Source of the DNA: a virus
DNA: 41,866 nt
Strand: one strand, 5' to 3'
Virus record (IMG/VR): IMGVR_UViG_3300044695_001740
Span: 1 to 41,866 of that record
How positions within the stretch are numbered: the stretch's first letter is position 1; each line of letters begins with the position of its first letter. Positions 1 through 41,866 of the stretch are shown one piece after another. The notes beneath the pieces were generated by a model that was not told the DNA's origin, did no database searches, and was given only the letters and a program-made list of their open reading frames with translations. Made by a program: the position numbers and the translations under genes.

Positions 1-148
1 TGCAGAAATATTTGAGAAGTTAAAGGAAGACAAGCGTGTTTCGTATCTTATTTTCCAAGGAAAGATTTGGTCTAAAGAAAAATCCAAGCTGGGAAACAGA
101 CGGTACACTGGGAGTAATCCTCATAACAAGCATCTTCATATTTCTATT
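1..148. repeat. Terminal overlap, left copy
   Basis: These 148 bases match 41719-41866 at 145 positions. The three differences (16 G/A, 20 T/C, 22 A/T, left/right) are all silent: one changes GAG to GAA (Glu), the other two change TTA to CTT (Leu). Both copies lie in the same frame of the endolysin gene. This is what a circular or circularly permuted genome opened at an arbitrary point looks like. The silent changes suggest two strains in the source population rather than a random assembly error. Confidence 0.93.
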
Positions 149-310
149 AACGCCTCTAGTGCTGCCGATACTTCTCCATGGTTTTGGTGGATGAATCAAC
201 CAAAGATTATTAATCAGGTTAAAGCAGCTATCGCTGCAGTTCCAGTAAAGAAAGCGTACCCAGCAGAAGATACATCTAAATGCTGTCAGCACTGCCCATC
301 TAAGAAGTAG
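2..310 (+). CDS. Endolysin, M15-type peptidase (C-terminal part, joins 41522-41866)
   Basis: This is the 3' part of the lysis enzyme gene that begins at 41522; joined over the overlap it encodes about 168 residues. It carries the second half of the zinc-peptidase signature, PHNKHLHISI (whole-protein residues about 106-115), in which a histidine of HLH is the usual third zinc ligand of M15/VanY-like peptidases. A Trp-rich stretch (SPWFWWMN) and a short basic tail with CCQHC follow. The enzyme should cut peptide cross-bridges of host peptidoglycan. The Cys-rich tail is unusual and may bind metal or the wall. The stop codon is 10 bases before the next start, whose Shine-Dalgarno site begins at this stop. 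Confidence 0.85.
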   Translation, partial: AEIFEKLKEDKRVSYLIFQGKIWSKEKSKLGNRRYTGSNPHNKHLHISINASSAADTSPWFWWMNQPKIINQVKAAIAAVPVKKAYPAEDTSKCCQHCPSKK

Positions 311-320
311 GAGATAAGTC

Positions 321-2225
321 GTGGCAACGAATAACAAAGCCCTAGTTGGTGACCTACCGATTATCCTGAGCCAGTCGATTCCGACTGCGCTTGTAAAGTA
401 TAAGCGAGAAGACTTTGCTGCAAGCTACGCTATTGGTAACACACCATGGTTATCTGCAGCCAATGACCAGAACCGTATTAGTCGTATTACGACTACATAC
501 CAGAAAGAACGTATCGACCAGGGTTCATCTGCTGGAGAAAACTCTTTGTCTAACTGGTGGCTTCGGTCTGCTACATCATGGCATCATGGTGCTGGCGAAC
601 GTTACTACGATGCTGAAGCATCAGACTTGTTTAGATTCTATGAGTCAAGCAACATAGATGTATGGACACAGGGTGAACTCAAGCTTCTTAATAGAACAAC
701 CAATGTTAGTACGGCATCAGTAAACAGCCCTGCCACGGTAACAGGTGGAACATTCTATACATCTGGAAACAATGTATTTTTCTTTAACGCAACAACATCA
801 ACTAGCACATCAACTAGTTTACCTGGTGGTGCTATAGCACAGAAGATTACATCCGATGGTGCTGTTGGAATTGTTGGTGCAAGCGACGGTATCTATATCG
901 TTACAACAGCCATGGCTGTCAGCAAGATTTGGAACAAGCCAAGCTCTAATACAACATGGACTGTTCAAGCAATTGGTTATGTCAAAGATAGAATTGTTGT
1001 TGGTGTTCAATTAGATTCTGGTGAGGCTAACACATACGAGTTAAGCAGAAACCCATCGTCACCACCTAAGACAGTAAGCACAACAGAACTTAGATATTCA
1101 TTTCCTAACTCAACATTGAACTATGTTTCAATTGCAGAGTTAAACTCTTCAATCATTGTTGGATATACAGTTGGTATCTATTCAAGAATCCATAGCCATG
1201 CCATCGATGATGCATCACCATTGGCAGCAATCAAAGAACCAATTGTTGTAGCTGAACTACCACGTGGTGAAACGCTTAACCAATTCAGAACCTACCTTAA
1301 TGAGTATGTTGTACTAGCAACTAGCTCTGGTCTTCGTATTGGTACGCAGTCAACCGATGGATTAGGGTTTACGTATGGACCACTTACTATCCATACAGAA
1401 GTAAAAGATGTAGCATTCAATGATTCATATGTATATGCCACACGTTCCTATAACAACACTGCTGGTCTATGGCGTATTGATTTAGGTACACCTCTTGGCA
1501 ATAGTTATGCATATGCATCCGACCTATCTATATCTTCTGGGTCAGCAACAGGCGTTGCCTTTATTGGAACATCTGGTCGTAAGTTTATTACCGCTACCTC
1601 TGGCGTATGGATTGAATCAGCAACAGAATTAGAACCAACTGGATTCTTAAAGTCTGGATGGATTCGTTGGGGTACAGCAGAAAAGAAGCAACCAGTATCT
1701 ATTGCCATTCGTGCAACAGGTGGTGGTGGATTAGTTAACTTTACGGTTGAAGACCAAGAAGGTGGCTCATCAGGTATCGGCGCTGTTCCGTTAACTGGAG
1801 CAAGTGATGTGCAGTTATCTGCTGCGTTGCAGCCAGCCGACCACTTTGAAATTACAGTAACTCTTAACCGCAGCACAAGCAGTGCAACAGTCGGACCAAC
1901 GCTAGAAGAGTGGCAGTGTCGTGCATTGCCAGCACCTCTACGTTCAAGAACTATTACAGTTCCACTGTTGTGCTATGAAGAAGAGCGTGACTCTAACGGA
2001 GTCACTCGTGTCTCATCACCAGCGGAAAGAGTCAAGTATCTAGAACGTATTGAGCAGAACGGTGGAGCAGTATTGTTCCAAGACTTCTCATGGGATGAAG
2101 AACGTGTATGCACTATTCGTGCTATTCAGTTTGAGCAGAACTCGCCTCCATCATTTGCCAGTGGCTTTGGTGGAATTGTTACCGTTCAATTGCAGACGAT
2201 TGATACGGAGCAGGCGATTCAGTAA
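321..2225 (+). CDS. Large tail or receptor-binding candidate, beta-propeller-like
   Basis: 634 residues from a GTG start preceded by GGAGATAAGTC. I do not recognise a named family. The middle (about residues 100-430) is a series of short beta-strand-like blocks rich in Ser, Thr, Gly and Asn (for example GIYIVTTAM, RIVVGVQ, SIIVGYTVG, YVVLATSSG, SYVYATRSY), which suggests a beta-propeller. The last 130 residues (TITVPLLCYEEE, YLERIEQNGGAVLFQDFSW, GGIVTVQLQTID) resemble C-terminal modules of minor tail proteins. It lies directly after the endolysin and shares one base (TAATG) with the next gene. A role in host recognition or tail structure is inference; an envelope-acting lysis accessory is an alternative. 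Confidence 0.6.
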   Translation: MATNNKALVGDLPIILSQSIPTALVKYKREDFAASYAIGNTPWLSAANDQNRISRITTTYQKERIDQGSSAGENSLSNWWLRSATSWHHGAGERYYDAEASDLFRFYESSNIDVWTQGELKLLNRTTNVSTASVNSPATVTGGTFYTSGNNVFFFNATTSTSTSTSLPGGAIAQKITSDGAVGIVGASDGIYIVTTAMAVSKIWNKPSSNTTWTVQAIGYVKDRIVVGVQLDSGEANTYELSRNPSSPPKTVSTTELRYSFPNSTLNYVSIAELNSSIIVGYTVGIYSRIHSHAIDDASPLAAIKEPIVVAELPRGETLNQFRTYLNEYVVLATSSGLRIGTQSTDGLGFTYGPLTIHTEVKDVAFNDSYVYATRSYNNTAGLWRIDLGTPLGNSYAYASDLSISSGSATGVAFIGTSGRKFITATSGVWIESATELEPTGFLKSGWIRWGTAEKKQPVSIAIRATGGGGLVNFTVEDQEGGSSGIGAVPLTGASDVQLSAALQPADHFEITVTLNRSTSSATVGPTLEEWQCRALPAPLRSRTITVPLLCYEEERDSNGVTRVSSPAERVKYLERIEQNGGAVLFQDFSWDEERVCTIRAIQFEQNSPPSFASGFGGIVTVQLQTIDTEQAIQ

Positions 2226-2443
2226 TGGAACAGAACAAGTTAATATCACTAGTATCACCAGGTGAAAGAAGTGAGTTAGTCAATCAGGTTAGGCTAGCTC
2301 TTAATGTTGCTGGCGATGACGTGTTGGATGCTCCTCTAGCCGAAGTGCTTAAGGGTTTGCAGCACCAGCTTTCCATCCCAGCAGTCGGGTGCATCAATAT
2401 AGCCACGCTGGATGCGCTCGCAGTTGCTCCACCAGAATGGTAG
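2225..2443 (+). CDS. Small peptidoglycan-binding-like protein
   Basis: 72 residues; the start overlaps the previous stop by one base (TAATG). Spacing of hydrophobics in LVNQVRLALNV, VLKGLQHQL and INIATLDAL resembles a minimal PG_binding_1 helical repeat (usual pattern: QxxL, then fQ, then TxxaL), with no enzymatic domain attached. As the last gene of the lysis segment it may target a partner to the wall. The resemblance is by eye and modest. A strong terminator follows within 10 bases. Confidence 0.6.
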   Translation: MEQNKLISLVSPGERSELVNQVRLALNVAGDDVLDAPLAEVLKGLQHQLSIPAVGCINIATLDALAVAPPEW

Positions 2444-2452
2444 GGCGAGAAG

Positions 2453-2487
2453 AGAGGGGGAATCAGAAATGGTTCCCCCTCTTTTTT
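2453..2487 (+). terminator. Rho-independent terminator closing the late/lysis transcript
   Basis: A perfect 10-bp stem AGAGGGGGAA / TTCCCCCTCT (2453-2462 with 2473-2482) with a 10-base loop is followed by a T run. It lies just after the stop of the 72-residue gene and should end the rightward late transcript. In the leftward sense it has no T run. Confidence 0.9.
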
Positions 2488-2491
2488 TATT

Positions 2492-2641
2492 TTAATAAGC
2501 AGATTTATCTTTTCTTAATATGCGGATAGCCCAGTCAAGCCCATGATTAAACCCATCTATCCATTCATAATCCTTATGTGTTTCAGGTAAGAGAGTCTTA
2601 GCAGACTCTATTCTTTTTATGAACTCTTCTATATCTTCCAT
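2492..2641 (-). CDS. Small leftward protein, 49 residues, unknown
   Basis: ATG at 2641 to TAA at 2492, beginning MEDIEEFIKRIESAKTLL. The protein is mixed-charge and looks helical, with an aromatic centre (YEWIDGFNHGLDWAIRIL). I do not recognise it. The frame is open for its full length between two hairpins, and a Shine-Dalgarno-like AAGAAGG lies 7 bases before the ATG, within a hairpin (2643-2663). It is the only leftward gene in this part of the genome, facing the end of the late transcript. It is supported by reading frame, start signal and plausible composition only. Confidence 0.6.
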   Translation of the reverse strand: MEDIEEFIKRIESAKTLLPETHKDYEWIDGFNHGLDWAIRILRKDKSAY

Positions 2642-2642
2642 C

Positions 2643-2663
2643 GGCTCGCCTTCTTGGCGAGCC
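2643..2663. promoter_or_regulatory. 8-bp hairpin at the start of the small leftward gene
   Basis: GGCTCGCC (2643-2650) pairs with GGCGAGCC (2656-2663) around a 5-base loop. Read leftward, the loop and 3' arm contain AAGAAGG, the likely ribosome binding site, and the stem ends one base before the ATG, so it could hide the start. Read rightward it is followed by TTTCCC and could be a weak terminator. Confidence 0.55.
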
Positions 2664-2732
2664 TTTCCCGCCCACCACCCCTCAACCCTATCAGATTATT
2701 GGTAAAGATGTTCGGCGTGTCTATGCAGGTTT

Positions 2733-2758
2733 CCTTTGGTTACCTTTGGTAACCTTGG
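2733..2758. promoter_or_regulatory. Operator-like repeats before the replication operon
   Basis: Tandem near-repeats CCTTTGGTTA, CCTTTGGTAA and CCTTGGTG (2733-2760) contain an inverted repeat GGTTACC ttt GGTAACC (2738-2744 with 2748-2754). They sit immediately before the first ATG (2762) of the replication operon, where there is no visible Shine-Dalgarno sequence. A repressor or activator site is the natural reading. A leaderless transcript starting close to the ATG would also fit and is common in actinobacteria. Confidence 0.45.
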
Positions 2759-2761
2759 TGT

Positions 2762-2956
2762 ATGAATCAACTTCCTCCTCATCGGTCTTACAGTCAACTT
2801 ACCACGTGGCAGTCCTGCCCTCAGAAATATTTCTTGAGTAAAGTAGCCATGGTTCCTGAGAAGCCAGCGGTCTATCTGGCTGCGGGGTCTGCAGTCCACA
2901 GCATGATTGAGTGGTTGAATCATGAGTTCTACAAGCAACAGCAGGCGAATGATTGA
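2762..2956 (+). CDS. RecB/Cas4-like Fe-S nuclease, N-terminal piece
   Basis: 64 residues corresponding to the first part of a PD-(D/E)XK nuclease of the RecB/Cas4 group: SYSQLTTWQSCPQKYFLSK (residues 9-27) carries the first cluster cysteine (Cys19), and GSAVHSMIE (42-50) the conserved His46 and Glu50. The chain stops at TGA 2954-2956; the catalytic part is encoded separately at 3157-3825. In related phages this nuclease is normally one polypeptide. The piece has no Shine-Dalgarno sequence and may be translated from a leaderless message. It could be a degraded remnant, but intact motifs and tight packing with the next two genes argue for a two-chain enzyme. Confidence 0.75.
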   Translation: MNQLPPHRSYSQLTTWQSCPQKYFLSKVAMVPEKPAVYLAAGSAVHSMIEWLNHEFYKQQQAND

Positions 2957-3170
2957 CCAACGTGGTATACCCAGTAATGAGTGTATCAATTGCGGTAGCA
3001 ATGTCCAAGTAGTACGTGCTATATTTCAGGACTACGAACTTGTTATGTGGTTTACCGATAGCTTCTGCGGTACTTGTGGTTCTCCTATGACAACGCCTAC
3101 ACCAGTCGACCACCCCGACTACGTGAAGCCAGAGCGACCAGAGGAAGAAGAAGACGATGAGTTTAACTGA
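2949..3170 (+). CDS. Small zinc-ribbon protein between the nuclease halves
   Basis: 73 residues from ATG 2949, which overlaps the previous stop by 8 bases; an upstream in-frame ATG at 2922 would give 82. Two CxxC knuckles (CINCGS and CGTCGS) about 30 residues apart form a classic zinc ribbon. The C-terminal tail is acidic (PEEEEDDEFN). The stop lies 14 bases inside the next gene. It sits between the two parts of the RecB/Cas4-like nuclease in a third reading frame. It may be an accessory subunit of that nuclease or an inserted passenger gene; the sequence does not decide. Confidence 0.75.
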   Translation: MIDQRGIPSNECINCGSNVQVVRAIFQDYELVMWFTDSFCGTCGSPMTTPTPVDHPDYVKPERPEEEEDDEFN

Positions 3171-3825
3171 GAAGTGGTTAGAAGTATTTAATGATGAAGT
3201 AAAATCCATAGAGGAACAATCAGGTATTCCATCGACGGAGTGGAAGACGGCTGGTCGTAAGACCGCTGCTCGACCAGATGGAGAAGACTTATCGTTCTGG
3301 CAAAGCGATGGGCTCAAGCAGGTTGAGTCGTACCAGAAATGGTACGAGCAGTCTGGTTGGAAAATTGCCACAATGCCTGACGGTCGTCCTGGAATCGAGT
3401 GGTCGGCAGATGTACATTTCGGAGGTACACCTGTTCGATTTATTGTAGATGCCATCTATCAAGTAGGGGAAGACTTGGTAATCGTGGACTACAAGACTGG
3501 TTCCAGGACACCGTTTGGTGTAATCCAGAATGGCTTATATGCCAGCGGTATTGAAAAGATTTTTGGAATCCGCCCTAAGTGGGGCGCATTCTTTATGACT
3601 CGCAAAGGCGAGCTTGATGATTTGGTCGACCTATCCCACCTCAGTATAGATTACTACGAGCATGCATTTGCTTCTATGAATCATGGTGTACTCAACGGTT
3701 GGTTCCCAACATTCGTTGGAGAAAACTGTAGAATGTGTAGCTACATGGACAAGTGTCCAGCATGGGGCTCAAAAGATTTCCCATTACAAATACCAACAAC
3801 AGGGAAAGAAAAGGAGAGAAAGTAG
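3157..3825 (+). CDS. RecB/Cas4-like Fe-S nuclease, catalytic C-terminal piece
   Basis: 222 residues with the PD-(D/E)XK catalytic set: Asp98 in RFIVDAIY, Asp111-x-Lys113 in VIVDYKTG, and a QNGLYA motif (Gln124) typical of RecB-family exonucleases. Three cysteines follow in CRMCSYMDKCPA (Cys191, Cys194, Cys200). In Cas4 and AddB-type nucleases the 4Fe-4S cluster uses one N-terminal and three C-terminal cysteines; here the N-terminal one is on the separate product of 2762-2956. Residues 1-15 (MSLTEKWLEVFNDEV) look like the natural continuation of helix WLNHEF at the end of that piece. A role in DNA end processing for recombination or replication is inferred from the family. Confidence 0.85.
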   Translation: MSLTEKWLEVFNDEVKSIEEQSGIPSTEWKTAGRKTAARPDGEDLSFWQSDGLKQVESYQKWYEQSGWKIATMPDGRPGIEWSADVHFGGTPVRFIVDAIYQVGEDLVIVDYKTGSRTPFGVIQNGLYASGIEKIFGIRPKWGAFFMTRKGELDDLVDLSHLSIDYYEHAFASMNHGVLNGWFPTFVGENCRMCSYMDKCPAWGSKDFPLQIPTTGKEKERK

Positions 3826-4302
3826 ATGACTGAATCTATGTTCTCGTATACAGGTAAGTTGAATTCAACTGACCTATTCACCGTCCGAGGTAATAGTGTT
3901 AGTGAGTTTAGAGCTAACCTAACCGCAGCAGTCGAAGCAATCGCTGAGGCTGTGCAACTACAAGCATCACTGTCTGGTCGCGTTGCAGCACCAGCAGGAA
4001 ATGCATACACACCTAACGCTGAGCAAGCAATCCAGATGTTGCAGGATGCGGGTCTTAACCCACAGCCTGTAGTCGCTGGCACAACCCCACAATCAATTGA
4101 GGTTGTCAAAGATAAGTACGGTAACGAATGGACATATGGACATCCAGATGCACCAGACCTACCAGACGGACGTGGCAAGTACGCCAAGAAGAAGGGCGTA
4201 TCAAAAGCAGGCAAGGCTTATGTTGGTTGGTTTGACCCAGCCAAGGGACCGAAGCCGTTCAAGCCTGGTGTTACTGAAGCCGAAACTATTTGGGCTAAGT
4301 AA
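3826..4302 (+). CDS. Conserved-looking replication-region protein, unknown
   Basis: 158 residues; the ATG directly follows the previous stop and has GGAGAGAAAG upstream. The N-terminal 50 residues look alpha/beta (MFSYTGKLN, VRGNSVSEFRANL), followed by an Ala/Gln-rich helix and linker. The C-terminal half is Gly/Lys/Pro-rich (YGNEWTYGHPDAPD, GRGKYAKKKGV, YVGWFDPAKG). Placement between a nuclease and a RecA-fold ATPase suggests single-strand DNA binding or a recombination accessory role, but I see no OB-fold signature and do not assign one. Confidence 0.8.
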   Translation: MTESMFSYTGKLNSTDLFTVRGNSVSEFRANLTAAVEAIAEAVQLQASLSGRVAAPAGNAYTPNAEQAIQMLQDAGLNPQPVVAGTTPQSIEVVKDKYGNEWTYGHPDAPDLPDGRGKYAKKKGVSKAGKAYVGWFDPAKGPKPFKPGVTEAETIWAK

Positions 4303-4304
4303 TC

Positions 4305-5138
4305 ATGCGTAGCCTATTGCAAGTAGTGGGTGTTGAATCACCAGCTGGTATTCAGTTACCAGAAATCCTACCTCAACTCACCGCCAGTCAAGTTACTTTC
4401 CGTCAAGCGCAATTGCATTTGATTGCAGGTCAACCAGGCGGAGGAAAGACACTGCTTGCATTATGGTACGCGATTACATCTAAGGTTCCATCGCTCTACA
4501 TATCAGCAGACTCTGACTCCAGAACAATTGCAACTCGTGCAGGTGCAATCATTATGGATAAGGAAGTTGCTAACGTAGAGAAGTTGATGGATACAGATGC
4601 GAGTGTTCTCCTTGAGGATGCTCTTGCTGACGGCGCGAGCCATGTGCGATTCGCCTTCGACCCAGCACCTTCTCTTCAAGATATTGAAGAGGAGATAGAA
4701 GCGTGGATTGAATTGCATGGCTCCGCCCCAGCAGCAGTATATGTAGATAACTTAATGAACGTCGCTGCAGCTAGCGACAATGAGTGGACTGCATTGCGTG
4801 ATGCAATGTCAGCGTTCCACTATATGGCACGTGAGTATGAGTCAGCATTTATTGTGCTACACCATGTGTCTGAGAACGAAAGAATGTCTAAGCCAAACTA
4901 TCCAGCACCACGCAAAGCGTTGATGGGTAAGGTTGCTGCTCTACCTGAACTGGTATTGAGCGTAGCGTTAGACAGTGGAGCAAACGCTTATCGCGTTGCC
5001 GTTGTAAAGAATCGTCATGGTAAGGCTGACCCAAATGCAGAGGAGTATGTAACACTGGCAGCAGAGGCTAGCAAGATGGCTCTCTATAATTCCTCAGCGG
5101 AACTGTTCCGTCAAAGGACATTAAGTCAGTGGCAGTAG
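4305..5138 (+). CDS. RecA-fold ATPase, DnaB-like helicase
   Basis: 277 residues with Walker A GQPGGGKT (42-49), a following strand PSLYISADSDSRT as in DnaB/RecA-type ATPases, and Walker B AAVYVDNL (143-150). LHHVSE (about 185-190) fits the post-Walker-B sensor region. It is much shorter than bacterial DnaB and lacks the N-terminal primase-interaction domain, like the small DnaB-like proteins of mycobacteriophages. It would provide replicative helicase or recombinase activity with the divided primase downstream. The start is two bases after the previous stop. Confidence 0.82.
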   Translation: MRSLLQVVGVESPAGIQLPEILPQLTASQVTFRQAQLHLIAGQPGGGKTLLALWYAITSKVPSLYISADSDSRTIATRAGAIIMDKEVANVEKLMDTDASVLLEDALADGASHVRFAFDPAPSLQDIEEEIEAWIELHGSAPAAVYVDNLMNVAAASDNEWTALRDAMSAFHYMAREYESAFIVLHHVSENERMSKPNYPAPRKALMGKVAALPELVLSVALDSGANAYRVAVVKNRHGKADPNAEEYVTLAAEASKMALYNSSAELFRQRTLSQWQ

Positions 5139-5518
5139 GTAACTCAGACTTTGATTTAGATTTTAATTATGGTCATGAAGGCGAGCAGTTAGTAGAGCAG
5201 TTGCTTACTAATGGCAAGACAGTAGAAGTTAAACGCGACCGCAAGTGGCATTCAACTGGCAACGTGTATGTAGAAGTTGAATGTTGGTATAGACGTAGTG
5301 AATCATGGGAACCATCAGGTGTGATGGTAAGCAAGGCAGATTACTGGGCATTCGTATTAGAACATGCGGTACTTATGATTCCAACTGGGCATGTGCTACA
5401 TGCTATTCGTACATATGGCAGAGAGATTACTTGTGAGATTCCGCCCAATAGAAGTAAGGGCTACTTAATTACCGTAGATGATTTAATGAAAGCGACAAAG
5501 GAACTAATGCATGTATAA
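5129..5518 (+). CDS. PD-(D/E)XK-like nuclease, putative
   Basis: 129 residues from a GTG that overlaps the ATPase gene by 10 bases. YGHEGEQLVEQLL followed by TVEVKRDRK (Glu33-x-Lys35) and NVYVEVECW has the order of a small PD-(D/E)XK endonuclease: acidic residue on a helix, then ExK on a strand, then an aromatic-rich strand. A role in DNA end processing or junction cleavage is inferred from fold and neighbours. No further catalytic residue can be fixed by eye. Confidence 0.68.
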   Translation: MAVGNSDFDLDFNYGHEGEQLVEQLLTNGKTVEVKRDRKWHSTGNVYVEVECWYRRSESWEPSGVMVSKADYWAFVLEHAVLMIPTGHVLHAIRTYGREITCEIPPNRSKGYLITVDDLMKATKELMHV

Positions 5519-5660
5519 GATATACGGTGCGTACATAAAGTATAAGGTGATGAGGAAGCTTGGTGTTTCAAGGAGAAAGTCCTTGCGACATATTGTAGTT
5601 ACCGACAGAGTTACGCTAGATTACTGGAAGAAAGTGTATAGTCAAATTACTAAACCATAA
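5511..5660 (+). CDS. Small basic protein, 49 residues, unknown
   Basis: ATG at 5511 overlaps the previous stop by 8 bases and runs to TAA at 5658. The protein is strongly basic (IKYKVMRKLG, SRRKSLRHIVV, YWKKVYSQI) and could fold as two helices with a short strand. A nucleic-acid-binding role is plausible. The overlap at its start and the clean ribosome binding site of the next gene just downstream support it as a real operon member. Confidence 0.7.
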   Translation: MYKIYGAYIKYKVMRKLGVSRRKSLRHIVVTDRVTLDYWKKVYSQITKP

Positions 5661-5670
5661 GGAGTAGCTT

Positions 5671-5940
5671 ATGAATATGCCAGACTTATCCAAAGGTCTT
5701 TGTCGAGAAGTCGGTACAGAATTTTTTTACCCAGATTCTGAGAACGACAGCGACACATCTATATATGCTTTTGGTAAGAAGATTTGTTCTGGCTGTGAAG
5801 TAAAGCAAGCTTGCCTTGATTGGGCTGTAAGACATGAAGGTTATGGTTTGTGGGGTGGTGCTACCCCACGTGATAGAATGGCTATCCGTCGGACTCTCAA
5901 CATAAAGCTAGAGTCTATTATCCCAGGAGAATATGCATGA
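5671..5940 (+). CDS. whiB: WhiB-family transcriptional regulator
   Basis: 89 residues with the full WhiB signature: Cys11, then Cys39-x2-Cys42-x5-Cys48 (ICSGCEVKQAC), which ligate a 4Fe-4S cluster, and the GLWGG turn (59-63). A basic C-terminal segment (RDRMAIRR) fits DNA contact. WhiB proteins bind region 4 of the principal sigma factor and are restricted to actinobacteria and their phages, so this gene is the best host marker here. It probably modifies host promoter choice, together with the sigma-like product at 8803. A good ribosome site (AAGGAG) precedes the ATG, and the stop overlaps the next start (ATGA). Confidence 0.92.
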   Translation: MNMPDLSKGLCREVGTEFFYPDSENDSDTSIYAFGKKICSGCEVKQACLDWAVRHEGYGLWGGATPRDRMAIRRTLNIKLESIIPGEYA

Positions 5941-6290
5941 CAACACCAGCGAAACGTAAGGGTTCTCAATGGGAACGCGATACGGTTAAGTGGCTTATCG
6001 CCAATGGATTCCCATGTGCAGAACGTGCGTATGGTGCAGGCAGACACGACGATGTCGGTGACATCGACGGTATCAATGGCGTTGTCATTGAATGCAAGAA
6101 TGAGAAAGCAATTAGAATTCCTCAGTACCTTCGGGAACTTGAGGATGAGATAACACATGCCGATGCAGAGACAGGCGTTGTGTTAGTTAAGAAGCGTGGC
6201 ACTTCTAATGTTTCAGAGGCGTATGCCATTATGACAGCCGACCTCTGGATAAATCTGCTTAAACAGGCAGGTTACAATGGACATCAGTGA
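5937..6290 (+). CDS. Holliday junction resolvase-like nuclease (PD-(D/E)XK)
   Basis: 117 residues. KGSQWERD (Glu13), GAGRHDDVGDIDG (Asp42, Asp44) and GVVIECKNE (Glu52-x-Lys54) match archaeal Hjc-like and phage resolvases of the PD-(D/E)XK fold, with a typical overall length. It would cleave four-way junctions or branched DNA before packaging. It is coupled to whiB by an ATGA overlap. Two other nucleases of the same fold and an endonuclease VII are in the same operon, so branch processing is well provided for. Confidence 0.82.
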   Translation: MTTPAKRKGSQWERDTVKWLIANGFPCAERAYGAGRHDDVGDIDGINGVVIECKNEKAIRIPQYLRELEDEITHADAETGVVLVKKRGTSNVSEAYAIMTADLWINLLKQAGYNGHQ

Positions 6291-6328
6291 AGCTGTGACA
6301 GAGTTTCATAAAATGAAAAGAGGTAACT

Positions 6329-6709
6329 ATGCGGTTCGCAATAGTGATTCTTCTATTCTCAGCGGTGCAACTAGCATCACCGAGTATGGCACTATCGCCA
6401 GTGATGACATACGAGAAGCGCTTATTGGTAACAACCGACAAGCGGGAACGTGTGAAACTGACGTTAGCTCAAATCACAACCGACAAGAAAGAGGTTCAGT
6501 GTGCGCTAGACATAGCGTACAAAGAGAGCCGATACAACGTGGACTCACTCAACAAATCGAGTGGAGCACGTGGAGTATGGCAATTACTCTGGGGAAAACC
6601 AGGGTGGTCATTACTGAAACAAACACAAGAAGCACACAAGTATGTGCTCCATCGTTACGACACTTGGTGCGGAGCGTACAGGTTCCATCAGGAAAGGAAT
6701 TGGTATTAG
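6329..6709 (+). CDS. Secreted lytic transglycosylase-like protein (SLT/lysozyme fold)
   Basis: 126 residues. Residues 1-21 form a signal-peptide-like segment (MRFAIVILLFSAVQLASPSM, then Ala). The mature part carries the SLT active-site block: Glu66 in ALDIAYKESRYN, then GARGVWQL (79-86), with Cys58 and Cys114 placed for a disulphide. The fold would cleave the glycan strand, outside the membrane. The start is fixed by AAAGAGG six bases before the ATG. It lies in the replication operon, not with the virion or lysis genes, which is unusual; wall loosening early in infection is possible. A competing reading frame from 6277 lacks a recognisable protein. Confidence 0.8.
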   Translation: MRFAIVILLFSAVQLASPSMALSPVMTYEKRLLVTTDKRERVKLTLAQITTDKKEVQCALDIAYKESRYNVDSLNKSSGARGVWQLLWGKPGWSLLKQTQEAHKYVLHRYDTWCGAYRFHQERNWY

Positions 6710-6712
6710 AAA

Positions 6713-7045
6713 ATGAATCAGTCTGAGTTTCTTGAAGCGGTCTTTAATCATTACGGATTGACCTTGCCACTTGGTGGGGAGAAATCAATCTTGTGTCCTG
6801 TACATGATGATTCACGTAAGTCTGCTTCGGTTAATTCAGACAAGGGACTCTGGGTATGTTATGCGTGTAACGCAAGTGGTTCTGGTATACAGATAATCAT
6901 GGGTCGTGAAAACTTAACATACCCAGAGGCTCGTTCATGGGCAGAGAAGAACATTGGAAAAGAATCCAAAGCTTCAACGCCAACACGTGGACGTAAGAAG
7001 GGCAACAATCGGTGGACACCACCGAGATTGAGGGCTGCCCTATGA
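6713..7045 (+). CDS. DNA primase, zinc-binding domain (separate polypeptide)
   Basis: 110 residues containing a CHC2-type primase zinc finger: Cys28-x2-His31, then Cys49-x2-Cys52 (CPVHDDSRK, WVCYACNASGSG). This domain reads the template in DnaG-type primases. A basic tail (GRKKGNNRW) follows. The TOPRIM domain is encoded separately at 7569-8216, after the intervening protease-like gene, so the primase is in two chains. Divided primases occur in some actinophages. The stop overlaps the next start (ATGA). Confidence 0.88.
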   Translation: MNQSEFLEAVFNHYGLTLPLGGEKSILCPVHDDSRKSASVNSDKGLWVCYACNASGSGIQIIMGRENLTYPEARSWAEKNIGKESKASTPTRGRKKGNNRWTPPRLRAAL

Positions 7046-7572
7046 CAACTATCGTTGGCATCCAACAAGACAATGGCTGTATGTTAGTAGCTGATTCACG
7101 CACCACTGCTGGCAATAGACCATACTCTCATCCAACAGTTACTAAGATTAATAAACGTGGTAAGTGGTTAGTCGCAGGCGCTGGTGATGTGCAACCATGC
7201 GATGTGGTTCAACATATATGGAAACCGCCAGCCATCCCAGCTAATACTAAAGATGAATATCATTTCATGATTACAACTGTCGCTCCTAGCATTAGAGAAT
7301 GCATCAAGGAATCTGGCTACGTGCCAGACAAGGATGATGCTGATGCTGGGTTTGAATTGCTACTTGCAATTAACGGAACCATCTACCAAGTAGATGATTC
7401 CTACTCTGTATACCTGCGAGACGATGGGCTGTATGGCATAGGGTCTGGTTCATCTTGGGCATTGGGCGCACTGGCAGTAGGTGCAACATGGAAGCAGGCT
7501 ATGCAGACCGCAGCAAAGAACGATGTGTATACTGCTCCCCCATTCATAGTGCATAGGCAGGAAAAGAAATGA
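7042..7572 (+). CDS. HslV/proteasome-beta-like threonine protease
   Basis: 176 residues from ATG 7042, which overlaps the preceding stop (ATGA). The N-terminus MTTIVGIQQ is almost that of bacterial HslV (MTTIVSVRR). Removal of Met would expose the nucleophilic Thr1. Asp17 (ADSRTTAG) is at the position expected for the family, a lysine (TKINK) takes the Lys33 role, and GIGSGSSWALGAL matches the later SG loop. There is no propeptide, as in HslV. No HslU-type unfoldase is visible in the genome. Substrate and role are unknown: it could degrade host or phage proteins, or process virion proteins. The assignment of the Ntn-hydrolase family is strong; activity is inferred. Confidence 0.85.
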   Translation: MTTIVGIQQDNGCMLVADSRTTAGNRPYSHPTVTKINKRGKWLVAGAGDVQPCDVVQHIWKPPAIPANTKDEYHFMITTVAPSIRECIKESGYVPDKDDADAGFELLLAINGTIYQVDDSYSVYLRDDGLYGIGSGSSWALGALAVGATWKQAMQTAAKNDVYTAPPFIVHRQEKK

Positions 7573-8216
7573 GAACAAACCCCAAGCTCATTGAACTTTG
7601 GACACGAGCAGCAAAGACTTATCACGAATCATTGGCTGGTTCACCAGCCGAGGCATACCTTGAGAAGCGTGGCATCTTAGATGGCGCTGAAAGATTTCAA
7701 CTTGGCTATGTAACAGAGCCAGTAGCAGGTCATGAAGACAGACTCAAGCACCACCTATCCATCCCCTATATAACAGAGGCTGGTGTAGTTGGGTTTAAGT
7801 TTCGTCGCATCGATGATGGTGACCCTAAGTACATGATACCTACTGGACAGAAGCATCACCTGTATAACGTGGGTGCAATCCTACATGCAGTAAGGGAGGT
7901 GTTAATAGTTGAAGGCGAAATTGATGCTATATCTGCAACTCTCGCTGGTCATCCTGCTGTCGCTGTTGCTGGCGTTAACGCTTGGAAGCCTTATTTCTCA
8001 CGTTGTTTCGATGGTATAGGTAGAGTAATCATTGCTACTGATAATGATGTTAAAGAAGATGGGTCTAACCCAGGGCAGGACTTAGCCCGACGATTGCAAG
8101 ATGCAATCCCTCAAGCAATCCGCGTGTCGCTACCGCCTGATAGCGACATCAATAGTATAATTGTGCGCCAAGGAGCTCAAGCTTTAACAGATTTGATTAA
8201 AGCATTAGACGATTAG
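7569..8216 (+). CDS. DNA primase, TOPRIM catalytic domain (separate polypeptide)
   Basis: 215 residues. The N-terminal part (PAEAYLEKRGI, FQLGYV, LSIPYI, VVGFKFR) is the usual DnaG core entry. The TOPRIM domain follows with VLIVEGEIDA (Glu115, Glu117) and IATDND (Asp158, Asp160), the metal-binding residues. There is no N-terminal zinc domain; that is the product of 6713-7045. It should synthesise RNA primers with that partner and the DnaB-like ATPase. The start overlaps the protease-like gene by ATGA, so all three are translationally linked. Confidence 0.88.
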   Translation: MRTNPKLIELWTRAAKTYHESLAGSPAEAYLEKRGILDGAERFQLGYVTEPVAGHEDRLKHHLSIPYITEAGVVGFKFRRIDDGDPKYMIPTGQKHHLYNVGAILHAVREVLIVEGEIDAISATLAGHPAVAVAGVNAWKPYFSRCFDGIGRVIIATDNDVKEDGSNPGQDLARRLQDAIPQAIRVSLPPDSDINSIIVRQGAQALTDLIKALDD

Positions 8217-8227
8217 AAGGGGCTACC

Positions 8228-8542
8228 TTGGCGGAAGACACAACCATCCTTGAATTTGAAGAGGATGCTCAGAAAATATATGACGAGTTGCTTGCCATCT
8301 TAGTTAAGAAGCAACTTGATTATGGTCCATTCAACATCTGGCATGCGCCAGGTGGCGCAACCAATGGGCTGATGGTTCGTATGTCAGACAAGCTAGAACG
8401 TTTGAAGAATCTGATATACAAGAATAGAGAGCCGAACAATGAATCTCTTGAAGATTCATTCGTTGACATGGCTAACTATGCAATCATCGCTTTAATGGTA
8501 CAGCGTGGGGTGTGGGCTAAGTATGCCGAGAAACAGAAATAA
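8228..8542 (+). CDS. DUF1599-like (nucleotide-modification-associated) protein
   Basis: 104 residues from a TTG start preceded by AGAAGGGG. The pattern KKQLDYGPFNIWHAPGG, LMVRMSDKLERLKNLIY, NESLEDSFVDMANYAIIAL fits the DUF1599/Nmad1 family, an all-helical domain related to nucleotide pyrophosphatases. It may act on a nucleotide pool or in DNA base modification. A glycosyltransferase lies 1.1 kb downstream in the same operon. Family call is by eye. Confidence 0.72.
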   Translation: MAEDTTILEFEEDAQKIYDELLAILVKKQLDYGPFNIWHAPGGATNGLMVRMSDKLERLKNLIYKNREPNNESLEDSFVDMANYAIIALMVQRGVWAKYAEKQK

Positions 8543-8810
8543 AACTTACGAAGAGCAGCGCATCTCTCGCATACGGTCTTACGGTATTAGTGTCGAAGAG
8601 TACGACCGCATGTTTGCAGAACAGAATGGTGGTTGTTACATTTGTGGGGAAGCTCCCACCACGAGAGCGCTCGACATCGACCATTGTCATACGTCTGGCA
8701 AGGTACGAGGACTTCTTTGCAGTAACCATAATCGCGCCCTTGGTTTATTAGGTGATGACCCTGACCTGTTGCTTAAGTCTATTGAATACTTGGTGAAGAG
8801 CCATGGTTGA
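8523..8810 (+). CDS. Recombination endonuclease VII (HNH, T4 gp49-like)
   Basis: 95 residues from ATG 8523, overlapping the previous gene by 20 bases; an in-frame GTG at 8505 would add six. YGISVEEYDRMFAEQNGGCYICG, LDIDHCHTSGKVRGLLCSNHN and GLLGDDPDLLLKSIEYL follow the endonuclease VII pattern: zinc ligands Cys38, Cys41, Cys66 and His69, catalytic Asp53-His54 and Asn70. In T4 the enzyme resolves Holliday junctions and branches before packaging. With the Hjc-like nuclease at 5937 the phage has two unrelated junction-type nucleases. Confidence 0.87.
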   Translation: MPRNRNKTYEEQRISRIRSYGISVEEYDRMFAEQNGGCYICGEAPTTRALDIDHCHTSGKVRGLLCSNHNRALGLLGDDPDLLLKSIEYLVKSHG

Positions 8811-9444
8811 ACTAACACGTGACCATGAGATATGGACACAGGTAGATGACATAACTTCCATCATTGCCTACAACTTATCCAAGAAATACCATCGGTTTGC
8901 TGAACGTGATGATATCAAGCAGGCAATGAATGAGTATGCATGGAAGCGCAAAGATAAAGTCAGTGAGTATCTCATGCGTGAAGATGATATCGAACGGAAG
9001 ATGGGATACAAAGCTTTCACTACCTTCATGCGTAGGGCAGGCGAGCGATACGCTCGTAAGGAAAAGGCTAAGGCTTTAGGGTTTGAACTTGGTGATGAAT
9101 ACTTCTATCGTATTGAGATGGTTGAGAACCTGATTAAAGTTCTTGGCTCCGAGGATTCCCACTTGGTTAACCAAGTAATGGACCCAGATATGCATGGTGT
9201 TCAAGCCAAGCGACAGGTTAGTGAAGGCAATAACTTGCTAGCTTTGCTAGCAGATGTAGACAAGGCGATGAAAAGATTAGACCCACGTACGCAGGGGATA
9301 CTTAACAGTCGCTTCGCTCAAGACCTACCACTTACAGAGATAGCAACCGCTTGGGATATCTCACCACAACGAGTCGAACAGATAGCCACACGTGGTGTCA
9401 AAGATATTATCGAACTACTTGGAGGCGCTACACCTTATGCCTAA
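8803..9444 (+). CDS. Sigma factor-like transcription protein
   Basis: 213 residues. The C-terminal 50 (LDPRTQGILNSRFAQDLPL, TEIATAWDISPQRVEQIATR) is a sigma-70 region 4-type helix-turn-helix that would contact a -35 element. The N-terminal 110 residues are helical and charged and are not clearly region 2. It may act as a phage sigma factor or as a DNA-binding partner of host RNA polymerase, in combination with WhiB. It overlaps the previous gene by 8 bases. Confidence 0.72.
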   Translation: MVELTRDHEIWTQVDDITSIIAYNLSKKYHRFAERDDIKQAMNEYAWKRKDKVSEYLMREDDIERKMGYKAFTTFMRRAGERYARKEKAKALGFELGDEYFYRIEMVENLIKVLGSEDSHLVNQVMDPDMHGVQAKRQVSEGNNLLALLADVDKAMKRLDPRTQGILNSRFAQDLPLTEIATAWDISPQRVEQIATRGVKDIIELLGGATPYA

Positions 9445-9616
9445 CTATAACTTTGTATGTCGCATGTGCGACAGAGAGTATGAACTCTATGTTGGCTATG
9501 ACCAAGATGAGTTTCCTAAATGCGAAGACTGCAGCATTACATTAAGCAAGGTGTTCACCCCACCTGCAATCCATTTCAAGGGTGGCGGATGGGGAGGAAG
9601 TCATGGCGGACAATAA
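9437..9616 (+). CDS. FmdB-type small zinc ribbon protein
   Basis: 59 residues from ATG 9437, overlapping the sigma-like gene by 8 bases. NYNFVCRMCDREYEL and FPKCEDCSITLSKVF give two CxxC knuckles, and PPAIHFKGGGWGG is the usual C-terminal motif of the FmdB regulatory family. Function in phages is not established; a regulatory or nucleic-acid-binding role is likely. Confidence 0.83.
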   Translation: MPNYNFVCRMCDREYELYVGYDQDEFPKCEDCSITLSKVFTPPAIHFKGGGWGGSHGGQ

Positions 9617-10379
9617 GCGTGAGCTAGTTGAGAAGATGAAAGCTAAGACTAGTGGAAGTAACAATCAAATCATGCTGACTTGGTGTGACAATGGCACTGT
9701 CGATGGCAAGTTCATGGAAGGCGTAGTGTATTCGCTACTAACTGCTGGTCTACCGATTACATCAGCGCAACGTGTGCAAGGTAATCAGATAGGCAGACAG
9801 CGTGAGACAGCGTTCGATACCTGGCATAAGAAGACAGACTTTGATTGGATACTATGGGTAGATAGTGACATCGTTCTAACGAACGAGTCGCTTAAGAAAG
9901 TCTGGGATTCAGCTGACCCAATCAACAAGCCAGTTGTATCTGGTACTTACTTCATCAGTAAGCAGATGGAATCCTCCATCATGCAGCCATATCCCGCGCT
10001 GTTCACAGCCCACGACTCAGGCGATAAGTATGTGATGACGTACGTACATCCACTACCACACGACCAGTTAATCAAGATTGATTACGCTGGGTTTGGATTC
10101 CTCTTGATGCATCGCAATGCAGCTAACAAGATACGAGAATTCCATGGAGACAAGTCTTTGTTTATAGAAACAGATGGCGGTGGAGATGATGGCAAGGATA
10201 GATTTATTGGTGAGGATATCCAGTTCTTTATGAACATGAAGGATGCTGGTGTCCCACTGTATGGTCACACTGGTGCGACGGTTAAGCATATGAAACGATT
10301 TGCTTACGACGAAGAGTTCTACAAACTCTATTGGATTACGATGATGAATAGCCAGAAGGCACAGGCGCAGGCGGAATAA
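9603..10379 (+). CDS. GT-A glycosyltransferase
   Basis: 258 residues from ATG 9603, chosen because GGAGGAAGTC precedes it exactly. GRQRETAFDTW (64-74) and DWILWVDSDIVL (81-92) carry the DxD-type metal and sugar-nucleotide site of GT-A enzymes. GEDIQFFMNMKDAGVPLYGH fits the acceptor-side loop of such enzymes. It may glycosylate modified DNA bases or a surface molecule; the DUF1599-like gene in the operon makes base modification worth testing. It is the last gene before the bidirectional terminator. Confidence 0.82.
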   Translation: MADNKRELVEKMKAKTSGSNNQIMLTWCDNGTVDGKFMEGVVYSLLTAGLPITSAQRVQGNQIGRQRETAFDTWHKKTDFDWILWVDSDIVLTNESLKKVWDSADPINKPVVSGTYFISKQMESSIMQPYPALFTAHDSGDKYVMTYVHPLPHDQLIKIDYAGFGFLLMHRNAANKIREFHGDKSLFIETDGGGDDGKDRFIGEDIQFFMNMKDAGVPLYGHTGATVKHMKRFAYDEEFYKLYWITMMNSQKAQAQAE

Positions 10380-10384
10380 AAAAA

Positions 10385-10415
10385 GGCGGGGGTGTGAGCC
10401 CCCGCCTTTCTTCTT
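10385..10415. terminator. Bidirectional terminator between converging operons
   Basis: GGCGGGGG (10385-10392) pairs with CCCCCGCC (10399-10406) around a 6-base loop. A run of A precedes the stem and TTTCTTCTTTT follows, so each strand has a T-rich tail. It separates the rightward replication operon from the leftward operon. Confidence 0.93.
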
Positions 10416-10559
10416 TTAACTCAGACTTATCGAAGAGAAGAACTCTCTCTTCGATTGTTCTGCGTTATAGCAAAGCCGATACATATCAGCCTCGCCTCTC
10501 TTCTTACCCAACCGATAGGCAATGAAACCTACAGCTATTGCTGTGATGATGGTAATCAC
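10416..10559 (-). CDS. Small single-span membrane protein, 47 residues
   Basis: GTG at 10559 overlaps the stop of the preceding gene (GTGA), and GGAGAA lies upstream. Residues 1-16 (MITIITAIAVGFIAYR) form one membrane-spanning helix with a positive cytoplasmic flank (KKRGE), followed by a soluble tail of about 30 residues. Last gene of the leftward operon. Function unknown; such proteins often affect the host membrane or exclude other phages, which cannot be shown here. Confidence 0.7.
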   Translation of the reverse strand: MITIITAIAVGFIAYRLGKKRGEADMYRLCYNAEQSKREFFSSISLS

Positions 10560-10882
10560 TTCTTTAATTCTCCAATCCGTTCTAGTAATTTATCTGGTTG
10601 TTCAAGGTGAACAACAACTGCTCGTCCACCTTCAGCATCACAGGCTGATAAGTTCTTCATGAACTTCTCAACCTGCAACTTGGTACTGAACTCACCCCAC
10701 GCTTGGACTGGAGCCCATCGTGCCAACTGTGCTACGAGTATGTAGTTATCACGTTTCATTCTGGATTCATCCAGAGCTTCGATGATTTCTACGGCTAAGT
10801 CCGCAGCACTTTCGGAGTCAGAGTTATCTGGGTCTAGTAAGTTAGCAACTAACTTAATCTCAGTCGGACGTGGTCGTGCCAT
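10556..10882 (-). CDS. Unknown protein of the leftward operon, 108 residues
   Basis: Start placed at ATG 10882 because it overlaps the stop of the small upstream gene (TGATG); a GTG at 10900 is possible but less well linked. Helical, with ARPRPTEIKLVANLLDPDN near the N-terminus and a C-terminal half (WGEFSTKLQVEKFMKNL, AVVVHLEQPDKLLERIGEL). Not recognised. Confidence 0.75.
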   Translation of the reverse strand: MARPRPTEIKLVANLLDPDNSDSESAADLAVEIIEALDESRMKRDNYILVAQLARWAPVQAWGEFSTKLQVEKFMKNLSACDAEGGRAVVVHLEQPDKLLERIGELKK

Positions 10883-11013
10883 CAGTATTCTTTCATGCAC
10901 TGCACGTACTTCTGATGTTGAGCCAAGGCTTCGAGTGCCTCTCTTGATGTGCGCCTTTCTATCTCTGCATTGCAGTAATCGCAGATGATAGTAACGCTAT
11001 CAATATGTATCAT
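10882..11013 (-). CDS. Small CxxC protein, 43 residues
   Basis: ATG at 11013 has GGAGGAAGC directly upstream and overlaps the preceding stop (ATGA); its own stop overlaps the next start (TGATG). IICDYCNAEIERR contains one zinc knuckle, with a third cysteine near the end (VQCMKEY). It resembles half of a zinc ribbon and may dimerise or bind a partner. Both overlaps make it a convincing gene despite its size. Confidence 0.75.
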   Translation of the reverse strand: MIHIDSVTIICDYCNAEIERRTSREALEALAQHQKYVQCMKEY

Positions 11014-11291
11014 GCTTCCTCCTTGTTAAACCAAGGAGCACCAACAACATGCTGTCTTGGATTAGGTTCTGGGTCAGCAGAATGCTGACGTGTAGTTAGT
11101 TCACATACATCACCGTCGACTTCCTTGTAATGCATGTGAGCACCAGCCATGAAGAGGACTTCGTCCTCATCATCGCCGATACCATAGGTGTCGTGATACC
11201 CACAGTACCACGACCACCCATCGATAGGACGGATACGTAATGCTTGAGGTCTTACCTCAATCGTATCTTTGTCGGTCATCTTGCCCATCAT
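11010..11291 (-). CDS. Unknown protein, 93 residues
   Basis: ATG 11291 overlaps the preceding stop (ATGA); further in-frame ATGs at 11288 and 11279 have a better distance to GGAGGA and cannot be excluded. The protein contains WSWYCGYHDTYGIGDDEDE and AGAHMHYKEVDGDVCEL, so Cys and His residues could bind metal. Not recognised. Confidence 0.72.
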   Translation of the reverse strand: MMGKMTDKDTIEVRPQALRIRPIDGWSWYCGYHDTYGIGDDEDEVLFMAGAHMHYKEVDGDVCELTTRQHSADPEPNPRQHVVGAPWFNKEEA

Positions 11292-11512
11292 TCCTCCTCT
11301 GGTGCATACATAATAATATCAGTAAGCATAGCTTCTGTGTTGTCATGTCGTGGTTGTTCGACCAACTCTGGTTGGTTATGCAACCTGCTATGGATGACTA
11401 GATAGTCAAGTGCTTTGAGAAGGTACTGCCCAACCTGCGCTGTTAACGCAGGCTGGACGTACTCCTTCTGGTTGTCGATAGCATCGACATATTTCTGTAA
11501 TGGATTGTCCAC
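11288..11512 (-). CDS. Unknown helical protein, 74 residues
   Basis: GTG start at 11512, two bases after the DUF932-like gene's stop, with AAAGGAATC upstream. Mostly helical (QVGQYLLKALDYLVIHSRL), acidic end (YAPEEE). Not recognised. Confidence 0.72.
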   Translation of the reverse strand: MDNPLQKYVDAIDNQKEYVQPALTAQVGQYLLKALDYLVIHSRLHNQPELVEQPRHDNTEAMLTDIIMYAPEEE

Positions 11513-11514
11513 GA

Positions 11515-12495
11515 TTAGATTCCTTTCGTGATTAGTTCAAGAGCCTTGCTCTTGATGCGGTCAGCTGAGCCAGTGATAATTCGCTCGGCTCGTGTTGCTT
11601 CTGACTTGTGGCTGTAGTGGTCAGCGTATTCGACGATTGCTTGGAACGCACCGAACGCTGTGCCATACAGTTCTTCTTGAGTACCAGTAGCACCGTTGTA
11701 GATTTGCTTGACTGCATCTCTAGATGCAATCGCTGAGTTGTACTGACGGCGCTGACCTGTGGTCAGCATGTTGTATGGTGCATTCTCCACTGCAGTTGGT
11801 AGCGAGAACATCTTCTTGAAGATGGCATCTACCTGAGCATCGGATACCTTCTCATTAATGAGACGGTTACCGACTGTCTCGTACATCTGGATACCAGCAT
11901 AGGTTACTGGGATAATCTTGCGGATATCTTCGATACGGAATTCCGCATTGGTTGTATGCTTCAACGTAAACGTTGCAGACTTTGAGAAGATACCAGCAAT
12001 CTGGTTGGTGCATCGTAAACGATTCACACTTGGTGCAATCTGCAAAGCAGTCGACCCATCATGTGAGGTGCGAGCCACAAGGTAAGCCTTGTGTTCATCA
12101 CCCTGAATCTTCACACCTTCTGGTAGTTCGAGCACCATGTATACCTGTGCTCCACCTTTTACTTCACCAGCATAGGCATATCTGGCATCGCCAGAATCAA
12201 CTAGTGCATCCAGTGCAGAGAACATCTCTCCATTCTGGAACACCTTGTATCGACCGCCAACTGTACCTAGTACAGACTGACCGCCATCTTGATTGGTACG
12301 GATAGTTGCGAAAGTGTTAGGCACTTCGATAGTGCTGACACCCTTATCGTTCAAGGCTAAAGCTTGAACGTCTGCTAGTGATACGTTCCAGTCAAGCCCT
12401 GCTTGACGTGCTGCATCTACTGCTGATGTTGCTGATACTTCTTCTCCGATAATGCTATAAGCATTACGGCGTGACTTGATTGTTAGTTGTGACAT
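11515..12495 (-). CDS. DUF932-like phage/plasmid protein
   Basis: 326 residues. The arrangement TFATIRTNQDGGQSVLGTVGGRYKVFQN, then FSALDALVDSG, then HDGSTALQIAPSVNRLRCTNQI is that of the DUF932 phage/plasmid-like family (LGT family) found in many actinophages and plasmids. Biochemical role unknown. It follows a copy of the start-associated sequence (AACCTGAAAGGA) and opens the distal half of the leftward operon. The largest gene of that operon. Confidence 0.87.
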   Translation of the reverse strand: MSQLTIKSRRNAYSIIGEEVSATSAVDAARQAGLDWNVSLADVQALALNDKGVSTIEVPNTFATIRTNQDGGQSVLGTVGGRYKVFQNGEMFSALDALVDSGDARYAYAGEVKGGAQVYMVLELPEGVKIQGDEHKAYLVARTSHDGSTALQIAPSVNRLRCTNQIAGIFSKSATFTLKHTTNAEFRIEDIRKIIPVTYAGIQMYETVGNRLINEKVSDAQVDAIFKKMFSLPTAVENAPYNMLTTGQRRQYNSAIASRDAVKQIYNGATGTQEELYGTAFGAFQAIVEYADHYSHKSEATRAERIITGSADRIKSKALELITKGI

Positions 12496-12534
12496 GGTAC
12501 TTCCTTTCAGGTTGGGTTGGTTGTGAGGTATATC

Positions 12535-12807
12535 TTACAGTCGGCTGTTGAAATCGTCAACTGCAGGGGAGAGCAGGTCATAGTAATGACCTTGATAGCA
12601 GACGATGCCTTCGTCTTGAACACGTACGAACCACGTTACATATGGGTCAACGGTACGTTGATAGGGTTCGGCGGTCTGCCTGTCCTCTGTCCATAGACAG
12701 AGAGCTATGTAGCCAGATGAATCCCATGCTGGCTTGATATCTATGATGACCGCCCCATTCTTGCAGCGGTCACCACGTCGTGGTACTAGGGTTACTGTTC
12801 TCTGCAT
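12535..12807 (-). CDS. Unknown protein, 90 residues
   Basis: ATG 12807 with AGAAGGAGTACGAAC upstream, overlapping the previous gene by 16 bases. It looks like a small beta-barrel: RTVTLVPRRGDRC, NGAVIIDIKPAW, YIALCLW, VTWFVRVQDEGIVCYQGHYY. SH3- or Sm-like folds are possible. Not recognised. Confidence 0.75.
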   Translation of the reverse strand: MQRTVTLVPRRGDRCKNGAVIIDIKPAWDSSGYIALCLWTEDRQTAEPYQRTVDPYVTWFVRVQDEGIVCYQGHYYDLLSPAVDDFNSRL

Positions 12808-13421
12808 GTTCGTACTCCTTCTGCATCGATATCGATGCGGTCGATTTCTGTATTGTTCTCGTCGATGTCTAGTTCTGGCTCATCGAATGAGATGTCCTCG
12901 GCAATTGAACGTGCATCATCTGCATCTTTTGCCTTGACTTGTACTGATGCACGAACTGTCCATTCGATTTCAATATCGAATGTCTTAAGGAATAGCAGTC
13001 CTTCGCCAAAGAAATCCGTAAGGATATCTGACAGTTCTTTCATTGTGATTGAACTTGATTCTTCAAGTTCATCTGAATCAATCATGTCATTCAGATGTGT
13101 ATATAAATCACGTACTGAATCACGATGCTTGTTGACTGTGGTACGTAGTCCATTGATGATTGTTTGCTGACCTTCTAGGTCAACACGTAGTTTGTCTGCT
13201 TCAGACATTGGTGTAACTGTTGCACCGAATGGTGCTTGTTCTGTCGTGGTCATGCTTTCTCCTTCGGTTGGTTGGGTGGATATGTACTGCATGTCCCTGC
13301 CACAAGGGCAAGTCATCTTTACTGTTCCGCTAGGAAATCCAAAGCCATCTCTGGCATGGAATTCGATGGCGGAATCGCATTCATCTTGGTCACATACGAA
13401 CCAATATTTCTGGCTTGTCAT
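12792..13421 (-). CDS. Zinc-finger plus coiled-coil protein with an internal start
   Basis: 209 residues from ATG 13421, with a start-associated sequence and AAAGGAAAAC upstream. Residues 1-47 are a zinc-finger module (YWFVCDQDECDSAIEF, TCPCGRDMQYIS; Cys10, Cys15, Cys38, Cys40). Residues 60-130 form a coiled coil, and the acidic C-terminal domain contains EIEWTVRASVQVKAKDADDA. At residue 57 there is an ATG (13253) with its own full start-associated sequence, so a 153-residue second product is likely. The linker STQPTEGES is the translation of that start signal, as if two genes lost the stop between them. Function unknown. Confidence 0.75.
   Translation of the reverse strand: MTSQKYWFVCDQDECDSAIEFHARDGFGFPSGTVKMTCPCGRDMQYISTQPTEGESMTTTEQAPFGATVTPMSEADKLRVDLEGQQTIINGLRTTVNKHRDSVRDLYTHLNDMIDSDELEESSSITMKELSDILTDFFGEGLLFLKTFDIEIEWTVRASVQVKAKDADDARSIAEDISFDEPELDIDENNTEIDRIDIDAEGVRTCREQ
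13251..13275 (-). promoter_or_regulatory. Internal start-associated sequence and ribosome site
   Basis: Read leftward, CCAACCAACCGAAGGAGAAAGC directly precedes ATG 13253-13251. It is the same signal that precedes the genes starting at 12495, 13421 and 14806, here embedded in an open frame. It supports independent translation of the C-terminal 153 residues. Confidence 0.65.
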
Positions 13422-13454
13422 TTGGTTTTCCTTTCGGTCGGTTAGTGTTGCTCT

Positions 13455-13484
13455 TATATATATGCATAGCTTTGCTATGCTATC
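13455..13484 (-). promoter_or_regulatory. Intergenic dyad element, copy A
   Basis: Leftward: GATA GCATAGC aaa GCTATGC ATATATATA. The stem is 7 bp with a 3-base loop (13464-13470 with 13474-13480). It overlaps the stop codon of the 88-residue gene and precedes the next start-associated sequence. Copies B and C have CACAGC/GCTGTG instead of CATAGC/GCTATG, so both sides of one pair changed together. Confidence 0.7.
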
Positions 13485-13746
13485 TATGAATCGCACCATG
13501 CTTGAGCATGTCATCGCTCGTATCTGGGCTATCAATTAGGGCTGAGGCTAAGTCTGCTACCTCTTGAGGTAGGTTGAGAACGCCATCATCTACGATGACT
13601 TCCTCTCCAGATGGATAGATATATCGTGCTTCGATATCCACAACTTGTTGTGTTCCATCTTCGTACTCTTCTAGTTCACCCCATAGGTGAACACCCCAGT
13701 CTTTTCCGTCAACTGTTATCCAGTTGTATAGCGTTACATCAGTCAT
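13480..13746 (-). CDS. Unknown protein, 88 residues
   Basis: ATG 13746, preceded by GGAGGAAGACG, overlaps the upstream gene by 8 bases. Beta-rich first half (VTLYNWITVDGKDWGVHLWG, VVDIEARYIYPSGEEVIVDD), helical end (EVADLASALID). Acidic. Not recognised. The stop codon lies inside dyad element A. Confidence 0.75.
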   Translation of the reverse strand: MTDVTLYNWITVDGKDWGVHLWGELEEYEDGTQQVVDIEARYIYPSGEEVIVDDGVLNLPQEVADLASALIDSPDTSDDMLKHGAIHR

Positions 13747-14071
13747 CGTCTTCCTCCTTCATGTGATGCGGGTCGATAGCTAGTTTGCTATCGATTAGAT
13801 AGGCACGAACTGCGTTATCGATACCTTCATATCCATCTTCATCGATGGATACTGGTTGCCAATGGTCACGAATAATCCATGCCATCAACACCTCTGGTGT
13901 GAATACAGTTGTGATGTCGTACTCTTCCTGTTGCTCAGTCATTGTTACCAATGAATGCCAGATTGCTAGGTCTGTCATGGCTGAGCGCCACACCTCTAGT
14001 GATTTGCGATAGGTTGTTAAAGATTCCGCAGCCTTTACAAGTAAAGCCACGCTATCTTCTACGGTATTCAT
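13739..14071 (-). CDS. Unknown helical protein, 110 residues
   Basis: ATG 14071 with AAGGAGGACAT upstream. Helical throughout (VALLVKAAESLTTYRKSLEVW, MTDLAIWHSLVTMTEQQEEY), acidic C-terminus (MKEEDDD). Not recognised. Confidence 0.78.
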   Translation of the reverse strand: MNTVEDSVALLVKAAESLTTYRKSLEVWRSAMTDLAIWHSLVTMTEQQEEYDITTVFTPEVLMAWIIRDHWQPVSIDEDGYEGIDNAVRAYLIDSKLAIDPHHMKEEDDD

Positions 14072-14080
14072 ATGTCCTCC

Positions 14081-14806
14081 TTATTTCTTTGCGATAGCAA
14101 AGCGAACATCAGCCTTGCCATCTATACATAGTCGGCATGTTGCACAAGCACTACCTTCGGTAGTGATAAGCGGGATTGACCCCAGATTCTCTGGGCATTT
14201 GGCTCCCACTTTGCCAGTCATGCTGAGCATGGTGTCTTTTGCATCAGCAAAAGTCTCAGATAGATAGGCAACCTTTATCTTTACACCTTCGGTGCGAAGA
14301 TAAACAGCGGATGATTTGTTCTCGTCATCTGTACTAAAGTACAGAGAGAGGTTGTCGATTCCATCCAGAATGGATGCAGCAGATGGAACTCTGGTATATA
14401 CCCAGAACTGGGTATCTTTGTGTTGCAGTATCACTGCTCGCCATGCATGGGCATAGGTATCGGAGAAGAAATCCCCATCCCAATGGATGCGGAACAATTG
14501 CTCTGCATCTTTGGCTTTGCATTCTAATTCGAATGCAGTAATCATGTCATCAAGAAGCGACACCATAGTGTCGTACTCTGCATCTTTGATGGTGTTCCAG
14601 TTGTGTAAGAGAGTATCTCTTACTGAGGGGAAGATGCGTTCTAACTTTCCAGCGTAGCAAATCTTCTCGCATATGCTGGTTGCATTAGGACATGAGTAGG
14701 ACTTGCCACTTGGCAAGCCGAATGTGTTGGCTAACGCTGAGCGTTTGCCGTTCGGTGTTGGTAGGTTGGCTACCTTTCGGTCGTTAGACCGCTTGAGTCC
14801 TGCCAT
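14081..14806 (-). CDS. gp88-like Cys-rich protein (mycobacteriophage L5 gp88 family)
   Basis: 241 residues. LANTFGLPSGKSYSCPNAT (25-43), then ICEKICYAGK (Cys46, Cys50), FRIHWDGDFFSDTYAHAW and a C-terminal CATCRLC match the gene-88 family of actinophages. The cysteine pattern suggests an Fe-S cluster or zinc. Function is unknown in the family. It is preceded by the best copy of the start-associated sequence (CCAAACCGAAAGGAGCAACACC) and by dyad element B. Confidence 0.85.
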   Translation of the reverse strand: MAGLKRSNDRKVANLPTPNGKRSALANTFGLPSGKSYSCPNATSICEKICYAGKLERIFPSVRDTLLHNWNTIKDAEYDTMVSLLDDMITAFELECKAKDAEQLFRIHWDGDFFSDTYAHAWRAVILQHKDTQFWVYTRVPSAASILDGIDNLSLYFSTDDENKSSAVYLRTEGVKIKVAYLSETFADAKDTMLSMTGKVGAKCPENLGSIPLITTEGSACATCRLCIDGKADVRFAIAKK

Positions 14807-14840
14807 GGTGTTGCTCCTTTCGGTTTGGTTGGTTGCTTCC

Positions 14841-14868
14841 TATATATGCACAGCTTTGCTGTGCTATC
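14841..14868 (-). promoter_or_regulatory. Intergenic dyad element, copy B
   Basis: Leftward: GATA GCACAGC aaa GCTGTGC ATATATA (stem 14848-14854 with 14858-14864). It directly follows the stop codon of the 118-residue gene and precedes the start-associated sequence of the gp88-like gene. Same architecture as copies A and C. Confidence 0.7.
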
Positions 14869-15224
14869 TATGACTTTGCGTATGTGGTGAAGTCATCGGG
14901 GATTTGTACTACTGCCCCGCGATTGTTTAGCGCAGAGTAGATACAAGCCACTGCCAGATGGTCATTGCCACCGATGTGCCATCGATACGGAGTATCGAGG
15001 TCGATATCTTCGTACTCTTTGTAGTCGTAGATATCTGCCACGATGTCGGGAATACCATTGCCCACTTCGAATAGAAGTGTCCAGTGATATTGCACCTTGT
15101 CACCCTCGTACCTGTCCACGTTTCCAAACGCTAGGTTCAAGCCACGTCGGGTTGTTGTGATGTATCCCTTTAGGGATGTGCCATTGATATCTATCTCTGG
15201 CGAATTGATTGCCTTAAGTTTCAC
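14868..15224 (-). CDS. Unknown protein, 118 residues
   Basis: GTG start at 15224 with GGAGGAATAA upstream. It looks beta-rich: KLKAINSPEIDINGTSLKGYI, RRGLNLAFGN, VQYHWTLLFEVGNG, YRWHIGGNDHLAVACIYSAL. Not recognised. Confidence 0.75.
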   Translation of the reverse strand: MKLKAINSPEIDINGTSLKGYITTTRRGLNLAFGNVDRYEGDKVQYHWTLLFEVGNGIPDIVADIYDYKEYEDIDLDTPYRWHIGGNDHLAVACIYSALNNRGAVVQIPDDFTTYAKS

Positions 15225-15497
15225 TTATTCCTCCTCGTTGTTGAGCCATGGCTCAAGGTGATGAGCCTCTACTATGGCGTAGGCTGGTGCTGTTGGATAC
15301 CCTTTCCAAAAGATTCCTTTTGGAAGTTGGATACTCTTATGAGTATCGCCGTCATCGACTGCATAGATTGCTTCGATACATGGTTCCACCATGGTAAGTG
15401 GAACTGGCGGATAGTGATTACCACGTAAGTGGTAACCGATTGATTGGCGAATGTCAATGACATTCTCTACTAGGTCATGTGCTAAATTGCTACCCAT
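15225..15497 (-). CDS. Unknown protein, 90 residues
   Basis: ATG 15497 overlaps the previous stop (TAATG) with GGAGGCACGTTA upstream, preferred over an in-frame start at 15518 inside the upstream gene. Contains HDLVENVIDIRQSIGYHLRG and a C-terminal APAYAIVEAHHLEPWLNNEEE. Not recognised. Confidence 0.75.
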   Translation of the reverse strand: MGSNLAHDLVENVIDIRQSIGYHLRGNHYPPVPLTMVEPCIEAIYAVDDGDTHKSIQLPKGIFWKGYPTAPAYAIVEAHHLEPWLNNEEE

Positions 15498-15655
15498 TAA
15501 CGTGCCTCCAATGTCCAATGTCCTGCAACTTCGAACCCTTCGAAGTCATCTGAAATCCAGTCATCGAGTTTCTCGATGGCTGATGCGGGTGAATCGGCAT
15601 CTACCTCAACCTCATAGGTTGTGGTACGAACTGCGGTTACTACATGCTTGGTCAT
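15497..15655 (-). CDS. Unknown small protein, 52 residues
   Basis: ATG 15655 overlaps the previous stop (ATGA) with GAGGAGGACAA upstream. A strand (HVVTAVRTTTYEVEVDADS), a helix (PASAIEKLDDWI) and a final strand fit a compact beta-alpha-beta fold. Not recognised. Confidence 0.75.
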   Translation of the reverse strand: MTKHVVTAVRTTTYEVEVDADSPASAIEKLDDWISDDFEGFEVAGHWTLEAR

Positions 15656-15942
15656 TTGTCCTCCTCGTAGTAGTGTTTTGCGATAGCAAACCATTCACTA
15701 TCGCCCCATCCACCCATGATTTGGCGGATGAGTAGTGTGGCTGGGGCATCATTGCCCCATTCACGTTCGGCTAGTCCTGCCACTTGACCGACGTATTCAT
15801 CCCACTCTTCACGAAGAGTGTTCACGAATTCATTAATGTCGACCGATTGTCTGGCGGTATCTTTGATACCACGCCATGCATCTTCATCGTTGTCCATTAC
15901 CAATAGGTAATCTTGTATGAACTGCTCACTTGCTGTATTCAT
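15652..15942 (-). CDS. Unknown acidic helical protein, 96 residues
   Basis: ATG 15942 is chosen over ATG 15948 because AAGGAGGA lies six bases upstream and because it overlaps the previous stop (TAATG). Helical, with VNTLREEWDEYVGQVAGLA and LLIRQIMGGWGDSEWFAIA. Typical of small conserved actinophage proteins, function unknown. Confidence 0.78.
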   Translation of the reverse strand: MNTASEQFIQDYLLVMDNDEDAWRGIKDTARQSVDINEFVNTLREEWDEYVGQVAGLAEREWGNDAPATLLIRQIMGGWGDSEWFAIAKHYYEEDK

Positions 15943-16109
15943 TACCATTCCTCCTTGATTGTTGTTGCCCAGTGCTCCTCTTCTATTGCAGACCTACGGT
16001 CTGCTATCTTGATTGCGACTATGTCCCACACCATGGCAATCATGAGTGTGCTGATGACACCAAGCAAGATTCCAACGGCGAGGTAATCGCCCCAATAAAG
16101 TGCATCCAT
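15942..16109 (-). CDS. Small membrane protein, 55 residues
   Basis: ATG 16109 with TTGGAGCAACAAA upstream. One membrane helix (YLAVGILLGVISTLMIAMVW, residues 9-28) is followed by a charged tail (IKIADRRSAIEEEHW). It is the first standard gene of the leftward operon, so probably made early. Function unknown; not a holin by position. Confidence 0.72.
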   Translation of the reverse strand: MDALYWGDYLAVGILLGVISTLMIAMVWDIVAIKIADRRSAIEEEHWATTIKEEW

Positions 16110-16150
16110 TTTGTTGCTCCAATCTGCCCCGATATTTTCGAGGCTCCCTA

Positions 16151-16178
16151 TATATATGCACAGCGAAGCTGTGCTATC
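16151..16178 (-). promoter_or_regulatory. Intergenic dyad element, copy C (in the operon leader)
   Basis: Leftward: GATA GCACAGC ttc GCTGTGC ATATATATA (stem 16158-16164 with 16168-16174). It lies in the leader between the probable leftward promoter and the first gene, directly after the stop of a nine-codon reading frame. Confidence 0.7.
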
Positions 16179-16203
16179 TTGAGATGCGTAGCGCCCGCAT
16201 CAT
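16174..16203 (-). CDS. Possible leader peptide, 9 residues
   Basis: ATG 16203 to TAG 16174 encodes MMRALRISR. GGAG lies five bases upstream, and the stop falls at the edge of dyad element C, as the stops of real genes do at copies A and B. It may be a regulatory leader peptide or the remnant of a lost gene. Very short, so uncertain. Confidence 0.3.
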   Translation of the reverse strand: MMRALRISR

Positions 16204-16238
16204 GGCGCTCCATTTGTGGGCTACCAATAGCCAACCCG

Positions 16239-16284
16239 CAGATACAATAGATATCATCGGTTGTCAAGTACCTTTAGGTACTTG
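16239..16284 (-). promoter_or_regulatory. Probable leftward promoter with overlapping operator
   Basis: Leftward TTGACA (16267-16262) is followed after 17 bases by TATCTG (16244-16239), a good -35 with a weak -10. The inverted repeat CAAGTACC ttta GGTACTTG (16265-16272 with 16277-16284) overlaps the -35 box, so a bound protein would block or help polymerase. No repressor gene is recognised. Confidence 0.5.
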
Positions 16285-16431
16285 CTACTAATTGCCCACA
16301 CGCAAGGGCTATCTATTGCCAACGCATATGCGGGTATCGCGGGGCGCATATCGCATCATGTGTCATGTCATGTGTCATGATTCAATAAAAGACACGACAC
16401 ACCGCAATTAGGCTCAGCCGTCGGGCTGTAT
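16285..16431. other. Centre of the divergent control region
   Basis: No gene is seen. The stretch holds a palindrome GCATATGC, two related GCGCATAT/GCATAT blocks and a perfect 12-base tandem repeat TCATGTGTCATG at 16356-16367 and 16368-16379. These are candidates for protein binding sites. An origin of replication is conceivable, but no AT-rich unwinding region is evident. Confidence 0.4.
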
Positions 16432-16461
16432 TTGACAGGTTGGGGGTCGATGCTGTAAGAT
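16432..16461 (+). promoter_or_regulatory. Rightward sigma-70-type promoter
   Basis: TTGACA (16432-16437) and TAAGAT (16456-16461) are separated by 18 bases. It lies 50 bases before the ATG of the 89-residue gene. The -35 is perfect and the -10 matches at four positions, so host polymerase should use it. Confidence 0.7.
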
Positions 16462-16511
16462 GGTGTCATCAAATCGGCGCTGGGTCGATTGATTAACCGA
16501 AAGGCAAAGCA

Positions 16512-16781
16512 ATGAAAACAGCATGGACACACGATGATTTACTAGTAAATCTAGATGCTGAAGTTAACGAAGTTAAATGGGAATTGGGTATCGATTCATT
16601 CAAAGAAATCCCTGATTTCTTGGTACTTCAATCTCATGAAATTCATCATGCGAAAATTGGAGATATTCTCCAATTGGCTAACGGTAAAAATGCAGTAATT
16701 TTCGACATAGTCGAAACACCAACCGCACTAGAAATTTCTGCAGTGACTGAGTCACTGAGAGTCATAGTGAAGCGGTTCTAG
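16512..16781 (+). CDS. Single-gene unit: unknown early protein, 89 residues
   Basis: The only gene between a strong promoter and a strong terminator. A copy of the start-associated core (AACCGAAAGG) precedes the ATG. Helical N-terminal half (HDDLLVNLDAEVNEVKWELG), then a small beta domain (KIGDILQLANGKNAVIFDIVE, ALEISAVTESLRVIVKRF). Not recognised. Its separate transcription from host-type signals suggests early expression, perhaps as a regulator or host-takeover factor; this is inference. Confidence 0.75.
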   Translation: MKTAWTHDDLLVNLDAEVNEVKWELGIDSFKEIPDFLVLQSHEIHHAKIGDILQLANGKNAVIFDIVETPTALEISAVTESLRVIVKRF

Positions 16782-16800
16782 GGATAGTCAGCCCATCTCT

Positions 16801-16818
16801 CCACTTCTAAAGAAGTGG
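16801..16818 (+). terminator. Small hairpin after the early gene
   Basis: CCACTTC (16801-16807) pairs with GAAGTGG (16812-16818) around TAAA. There is no T run, so it is a weak terminator or a 3'-end stabiliser, followed 45 bases later by the full terminator. Confidence 0.5.
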
Positions 16819-16862
16819 GGGGGTGGGTTCTCCCATTTCTGAGCGTGTTTTTTGTGGGGCAG

Positions 16863-16886
16863 GGGGCAACCCTTGCCCCTTTTTTT
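16863..16886 (+). terminator. Rho-independent terminator
   Basis: GGGGCAA (16863-16869), loop CCC, TTGCCCC (16873-16879), then seven T. It ends the single-gene unit and isolates it from the late region. Confidence 0.88.
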
Positions 16887-17179
16887 GTGCTCGCAGCCTA
16901 GGCTACCCCATGGGTTTTTAACCCCACCCCCCACCTACCCCCCACTATCATCAAAAATATTTTCACCAGAAAACCAGCTCTGACCAGGACTTTTACCAAA
17001 TCCAGAAAAAAACTTTCTACCAGCTATTGAGAAACGCCCATACTCTAGCCCCCTATATAAGTGTAACGGCGGAGTTCCACGAAGCCGTAAAACGCGGGCT
17101 GAACGCCCGCTTTAAGTTTGGTTATGCTTATGTGGGGATACCTCTGTCAACCCCCTTGTAGACCCCTACAACCTCTGGA
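16887..17179 (+). other. Leader region before the terminase
   Basis: About 290 bases without a gene. A poly-C and A-rich stretch leads to TATATAAG (17054-17061), a possible late -10 box without a standard -35 at the right distance. Then come two hairpins, ACGGC/GCCGT (17066-17070 with 17084-17088) and GCGGGC/GCCCGC (17094-17099 with 17105-17110, followed by TTT), and a small inverted repeat TTGTAG accc CTACAA (17156-17171). It could be the 5' leader of the late transcript with an attenuator, or a small RNA. Confidence 0.45.
17094..17113 (+). terminator. Attenuator-like hairpin upstream of terminase
   Basis: GCGGGC and GCCCGC form a 6-bp GC stem with a 5-base loop, followed by TTT and preceded by AAAAC. 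Weak as a terminator in either direction, but suited to attenuation of a late transcript starting near 17066. Confidence 0.4.
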
Positions 17180-19075
17180 GTGACATTGGAAAGAAACCTT
17201 AATCCCGAAGAAGCTCGGAAAGAACTAATCAGCTTGGTGCGCCAAGGGCGCACCATCGCTGATGCCCTTAAAGTTGTTGGTAGAAGCCGAAGCTGGTACG
17301 ACACTCAACGACGTGAAGCCCCTGGCTTTTCGGCTTTGATTGACAACGTTCGGTTTAGAACCCAAGACCTCGCAGAAGATGCTCGGTCTAACCTATCTGA
17401 CTTTGCTGAGTTCTCTGAGAAATATCTGGGAGCTAAAGTTTGGGACCACATGCTCAACGTAGTTGACATGTTGGAAGGTAAAGAGCCCCGCTGGATTGAC
17501 CCAGCGATGACATACGAAAAAGGGTCGGCGGGTCTGTCCCGCCTCTTGGTAAATGTTCCACCAAACCACGCCAAGACGATGACCATCACGATTAACTACG
17601 TGACCTACCGTATCGTCAAGAATCCGAATATCTCGGTTATCGTTATTTCTAAAACCCAAGAGCAAGCCAAGAAGTTTCTCTACGCTATCAAGCAAAGACT
17701 GACTCATCCTCGGTATGCTGACATGCAGGTTGCTTTCGGACCAGCAGACGGTTACAAAGCTACAGCTGACCAATGGTCGGCTAATAAGATTTATCTGGGT
17801 GGAGACATCCGCGACAACGATGCTAAAGACCCTACGGTCGAAGCTATCGGTATGGGCGGTCAGGTTTACGGCGCACGTGCTGACCTAATCGTTCTCGATG
17901 ACGTTGTCACTCTCTCTAATGCGGGAGAGTGGGCAAAGCAACAAGAATGGATTCGCCAGGAAGTTGCTTCTCGTCTACCACCAGGTGGCGGACAGCTACT
18001 CGTTGTTGGTACACGAGTATCTGCAGTCGACCTCTATAAAGAACTGCGTAATCCGCAGCATTACACCGATGGCGTATTGCCTTGGTCATATTTGTCCATG
18101 CCTGCCGTACTTCAGTACGCAGACGACCCGAAGGATTGGAAAACCCTTTGGGCTAAGTCAGAACAACCACTCACCGAAGACGATGTCCCAGATGAGAATG
18201 GTAACTATGACCGATGGACTGGACCGCGTTTAACGGCGGTCCGCAATGAGGCTGGTCCATCAAAGTGGTCTTTGGTATACCAGAACCTCGATATCGCGGA
18301 GAATGCAATCTTCGACCCGCTGTGCGTTAGAGGCGCAGTAAACGGAATGAGAAAAGCGGGTGCGTTAGTTGCAGGCGCAGCAGGACATCCTGATAACAGT
18401 TCAAACTTTTATCGGGTTATAGGTATTGACCCAGCAATGACTGGTGATACTGCAGCTGTTGCTTATGCGGTTGACCGCAGGACACACAAGCGCTATGTCA
18501 TGGACGTTCACGTCATGAGCAGCCCCACACCTGCAGCAATCCGTTCGTTGATTAAAGAATGGACAGATGCTTACAAGCCACATACTGTCATAGTTGAGTC
18601 AAACGCTTTTCAGCTTTTCTTGACTCAAGATGAGGAAATCAGAAACTTCCTCTCCACTCGTGGAATTAATTACCGACCACATTACACTGGTAATAATAAG
18701 CAAGACCCAGAGTTCGGCGTAGCCTCTCTGGCTCCGTTATTTGGAACCATCATTAAGCGAGATGGCAACAATAACAACTTGAAACATGCAGGCGATAACA
18801 TGATTGAACTGCCTGACTCTTCAAGAAATGAACATATTAAAAAGCTAGTAGAACAACTTGTAACCTGGCAACCAGGAGTACAGGGTAAGCGATTGAAGAT
18901 GGATGCCGTGATGGCACTCTGGTTCTGTGAAATCGTAGCTCGTGACGTTCTACTTACTTCAGCAAATGTACCGAACTTCCTCAAGAATGAATTCACACCT
19001 CAGTCTGATATCGAATCAAGGTACATCGTCAACTTAGATGACTTAGCTGCAGCGCAGCGAATAGCGAGATTGTGA
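17180..19075 (+). CDS. terL: Terminase large subunit with N-terminal helix-turn-helix
   Basis: 631 residues. ATPase: a Walker A-type NVPPNHAKTM (about 129-138) and Walker B LIVLDDVV (about 234-241). Nuclease: VIGIDPAMTGD (Asp of the metal site, about 415), VIVESNAF and DAVMALWF, the RNase H-like set. Residues 8-60 (ARKELISLVRQGRTIADAL, GRSRSWYDTQRREAPGFSALI) form a helix-turn-helix like those of small terminase subunits, and I find no separate small subunit. It packages DNA into the procapsid through the portal. Start is GTG 17180 or TTG 17186; GGAG is spaced better for the latter. Confidence 0.92.
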   Translation: MTLERNLNPEEARKELISLVRQGRTIADALKVVGRSRSWYDTQRREAPGFSALIDNVRFRTQDLAEDARSNLSDFAEFSEKYLGAKVWDHMLNVVDMLEGKEPRWIDPAMTYEKGSAGLSRLLVNVPPNHAKTMTITINYVTYRIVKNPNISVIVISKTQEQAKKFLYAIKQRLTHPRYADMQVAFGPADGYKATADQWSANKIYLGGDIRDNDAKDPTVEAIGMGGQVYGARADLIVLDDVVTLSNAGEWAKQQEWIRQEVASRLPPGGGQLLVVGTRVSAVDLYKELRNPQHYTDGVLPWSYLSMPAVLQYADDPKDWKTLWAKSEQPLTEDDVPDENGNYDRWTGPRLTAVRNEAGPSKWSLVYQNLDIAENAIFDPLCVRGAVNGMRKAGALVAGAAGHPDNSSNFYRVIGIDPAMTGDTAAVAYAVDRRTHKRYVMDVHVMSSPTPAAIRSLIKEWTDAYKPHTVIVESNAFQLFLTQDEEIRNFLSTRGINYRPHYTGNNKQDPEFGVASLAPLFGTIIKRDGNNNNLKHAGDNMIELPDSSRNEHIKKLVEQLVTWQPGVQGKRLKMDAVMALWFCEIVARDVLLTSANVPNFLKNEFTPQSDIESRYIVNLDDLAAAQRIARL

Positions 19076-19079
19076 ATCG

Positions 19080-20849
19080 ATGAAAGAACTTGTACAAGCA
19101 TTCGAGCAATTAAAAACTCGAAACTCCGAGCGCGATAAGCGCATGCGCGAGGTTGCCTTGGTTCGTGCTGGTCAAGCAGACCAGGTATTCAAAGGCTTGT
19201 TCCCAGAGGGAACATGGTCACGACCAATCATTGCTAACCTCATTGACGTTGTAGCTCGTGATGTATCTGAGCAAGCTGGTGTTCTACCTACCATTACTGC
19301 TGCTGGCGATTCGTCATTAGACGATAACCAGCGTACCAAGGCTGACAAGAGAACTAAGATTGCTAACTATTACGTAGCATCTTCTCGTCTAGGTACGGAA
19401 CTACTGCGTGGCGCAGACCAGTTAGGCACATACGGTTTCTGTGTATTCCGTGTTGAACCTAACTTCAAAGAAAAAAGACCACACATCCATGTTGAAAACT
19501 CTATGGGTGCATACTTTGACGTTGATAGATTTGGTGAAGTCCAAGTCTATGCACGTTCTTACTATCGTAAAGCTGGAGATTTAGCAGCACATTTCCCAGA
19601 ACATGCGGATGCTATCTTGCAAACAGGTGCATTCTCACGTGGAGATACCAATCAACTTCTTGAAGTAGTCCGTTGGACTGACAAGAAACAGACAGTTATG
19701 TTTATCCCATCACGCGGGGGAGTCGTACTTGCACAAACACCAAACAAAATCGGTCGTGTACCAGTTGCGATTGCTCAACGCCCTTCGCTCGACGGAGAAA
19801 TTCGTGGTTCATTCGACGATGTTCTGCCAGTGTATGCAGCGAAAGCACGTCTTGCGTTGCTTACTATGGAGGCTGTTCAGAAATCTGTTGAAGCTCCTCT
19901 GGCTCTTCCCACCGATGTTACTCAACTATCTGTTGGTCCTGATAGTGTTATCCGTTCGAACAGTCCTGAGAAGATTCGTCGCATTAATCTTGACGTTCCG
20001 CAGTTTGCTTTCGCGGAGAACAATGTTTTAGCAGATGAAATGAAGCTAGGCACTCGCTTTCCTCAAGCTCGTGCTGGGCAATCAGAAGGTTCTATCGTTA
20101 CAGGTCAAGGTGTTAAGGCACTTATGGCAGGTTTCGACTCACAGATTAAAATTATTCAGTCTGTACTTGGAGAAGCTATTGGTCAAGCTCTTTCAATTGC
20201 CTTCGCAACTGACCAAGCATATTTTAATGACATCACTCGTGAGGTATCTGCCACAGCAAACGGCGTACCTTACAAGCTAAAGTACAAGCCAGCAGTCGAT
20301 ATCAACGGTAACTACGGAGTTACAGTTGAATACGGACTAATGGCAGGTCTAGACCCTAACCGAGCACTGGTATGGGGACTACAGGCTCGTGGTGACAAGC
20401 TTATTTCACGTGGCATGCTACGTAGAAACCTACCGATTTCGCTCAATGCTGGAGAAGAAGAGCGAGCAATCGACATTGAAGAGATGCGTGACTCATTAAA
20501 GGGTTCAATTGCATCACTTGCCCAAGCAATTCCTCAAATGGTAATGCAAGGTCAAGACCCAATGCAGATTGTTGAAAAGATGGCTGCAGTTATTGATGAA
20601 CGTAAGAAAGGCACACCGCTAGAAGATGCGGTTGCTAAAGCGTTCAAGCCAGAACCAGCACCAAAGCAACCTGAAATGCAACCAGGAATGCCAGGAGAAC
20701 CAGCACCAGAAGAAATGGGTGCGGGAATGGGTGGCGAATTGCCACAAGCCCCACAAGGTAGACCAGCAATGCAAGAACTTCTTGCAGGTCTTACAGGTTC
20801 AGGTAGTCCAGTTTTATCAGGTCGCGTAACTCGTCAAATACCAGCATAA
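19080..20849 (+). CDS. Portal protein
   Basis: 589 residues directly after the terminase. Features of portal proteins: N-terminal helices, WSRPIIANLIDVVARDVSEQ, a mid-region stem and crown pattern (FPQARAGQSEGSIVTGQGVKAL, a long helix from about 350), and a C-terminal Pro/Met/Gly/Glu-rich tail (from about 520). It forms the ring through which DNA enters and leaves. Position and length fit; no catalytic motif is expected. Confidence 0.85.
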   Translation: MKELVQAFEQLKTRNSERDKRMREVALVRAGQADQVFKGLFPEGTWSRPIIANLIDVVARDVSEQAGVLPTITAAGDSSLDDNQRTKADKRTKIANYYVASSRLGTELLRGADQLGTYGFCVFRVEPNFKEKRPHIHVENSMGAYFDVDRFGEVQVYARSYYRKAGDLAAHFPEHADAILQTGAFSRGDTNQLLEVVRWTDKKQTVMFIPSRGGVVLAQTPNKIGRVPVAIAQRPSLDGEIRGSFDDVLPVYAAKARLALLTMEAVQKSVEAPLALPTDVTQLSVGPDSVIRSNSPEKIRRINLDVPQFAFAENNVLADEMKLGTRFPQARAGQSEGSIVTGQGVKALMAGFDSQIKIIQSVLGEAIGQALSIAFATDQAYFNDITREVSATANGVPYKLKYKPAVDINGNYGVTVEYGLMAGLDPNRALVWGLQARGDKLISRGMLRRNLPISLNAGEEERAIDIEEMRDSLKGSIASLAQAIPQMVMQGQDPMQIVEKMAAVIDERKKGTPLEDAVAKAFKPEPAPKQPEMQPGMPGEPAPEEMGAGMGGELPQAPQGRPAMQELLAGLTGSGSPVLSGRVTRQIPA

Positions 20850-20863
20850 CTAAGGAGAAATAA

Positions 20864-21013
20864 ATGTTTGGAAAGCAAGGAAAGCCAGCTAAGGCTCCAG
20901 TACACCCAGGACACGCAGGCAAGAAGAACGGCGGTAAGGGTGTTGGACTTGGTCAAGTAGCTAAGCCAGCTGCTATCAAGGGCATTAAAGGCAACAACAA
21001 CAAGCTTAAGTAA
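20864..21013 (+). CDS. Small basic Gly/Lys-rich protein, 49 residues
   Basis: ATG 20864 with AAGGAGAAATAA upstream, ending at TAA 21013. It is extremely basic and glycine-rich (MFGKQGKPAKAP, GHAGKKNGGKG, IKGNNNKLK) with no hydrophobic core, so probably disordered. A DNA-condensing or virion-internal role is likely from composition and from the following gene. Confidence 0.75.
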   Translation: MFGKQGKPAKAPVHPGHAGKKNGGKGVGLGQVAKPAAIKGIKGNNNKLK

Positions 21014-21042
21014 TACCTAACGTCTTTAAGTAAAGGATAAAC

Positions 21043-22539
21043 ATGGCAGCCAAAAAGGGCAAGACCAATAGAAAGTATCGGCAGGCAAAGCAGGCTGCCA
21101 AACCTGCTGCTAAGGCAGCATTCTCTGGCAAGAAGCAAGCTTCTCGCAAAGACCCAAAGATTAAAATCAGTGCTGAAGATAAGATGGCATTGAAGGACAT
21201 GAAGGATACTGCTAAAGCAGACCTTGGTAAGAATGCTTACCTCAGTAAAGCTGAATATAATGCAACTCAAGCCAAGGCACGTGAAGCATTCCGTGAAGCC
21301 ATGCGTACCGAGTTTGGTGAGTACGGCGGAAAGAAAGCATCACCTGCAGAAGCAGCAATGAAGGATACTAAAGCAGGCGGTAAAAAAACAAAGCCAAAAG
21401 CTAAAGCCAAGTTTTCCGCTAAAGGTCCATCTCTCGTAGAGGATGGCAAGGTTGTATCCGAAGCACGTGCTAGAGAAATCATGTCAGGAGAAAAGAAATC
21501 TGCACCGAAAAAGAAAGCAGCGGTAAAGAAGGCTGCTGTAAAGAAAGTAGCACCATCGAAGCCATCTGCTCCTGCGACTTCGAAAGCTGCCACTGTAGCA
21601 GAACCGAAACAAAAGCCTGCTGTTAAGAAGCCAGCACCTAAGAAGAAGGCTGCAACAAAGAAGGTTTCTACACCAAAGGTAACACGTCCAACTGATGCAT
21701 CGCTTACAGCGATGGAAGATGAAAAGCTAAAGCAGACAAAAGAAAAGCTTATTAAAGAAGGTAAACTTTCAGGGTCTAAAGAATTAGCAATCCGTCCAAA
21801 GGGTACTGTTGCTAGTACACGTACAGGCACAGTTGCAACAACTACATCACGAGTAACACCAGTTCCTGGTAGCGGTGGAGTTGTAAAGAAGAAGGGCTTG
21901 CTACGCAAAATCGGTGGCAAGTTTGTACCACTTGTAGTTGGCGGTGAAGTTGTTTCAATAGCAAAAGGTTCTACAAATAAAGATTTGAATGAAATTCAAA
22001 GATTAAAGCAGAAACTTGATGGAAAAAACATCGGCGCTAAGGAAGGCGCAGCAACTCAAATAAGCAACCTTGCTAACCTTTTGACAATGGGTGCAGTTGG
22101 TCAAACACGTCGTGAACGTATGGACGAACTTAACGCAAAGATTAAAAAGAAGGAAGCTGCCAATAAGAAGGCTAACAAGGGATTACGTTATGGTCCTGAT
22201 GGCTCAAGCCTAGTTCCAGGAACTGCTGCATATAAAGCAGGTTCTAAGACTCGCCCAGTAAAGCCAGTAGCACCAGGTGCTGCAGGTGGCGCATCTGGCG
22301 GTAAGTCGGGTGGCAGCGCTGGTGGCACAACTTCAGGCGCAGGTGGTTCAACTATCAAGGCAACACCAGGTAGCACATACACAGTTAAGTCAGGTGACAC
22401 ACTTAGTGCAATTGCTAAAGCATCTGGCGTATCTCTTGCAGAGATTCGTAAAGCAAATAAGAAGTTTACGACCAATCCTAAGTACAAGCAAGGAAGCATG
22501 ATTTGGTCAGGAACTAAGGTAAACATTCCAAAGAAGTAG
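21043..22539 (+). CDS. Histone H1-like Lys/Ala-rich protein with C-terminal LysM
   Basis: 498 residues. Residues 1-250 are Lys/Ala/Pro-rich, with tracts such as KKKAAVKKAAVKKVAPSKP resembling histone H1 tails. A Gly/Ser-rich linker (about 405-440) leads to a LysM domain at 447-498 (YTVKSGDTLSAIAKASGVSL, then NPKYKQGSMIWSGTKV). LysM binds N-acetylglucosamine in peptidoglycan, and the basic part should bind DNA. A virion-internal or ejected protein that accompanies DNA to the wall is a reasonable inference. Confidence 0.82.
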   Translation: MAAKKGKTNRKYRQAKQAAKPAAKAAFSGKKQASRKDPKIKISAEDKMALKDMKDTAKADLGKNAYLSKAEYNATQAKAREAFREAMRTEFGEYGGKKASPAEAAMKDTKAGGKKTKPKAKAKFSAKGPSLVEDGKVVSEARAREIMSGEKKSAPKKKAAVKKAAVKKVAPSKPSAPATSKAATVAEPKQKPAVKKPAPKKKAATKKVSTPKVTRPTDASLTAMEDEKLKQTKEKLIKEGKLSGSKELAIRPKGTVASTRTGTVATTTSRVTPVPGSGGVVKKKGLLRKIGGKFVPLVVGGEVVSIAKGSTNKDLNEIQRLKQKLDGKNIGAKEGAATQISNLANLLTMGAVGQTRRERMDELNAKIKKKEAANKKANKGLRYGPDGSSLVPGTAAYKAGSKTRPVKPVAPGAAGGASGGKSGGSAGGTTSGAGGSTIKATPGSTYTVKSGDTLSAIAKASGVSLAEIRKANKKFTTNPKYKQGSMIWSGTKVNIPKK

Positions 22540-22547
22540 GGTAAACA

Positions 22548-22943
22548 ATGTCAATGATGCAGCCTTCGGGTCCAGGTCCGTTCTCAAAGAGAACTGACCG
22601 ACAGGGCGCAAAGCAACTTCCAAATGCTGCCTATGGTGAGCAAAAGCAATTCCAGGCAGAGCAAGCAGGCGCACCAATGGCTAGAACACCTAATCCAATG
22701 GCGGATGTTGTTCCATTAACTGCGCCTACACGCAGACCAGATGAACCTGTTACTGCAGGTGTTGATGCTGGTCCAGGTCCAGGTAGTGAAATTTTAGGTC
22801 TTAAAACACCAACAGATGTTACGTTAGAAGACCTTACTAAGTTATCTAAATACATGCCGTTAATGATGCAGTATGCAGATTCACCACAATCAAGTGGAAC
22901 AATGAAAGCGTTTGTAAAATATTTGAGGAGTCAATCGGGATGA
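22548..22943 (+). CDS. Unknown virion-region protein, 131 residues
   Basis: The N-terminal 90 residues are Pro/Gly/Gln-rich and probably disordered (PSGPGPFSKRTDRQGAKQLP, DAGPGPGSEILG). A short helical end (TLEDLTKLSKYMPLMMQYAD) may be the interaction site. The stop overlaps the next start (ATGA). Probably a structural or assembly protein. Confidence 0.75.
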   Translation: MSMMQPSGPGPFSKRTDRQGAKQLPNAAYGEQKQFQAEQAGAPMARTPNPMADVVPLTAPTRRPDEPVTAGVDAGPGPGSEILGLKTPTDVTLEDLTKLSKYMPLMMQYADSPQSSGTMKAFVKYLRSQSG

Positions 22944-23119
22944 AGATTCTCAAGAAGTTCGAAGAGAACCTTGAGTACCTTGGATTTGATTTAGCTCCTG
23001 TTGCTTGGGACATAGCAAAGATGAAGTTTGATTCTGACGATGACCGCTTAGCTTTGCTAGAGGAATTAACAACAACGAAGGAGGCTGAGCCAGTTGTCAA
23101 TGACGGAATGGTGGAATGA
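22940..23119 (+). CDS. Small acidic helical protein, 59 residues
   Basis: ATG 22940 overlaps the previous stop (ATGA); the end overlaps the start of the 1657-residue gene by 26 bases. MKILKKFEENLEYLGFDLAP and WDIAKMKFDSDDDRLALLEEL suggest two or three helices. It could be a chaperone or anchor for the giant protein; inference only. Confidence 0.7.
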   Translation: MKILKKFEENLEYLGFDLAPVAWDIAKMKFDSDDDRLALLEELTTTKEAEPVVNDGMVE

Positions 23120-26100
23120 CCCACGTTATACTGACCAGCCTACTTCAACTCCTCCATCAAAAGTAGATGGATTTAAGAAAAATCAATCCGATGGAACCAA
23201 GGTTGGAAAGATTGAAGAAGCTGTTGTACCTAAAGTAGCAGGAGCAATCGAGTCTGCACAAAAAAGCAGGTTTGGATTTATAGTTAATCCAGCAATGCGT
23301 GTGCTAGAAACATTTGGCGAAAGAGTTGTACAGCCACTTACTCAAGGCGTGTCTACTGGTCTGCTTACAGCAGAAGCTGCACGTCAAGGCAAAGGCAGCA
23401 ACATTGTAGAAAACTTTAGGTTTGCTAAAAAGCAATCTAAAAAGATTTCCATGGGTCAAGCTTTGGCTACAACCGTTGGTCAAACAGTTTCACCTGTACT
23501 CGGTCCATTAACTAACCCTACGTTTCTTAATGAAGACTTTAACGTGTTCGATGATAAGCAACGCGACAAAGCATTCCGTGATGAATGGTTTGGTGTGTTT
23601 GCATCAGGAGGTACTGACCTAGCACTTGCAGCGCTTGGCACTAAAGGTGCTGGTACTGCAATCCGAACAGGAGCTAAGAAGGTAGTTGGACCGAAGAAGA
23701 TTGTAACTGGTGAAGATATGAACCAGTTCCGCAATAAACTTAATGACATTGTCAATGAGGTAGAAGCAGGCGTAGCCACGGAGGCACGTACACGTACAGG
23801 TCTTAGCGTTCTTGTAGATGATGCAGTAGAGACACGCGATGTGTCCAAGCTTGCTGCTAACCCGCTTATTAGCGAAACATCTAACCCATATCGTACAGCA
23901 ACAATCGTTTCACGATTAGATAACCACCGCGATGTAGCAGATTACCTGCTAGCAGAACGCGGAGATGCTGCTGCATTCAATCGATTCTTTGCTAAGAATC
24001 CACTTGATGCAGACCATATTGATGACTATGGGTTTGACAAGACAACACCTATTACAGATTTTTCTGACATTGGTAAAGACATGTTGTCGCCAAAGTTAGA
24101 AACTCGCTTTCAGCGTGTCCTAGATGCAAAGAAAGCATCAGACCCACAATTTGCTAGAGCTCTTGAAGAGTTCGCAAGCAACGTCCCACGTGGCGTTGGC
24201 GTTGAATCATGGCAGCCAGGACGATTTGCTGCACTTGAATCCGTTGGGCTAGCCAAGAAGAAGCTTGCTATCCAAGCACAGTTTGGTGACCTTAAGTTAT
24301 TTGGTGACGATGGTTCCAGCAATTGGAAGACAGAGGTTTACCAAAGCAAGCCTTACGACAGAGTAATTCGTACGATTGCATGGGTTGGCTCAGGTCGTCC
24401 ACAAGGTCATATTAATATTTCTAACCCACGTAAGTTCGAAGCATCAAGCGATTTGTTATCAGACCTCAACCGTCTTCAATTCCTTAGCGGAGCCGAAGGC
24501 GCTAAGTTTAAGCGACGTATGGTTGAGCAGTTCCTTAACGCACAAGATGATACGCAACGTGCTATCGCACTTGGTCGTATCGAAGAGCAGGTAATGGTTC
24601 GTCTTGCTAAAGCATACGGCATTACAGATATGCAGGATATCCGTTCGGCATCAGATGCCGTCAAGGAAATCACTCGTTGGCGTTCAAAGACTGCAGAGAA
24701 TCGTGCAAGCATTAAGCAGTATGCTGCTAAGAATGGTTGGATTCCTGGCGAAGATGGTTCAATTAACGTACAGAACTTTATTTCCGTAGCAAACGAAGCG
24801 CAGACAATTCCTATGCTGGACTTCCGTAAGCTTGAAGTTGAAGTAATCTTCAACGCTCGTCGCATGGCTGGCAAGGGAACTAAGGTTACCGATGCACAGT
24901 ATTACGGAGCACGTGTATCAAAGGCGTTCATGAACACAGGTCAATTACTTGACCTTGCTAACATGGTATTCAGTAACTTGAACTTAATTCGTCTTGCTTA
25001 CATTCCTAAGAACTCTATGGTAGACCCAATGGCTCGTGCCAGCATGGCACTAGAGTCAATGGAGTTAATCCGTAATGGAGCTCCTGCATTAGACAACATT
25101 GTCTATAACTCAAGCTTAAGCAGAGAATCGCTTAAAAGATTTATTCCAGGAACACCAGCAGCAGCAGCTCGCAAGCGAGCCAAAGATGCTAGATTCCAAA
25201 TCGAACGTTATCAATCCGAGATTGAACCAAAGATTGCTGCATGGGAAAAAGCACAGGCTGCAGAAGATGCTGCACGTAAAGCAATTACCAAAGCTGCTAA
25301 ACAACGCGAATCTGCGCTTAAAGTAGCAGCACGTAAACAAGGTGACCCAGATGCACAAGCTGCAGTACACGCAGCAGATGATGCGTTGTATGAGGCACGT
25401 ACCGCTTTGGCTAACGCAGAGGCAGACCTTGGTCGCTCAGCAGATTTACTTAACGGATATGCCAAACTTATTCAAAAGCAACGCCGAGATTGGGTTGACT
25501 TTGAAACAACTAAGCAAGGGCGCAAAGCAGGCAAGAAGCGCCTTGGCACAGAAAAAGAAGTTATCGTAAGTGCTAGCGGTAAGAAGTACACTATCGATGG
25601 TCTTGCAGACCCTAACGTACGTGGTGTTGGTGCTTACATGTCAGAGGTTGACTCAGCACAGAACTTCTACTCAACTGCCATGCAGTCAGAAATTTCTCGT
25701 AGGTTACAGGCAGACGGAACACGATTCGTAAAGATTGACCGTCGAGACAGAGCAGAGTACATGAATGCTTTGGCTCATATTGCTAACCGCCAGATTCGCA
25801 GCGAAATTAATTTGCCTATTGGCATGATGATGCGTGGGGATTCACCAGCAGATATTCTTAAGTATCTTTATTCACCAGCTGGTAAAGAATACAGACTGCG
25901 TATGCAGTCACGGTTCGGCAAGGACATGACCAAGGATGACTTTGCTGCATGGATTACACAGACAACCGACAAGCTTGTCAAGATGTATCCAGACCCAGAC
26001 CTACGTAAGATTATTCTTGAACGTAACGTAAGTGTCGACGAAGTAGATGCAATGCTCTACGGTCGCACTGACTTGCTTGAGTCAATTGATGGACCAAACA

Positions 26101-28067
26101 TTAGACTCGATGACCTAAACGGCATGGAGCGCGGGTTGGTTAAACTTGGCGGAGCAACAGATACAGCATGGAAGATTCTTTCAGCAGCTGAAAACAAACT
26201 TGTACGTAACCCGCTGTTCTTGTCTTATACAAGAGCAGAGATGAAGGACTTGGTTAACGCAGCAGAACGTGCTGGAATTGATGTCAAGGATGCCGTAGTT
26301 AATAACGAGATTCGTCAGATTGCTTATCGTAAAGCCCTTGCTCGTGTAGAGGAAACTCTTTACTCATCACGTCGTTTGACTAACGGTATGTATGTGGCAC
26401 GTTATGCCATGTCATTCCCTCTAGCATTCTTTAATAGCCAGATTGTGGCACTACGTCTCATGGCTCGTAACCCGATGAATGCATACTGGTACAACAGTAT
26501 CCAGCAGGCATTTGATAACTACGAAGCTTACGAAGATAAAGATGGTAATACATACAGCAAGATATCTGACGTACCTCGTGGCACATCAGTAACTGTTAAG
26601 TATCCACTTCCACTTGGCTGGGGTAATAAAGCACTCAAACCATTTATGGATGAGCGTGGTGGTGGCATTAGGTTTAATCCTAAGCAACTAGAGTTTATGG
26701 TTGCTGACCCATCAGTATCTTTCTTTGGCGGAATTGCAGTATCTGAACTTATTAAGAACGGATTCATGGAGAATACTCCATGGGGTGTACATGGTGAAAC
26801 CATTGCACAGGGACTACGCGATTTCCTTGGTGATGACGTTTATGAAAGTAGCGTTCTCTACGGAGGATACCCAATCGAAGGGTCTAATCTAGTAGAGACT
26901 ACTAAGAACGCAATGCTGTCTGGATATCAGCAATCTCTTTATGATGCGGTCTACTCACTATTTGATGGTGGAAAGATTCGTGCTGGCGCAAGCGAACGAT
27001 ATGTCGATAACGTTATGACACATTATCGCGTAGCGTACGCCGAATGGGATAGAAACGGTCGCGTTGGTTTACCACCAAGCATGAAGTCAGCAGCCAAGTC
27101 TGCTGCCAACATGGCATTTATCCGAGCAATTGTGCAGTTCTCTGCACCAATTTCAGCAAGCTTTGACCCAGTTACTCGTGCTGCTACAGCATATTATGCC
27201 GACCTTGTCGAGATGGCAGGCGGAGATTACAAGATAGCACAAGACATAATGATTGACGAGTGGGGTATTGACTCACTTGCTCTTGTTGGTTCTAACAAAA
27301 AGAATGTTGCTGGCGTAGCCACAACAATGAATGACCTCAAGATGATTCGCAAGAATCCACAATTATTAGAAACAATTGGTCGATTCAATACAAAGTATGC
27401 GGGGTTATTGTCATCTGGTTACGGAGACTTGGCTGGTTCAGGTAGTGGTGCTGATGATTACTCAACAGAAGTAGCAGCTATCTACAAGAAGCTTAACTTT
27501 CCTGGTGAGTTTAATAACCCAATTACCCAACAGAAGACATCTACAGAACTTAAGCGAGGCGTAGAAGCCCGACGTGGTTGGGCTGAGTACCAGAAGGCTG
27601 TTGACTGGCGTGATGCCAAGATGTCTGAGTATGGCATCGGCTCCACCTATGAAACACGATATGCAACCAGTGGCATTAAACGTTTGTTTGATGACATGGT
27701 TCAAGACGTTGAAGATGAGTTCAAGGGCTGGGTTGATGAACGTGACGAGGGTCGTAAAGACTACTGGGAAGGTTTCATTCCAACCGTAGATAACATCTTA
27801 AATGATACCAAGTGGAGAGCACATGCCCTCAACCAAGGAAGCCTTAAGTGGGAAGAGATTGCTGCCTGGACTGCAAAAGCAAAGCAGTTTAAGAAAGCTT
27901 ACAGCAGACCAAATGAAACAGATAAGGGAAAGCTGATTCTAAAGCAGCAGTTCAATCAGTTCCATTACAACTTCTTACAGACAGCATCTGAGGAATTTGC
28001 AACATTTTCCACACGATGGCTAGAAAACATGCCAGAACTAGAAACAGAATTCGTGGTGAATAAATAA
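23094..28067 (+). CDS. Giant putative internal virion/ejection protein, 1657 residues
   Basis: Likely TTG start at 23094, nine bases after AAGGAGG; ATG 23100 is the alternative. The largest gene of the genome. I see no catalytic motif. Residues 1-150 include amphipathic and hydrophobic helices (GVSTGLLTAEAARQG, GTDLALAALGTKGAG). A long charged coiled coil runs at about 690-805 (IERYQSEIEPKIAAWEKAQA, NAEADLGRSADLLNG). Several later stretches are weakly hydrophobic (ARYAMSFPLAFFNSQIVALRL). Size, coiled coil and neighbours suggest an ejection protein comparable in role to T7 gp16. It is encoded between portal and scaffold, an unusual place. Confidence 0.82.
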   Translation: MSMTEWWNDPRYTDQPTSTPPSKVDGFKKNQSDGTKVGKIEEAVVPKVAGAIESAQKSRFGFIVNPAMRVLETFGERVVQPLTQGVSTGLLTAEAARQGKGSNIVENFRFAKKQSKKISMGQALATTVGQTVSPVLGPLTNPTFLNEDFNVFDDKQRDKAFRDEWFGVFASGGTDLALAALGTKGAGTAIRTGAKKVVGPKKIVTGEDMNQFRNKLNDIVNEVEAGVATEARTRTGLSVLVDDAVETRDVSKLAANPLISETSNPYRTATIVSRLDNHRDVADYLLAERGDAAAFNRFFAKNPLDADHIDDYGFDKTTPITDFSDIGKDMLSPKLETRFQRVLDAKKASDPQFARALEEFASNVPRGVGVESWQPGRFAALESVGLAKKKLAIQAQFGDLKLFGDDGSSNWKTEVYQSKPYDRVIRTIAWVGSGRPQGHINISNPRKFEASSDLLSDLNRLQFLSGAEGAKFKRRMVEQFLNAQDDTQRAIALGRIEEQVMVRLAKAYGITDMQDIRSASDAVKEITRWRSKTAENRASIKQYAAKNGWIPGEDGSINVQNFISVANEAQTIPMLDFRKLEVEVIFNARRMAGKGTKVTDAQYYGARVSKAFMNTGQLLDLANMVFSNLNLIRLAYIPKNSMVDPMARASMALESMELIRNGAPALDNIVYNSSLSRESLKRFIPGTPAAAARKRAKDARFQIERYQSEIEPKIAAWEKAQAAEDAARKAITKAAKQRESALKVAARKQGDPDAQAAVHAADDALYEARTALANAEADLGRSADLLNGYAKLIQKQRRDWVDFETTKQGRKAGKKRLGTEKEVIVSASGKKYTIDGLADPNVRGVGAYMSEVDSAQNFYSTAMQSEISRRLQADGTRFVKIDRRDRAEYMNALAHIANRQIRSEINLPIGMMMRGDSPADILKYLYSPAGKEYRLRMQSRFGKDMTKDDFAAWITQTTDKLVKMYPDPDLRKIILERNVSVDEVDAMLYGRTDLLESIDGPNIRLDDLNGMERGLVKLGGATDTAWKILSAAENKLVRNPLFLSYTRAEMKDLVNAAERAGIDVKDAVVNNEIRQIAYRKALARVEETLYSSRRLTNGMYVARYAMSFPLAFFNSQIVALRLMARNPMNAYWYNSIQQAFDNYEAYEDKDGNTYSKISDVPRGTSVTVKYPLPLGWGNKALKPFMDERGGGIRFNPKQLEFMVADPSVSFFGGIAVSELIKNGFMENTPWGVHGETIAQGLRDFLGDDVYESSVLYGGYPIEGSNLVETTKNAMLSGYQQSLYDAVYSLFDGGKIRAGASERYVDNVMTHYRVAYAEWDRNGRVGLPPSMKSAAKSAANMAFIRAIVQFSAPISASFDPVTRAATAYYADLVEMAGGDYKIAQDIMIDEWGIDSLALVGSNKKNVAGVATTMNDLKMIRKNPQLLETIGRFNTKYAGLLSSGYGDLAGSGSGADDYSTEVAAIYKKLNFPGEFNNPITQQKTSTELKRGVEARRGWAEYQKAVDWRDAKMSEYGIGSTYETRYATSGIKRLFDDMVQDVEDEFKGWVDERDEGRKDYWEGFIPTVDNILNDTKWRAHALNQGSLKWEEIAAWTAKAKQFKKAYSRPNETDKGKLILKQQFNQFHYNFLQTASEEFATFSTRWLENMPELETEFVVNK

Positions 28068-28885
28068 TGGAAGCTCCAGTACGTAACAACTACCCAGCAG
28101 GTGCTGCTGGTCAGAAGCAATACAACGCAGCAGTAGTTAAATACAAGAAGTATCTTAAGAGTTTACAAGATACAAGTAATAATACAGACCTTAACTACGC
28201 TCCAATTATCCTTCCTGGTATTCCAACTGGTTCTGGTATTAGCGATGTACAGGCTAAGGCTTGGTTCAAATACACTGCAGCTAAAGCTCCTAAAGGTAGC
28301 GCTGTTCGTAGGTACTATGACAACTTTGTTGCTACAGCAACACGAATGGGTGTAGCTAGAGATAAAGTTCAAGATGTTTGGGATGAGGCTGTTAACTGGA
28401 CTCAGGCTATTGGCTCTGGCTCTAAGGGCGACCCAGCAATGTACTTAAGTTCGCTTAACCCATCCGACTTTGCGGATAAAACAGCGGTTAAGAAGTATGG
28501 AACTACCAAGTCTAAGCAGACAACAATAACTGAATACAGCGCTTCAGGCGCTGGTGCAGATATTACAAAGACATTTGAATCAGAGCTTGGTCGTACTGCT
28601 ACATCTGCTGAATCTGCAGCATACCTTAAGGCAGTTAATGAAAAGGCTAAGAAGGAACCTTCTGTATATGAAGGAACTACTACGACATCACCAGGTAAAG
28701 GTGGAGTAGACCAGTCAGTAACTACAGCAACAAATAAAACTGGGTTTGACCCAACTATATTCGCACAAAACTTTGCTCGCAGTATGCCTGATTACGCAGA
28801 ATCTTTTGCAGCAAAAAATGTGCTAAAGATTATTGAAGGTCTAATTGGTTCAGACCGTACAGCAATCGGCAAGGTGGTTCAATAA
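28067..28885 (+). CDS. Unknown virion-associated protein, 272 residues
   Basis: The start overlaps the giant gene's stop (TAATG). Basic, helical N-terminal half (YNAAVVKYKKYLKSL, RRYYDNFVATATRMGVA) and a Thr/Ser/Gly-rich second half with SELGRTATSAESAAYLKAVNE. It shares neighbourhood and composition with the two LysM proteins that follow and is probably part of the same ejection assembly. Confidence 0.75.
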   Translation: MEAPVRNNYPAGAAGQKQYNAAVVKYKKYLKSLQDTSNNTDLNYAPIILPGIPTGSGISDVQAKAWFKYTAAKAPKGSAVRRYYDNFVATATRMGVARDKVQDVWDEAVNWTQAIGSGSKGDPAMYLSSLNPSDFADKTAVKKYGTTKSKQTTITEYSASGAGADITKTFESELGRTATSAESAAYLKAVNEKAKKEPSVYEGTTTTSPGKGGVDQSVTTATNKTGFDPTIFAQNFARSMPDYAESFAAKNVLKIIEGLIGSDRTAIGKVVQ

Positions 28886-30114
28886 TGGCACAGAAGACAG
28901 TTACCGTAAAGAGGGGCGATACGCTTAGCGCTATCGCAAAAGCCAATAAGACAACTGTTGCTGCTATTGCCAAGGCTAATCCAAACATTAAGAATGTTAA
29001 TGTTATTAGAGTTGGTCAGAAAGTTATTCTTCCTGGTGCTACACCACCAAAGACAACTAAGCCACCAAAGACAACTACACCACCTCCTGCTGGAAGCACA
29101 ACGGTTGTAACAAACCCAGCTACCTTGAGCACAACAGCGGTGCAAACAAGAGACACATTCTCAATGGCTGAACTTGAGTCTAGGTTCAAAATTGCTGCTG
29201 GTGTATTAAAGTCCAACCCATCATTGCAACAGGCTTTAGCCAAGATTCTTGGTGACCCAAAGACTGGCGAAGGAATGGTCACAGACCCTTACCTTCAGGA
29301 ACAAATTATTAAAGCCAGTGACTGGTTTAGAACACAGACAGATAAACAACGTCAGTTTGATTACGCTAAGCAGACAAACCCTGGTCAGTTCCAAGCAGAC
29401 TTACAGTCAAACGCTAGCGAAATTGTACGTAAGTTTTCTGCAAACGGATTAAAGATTACTGCACAAGAAGCAATTACTTATGCCGAACAGATGATGAAAG
29501 AATCTGTTATTCAAAACGGTAAGGTTATTAGTTACGACAAGAACTATCTTAACCAGGTTATGGCTAATGCAATTGACTTCACCCAGACTGGCAGGGTTGG
29601 TACTAAAGACAAAGTTGTATACACCAAGCTTAGTGGCAACATGGAAACACTTGCAGAAAGCCTATACAAGCAGGCATGGGATTACGGATACGACAGAACT
29701 ATGTCTAATGAAGGTTTCACCAAGTGGTTTGAAACCAGCATGAAGGGATTAGTTGCTGGCACATTAAATGAAGCGCAGGTCAATGACCAGCTTCAGGCGC
29801 GAGCAAAGTCATTTGCTCCTGGTCTGGCTAATCTTATTGACCAAGGTCAAACACTTCGTCAAGCAGCAGAACCATGGTTGCAATCTATAGCCGACGTGTG
29901 GGAAACAAACGTCAATGAGATTGACCTTAATGATGAATATGTACAACGTGCGCTCAACGTAACAGACGAGAAGGGCAATGTTCAGCCTATCAATCTGTAC
30001 GACACTAAGAAGTTAGCTCGTCGCAGTGCTAAGTGGGATACCACTCAAAATGCAAAAGAAGAAAAGACAAGAATCGCAAACCGCATTCTTCAAGACTTTG
30101 GATTCCTGGGGTAA
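28885..30114 (+). CDS. LysM-containing putative ejection protein, 409 residues
   Basis: LysM at residues 2-50 (TVTVKRGDTLSAIAKANKTT, VIRVGQKVILPG), a Pro/Thr linker (PPKTTKPPKTTTPPP), then a helical domain (GRTATSAES-like block absent; SLQQALAKILGDPKTGEGMV, ITYAEQMMKESV, GYDRTMSNEGFTKWF). The start overlaps the previous stop. LysM should tether it to peptidoglycan during infection. No lytic active site is visible. Confidence 0.82.
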   Translation: MAQKTVTVKRGDTLSAIAKANKTTVAAIAKANPNIKNVNVIRVGQKVILPGATPPKTTKPPKTTTPPPAGSTTVVTNPATLSTTAVQTRDTFSMAELESRFKIAAGVLKSNPSLQQALAKILGDPKTGEGMVTDPYLQEQIIKASDWFRTQTDKQRQFDYAKQTNPGQFQADLQSNASEIVRKFSANGLKITAQEAITYAEQMMKESVIQNGKVISYDKNYLNQVMANAIDFTQTGRVGTKDKVVYTKLSGNMETLAESLYKQAWDYGYDRTMSNEGFTKWFETSMKGLVAGTLNEAQVNDQLQARAKSFAPGLANLIDQGQTLRQAAEPWLQSIADVWETNVNEIDLNDEYVQRALNVTDEKGNVQPINLYDTKKLARRSAKWDTTQNAKEEKTRIANRILQDFGFLG

Positions 30115-30117
30115 ACA

Positions 30118-31749
30118 ATGCCATATCTTAACGGAAGTTATGTTCCATTTGAAATTCCTGGTGTGACAACATCAACCCCATCAGTTCCTCTTGCACAAGC
30201 TGCAACTACATTCACAGATGAACAACAAAAATTTCGAAATGCTCAAGCTAATGCAGCATCAGCTGCAGCAGCCAATTCTACTAAAGCTCAACCAGCGGTT
30301 AAGTATGAAGTAAAACGTGGTGACACTGTCAGCGAAATTGCTGCAGCAAACAACATGACAACCAAAGAACTTCTTGCTATTAACCCACAGTTAACTAGCA
30401 ATCCTAAGTACGATGGCGGTAGGACAATCTTTGCTGGTACAAAGATTATTACTTCACCAGCAGTTAAGGCTCCTAAGCCAGCAGCAGCTGCAACGCCTAC
30501 TCCAACACCTAGCGACAAGCCAGTAGATGAAAAACCTGTTGATGAAAAACCAACAGACGAAAAACCTGTTGACGATAAACCAGTAGATGACAAGCCTGTC
30601 GATGACAAGCCAGTTGATGATAAGCCTGTTAATGAGCCAACCGTAACAAACATCGACAACGCTGCATTGAATTCAGTGCTTGACCAAATTGCTGCACTTA
30701 CTCGACAGATGGCAGATATGCAATCGGCTGCAGCAGCAGAAGCTGCTAAGCCAAAGGTTGTCGGCGTACGTACTGTACGTAAGACAGGTGGCGTAGTCGA
30801 GACAGTTCAGGTTATGTCTGATGGTACAGACGGCAAGGTCATAGATACTTACAAGGACTTTGGCGCTAAAGATTCCGTCATGAAGATGTTTGAGAATACT
30901 GGACTTGGTGCTACTTTTATTAAGTCTCTTACCGATGCTATCGACAAGGTATATGACGAAAACATTATGCCAACTGATGAGCAGATTCTTAACAGCATTT
31001 ACTCAAGCGATGCATACAAGACTCGATTTGCTGCTAACGAAACAATCAAGAAGCGTATGGCAGAAGGTAAGGGAATGCCTGGTGACCGCCTACTTTCACC
31101 AAGAGAATACATTGCAGCCGAGGCTGGATACAGAGAGATATTGCAGAACGCCAACCTTCCTGTTGGATTCTATGATACACAAGATGACTTTACTAAACTT
31201 ATTGAAAACTCAATAAGTTCTGCAGAATTAACTGAGCGTGTCAACATTGCACAGAATGCACTTAACAACGCAGATGCCAATATCGTCAATGCTCTTAAAG
31301 AGTATTACGGTATGACAACTGGTGACCTTACCGCTTATCTTCTTGATAAGGATAAGGCATTCAATGTTATTAACTCACGTTACCAATACACCACAGAAGA
31401 AGCCAAGAAGATGTATGGCGCTGCTGAAATTGGTGGCGCTGCAGGTCGTGCAGGTATGGGTGCAACAAAAGGATTTGCCGAAGAAATCTTTACAGCAGGT
31501 AAAGGCGCTATGGCAGAACAAGCATTCCAAAGCGCAGCACGTCAGCAAACAGACTACAGCAGATTGCTTGGTCTTTATGGTGAAACAGCTGGTCAAGAAG
31601 ACTTGGCTCGTGAAAACCTTGGTCTTGCAGGTGGTGCAGAAGTTGGCATCAAGACAAGAAAGCTCGCCTCTAAAGAGCGAGCAAAGTTCGCTACACGTAG
31701 CGCGATTGACAAGACATCTCTTGGTCGCGCAACTGCAGACGACGTTTAA
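30118..31749 (+). CDS. LysM protein with D-x-K-P-V repeats, 543 residues
   Basis: Disordered N-terminus, LysM at about 61-115 (KYEVKRGDTVSEIAAANNM, NPKYDGGRTIFAGTKI), then a linker of eight pentapeptides D(E/D)KPV at about 133-171. The rest is helical (VLDQIAALTRQMADMQSAA, AELTERVNIAQNALNNADA) with a Gly/Ala-rich C-terminal region. The LysM end (NPKYxxGxxIxxGTK) is like that of the 498-residue protein, which suggests duplication. Probable ejected virion protein. Confidence 0.82.
   Translation: MPYLNGSYVPFEIPGVTTSTPSVPLAQAATTFTDEQQKFRNAQANAASAAAANSTKAQPAVKYEVKRGDTVSEIAAANNMTTKELLAINPQLTSNPKYDGGRTIFAGTKIITSPAVKAPKPAAAATPTPTPSDKPVDEKPVDEKPTDEKPVDDKPVDDKPVDDKPVDDKPVNEPTVTNIDNAALNSVLDQIAALTRQMADMQSAAAAEAAKPKVVGVRTVRKTGGVVETVQVMSDGTDGKVIDTYKDFGAKDSVMKMFENTGLGATFIKSLTDAIDKVYDENIMPTDEQILNSIYSSDAYKTRFAANETIKKRMAEGKGMPGDRLLSPREYIAAEAGYREILQNANLPVGFYDTQDDFTKLIENSISSAELTERVNIAQNALNNADANIVNALKEYYGMTTGDLTAYLLDKDKAFNVINSRYQYTTEEAKKMYGAAEIGGAAGRAGMGATKGFAEEIFTAGKGAMAEQAFQSAARQQTDYSRLLGLYGETAGQEDLARENLGLAGGAEVGIKTRKLASKERAKFATRSAIDKTSLGRATADDV
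30514..30630 (+). repeat. 15-base tandem repeat encoding D-x-K-P-V
   Basis: Eight units (the first partial) encode DKPV then (D)(E/D)KPV or T. Third-codon positions vary between units, so selection holds the peptide. It forms an extended acidic linker behind the LysM domain. Confidence 0.85.
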
Positions 31750-31890
31750 TTAGGTTCCGCTTCAGACCGTCCAGCCCTGAAGTGCGTATCAGTCTGGAAG
31801 TCATCACGTCTATGAATTACTACCCCTGGTAAGGAGTACGTGTGATGCAAGCCCGATGAGGGTTCAATCAACTAATAGGGAGAAAAAGCA
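31750..31890 (+). promoter_or_regulatory. Structured leader before scaffold and capsid genes
   Basis: 141 bases without a standard gene. CTTCAGAC (31760-31767) can pair with CTGAAG (31777-31782) or with GTCTG (31792-31796), so two hairpins exclude each other. AAGGAG (31831-31836) precedes a four-codon frame, MQAR stop (31845-31859). A hexapeptide frame MNYYPW lies at 31812-31832. The scaffold ribosome site (GGGAGAAAAAGCA) follows. Control of capsid gene expression is plausible. Confidence 0.45.
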
Positions 31891-32343
31891 ATGGCAGAAA
31901 ACTACGAATACGATATCGAAGACGACGAAGACGACTTCAATGACACTGGTCTAGTGAAGAAACTTCGTAAGCAAATCGACGGACTTCAGAAACAATTGAA
32001 GGAAAGAGAATCGCTTATTGAAGAATTCACGACATATAGTCATGAAGCATCAGTCGGAGAAATCCTAGAGTCATTCGGACTAAATGCAAAAATCGCTCAG
32101 TTCATTCCATCAGAAGTCGAAGCCGACCCTGATGCAGTAGCTGAATGGCTAAATGAATACGGTGATGCCTTTGGTATTGAAGCCGTTGAAGAGGGAGGGG
32201 AAGCCTCCCCAGATGCTCAAGCATATGAGCAAATGTCAGACTTTGAAGATGGAGAATACAACCCATATGTCGGTCAGGATTTGCAATCTCGTATTGCAAA
32301 TGCTGGTTCGCCAGATGAGTTAAAAGCTTTACTCAAGGGCTGA
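31891..32343 (+). CDS. Probable scaffolding protein
   Basis: 150 residues, very acidic N-terminus (YEYDIEDDEDDFNDTG), then a coiled coil (LVKKLRKQIDGLQKQLKERE, residues 22-45), and an acidic second half. Length, charge, coiled coil and position directly before the major capsid gene fit a scaffold that guides procapsid assembly and is then lost. No protease domain. Confidence 0.82.
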   Translation: MAENYEYDIEDDEDDFNDTGLVKKLRKQIDGLQKQLKERESLIEEFTTYSHEASVGEILESFGLNAKIAQFIPSEVEADPDAVAEWLNEYGDAFGIEAVEEGGEASPDAQAYEQMSDFEDGEYNPYVGQDLQSRIANAGSPDELKALLKG

Positions 32344-32375
32344 TAGTCCACATTCAACCCTAATAGAAGGAAATC

Positions 32376-33353
32376 ATGCCTACTACACCAGCAACGTCAA
32401 CTACGACATCAACGATGTCGAACTTGATTCAGACCTCGTATGACAAGTTCATCGAGTTCAACCTTCGCTCTGAGCCAATGTTCCGCAAGTTCGCGGACAA
32501 GCGCCCAGTCGATGTTACAAACCCAGGTAACACTGTGGTATTCCAGGTCTACAAGGACCTATCACGTGCTACAACAGCACTAACTCAGACACAAGACCCA
32601 GATGCAGTAACACTCAACAACACTGACAAGGTCAATGTTGTTGTTGATGAATACGGCAACGCAGTTATCACAACAGAGCGTTTGGCTCTTGAGTCACTTT
32701 CAGCTGTAGACCCAGCAGTTGCAGACATGCTCGCATTCAACATGCGTGATTCATTGGATGCACTTGTATGGGCAAAGCTAACAGGACTAGCAACAGGTCG
32801 CTTCACAGGAACAACATCTGCTGATGAGTCAACACTCAACGGTGAGAACGTTTCTTCAAGCACAACAGCACCATACATTTCTTCAGCTCTTGCTCGCAAG
32901 GCTGTTGCAAAGCTTCGTGGTGCATCTGTTCAGCCACGTGATGGTGGCTTCTATACAGCGCTTATCCACCCAGATGTATCTTTCGACCTTCGTTCAGAAG
33001 CAGCATCTGCAGGTAACGTTTCATGGCAGCTCCCACACACATACACAGAGGCTGGCGTAGCTAACCTCTGGAACGGTGAAATCGGTATCTTCGACCAGGT
33101 TCGTTATATCGAAACACCACGTGCTGAGGCAATCTCAGGTTCAGGAACTTCAAAGGTTTACGCAACAGTAATCCTTGGAAAGCAGGCTCTTGTTGAGGCT
33201 GTTTCATACGAGCCAAAGACTGTTATCGGTCCAGTTACAGATAAGTTGATGCGCTTCCGCCCAGCGGGTTGGAAGGGTCTACTCGGATGGAACGTCTACC
33301 GCAAGGAAGCACGTTACGTTATCCAGACCAAGTCAAGCATCGCAACAGCGTAA
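32376..33353 (+). CDS. Major capsid protein
   Basis: 325 residues following the scaffold, with AGAAGGAAATC before the ATG. PMFRKFADKRPVDVTNPGNT and VVFQVYKDLSRATTALT lie near the N-terminus, VVVDEYGNAVITTERLALE and MRDSLDALVWAKLTGLATG in the middle. The pattern fits HK97-fold capsid proteins of the type without an N-terminal protease-cleaved delta domain (N4 gp56-like group). Codon choice looks more uniform than in neighbours (TTC, AAG, GTT, GCA), as expected for the most abundant virion protein. Confidence 0.88.
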   Translation: MPTTPATSTTTSTMSNLIQTSYDKFIEFNLRSEPMFRKFADKRPVDVTNPGNTVVFQVYKDLSRATTALTQTQDPDAVTLNNTDKVNVVVDEYGNAVITTERLALESLSAVDPAVADMLAFNMRDSLDALVWAKLTGLATGRFTGTTSADESTLNGENVSSSTTAPYISSALARKAVAKLRGASVQPRDGGFYTALIHPDVSFDLRSEAASAGNVSWQLPHTYTEAGVANLWNGEIGIFDQVRYIETPRAEAISGSGTSKVYATVILGKQALVEAVSYEPKTVIGPVTDKLMRFRPAGWKGLLGWNVYRKEARYVIQTKSSIATA

Positions 33354-33361
33354 CTTTGACG

Positions 33362-33387
33362 GAAGGGGGAGGGCAACCTCCCCCTTC
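33362..33387 (+). terminator. Strong hairpin after the capsid gene
   Basis: A perfect 11-bp stem GAAGGGGGAGG / CCTCCCCCTTC (33362-33372 with 33377-33387) is closed by a GCAA (GNRA) tetraloop. There is no T run, so it may be a partial terminator or may protect the 3' end of the abundant capsid message. Confidence 0.75.
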
Positions 33388-33401
33388 TACTTAAGGAAGA
33401 T

Positions 33402-33602
33402 ATGCCAAAGAAAAAACCAGAACCAGACGTAAGCTTCTTGACACCTCTTAAGCACCATGCTGTACAAGCACATGAGTTGTATACAGAGTACAAGGATGCA
33501 GGATTTACAGAAGGTGAAGCGTGGGAATTATTAATGCGCCAACTTCCTGAACTTGAATTAGAAACCATAGACTTTTTAGATGAGGATATAGAAGATGCCT
33601 AA
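33402..33602 (+). CDS. Small acidic protein, 66 residues
   Basis: ATG 33402 with TTAAGGAAGAT upstream. Basic start (MPKKKPEPD), helical centre (LKHHAVQAHELYTEYKDAGF), acidic end (ETIDFLDEDIEDA). The TEGEAWELLMRQLPE block looks like a small helical virion-assembly domain. Not recognised. Confidence 0.72.
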   Translation: MPKKKPEPDVSFLTPLKHHAVQAHELYTEYKDAGFTEGEAWELLMRQLPELELETIDFLDEDIEDA

Positions 33603-33738
33603 TGTTGGAGGAATGAAGTTTGCATACACCGCTAAGGGTATGGCAGCTGCAAAGAAAGAAGAAATGAAGACTGGCAAGAAGATGGTTAAGAAGCCAGTTG
33701 TTAAGAAGGCAGTAGTCAAGAAGGCAAAAAAGAAGTAA
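33595..33738 (+). CDS. Small Lys-rich protein, 47 residues
   Basis: ATG 33595 overlaps the previous stop by 8 bases and its own stop overlaps the next start. The C-terminal part (KKMVKKPVVKKAVVKKAKKK) is an H1-like lysine tract similar to that in the 498-residue protein. DNA binding in the head is likely. Confidence 0.72.
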   Translation: MPNVGGMKFAYTAKGMAAAKKEEMKTGKKMVKKPVVKKAVVKKAKKK

Positions 33739-33896
33739 TGCCAAAGAAGAAACAAGTTTGGGATAAGCCAAATCCAAAGAAAGTTTCTAAGCCACTTACG
33801 TCAGCACAGAAGGCATCAGCCAAGGCTGCTGCTAAAGCAGGAGGACGTAAGTATCCAAACCTAGTTGACAATATGAGAGCAGCAAAGAAGAAGTAA
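33738..33896 (+). CDS. Small Lys/Ala-rich protein, 52 residues
   Basis: ATG 33738 overlaps the previous stop (TAATG); the next gene starts directly after its stop. MPKKKQVWDKPNPKKVSKPL and AQKASAKAAAKAGG are basic and low in complexity; YPNLVDNMRAAKKK ends it. Probably a DNA-condensing or minor virion protein. Confidence 0.7.
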   Translation: MPKKKQVWDKPNPKKVSKPLTSAQKASAKAAAKAGGRKYPNLVDNMRAAKKK

Positions 33897-34172
33897 ATGG
33901 ACTCAAGACTAAAGCGAGCAGGCGTATCTGGTTTCAATAAAGCCAAGCGAACACCTGGTCATCCGACCAAGTCACATGTTGTCGTAGCCAAATCTGGCTC
34001 GCAAGTAAAGACTATTCGCTTTGGTCAACAGGGTGTATCTGGTTCACCAGAGAAGTCTGGTGAAACAAAGTCATACCGCCAACGTCGCCAGAGTTTTAAG
34101 GCACGTCATGCAAAGAACATTAATAAGGGTGTCATGTCGGCAGCCTACTGGGCAGACAAGGTGAAGTGGTAA
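33897..34172 (+). CDS. Conserved phage protein with FGQQGVSG motif, 91 residues
   Basis: GHPTKSHVVVAKSGSQVKTI, RFGQQGVSGSPEKSG and RRQSFKARHAKNINKGVMSA form a pattern I recognise from small proteins of aquatic tailed phages, without known function. Basic, and ends AAYWADKVKW. The context suggests head or head-tail completion. Confidence 0.75.
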   Translation: MDSRLKRAGVSGFNKAKRTPGHPTKSHVVVAKSGSQVKTIRFGQQGVSGSPEKSGETKSYRQRRQSFKARHAKNINKGVMSAAYWADKVKW

Positions 34173-34426
34173 TGGCAAAGATTTTCCGTGGACCAACCAT
34201 GAGAATAAAACTAGGTATGGAAAACGACCTATGGTTTGTTTCATATCCATGGGGAAAGACTGTTGTTAAAGACAACGGAACCTGGAAGACAATCGTATCC
34301 CCGCAAGATTCATCTCTTGCCGATTATGACAAGGTTCTACGTGGTGGGTATGACAACCCAATTACAGATGCGGAAGCAGCAGAGTTAACTGCTGCTGGTT
34401 ATGGGGATTACATTGTCGAATTGTAG
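34172..34426 (+). CDS. Unknown small protein, 84 residues
   Basis: ATG 34172 overlaps the previous stop (TAATG). Beta-rich first part (MRIKLGMENDLWFVSYPWGK, TWKTIVSPQD), then DAEAAELTAAGYGDYIVEL. Not recognised. Confidence 0.72.
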   Translation: MAKIFRGPTMRIKLGMENDLWFVSYPWGKTVVKDNGTWKTIVSPQDSSLADYDKVLRGGYDNPITDAEAAELTAAGYGDYIVEL

Positions 34427-34655
34427 AACTGGTTGCAAGACACAAGACCATGATAACTATGGTGACTGTCTTCGGGATTCAAACATTAGCTTCGGTAACG
34501 AACAGGTTAGCGGAGTATTAAAGAAAAATGAGAAAGAATTAACAGCCTATCGCGATGCTCGCAAGCTTGGGATACAGCCAGCATCAACAAGGATGAAAGA
34601 TATCCAGAAAGCCGTAAGGGTTTCTGAAGCTACTGGAAGGGCAGCGAAAGCGTAA
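34413..34655 (+). CDS. Small Cys-containing protein, 80 residues
   Basis: I place the start at TTG 34413, giving MSNCRTGCKTQDHDNYGDCL, a pattern familiar from small proteins near head-tail genes of actinophages; ATG 34401 would add four residues. Three cysteines (4, 8 and 19) could bind metal. The second half is helical (ELTAYRDARKLGIQPAST, KDIQKAVRVSEATG). Function unknown. Confidence 0.7.
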   Translation: MSNCRTGCKTQDHDNYGDCLRDSNISFGNEQVSGVLKKNEKELTAYRDARKLGIQPASTRMKDIQKAVRVSEATGRAAKA

Positions 34656-35554
34656 TGGCAACATTAAACCAATTGGTTGAACAAACCATTGCAGAGATTG
34701 GTTCTTATGTAAAGAATCAAGAATCTGTTACCGTCATTACTTCTTCTATGAACAGTAGTGACTTGACTGTATCAATCGATGATGCATCATCTCTTAGCAA
34801 GGGTATTGTTGAGATTGATGAAGAGCTTATCTACGTAAAGAAGTCAATCAAGGATAGTGGTACTATTCAGATTCTCGGTGTGGCTGGAAACCCTGTTGGT
34901 CGCGGATGGCGTGGAACTACATCAACAAGTCACGTTGCTGGTTCAGTTGTACGCAACAACCCATTGTTCCCAAAGACTCAAGTTAAAAGAGCAATTTTAG
35001 AAACAATTAAGGGAATGTCATTCCCTGTTATTGCTAATGAAACATTCCAGTTTAATGGGTCTGACTACTCATACATTATGCCAGATGCACTAGAAGACAT
35101 CACTGGTATCTCATGGGATGTGCCAGACTCAACAGGAGTATGGCAGATAATTAAGAACTGGCGACTAGATACAAACTACTACGATGCCACAACAGGAACT
35201 ACCAAGCAGGCTTTGGTTCTAAAAGAAACCCCTATGCCTGGTCGTGATGTACGAGTTCAGTACACAAAGTTCCCAACAGTTATTACTGACAATCAAGAAT
35301 TAACCGTAAGCGGTCTGCCATCTTCTTGCGAAGATGTAGTCCGACTCGGTGCTATGTATCGTCTACTGTCAACAGTAGATGCAGGAAAAGTTACCGCAGT
35401 ATCTGTATCAGCAGATGCTCTCGACCAACCAGTCGCACCTGGCACATCAACCAATGCTGCTAAGTATATTTTCCAGCTTTACACTGTTCGCTTGGCGGAG
35501 GAAATCGCAAAGCAACAGGCAAACTTCCTAAACATCATCCAGTATACGAGGTAA
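34655..35554 (+). CDS. Head-tail adaptor / tail component, putative
   Basis: 299 residues. The N-terminal part is a small beta-domain common in phage tail proteins (TVSIDDASSLSKGIVEIDEE, GTTSTSHVAGSVVRN), followed by a helical domain (KTQVKRAILETIKGMSFPV) and a C-terminal helix bundle (EDVVRLGAMYRLLSTVDAGK, RLAEEIAKQQANFLNIIQY). The helical part resembles connector proteins of short-tailed phages. The position between capsid and fibre genes supports it. Confidence 0.72.
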   Translation: MATLNQLVEQTIAEIGSYVKNQESVTVITSSMNSSDLTVSIDDASSLSKGIVEIDEELIYVKKSIKDSGTIQILGVAGNPVGRGWRGTTSTSHVAGSVVRNNPLFPKTQVKRAILETIKGMSFPVIANETFQFNGSDYSYIMPDALEDITGISWDVPDSTGVWQIIKNWRLDTNYYDATTGTTKQALVLKETPMPGRDVRVQYTKFPTVITDNQELTVSGLPSSCEDVVRLGAMYRLLSTVDAGKVTAVSVSADALDQPVAPGTSTNAAKYIFQLYTVRLAEEIAKQQANFLNIIQYTR

Positions 35555-35557
35555 CGA

Positions 35558-37369
35558 ATGTCATCACCGTCACGTTATTACAGTTCTACAGCTGCTAAGA
35601 CAACGCTTTCAAGTTCTGTAGATTCATCAAGCGCAAGCATCCTGCTTGCTGCACCATCTGGTCTTCCATCCCAGTATCCGTTTACCTTGATTCTTGAAAA
35701 GGATACGGCTAACGAAGAAATTGTAACGGTAACTGGTTTAGTCGGTTCCTCTTACAGTGTTACTCGTGGTGTTGACGGAAGCACAGCCAAGGCTCACTCA
35801 GTTGGTGCAACCGTAGAACACGGTGTATCTGCTCGTGACTTTGCCGAATCTCGTACACATGAATCATCAACCAATGCTCACGGCGTAACTGGAGATATTG
35901 TTGGTACTGGTGGAGCGCAAACACTTACTGGCAAGACACTTACCACAGCAACGCTTGGCTCAATTCTTGATGCTGGCAATTTTAAGATTACGAACTTGGC
36001 TACACCTACATCATCTTCTGATGCTGTACGTAAAGACTTTGCCGATGCTCAGGTGGCTGCTGCATCTACATCTGCTGCATCCGCAGCAACCTCTGCAGCA
36101 AGCGCACTTGCTTCACAGACGGCTGCTGCTACGTCAGCAGCTAGCGCTTTAACTTCACAAACAGCAGCAGCCACATCGGCTGCCTCTGCTCTTGCTAGCC
36201 AAACCGCTGCAGCCACTAGCGCTTCTAGTGCGTTAACCGCACAAACAGCATCTGCAACTAGTGCTGCTAGCGCACTTGCATCTGCAACAGCTGCAGCAAC
36301 AAGTGCATCATCTGCACTTACATCAGCCAACGCTGCATCAACTAGTGCTGCATCTGCTTTGACAAGTGCAACCAGTGCTGCAGCATCTGCAGCAACTGCA
36401 GTAACATCCGCAGGTCAAGCAGCAACATCAGCATCAAGTGCTTTAACTTCGGCTAACAGTGCTGCAACCAGCGCCACATCTGCTAACTCATCTGCAACTA
36501 CAGTTGCTGGTCAAGTAGCATCTGGTCTTGTTCGTGACATGGGTGATATTGTAAGTCCTGACACAAGCACTGGAACATGGATATCTTTATCTTCTCTTGA
36601 AACAAATACTCAGGCTGCAGCAACTGCTGCTGCAACTAGTGCAACCAGCGCAGCAACATCCGCAAGTTCGGCGCTAACCTCGGCAACTTCTGCAGCAACC
36701 TCAGCATCTTCTGCTTCGGCATCTCAAACCGCAGCAGCGACTTCTGCAGCATCTGCATTAACCTCACAGACTGCAGCAGCGACCAGCGCTGCTTCTGCTC
36801 TTACATCACAGACTGCTGCTGCTACGTCGGCGACATCTGCTGCAGCAAGTGCAACCGCTGCTGCTACCAGTGCAACAAGCGCTGCTGCTTCGGCTACTAC
36901 TGCATTAAACAGTGCAGCGACTGCAACTACATCTGCATCACAGGCAGCAACGTCGGCAACTAGCGCAGCTACTTCGGCAACATCAGCAGCAGCATCTGCT
37001 ACTGCAGCAGCTGAAAGCTTAGACAGCTTTGATGACCGTTATCTTGGAAGTAAGGCAAATGCGCCAACATTAGATAACGATGGTGCTGCACTTCTTGAAG
37101 GTGCTTTATATTGGAATTCCACCAATAAGAATATGAATGTATACAACGGAACCGCTTGGGAAGTTGTCACCACATCTGGTGACATAACAGCAGTTACCGC
37201 TGGTACTGGTCTTTCTGGTGGTGGAGGCTCTGGTGCTGTAACAGTATCGCTTGACGTTTCAAGCATTTACGTCATACCAAGTCAAACAGGAAACAATGGC
37301 AGGTTCCTACAAACTAATGGAACTTCCGCAACATGGGTAAGTATATCGGATTGGGGAACAATAGCATGA
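35558..37369 (+). CDS. Tail fibre with Ala/Ser/Thr repeats
   Basis: 603 residues. Residues 1-100 form a virion-attachment type beta domain (LILEKDTANEEIVTVTGLVG, GVDGSTAKAHSVGATVEHG). A conserved block follows (GAQTLTGKTLTTATLG, LDAGNFKITNLATPTSSSDA). Residues about 165-487 are repeats of the form AATSAASAL(T/A)SQTA, a low-complexity shaft. DDRYLGSKANAPTLDNDGAA and ALYWNSTNKNMNVYNGTAWE end in a tip-like domain. It should be a trimeric fibre for host contact. Confidence 0.85.
   Translation: MSSPSRYYSSTAAKTTLSSSVDSSSASILLAAPSGLPSQYPFTLILEKDTANEEIVTVTGLVGSSYSVTRGVDGSTAKAHSVGATVEHGVSARDFAESRTHESSTNAHGVTGDIVGTGGAQTLTGKTLTTATLGSILDAGNFKITNLATPTSSSDAVRKDFADAQVAAASTSAASAATSAASALASQTAAATSAASALTSQTAAATSAASALASQTAAATSASSALTAQTASATSAASALASATAAATSASSALTSANAASTSAASALTSATSAAASAATAVTSAGQAATSASSALTSANSAATSATSANSSATTVAGQVASGLVRDMGDIVSPDTSTGTWISLSSLETNTQAAATAAATSATSAATSASSALTSATSAATSASSASASQTAAATSAASALTSQTAAATSAASALTSQTAAATSATSAAASATAAATSATSAAASATTALNSAATATTSASQAATSATSAATSATSAAASATAAAESLDSFDDRYLGSKANAPTLDNDGAALLEGALYWNSTNKNMNVYNGTAWEVVTTSGDITAVTAGTGLSGGGGSGAVTVSLDVSSIYVIPSQTGNNGRFLQTNGTSATWVSISDWGTIA
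36049..37017 (+). repeat. Ala/Ser/Thr-coding repeat array of the tail fibre
   Basis: Units of about 21 and 42 bases encode A-T-S-A-(A/S)-S-A and A-(L)-(T/A)-S-(Q/A)-T-A blocks, interrupted once by a non-repetitive segment (VAGQVASGLVRDMGDIVS...). The opposite strand is also open over long stretches because of this composition. Such arrays change length by recombination. Confidence 0.85.
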
Positions 37370-37938
37370 GTTTTGCATTTCAACGTCGTAGAGGAACAAC
37401 AGCTCAGCACTCTACGTTTACTGGATTATTAGCCGAGCTAACAGTAGATACAGACAAAGACACGGTAATTGTGCATGACGGCACAACAGCTGGAGGATTT
37501 CCACTTGCAAGAGAAAGTCGTGGAGTTCTAACCGAAACCGTAACAAGAGGTTTAGAAGAAGATGTAAACGTTGTAGCATCAGCTGCTACAGGAACAATTA
37601 ACTTTGACTTTGCCACAGCATCTATTTGGTATTACACATCTAACGCTACGGCAAACCATACATTAAATCTAAGATACAGTGGTAGTGCAACATTAAATAA
37701 TAATTTAGCAGTTAATGATGCCATCACTCTTGTATGGTTAAACACAAATGGAACATCTGCTTTTTATCCAAACGTAATTCAAGTAGATGGACAAACATCT
37801 GGAGTTACCGTTAGATGGCAGGGTGGTTCAGCGCCGACTACTGGCAATGCATCAAGCATTGATGCATATGTATTTACACTTATTAAGACAGCAAACGCAA
37901 CATTCACAATTCTTGCATCACAAACACGATTCGCTTAG
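37366..37938 (+). CDS. Tail fibre-associated protein, 190 residues
   Basis: ATG 37366 overlaps the fibre stop (ATGA). FQRRRGTTAQHSTFTGLLAE and LTVDTDKDTVIVHDGTTAGG are the common phage fibre N-terminal module that begins with an RRGT motif. The rest is beta-rich (TINFDFATASIWYYTSNATA, AITLVWLNTNGTSAFYPNVI). A fibre component or fibre-attached lectin. Confidence 0.82.
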   Translation: MSFAFQRRRGTTAQHSTFTGLLAELTVDTDKDTVIVHDGTTAGGFPLARESRGVLTETVTRGLEEDVNVVASAATGTINFDFATASIWYYTSNATANHTLNLRYSGSATLNNNLAVNDAITLVWLNTNGTSAFYPNVIQVDGQTSGVTVRWQGGSAPTTGNASSIDAYVFTLIKTANATFTILASQTRFA

Positions 37939-37947
37939 GAGTAATAA

Positions 37948-38526
37948 ATGCCATTGTTGTCAACACGCGGTAGCGTATCTGGTGCTGCATATGGCATCAC
38001 GTCTGGAGCTTTAGCATTAGCTGATTATGATTTAATAGGAACGGTAACTGTATCAACAAGTACGTCTACCGTAGTCATATCATCAATAAGCCAGAACTAT
38101 AAAAACCTACAACTTAGACTTCAAGTTAATACAACTGGTTCTGTAGATACAGATGCTTGGCTTCAACTCAATTCAGTTACCAGTGGATATAAGCGCTGGT
38201 GGTTGCAAAACAATTATGCATCAGCCCTGAATGGAAGCGGTGATACAGTAGGAGCTTTCTTCTTTGGTCTAACACCAGGCAATGGTGAAGCAGACGTTTA
38301 CTCTAACGCAGTCTTCACTATTCCAGATTATACAAATCAAAGAAAATTCAAGACAGTGTTTGGAAGTATGACCAGCCTTAAAAGAGGTTCTGGAAACTGG
38401 TGGCAACAATACATCAGCGTTATGGCTCCAACAAAAGACCCAGTTACGAGCATTACTTTTGGTTCAGCAACTGGAAACTTAAGAGCTGGGACAACAATAA
38501 GCTTGTACGGAATGAGGGCTAACTAA
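37948..38526 (+). CDS. Tail tip beta-sandwich protein, 192 residues
   Basis: GTVTVSTSTSTVVISSISQN, YKNLQLRLQVNTTGSVDTDA and the end TTISLYGMRAN form a beta-sandwich that recurs in the next two genes. Probably a receptor-binding module. GGAG precedes the ATG. Confidence 0.75.
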   Translation: MPLLSTRGSVSGAAYGITSGALALADYDLIGTVTVSTSTSTVVISSISQNYKNLQLRLQVNTTGSVDTDAWLQLNSVTSGYKRWWLQNNYASALNGSGDTVGAFFFGLTPGNGEADVYSNAVFTIPDYTNQRKFKTVFGSMTSLKRGSGNWWQQYISVMAPTKDPVTSITFGSATGNLRAGTTISLYGMRAN

Positions 38527-39032
38527 TGGCAAACGATATGGATTTGTTAGCGACGACATCATCATCTGGTGTTGCATCTGTAGTGCTTAGCATGGGGTCA
38601 AGCTCTATTGCAAACTATAGATATATAGATATCTTCGGCACTGCGTTTATGACAAACGCTACTGGTGGCGTAAAAATGCAATTTAATGGAGATGGTGGCA
38701 ACAACTATTCAACTGCTTACCTTGAGCAACAAGCAGGTGGAATCATGGGATGGGGAAGCGGACTAAGCGAAACATCAACATGGTGTGCATACAGACCAAG
38801 CGGAAGCACCGATAGACCTTTGCATTTTTATGCAAGAATTTTTAACCCAAACGCAACCGATAGAAACAAGCAGACTCAAGTTAGATTCGGTAACTATACC
38901 GAAGGGTTTAACGGAACTTACAATGGTTTGTGGATGAACAATAATGCCATTACAAGCATAACCCTAGTAACAAGTAATGGTACTAATCTTTTAGCAGGAA
39001 CCAATTTTCAAGTTTATGGAATTAAGGGGTAA
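38526..39032 (+). CDS. Tail tip beta-sandwich protein, 168 residues
   Basis: The start overlaps the previous stop (TAATG). Same architecture: SSIANYRYIDIFGTAFMTNA, PLHFYARIFNPNATDRNK and the end GTNFQVYGIKG. It shares the terminal (T/N)xxxYG(I/M/L)(K/R) signature with its neighbours and is probably a paralogue. Confidence 0.75.
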   Translation: MANDMDLLATTSSSGVASVVLSMGSSSIANYRYIDIFGTAFMTNATGGVKMQFNGDGGNNYSTAYLEQQAGGIMGWGSGLSETSTWCAYRPSGSTDRPLHFYARIFNPNATDRNKQTQVRFGNYTEGFNGTYNGLWMNNNAITSITLVTSNGTNLLAGTNFQVYGIKG

Positions 39033-39034
39033 CA

Positions 39035-40642
39035 ATGCCAGCACCATTCGATGCCGATAGAGCCTTTCTAGCAGCAGCATATCCATTTAATTCTGAATGG
39101 ATGTATACCGATGCCTCTCCTTATATTAGAGGAGATGGTGCTACTGGACACAACCTTGCCGAAACTAGCACCTCTATTACCATATCTACAAGTGCTAACA
39201 AGTATTACACCAGCTCTGCAAACTTCAACGGAAATCATTCTTCGGCACTGGCAAGCGGTCCAACCATAGAAGTACCTGGAGATTTTACTCTTGAAGCTTG
39301 GGTAAGATTTGCTGGCAACAATAACCAAAACAGCGACCAGCATTTCTTGGCGGTTAGAGATGGTTCTAGCAATGGCATTTCCCTAATGAGAGAGTTTGCT
39401 TCTGGAAATAAATTAGCTTTATTTATGGGAAGCACTAATGGCAGTGCAATTGGTTCTACCGCACTAGCCAATAATACTTGGTATCACGTTGCTGCGGTTC
39501 GTTCGGGCAGCACAGTAAGACTTTATGTCAATGGAGTCCAAGACTACACTGGGACACCATCATCATTTACCGTTGGTCAAAGAAGAATATCTGTTGGCGG
39601 TCGCTGGGATGGAACATTTGGATTAAATGGATTTATTCAAGATGCTAAAATTTATATTGGCAAAGCGAAGTATTCTTCTAACTTTACCCCGCCAACAGAA
39701 ATTGTTGACTCTAGCGGTGACACATCTAGAGTAAACCAACTTATACTTGGATTACCTTTCAACAACGTATACAGATTTGCCGATGCATCCTCTCAGGTAA
39801 GAGGATGGGGTGCTAACGTTTCAGGTAGTGCTGTAAACGATATTGCTATTAGCACATCACAATCTAAGTTCTATGGTCACAGCGCTTTCTTTGATGGCAA
39901 TGAAGACCATGTGTTTATGTGGAACATGCTTGGCGGTTACATAGGACGAAATGACTTCACTATTGAGGGTTGGGTTTACCACACAGGTGGTGGTGACGAC
40001 ACCATATTCAACGACCCTGGTGCATTTACTTTCACGTATGGAGCAGGTGGAACTCTAAGATTTTACATGACCAATGGCATAAACTTAGTAGATGCAAACA
40101 CTTCATTTTTAAGTAATCAATGGGTTCATGTTGCTGCAGTTCGTTCTAATGGAACATTAACCTTTTATCAAAACGGAGTTGCCAGAGGAAGCCATGCTTA
40201 CGACTATGACATTGGTTCTTTCAGCAGTGGACATATCGGAAAGTTTAGCGGTGGTTCAACTCAGGGCTTTCAAGGGTTTATGAATGACCTTCGCATATAT
40301 AACGGAGCTGCCAGATATACCTCTAACTTTACCCCATCTAATACACCTATGACTACAACACCATCTGTAATAACAAACGATGGTATAAAGTTAATCGGTC
40401 AAATAACTATAACCTCGACACCAACAAATGTTGTTGAGTTTACTGGAATACCGCAAGATTTTAGAAATTTGTATATTGTCTGTTCTCCTAAAACATTTGC
40501 TGGTTTTAATGTTTCTACATTAGTCACGCGAATTAATGGTGGCACGACAGGGTATGATAGTAGAATCACATATGGCGAAGGTAGTGGTGCAGGTGGATTT
40601 AATCATCGCTTGGTCATTTTGGTTATTGTCCAACAACGTTGA
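39035..40642 (+). pseudogene. LamG-type lectin tail protein, frameshifted near its end
   Basis: 535 residues in this frame. Two LamG/concanavalin-like domains at about 20-225 and 235-445: FTLEAWVRFAGNNNQN with TWYHVAAVRSGSTVRLYVNG, and FTIEGWVYHTGGGDD with QWVHVAAVRSNGTLTFYQNG. A beta-sandwich like that of the two previous proteins begins at about 450 (LIGQITITSTPTNVVEFTGI, FRNLYIVCSPK), but the frame ends at 40642 in an unrelated peptide. The expected remainder continues in another frame to 40905. A one-base change near 40590-40602 would join them. It may be real or an assembly error; most of the protein is intact. Confidence 0.75.
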
Positions 40643-40905
40643 ATACATATAATCAAGTAGATACTTTTGGTGGAACTGAAGCATGGTTCTTTAATTATAC
40701 ATCAAGCCATATGAAGAGTTATGTACTTAACTCTTTCCATGTTTCAAATTCAGCAACCCCAACAACATATCAGAATGGAGTTCAAGGTATTGTTTCTGGT
40801 GGCTCATCAGCCACCACTCCAATATACAGTATCTTGATTGCTGAAGGAAGTGGGTTTGCATTTACACCAGATAGCACATTTTATTTATACGGACTGAAAG
40901 GATAG
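40603..40905 (+). pseudogene. Displaced C-terminal part of the LamG tail protein
   Basis: This frame is open from 40603 (after TAA 40600-40602) to the stop at 40905 and reads SSLGHFGYCPTTLNTYNQVD, EAWFFNYTSSHMKSYVLNSF and finally DSTFYLYGLKG, the same terminal signature as the two preceding genes. A TTG at 40639 has no Shine-Dalgarno sequence. It is best read as the end of the 39035 gene, in the frame one base back. Confidence 0.7.
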
Positions 40906-40907
40906 CA

Positions 40908-41123
40908 ATGCAAAAGTTAGTTGTTGATTTATCAACAGGAGTTGAAGCTCTTGTGGATATGACAGAAGAAGAAATTCAAAACTTAGAAAACATCAAAGCG
41001 GAATCGCTTGCTTTGGAACAAGCTAAGGTGGAAGCAGAGGCAGCTAAGGCTGCAGCTAAAGCAGCAGCACATGAAAAGTTAGCAGCATTAGGACTTACAA
41101 CAGAAGAAATCGCAGCACTCTAA
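40908..41123 (+). CDS. Small Ala/Glu-rich coiled-coil protein, 71 residues
   Basis: ATG 40908 with AAAGGATAGCA upstream. A short strand (KLVVDLSTGVEALVDM) is followed by one long helix (EEEIQNLENIKAESLALEQA, KAAAKAAAHEKLAALGL). Possibly a fibre chaperone or attachment piece between tail and lysis genes. Confidence 0.75.
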   Translation: MQKLVVDLSTGVEALVDMTEEEIQNLENIKAESLALEQAKVEAEAAKAAAKAAAHEKLAALGLTTEEIAAL

Positions 41124-41133
41124 GGAGATAACA

Positions 41134-41322
41134 ATGAACGCAAAAGTACAATCAGCAGCACTATCTTGGTTTCGTGCAGCAGCAGCATCTGCCATCGCAC
41201 TTTACCTTGCTGGTCAGACAGACCTTAAGGTCTTGGCAACAGCAGCATTAACAGGATTCCTCGGACCAGTTCTTAAATGGCTCGACGGTTCCTCAACAGA
41301 CTTCGGTCGCGGAGCAGAGTAA
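41134..41322 (+). CDS. Holin-like membrane protein, 62 residues
   Basis: AAGGAGATAACA precedes the ATG. Two hydrophobic helices (WFRAAAASAIALYLAG and VLATAALTGFLGPVLKWL) joined by a short polar turn, with a charged tail (DGSSTDFGRGAE), fit a small class II-type holin. Its position two genes before the endolysin supports this. It would permeabilise the membrane to release or activate the endolysin. Confidence 0.75.
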   Translation: MNAKVQSAALSWFRAAAASAIALYLAGQTDLKVLATAALTGFLGPVLKWLDGSSTDFGRGAE

Positions 41323-41525
41323 TGTCTACCAACGAATGGGCTGGTATCGCGGTTGCGGTTACCACAATAGTCGCCAGCTTTGCTGGCTCAGTTCGTTGGT
41401 TAGTAAAGCACTACCTCACAGAATTGAAACCAAATTCAGGCAGCTCGATGCGTGACTCAATCGATAGATTAGAACGACGAGTTGACAGCCTGTATGAATT
41501 AGTAGCTGGAAAGAGTCATGAATGA
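41322..41525 (+). CDS. Second lysis membrane protein, 67 residues
   Basis: The ATG overlaps the holin-like stop (TAATG). One membrane helix (EWAGIAVAVTTIVASFAGSV, residues 5-24) is followed by a basic segment and an amphipathic helix (MRDSIDRLERRVDSLYELV). It resembles the small membrane partner encoded next to holins in actinophages (DUF2746-like). It may be a second holin or an antiholin. The stop overlaps the endolysin start (ATGA). Confidence 0.72.
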   Translation: MSTNEWAGIAVAVTTIVASFAGSVRWLVKHYLTELKPNSGSSMRDSIDRLERRVDSLYELVAGKSHE

Positions 41526-41866
41526 AACCTGTAGTCAAGAAAGCCACACCTGCTGCTCTTGCTGTTCTTCGTCAAGCGACGGCGTTAAAGCCGAAACGCA
41601 AGAAAGCAAGCGATGGTCTTCTACCATCTGCAGCACATGTCAAACAGAGTCCGAATTCGGACCACAATACTGGGCTAGCAGCAGACCTTACTCATGACCC
41701 AGACAATGGTATTGACTGTGCAGAAATATTTGAAAAGCTTAAGGAAGACAAGCGTGTTTCGTATCTTATTTTCCAAGGAAAGATTTGGTCTAAAGAAAAA
41801 TCCAAGCTGGGAAACAGACGGTACACTGGGAGTAATCCTCATAACAAGCATCTTCATATTTCTATT
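41522..41866 (+). CDS. Endolysin, M15-type peptidase (N-terminal part, continues at 149-310)
   Basis: 115 codons to the window end; with 149-310 the protein is about 168 residues. A basic N-terminus (KPVVKKATPAALAVLRQATA) precedes the first half of the M15 zinc site: SDHNTGLAADLTHD with His48 and Asp55 as ligands. The second half (PHNKHLHI) is also present here and again at the other end of the window. It should be a D-Ala-D-Ala-type or endopeptidase lysin. There is no signal peptide, so release by the holin is expected. Confidence 0.87.
   Translation, partial: MKPVVKKATPAALAVLRQATALKPKRKKASDGLLPSAAHVKQSPNSDHNTGLAADLTHDPDNGIDCAEIFEKLKEDKRVSYLIFQGKIWSKEKSKLGNRRYTGSNPHNKHLHISI
41719..41866. 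repeat. Terminal overlap, right copy
   Basis: Same 148 bases as 1-148 apart from three silent substitutions at 41734, 41738 and 41740. The overlap closes the genome to a circle of about 41,718 bp. Confidence 0.93.

Follow-up and report, generated by a model that had tools for sequence, protein, structure and literature searches.

Nucleases of the Cas4/AddB/Exo V group carry an iron ‘staple’, an Fe-S cluster held by one N-terminal and three C-terminal cysteines, which is established for the family (PMC3466216; PMC5704561); for DUF3799, the metal is possibly Zn instead of Fe-S (PMC3466216). In the described iron-staple nucleases, such as Sso0001, AdnAB, Dna2, and ACE1, the first cysteine and the other three are located on one chain, and the staple of the Cas4, AddB, Dna2, and Exo V enzymes is thought to hold one chain together; a natural two-chain version would be a direct test of this role. 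Actinophages encode single-chain exonucleases of this kind (pfam12705/PHROG 1870), e.g., Phranny gp73, Remus gp82 (from a Gordonia phage), and Ponzi gp36 (from a Streptomyces phage), in each of which the enzyme is one polypeptide and its gene contains no inner gene. Phage enzymes that are split and yet work are known from T4-like phages: Aeh1 NrdA keeps its activity, and the DNA polymerase pieces 43A and 43B of phage 25 co-purify with activity (PMC2988022). In these cases, as in the T4 topoisomerase (gp39/gp60), two chains are co-encoded with a gene between them. A split Cas4-family nuclease was not described in any of the mostly open-licence papers covered by our literature search.

The window, i.e., the whole stretch of viral DNA that was analyzed (an IMG/VR virus record, 41.9 kb, GC about 45%), encodes a putative nuclease with the fold and cysteine layout of the iron-staple enzymes and with the domain, the motifs, and the genomic place of the single-chain actinophage exonucleases, but on two polypeptides instead of one. 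The features of the locus are as follows:

2728-2761, + strand: presumed control region of N, with an inverted repeat (2738-2754) and a conserved GGCGTGTC block; putative function
2762-2956, + strand: N, 64-aa N-terminal half of a Cas4-family exonuclease, with the Fe-S cysteine Cys19, GSAVH (His46), and Glu50
2922-3170, + strand: Z, 82-aa zinc-ribbon-like ORF, with C21-x2-C24 ... C49-x2-C52 and an acidic tail
3157-3825, + strand: C, 222-aa catalytic half, with D98, D111-x-K113, Q124, Y128, and C191/C194/C200
3826-4302, + strand: 158-aa ORF after C, of no Pfam or PHROG family, in the position of the 127-aa ORF of phages E7 and F5
4305-5138, + strand: DnaB-like RecA-fold helicase (phrog_243, 1e-73)

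N, Z, and C are read in three different frames and overlap by 35 nt (N/Z) and 14 nt (Z/C), with the start of Z inside N and its stop inside C. An earlier note on this DNA, made from the sequence alone, had claimed exactly this layout of a 64-aa, a zinc-ribbon, and a 222-aa ORF, the middle one in a third frame and overlapping both neighbours, and its coordinates and frames proved correct.

N and C correspond to consecutive parts of one enzyme. In the Pfam profile PDDEXK_1 (PF12705), N covers positions 3-50 (29.2 bits) and C positions 91-247 (29.4 bits), each of them separately above the curated cut-off of 22. The profile phrog_1870 (‘exonuclease’) is tiled by N (11-69) and C (74-306, 8e-63) with no gap worth noting, and N additionally matches phrog_69 (2e-10). 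N plus C can be aligned end to end with single-chain exonucleases from mycobacteriophages as well as Gordonia and Streptomyces phages; identity to these is about 25-35% for C and reaches about 58% for N. For instance, the start of gp73 of Mycobacterium phage Phranny, a 271-aa Cas4 exonuclease, matches N, with C following directly, and the initial Met-Ser-Leu of C aligns with an internal ‘MSLE’ of the single-chain relatives. Judging from these alignments, no part of the enzyme appears to be missing between N and C. A second full-length PDDEXK_1 gene was not found in the window.

The GxxxH, D, D-x-K, and Q-x3-Y motifs are all present and conserved, and they are spread over the two chains: C19 and H46 on N, together with D98, D111-x-K113, Q124, and C191/C194/C200 on C, form invariant columns in the aligned relatives. 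The earlier note had already read the division of Cys19 and GSAVH from the catalytic residues and the three remaining cysteines. In this superfamily, the GxxxH histidine serves as a metal ligand of the active site; since it is located on N as well, the catalytic centre would be divided along with the cluster. Both proteins together thus probably complete the metal cluster and the active site. In this respect the window differs from the T4-like genes in pieces: its break runs through a set of Fe-S ligands and through an active site, and the gene between the pieces is not a homing endonuclease. By analogy with DUF3799, the metal at the four-cysteine site of N and C could be Zn rather than Fe-S. 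With regard to classification, the family's four-cysteine layout is present and near-invariant, whereas the nuclease is encoded by two genes in every locus of both split groups (see below). A single chain is the usual property of the family and not a chemical requirement, and the locus was therefore filed as a split variant of the pfam12705 nucleases. It does not qualify as CRISPR-associated Cas4 (TIGR00372), with 27.0 bits for C and 14.5 for N against an equivalog threshold of at least 65; even a single-chain relative, L218, reaches only 48.4.

Structural models agree with this assignment. The AlphaFold2 model of the single-chain L218 (mean pLDDT 94.8) contains helices at residues 8-16, 18-26, 37-52, and 59-80, and the natural break falls within the loop 53-58 between helices 37-52 and 59-80. 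When C of the window was modelled alone, with its own relatives as alignment, a confident Cas4 core was obtained (pLDDT about 93-95 at residues 81-110), and the cysteine region (residues 187-195) dropped to about or below pLDDT 50, while the same region reaches about 91-92 in L218. The sequences and alignments differ between the two models, so that the drop can be read as suggestive only. Both models match Cas4-family structures, best of all the Argonaute-associated Cas4 ACE1 (9iab, 9iac) and AdnAB, followed by Dna2 and CRISPR Cas4 (Foldseek for C).

The split is conserved far beyond the window. IMG/VR was scanned with C, with Z, and with profiles, which yielded 222 N-Z-C loci and 163 single-chain loci without Z; the remaining four loci are all cut by a contig end. 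Some contigs had been fetched repeatedly, and after removal of duplicates the N-Z-C loci amounted to 114 distinct nucleotide versions and the single-chain ones to 111 distinct proteins, the latter being the single-chain relatives that the earlier note had predicted. The N-Z-C layout is found in all 114 distinct window-type loci, and Z is absent from all 111 single-chain relatives. Given enough upstream sequence, no relative has C without N, and the apparent exceptions are contig ends. The frame relation of N and Z is constant: the Z frame opens 157 nt past the N start in 94 of the 114 loci, and the start codon is nearly always at 160. Cys19 is kept in 114/114, GSAVH and His46 in 113/114 each, the three C-terminal cysteines and D[YF]KTG in 112/114 each, and the Z motif in 113/114; exceptions comprise two loci that are cut short and one (L320) with a harmless change beside the Z motif. 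Outside the overlaps, median dN/dS amounts to 0.029 (N), 0.065 (Z), and 0.101 (C), and it stays below 1 in every pair. All three genes are under strong purifying selection, and their layout is far beyond chance.

These data bear directly on whether the split could reflect mistakes of sequencing or assembly, or the decay of the gene. Damaging changes do occur, namely an in-frame 26-aa deletion in N that removes GSAVH (L144) and the replacement of the D of DYKTG (D111) by V (L053), and these two genomes may be inactive or mis-assembled. However, independent assemblies provide about 210 distinct split loci, and two genomes of cultured phages show the split too; the Fe-S cysteines, the GxxxH histidine, and the D...DxK residues are almost invariant, and dN/dS is as low as 0.03/0.07/0.10. 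Error or decay is thereby refuted for the family and retains a negligible probability, in keeping with the earlier note's own argument from intact motifs. An 82.7-kb viral contig, IMGVR_UViG_3300027754_000069, contains the split locus twice, in differing copies (L023 and L340) about 40 kb apart, and may represent two phage genomes joined in assembly.

The two cultured genomes were reached through the helicase. The DnaB-like helicase of the window is closest to that of OX376640 and OX376641, the cultured ‘Ca. Planktophila’ phages LanE43-AprE7 and AprF5 (E7 and F5 for short). Both records (OX376640.1, OX376641.1) lack annotation and bear only the name ‘Caudovirales sp. ct2KA10’, which puts them out of reach of name-based searches. 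In E7 and F5, the exonuclease is encoded in two pieces, one of 61 aa that contains the cysteine and GGRAFH and one of 202 aa that contains the remainder. The pieces are separated at the same break point as in the window and have the same neighbours. In contrast to the window, the two pieces overlap by 17 nt and have no Z between them; identity to the window is 29% for C and 38% for N. This E7 type comprises 96 distinct loci (E7, F5, and 94 more), none of them fused. N and C overlap directly in 91 of the 96, mostly in the +1 frame, and 300-959 nt of unrelated ORFs lie between them in the other five. The nuclease residues of N and C are kept in nearly all E7-type loci too, and dN/dS is about 0.07 (N) and 0.10 (C). 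Unlike the T4-like cases, the split is kept throughout two entire phage groups while the cargo changes. The split of the gene in phages of freshwater actinobacteria is real and very widely conserved, and as cultured ‘Ca. Planktophila’ phages carry it, infection experiments are possible.

Could programmed frameshifting, ribosome bypassing, or splicing nevertheless join N and C into one polypeptide? The direct N/C overlap in the +1 frame that prevails among E7-type loci would by itself permit a frameshift. However, a conserved ORF separates N and C in 114 loci and 300-959 nt of other ORFs do so in five E7-type loci; whole genes between the two make a frameshifted fusion product implausible there. 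Moreover, no single N-to-C shift is consistent across the clades, and a search of the region returned no intron family. Altogether, a fused product is very improbable. Where genes intervene, fusion by frameshift or bypass was ruled out by the intervening ORFs and the changing distances. An intron or intein split was rejected as well: no Rfam intron is found in 2400-4400, and the halves lie in different frames with their own starts.

Alternatively, N and C might have become independent, N taking on another job, e.g., as a small factor that binds DNA or protein, and C working alone without the fourth cysteine. Small phage ORFs are often repurposed, but almost every locus of the two distant clades retains on N exactly the residues specific to the nuclease, Cys19 and GxxxH, and the three partner cysteines are retained on C. 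These residues should have been freed if interdependence had been lost. We consider independence unlikely. The preferred explanation, held with good confidence, is that the locus encodes an actinophage ssDNA exonuclease of the Cas4/AddB type that has undergone gene fission, with N and C forming an obligate heterodimer that shares an inter-chain cluster and active site. The gene would have been broken in the loop that links the GxxxH helix to the following one. N, with three helices, Cys1, and the GxxxH histidine, and C, with the PD-(D/E)XK core and three cysteines, would then be translated separately from one operon mRNA, probably coupled through the gene overlaps. N and C would re-associate and most likely complete one four-cysteine Fe-S cluster and a metal active site across their interface, so that the cluster would physically bridge two chains. 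This two-chain nuclease is predicted to act in phage DNA replication or recombination, beside the DnaB-like helicase. After the split, or with it, the gap would have become a slot for small genes. By analogy, Aeh1 NrdA and 43A/43B of phage 25 would be the nearest functional precedents, and the locus would offer a ready-made split nuclease whose activity depends on assembly. A more specific version, which we put forward tentatively, is that the nuclease is obligately two-chained, with the cluster built from both proteins, the histidine supplied by the small chain, and activity dependent on assembly, which the clade-specific proteins of the slot, Z and X (see below), would tune.

What the gap contains differs between the groups: nothing in most E7/F5-type loci, Z in the window's clade, and X, with or without Y, in a few. 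X is an ORF of 107-114 aa, lysine-rich and then coiled-coil-like, that occupies the N/C gap of a few E7-type phages (L428:2045-3017, L456:2682-3011, L462:2661-3005); the gap of L428 contains also the 218-aa ORF Y, which has only a sub-threshold match to DUF7574. X is unrelated to Z despite sharing its slot. As to Z itself, the zinc ribbon of the earlier note is putative: the four cysteines (CxxC...CxxC) are invariant in the relatives, and the Pfam zinc-ribbon matches stay below threshold. Z homologues were found neither among GenBank phages nor in the PDB. Four-cysteine ORFs in the vicinity of single-chain genes offered no clear donor; they are mostly endonuclease-VII-like or small ribbons unrelated to Z.

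The invariable presence of Z between N and C in the window's clade, its overlapping start and stop, the purifying selection, and the four invariant cysteines might point to an enzyme of three chains, with Z as a structural or regulatory subunit that, e.g., holds N and C together or contacts ssDNA. Against this speak the E7/F5-type phages, which are split without Z, the unrelated X in the same slot, and the fact that inheritance of the operon alone can explain a conserved position. A subunit role for Z is accordingly a minority possibility, and the related proposal that its zinc site substitutes for the lost covalent link is similarly doubtful. The occurrence of the same split in E7 and F5 without Z indicates that Z is not needed for the split; of the earlier note's reading, the split nuclease with a gene between its halves holds for the window's clade, but Z does not belong to the split as such. 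The probable role of Z is that of an accessory protein, co-translated but not a catalytic part of the enzyme.

A slot with variable cargo at one and the same point is also what might be expected if a mobile homing endonuclease had caused the split, the present inserts being remnants or replacements. Indeed, there is precedent in MobE of Aeh1 nrdA and MobA of T4 gene 60 (PMC2988022). However, none of the inserts is a homing endonuclease, an insert is absent altogether from most E7-type loci, and the N/C overlap there is as expected of a simple frameshift with an internal start. Such an origin is rather improbable. A homing-endonuclease insert at present was rejected, as Z, X, and Y have no HNH, GIY-YIG, or LAGLIDADG match. 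The fission point has thus been used repeatedly as a slot for new genes with no homing endonuclease in the cases seen, which extends the idea of genes in pieces.

The split is old, given that C of the two split groups is only 29% identical. In a maximum-likelihood tree, both groups are on one side of a branch with support of 100/99, and moving the window's clade to either single-chain group is 17-21 log units worse (AU p 0.14 and 0.045, with long branches). These sequence comparisons favour one ancient fission, although the alternative with an AU p of 0.14 is not rejected; two fissions at the same loop are possible. The scans directly returned no intermediates: what they found belonged either to the window's clade (identity of at least about 74%) or to the single-chain relatives (about 35%).

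Upstream of N, the GGCGTGTC block is conserved in relatives, and between this block and the ATG of N lies the inverted repeat GGTTACC-TTT-GGTAACC (2738-2754; 3 matches versus 0.08 expected). A Shine-Dalgarno sequence ahead of N was not found in region 2728-2761 of the window, whereas a purine-rich stretch resembling a Shine-Dalgarno sequence (GAGGAAG) accompanies the starts of C in the subclade of the window. Many relatives show a TATnAT resembling a -10 element about 10 nt ahead of the ATG of N, again without a Shine-Dalgarno sequence. Region 2700-2761 is possibly an operator combined with a leaderless mRNA. Further upstream, GGGGGAA...TTCCCCC followed by a T-run (2446-2490) is a likely intrinsic terminator, which would end the upstream transcription unit and precedes the replication-gene operon, whose first gene is N.

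Single-chain actinophages (Phranny, Remus, HINdeR, Ponzi, and L218) have the gene order exonuclease, usually small ORFs, and DnaB-like helicase; in the window, the order is N, Z, C, the 158-aa ORF, and the DnaB-like helicase. WhiB, sigma-factor, and glycosyltransferase genes are present in the window, and a whiB-like factor, a sigma-70 factor, and a glycosyltransferase were reported in the paper on LanE43-AprE7 and AprF5 (PMC10202952), the text of which mentions neither an exonuclease nor a split. From this gene content, shared with phages of ‘Ca. Nanopelagicales’, we infer an actinobacterial and probably Nanopelagicales-like host; a scan of GTDB genomes for the host returned no relative of C.

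The primase of the window is in pieces as well, with a zinc-binding part at 6713-7045 (phrog_47 31-116) and a TOPRIM part at 7569-8216 (phrog_47 130-334). An ORF of the HslV peptidase family (7012-7572) overlaps both, a pattern as in the nuclease, and in the Streptomyces phage Ponzi two primase genes lie next to each other and overlap.
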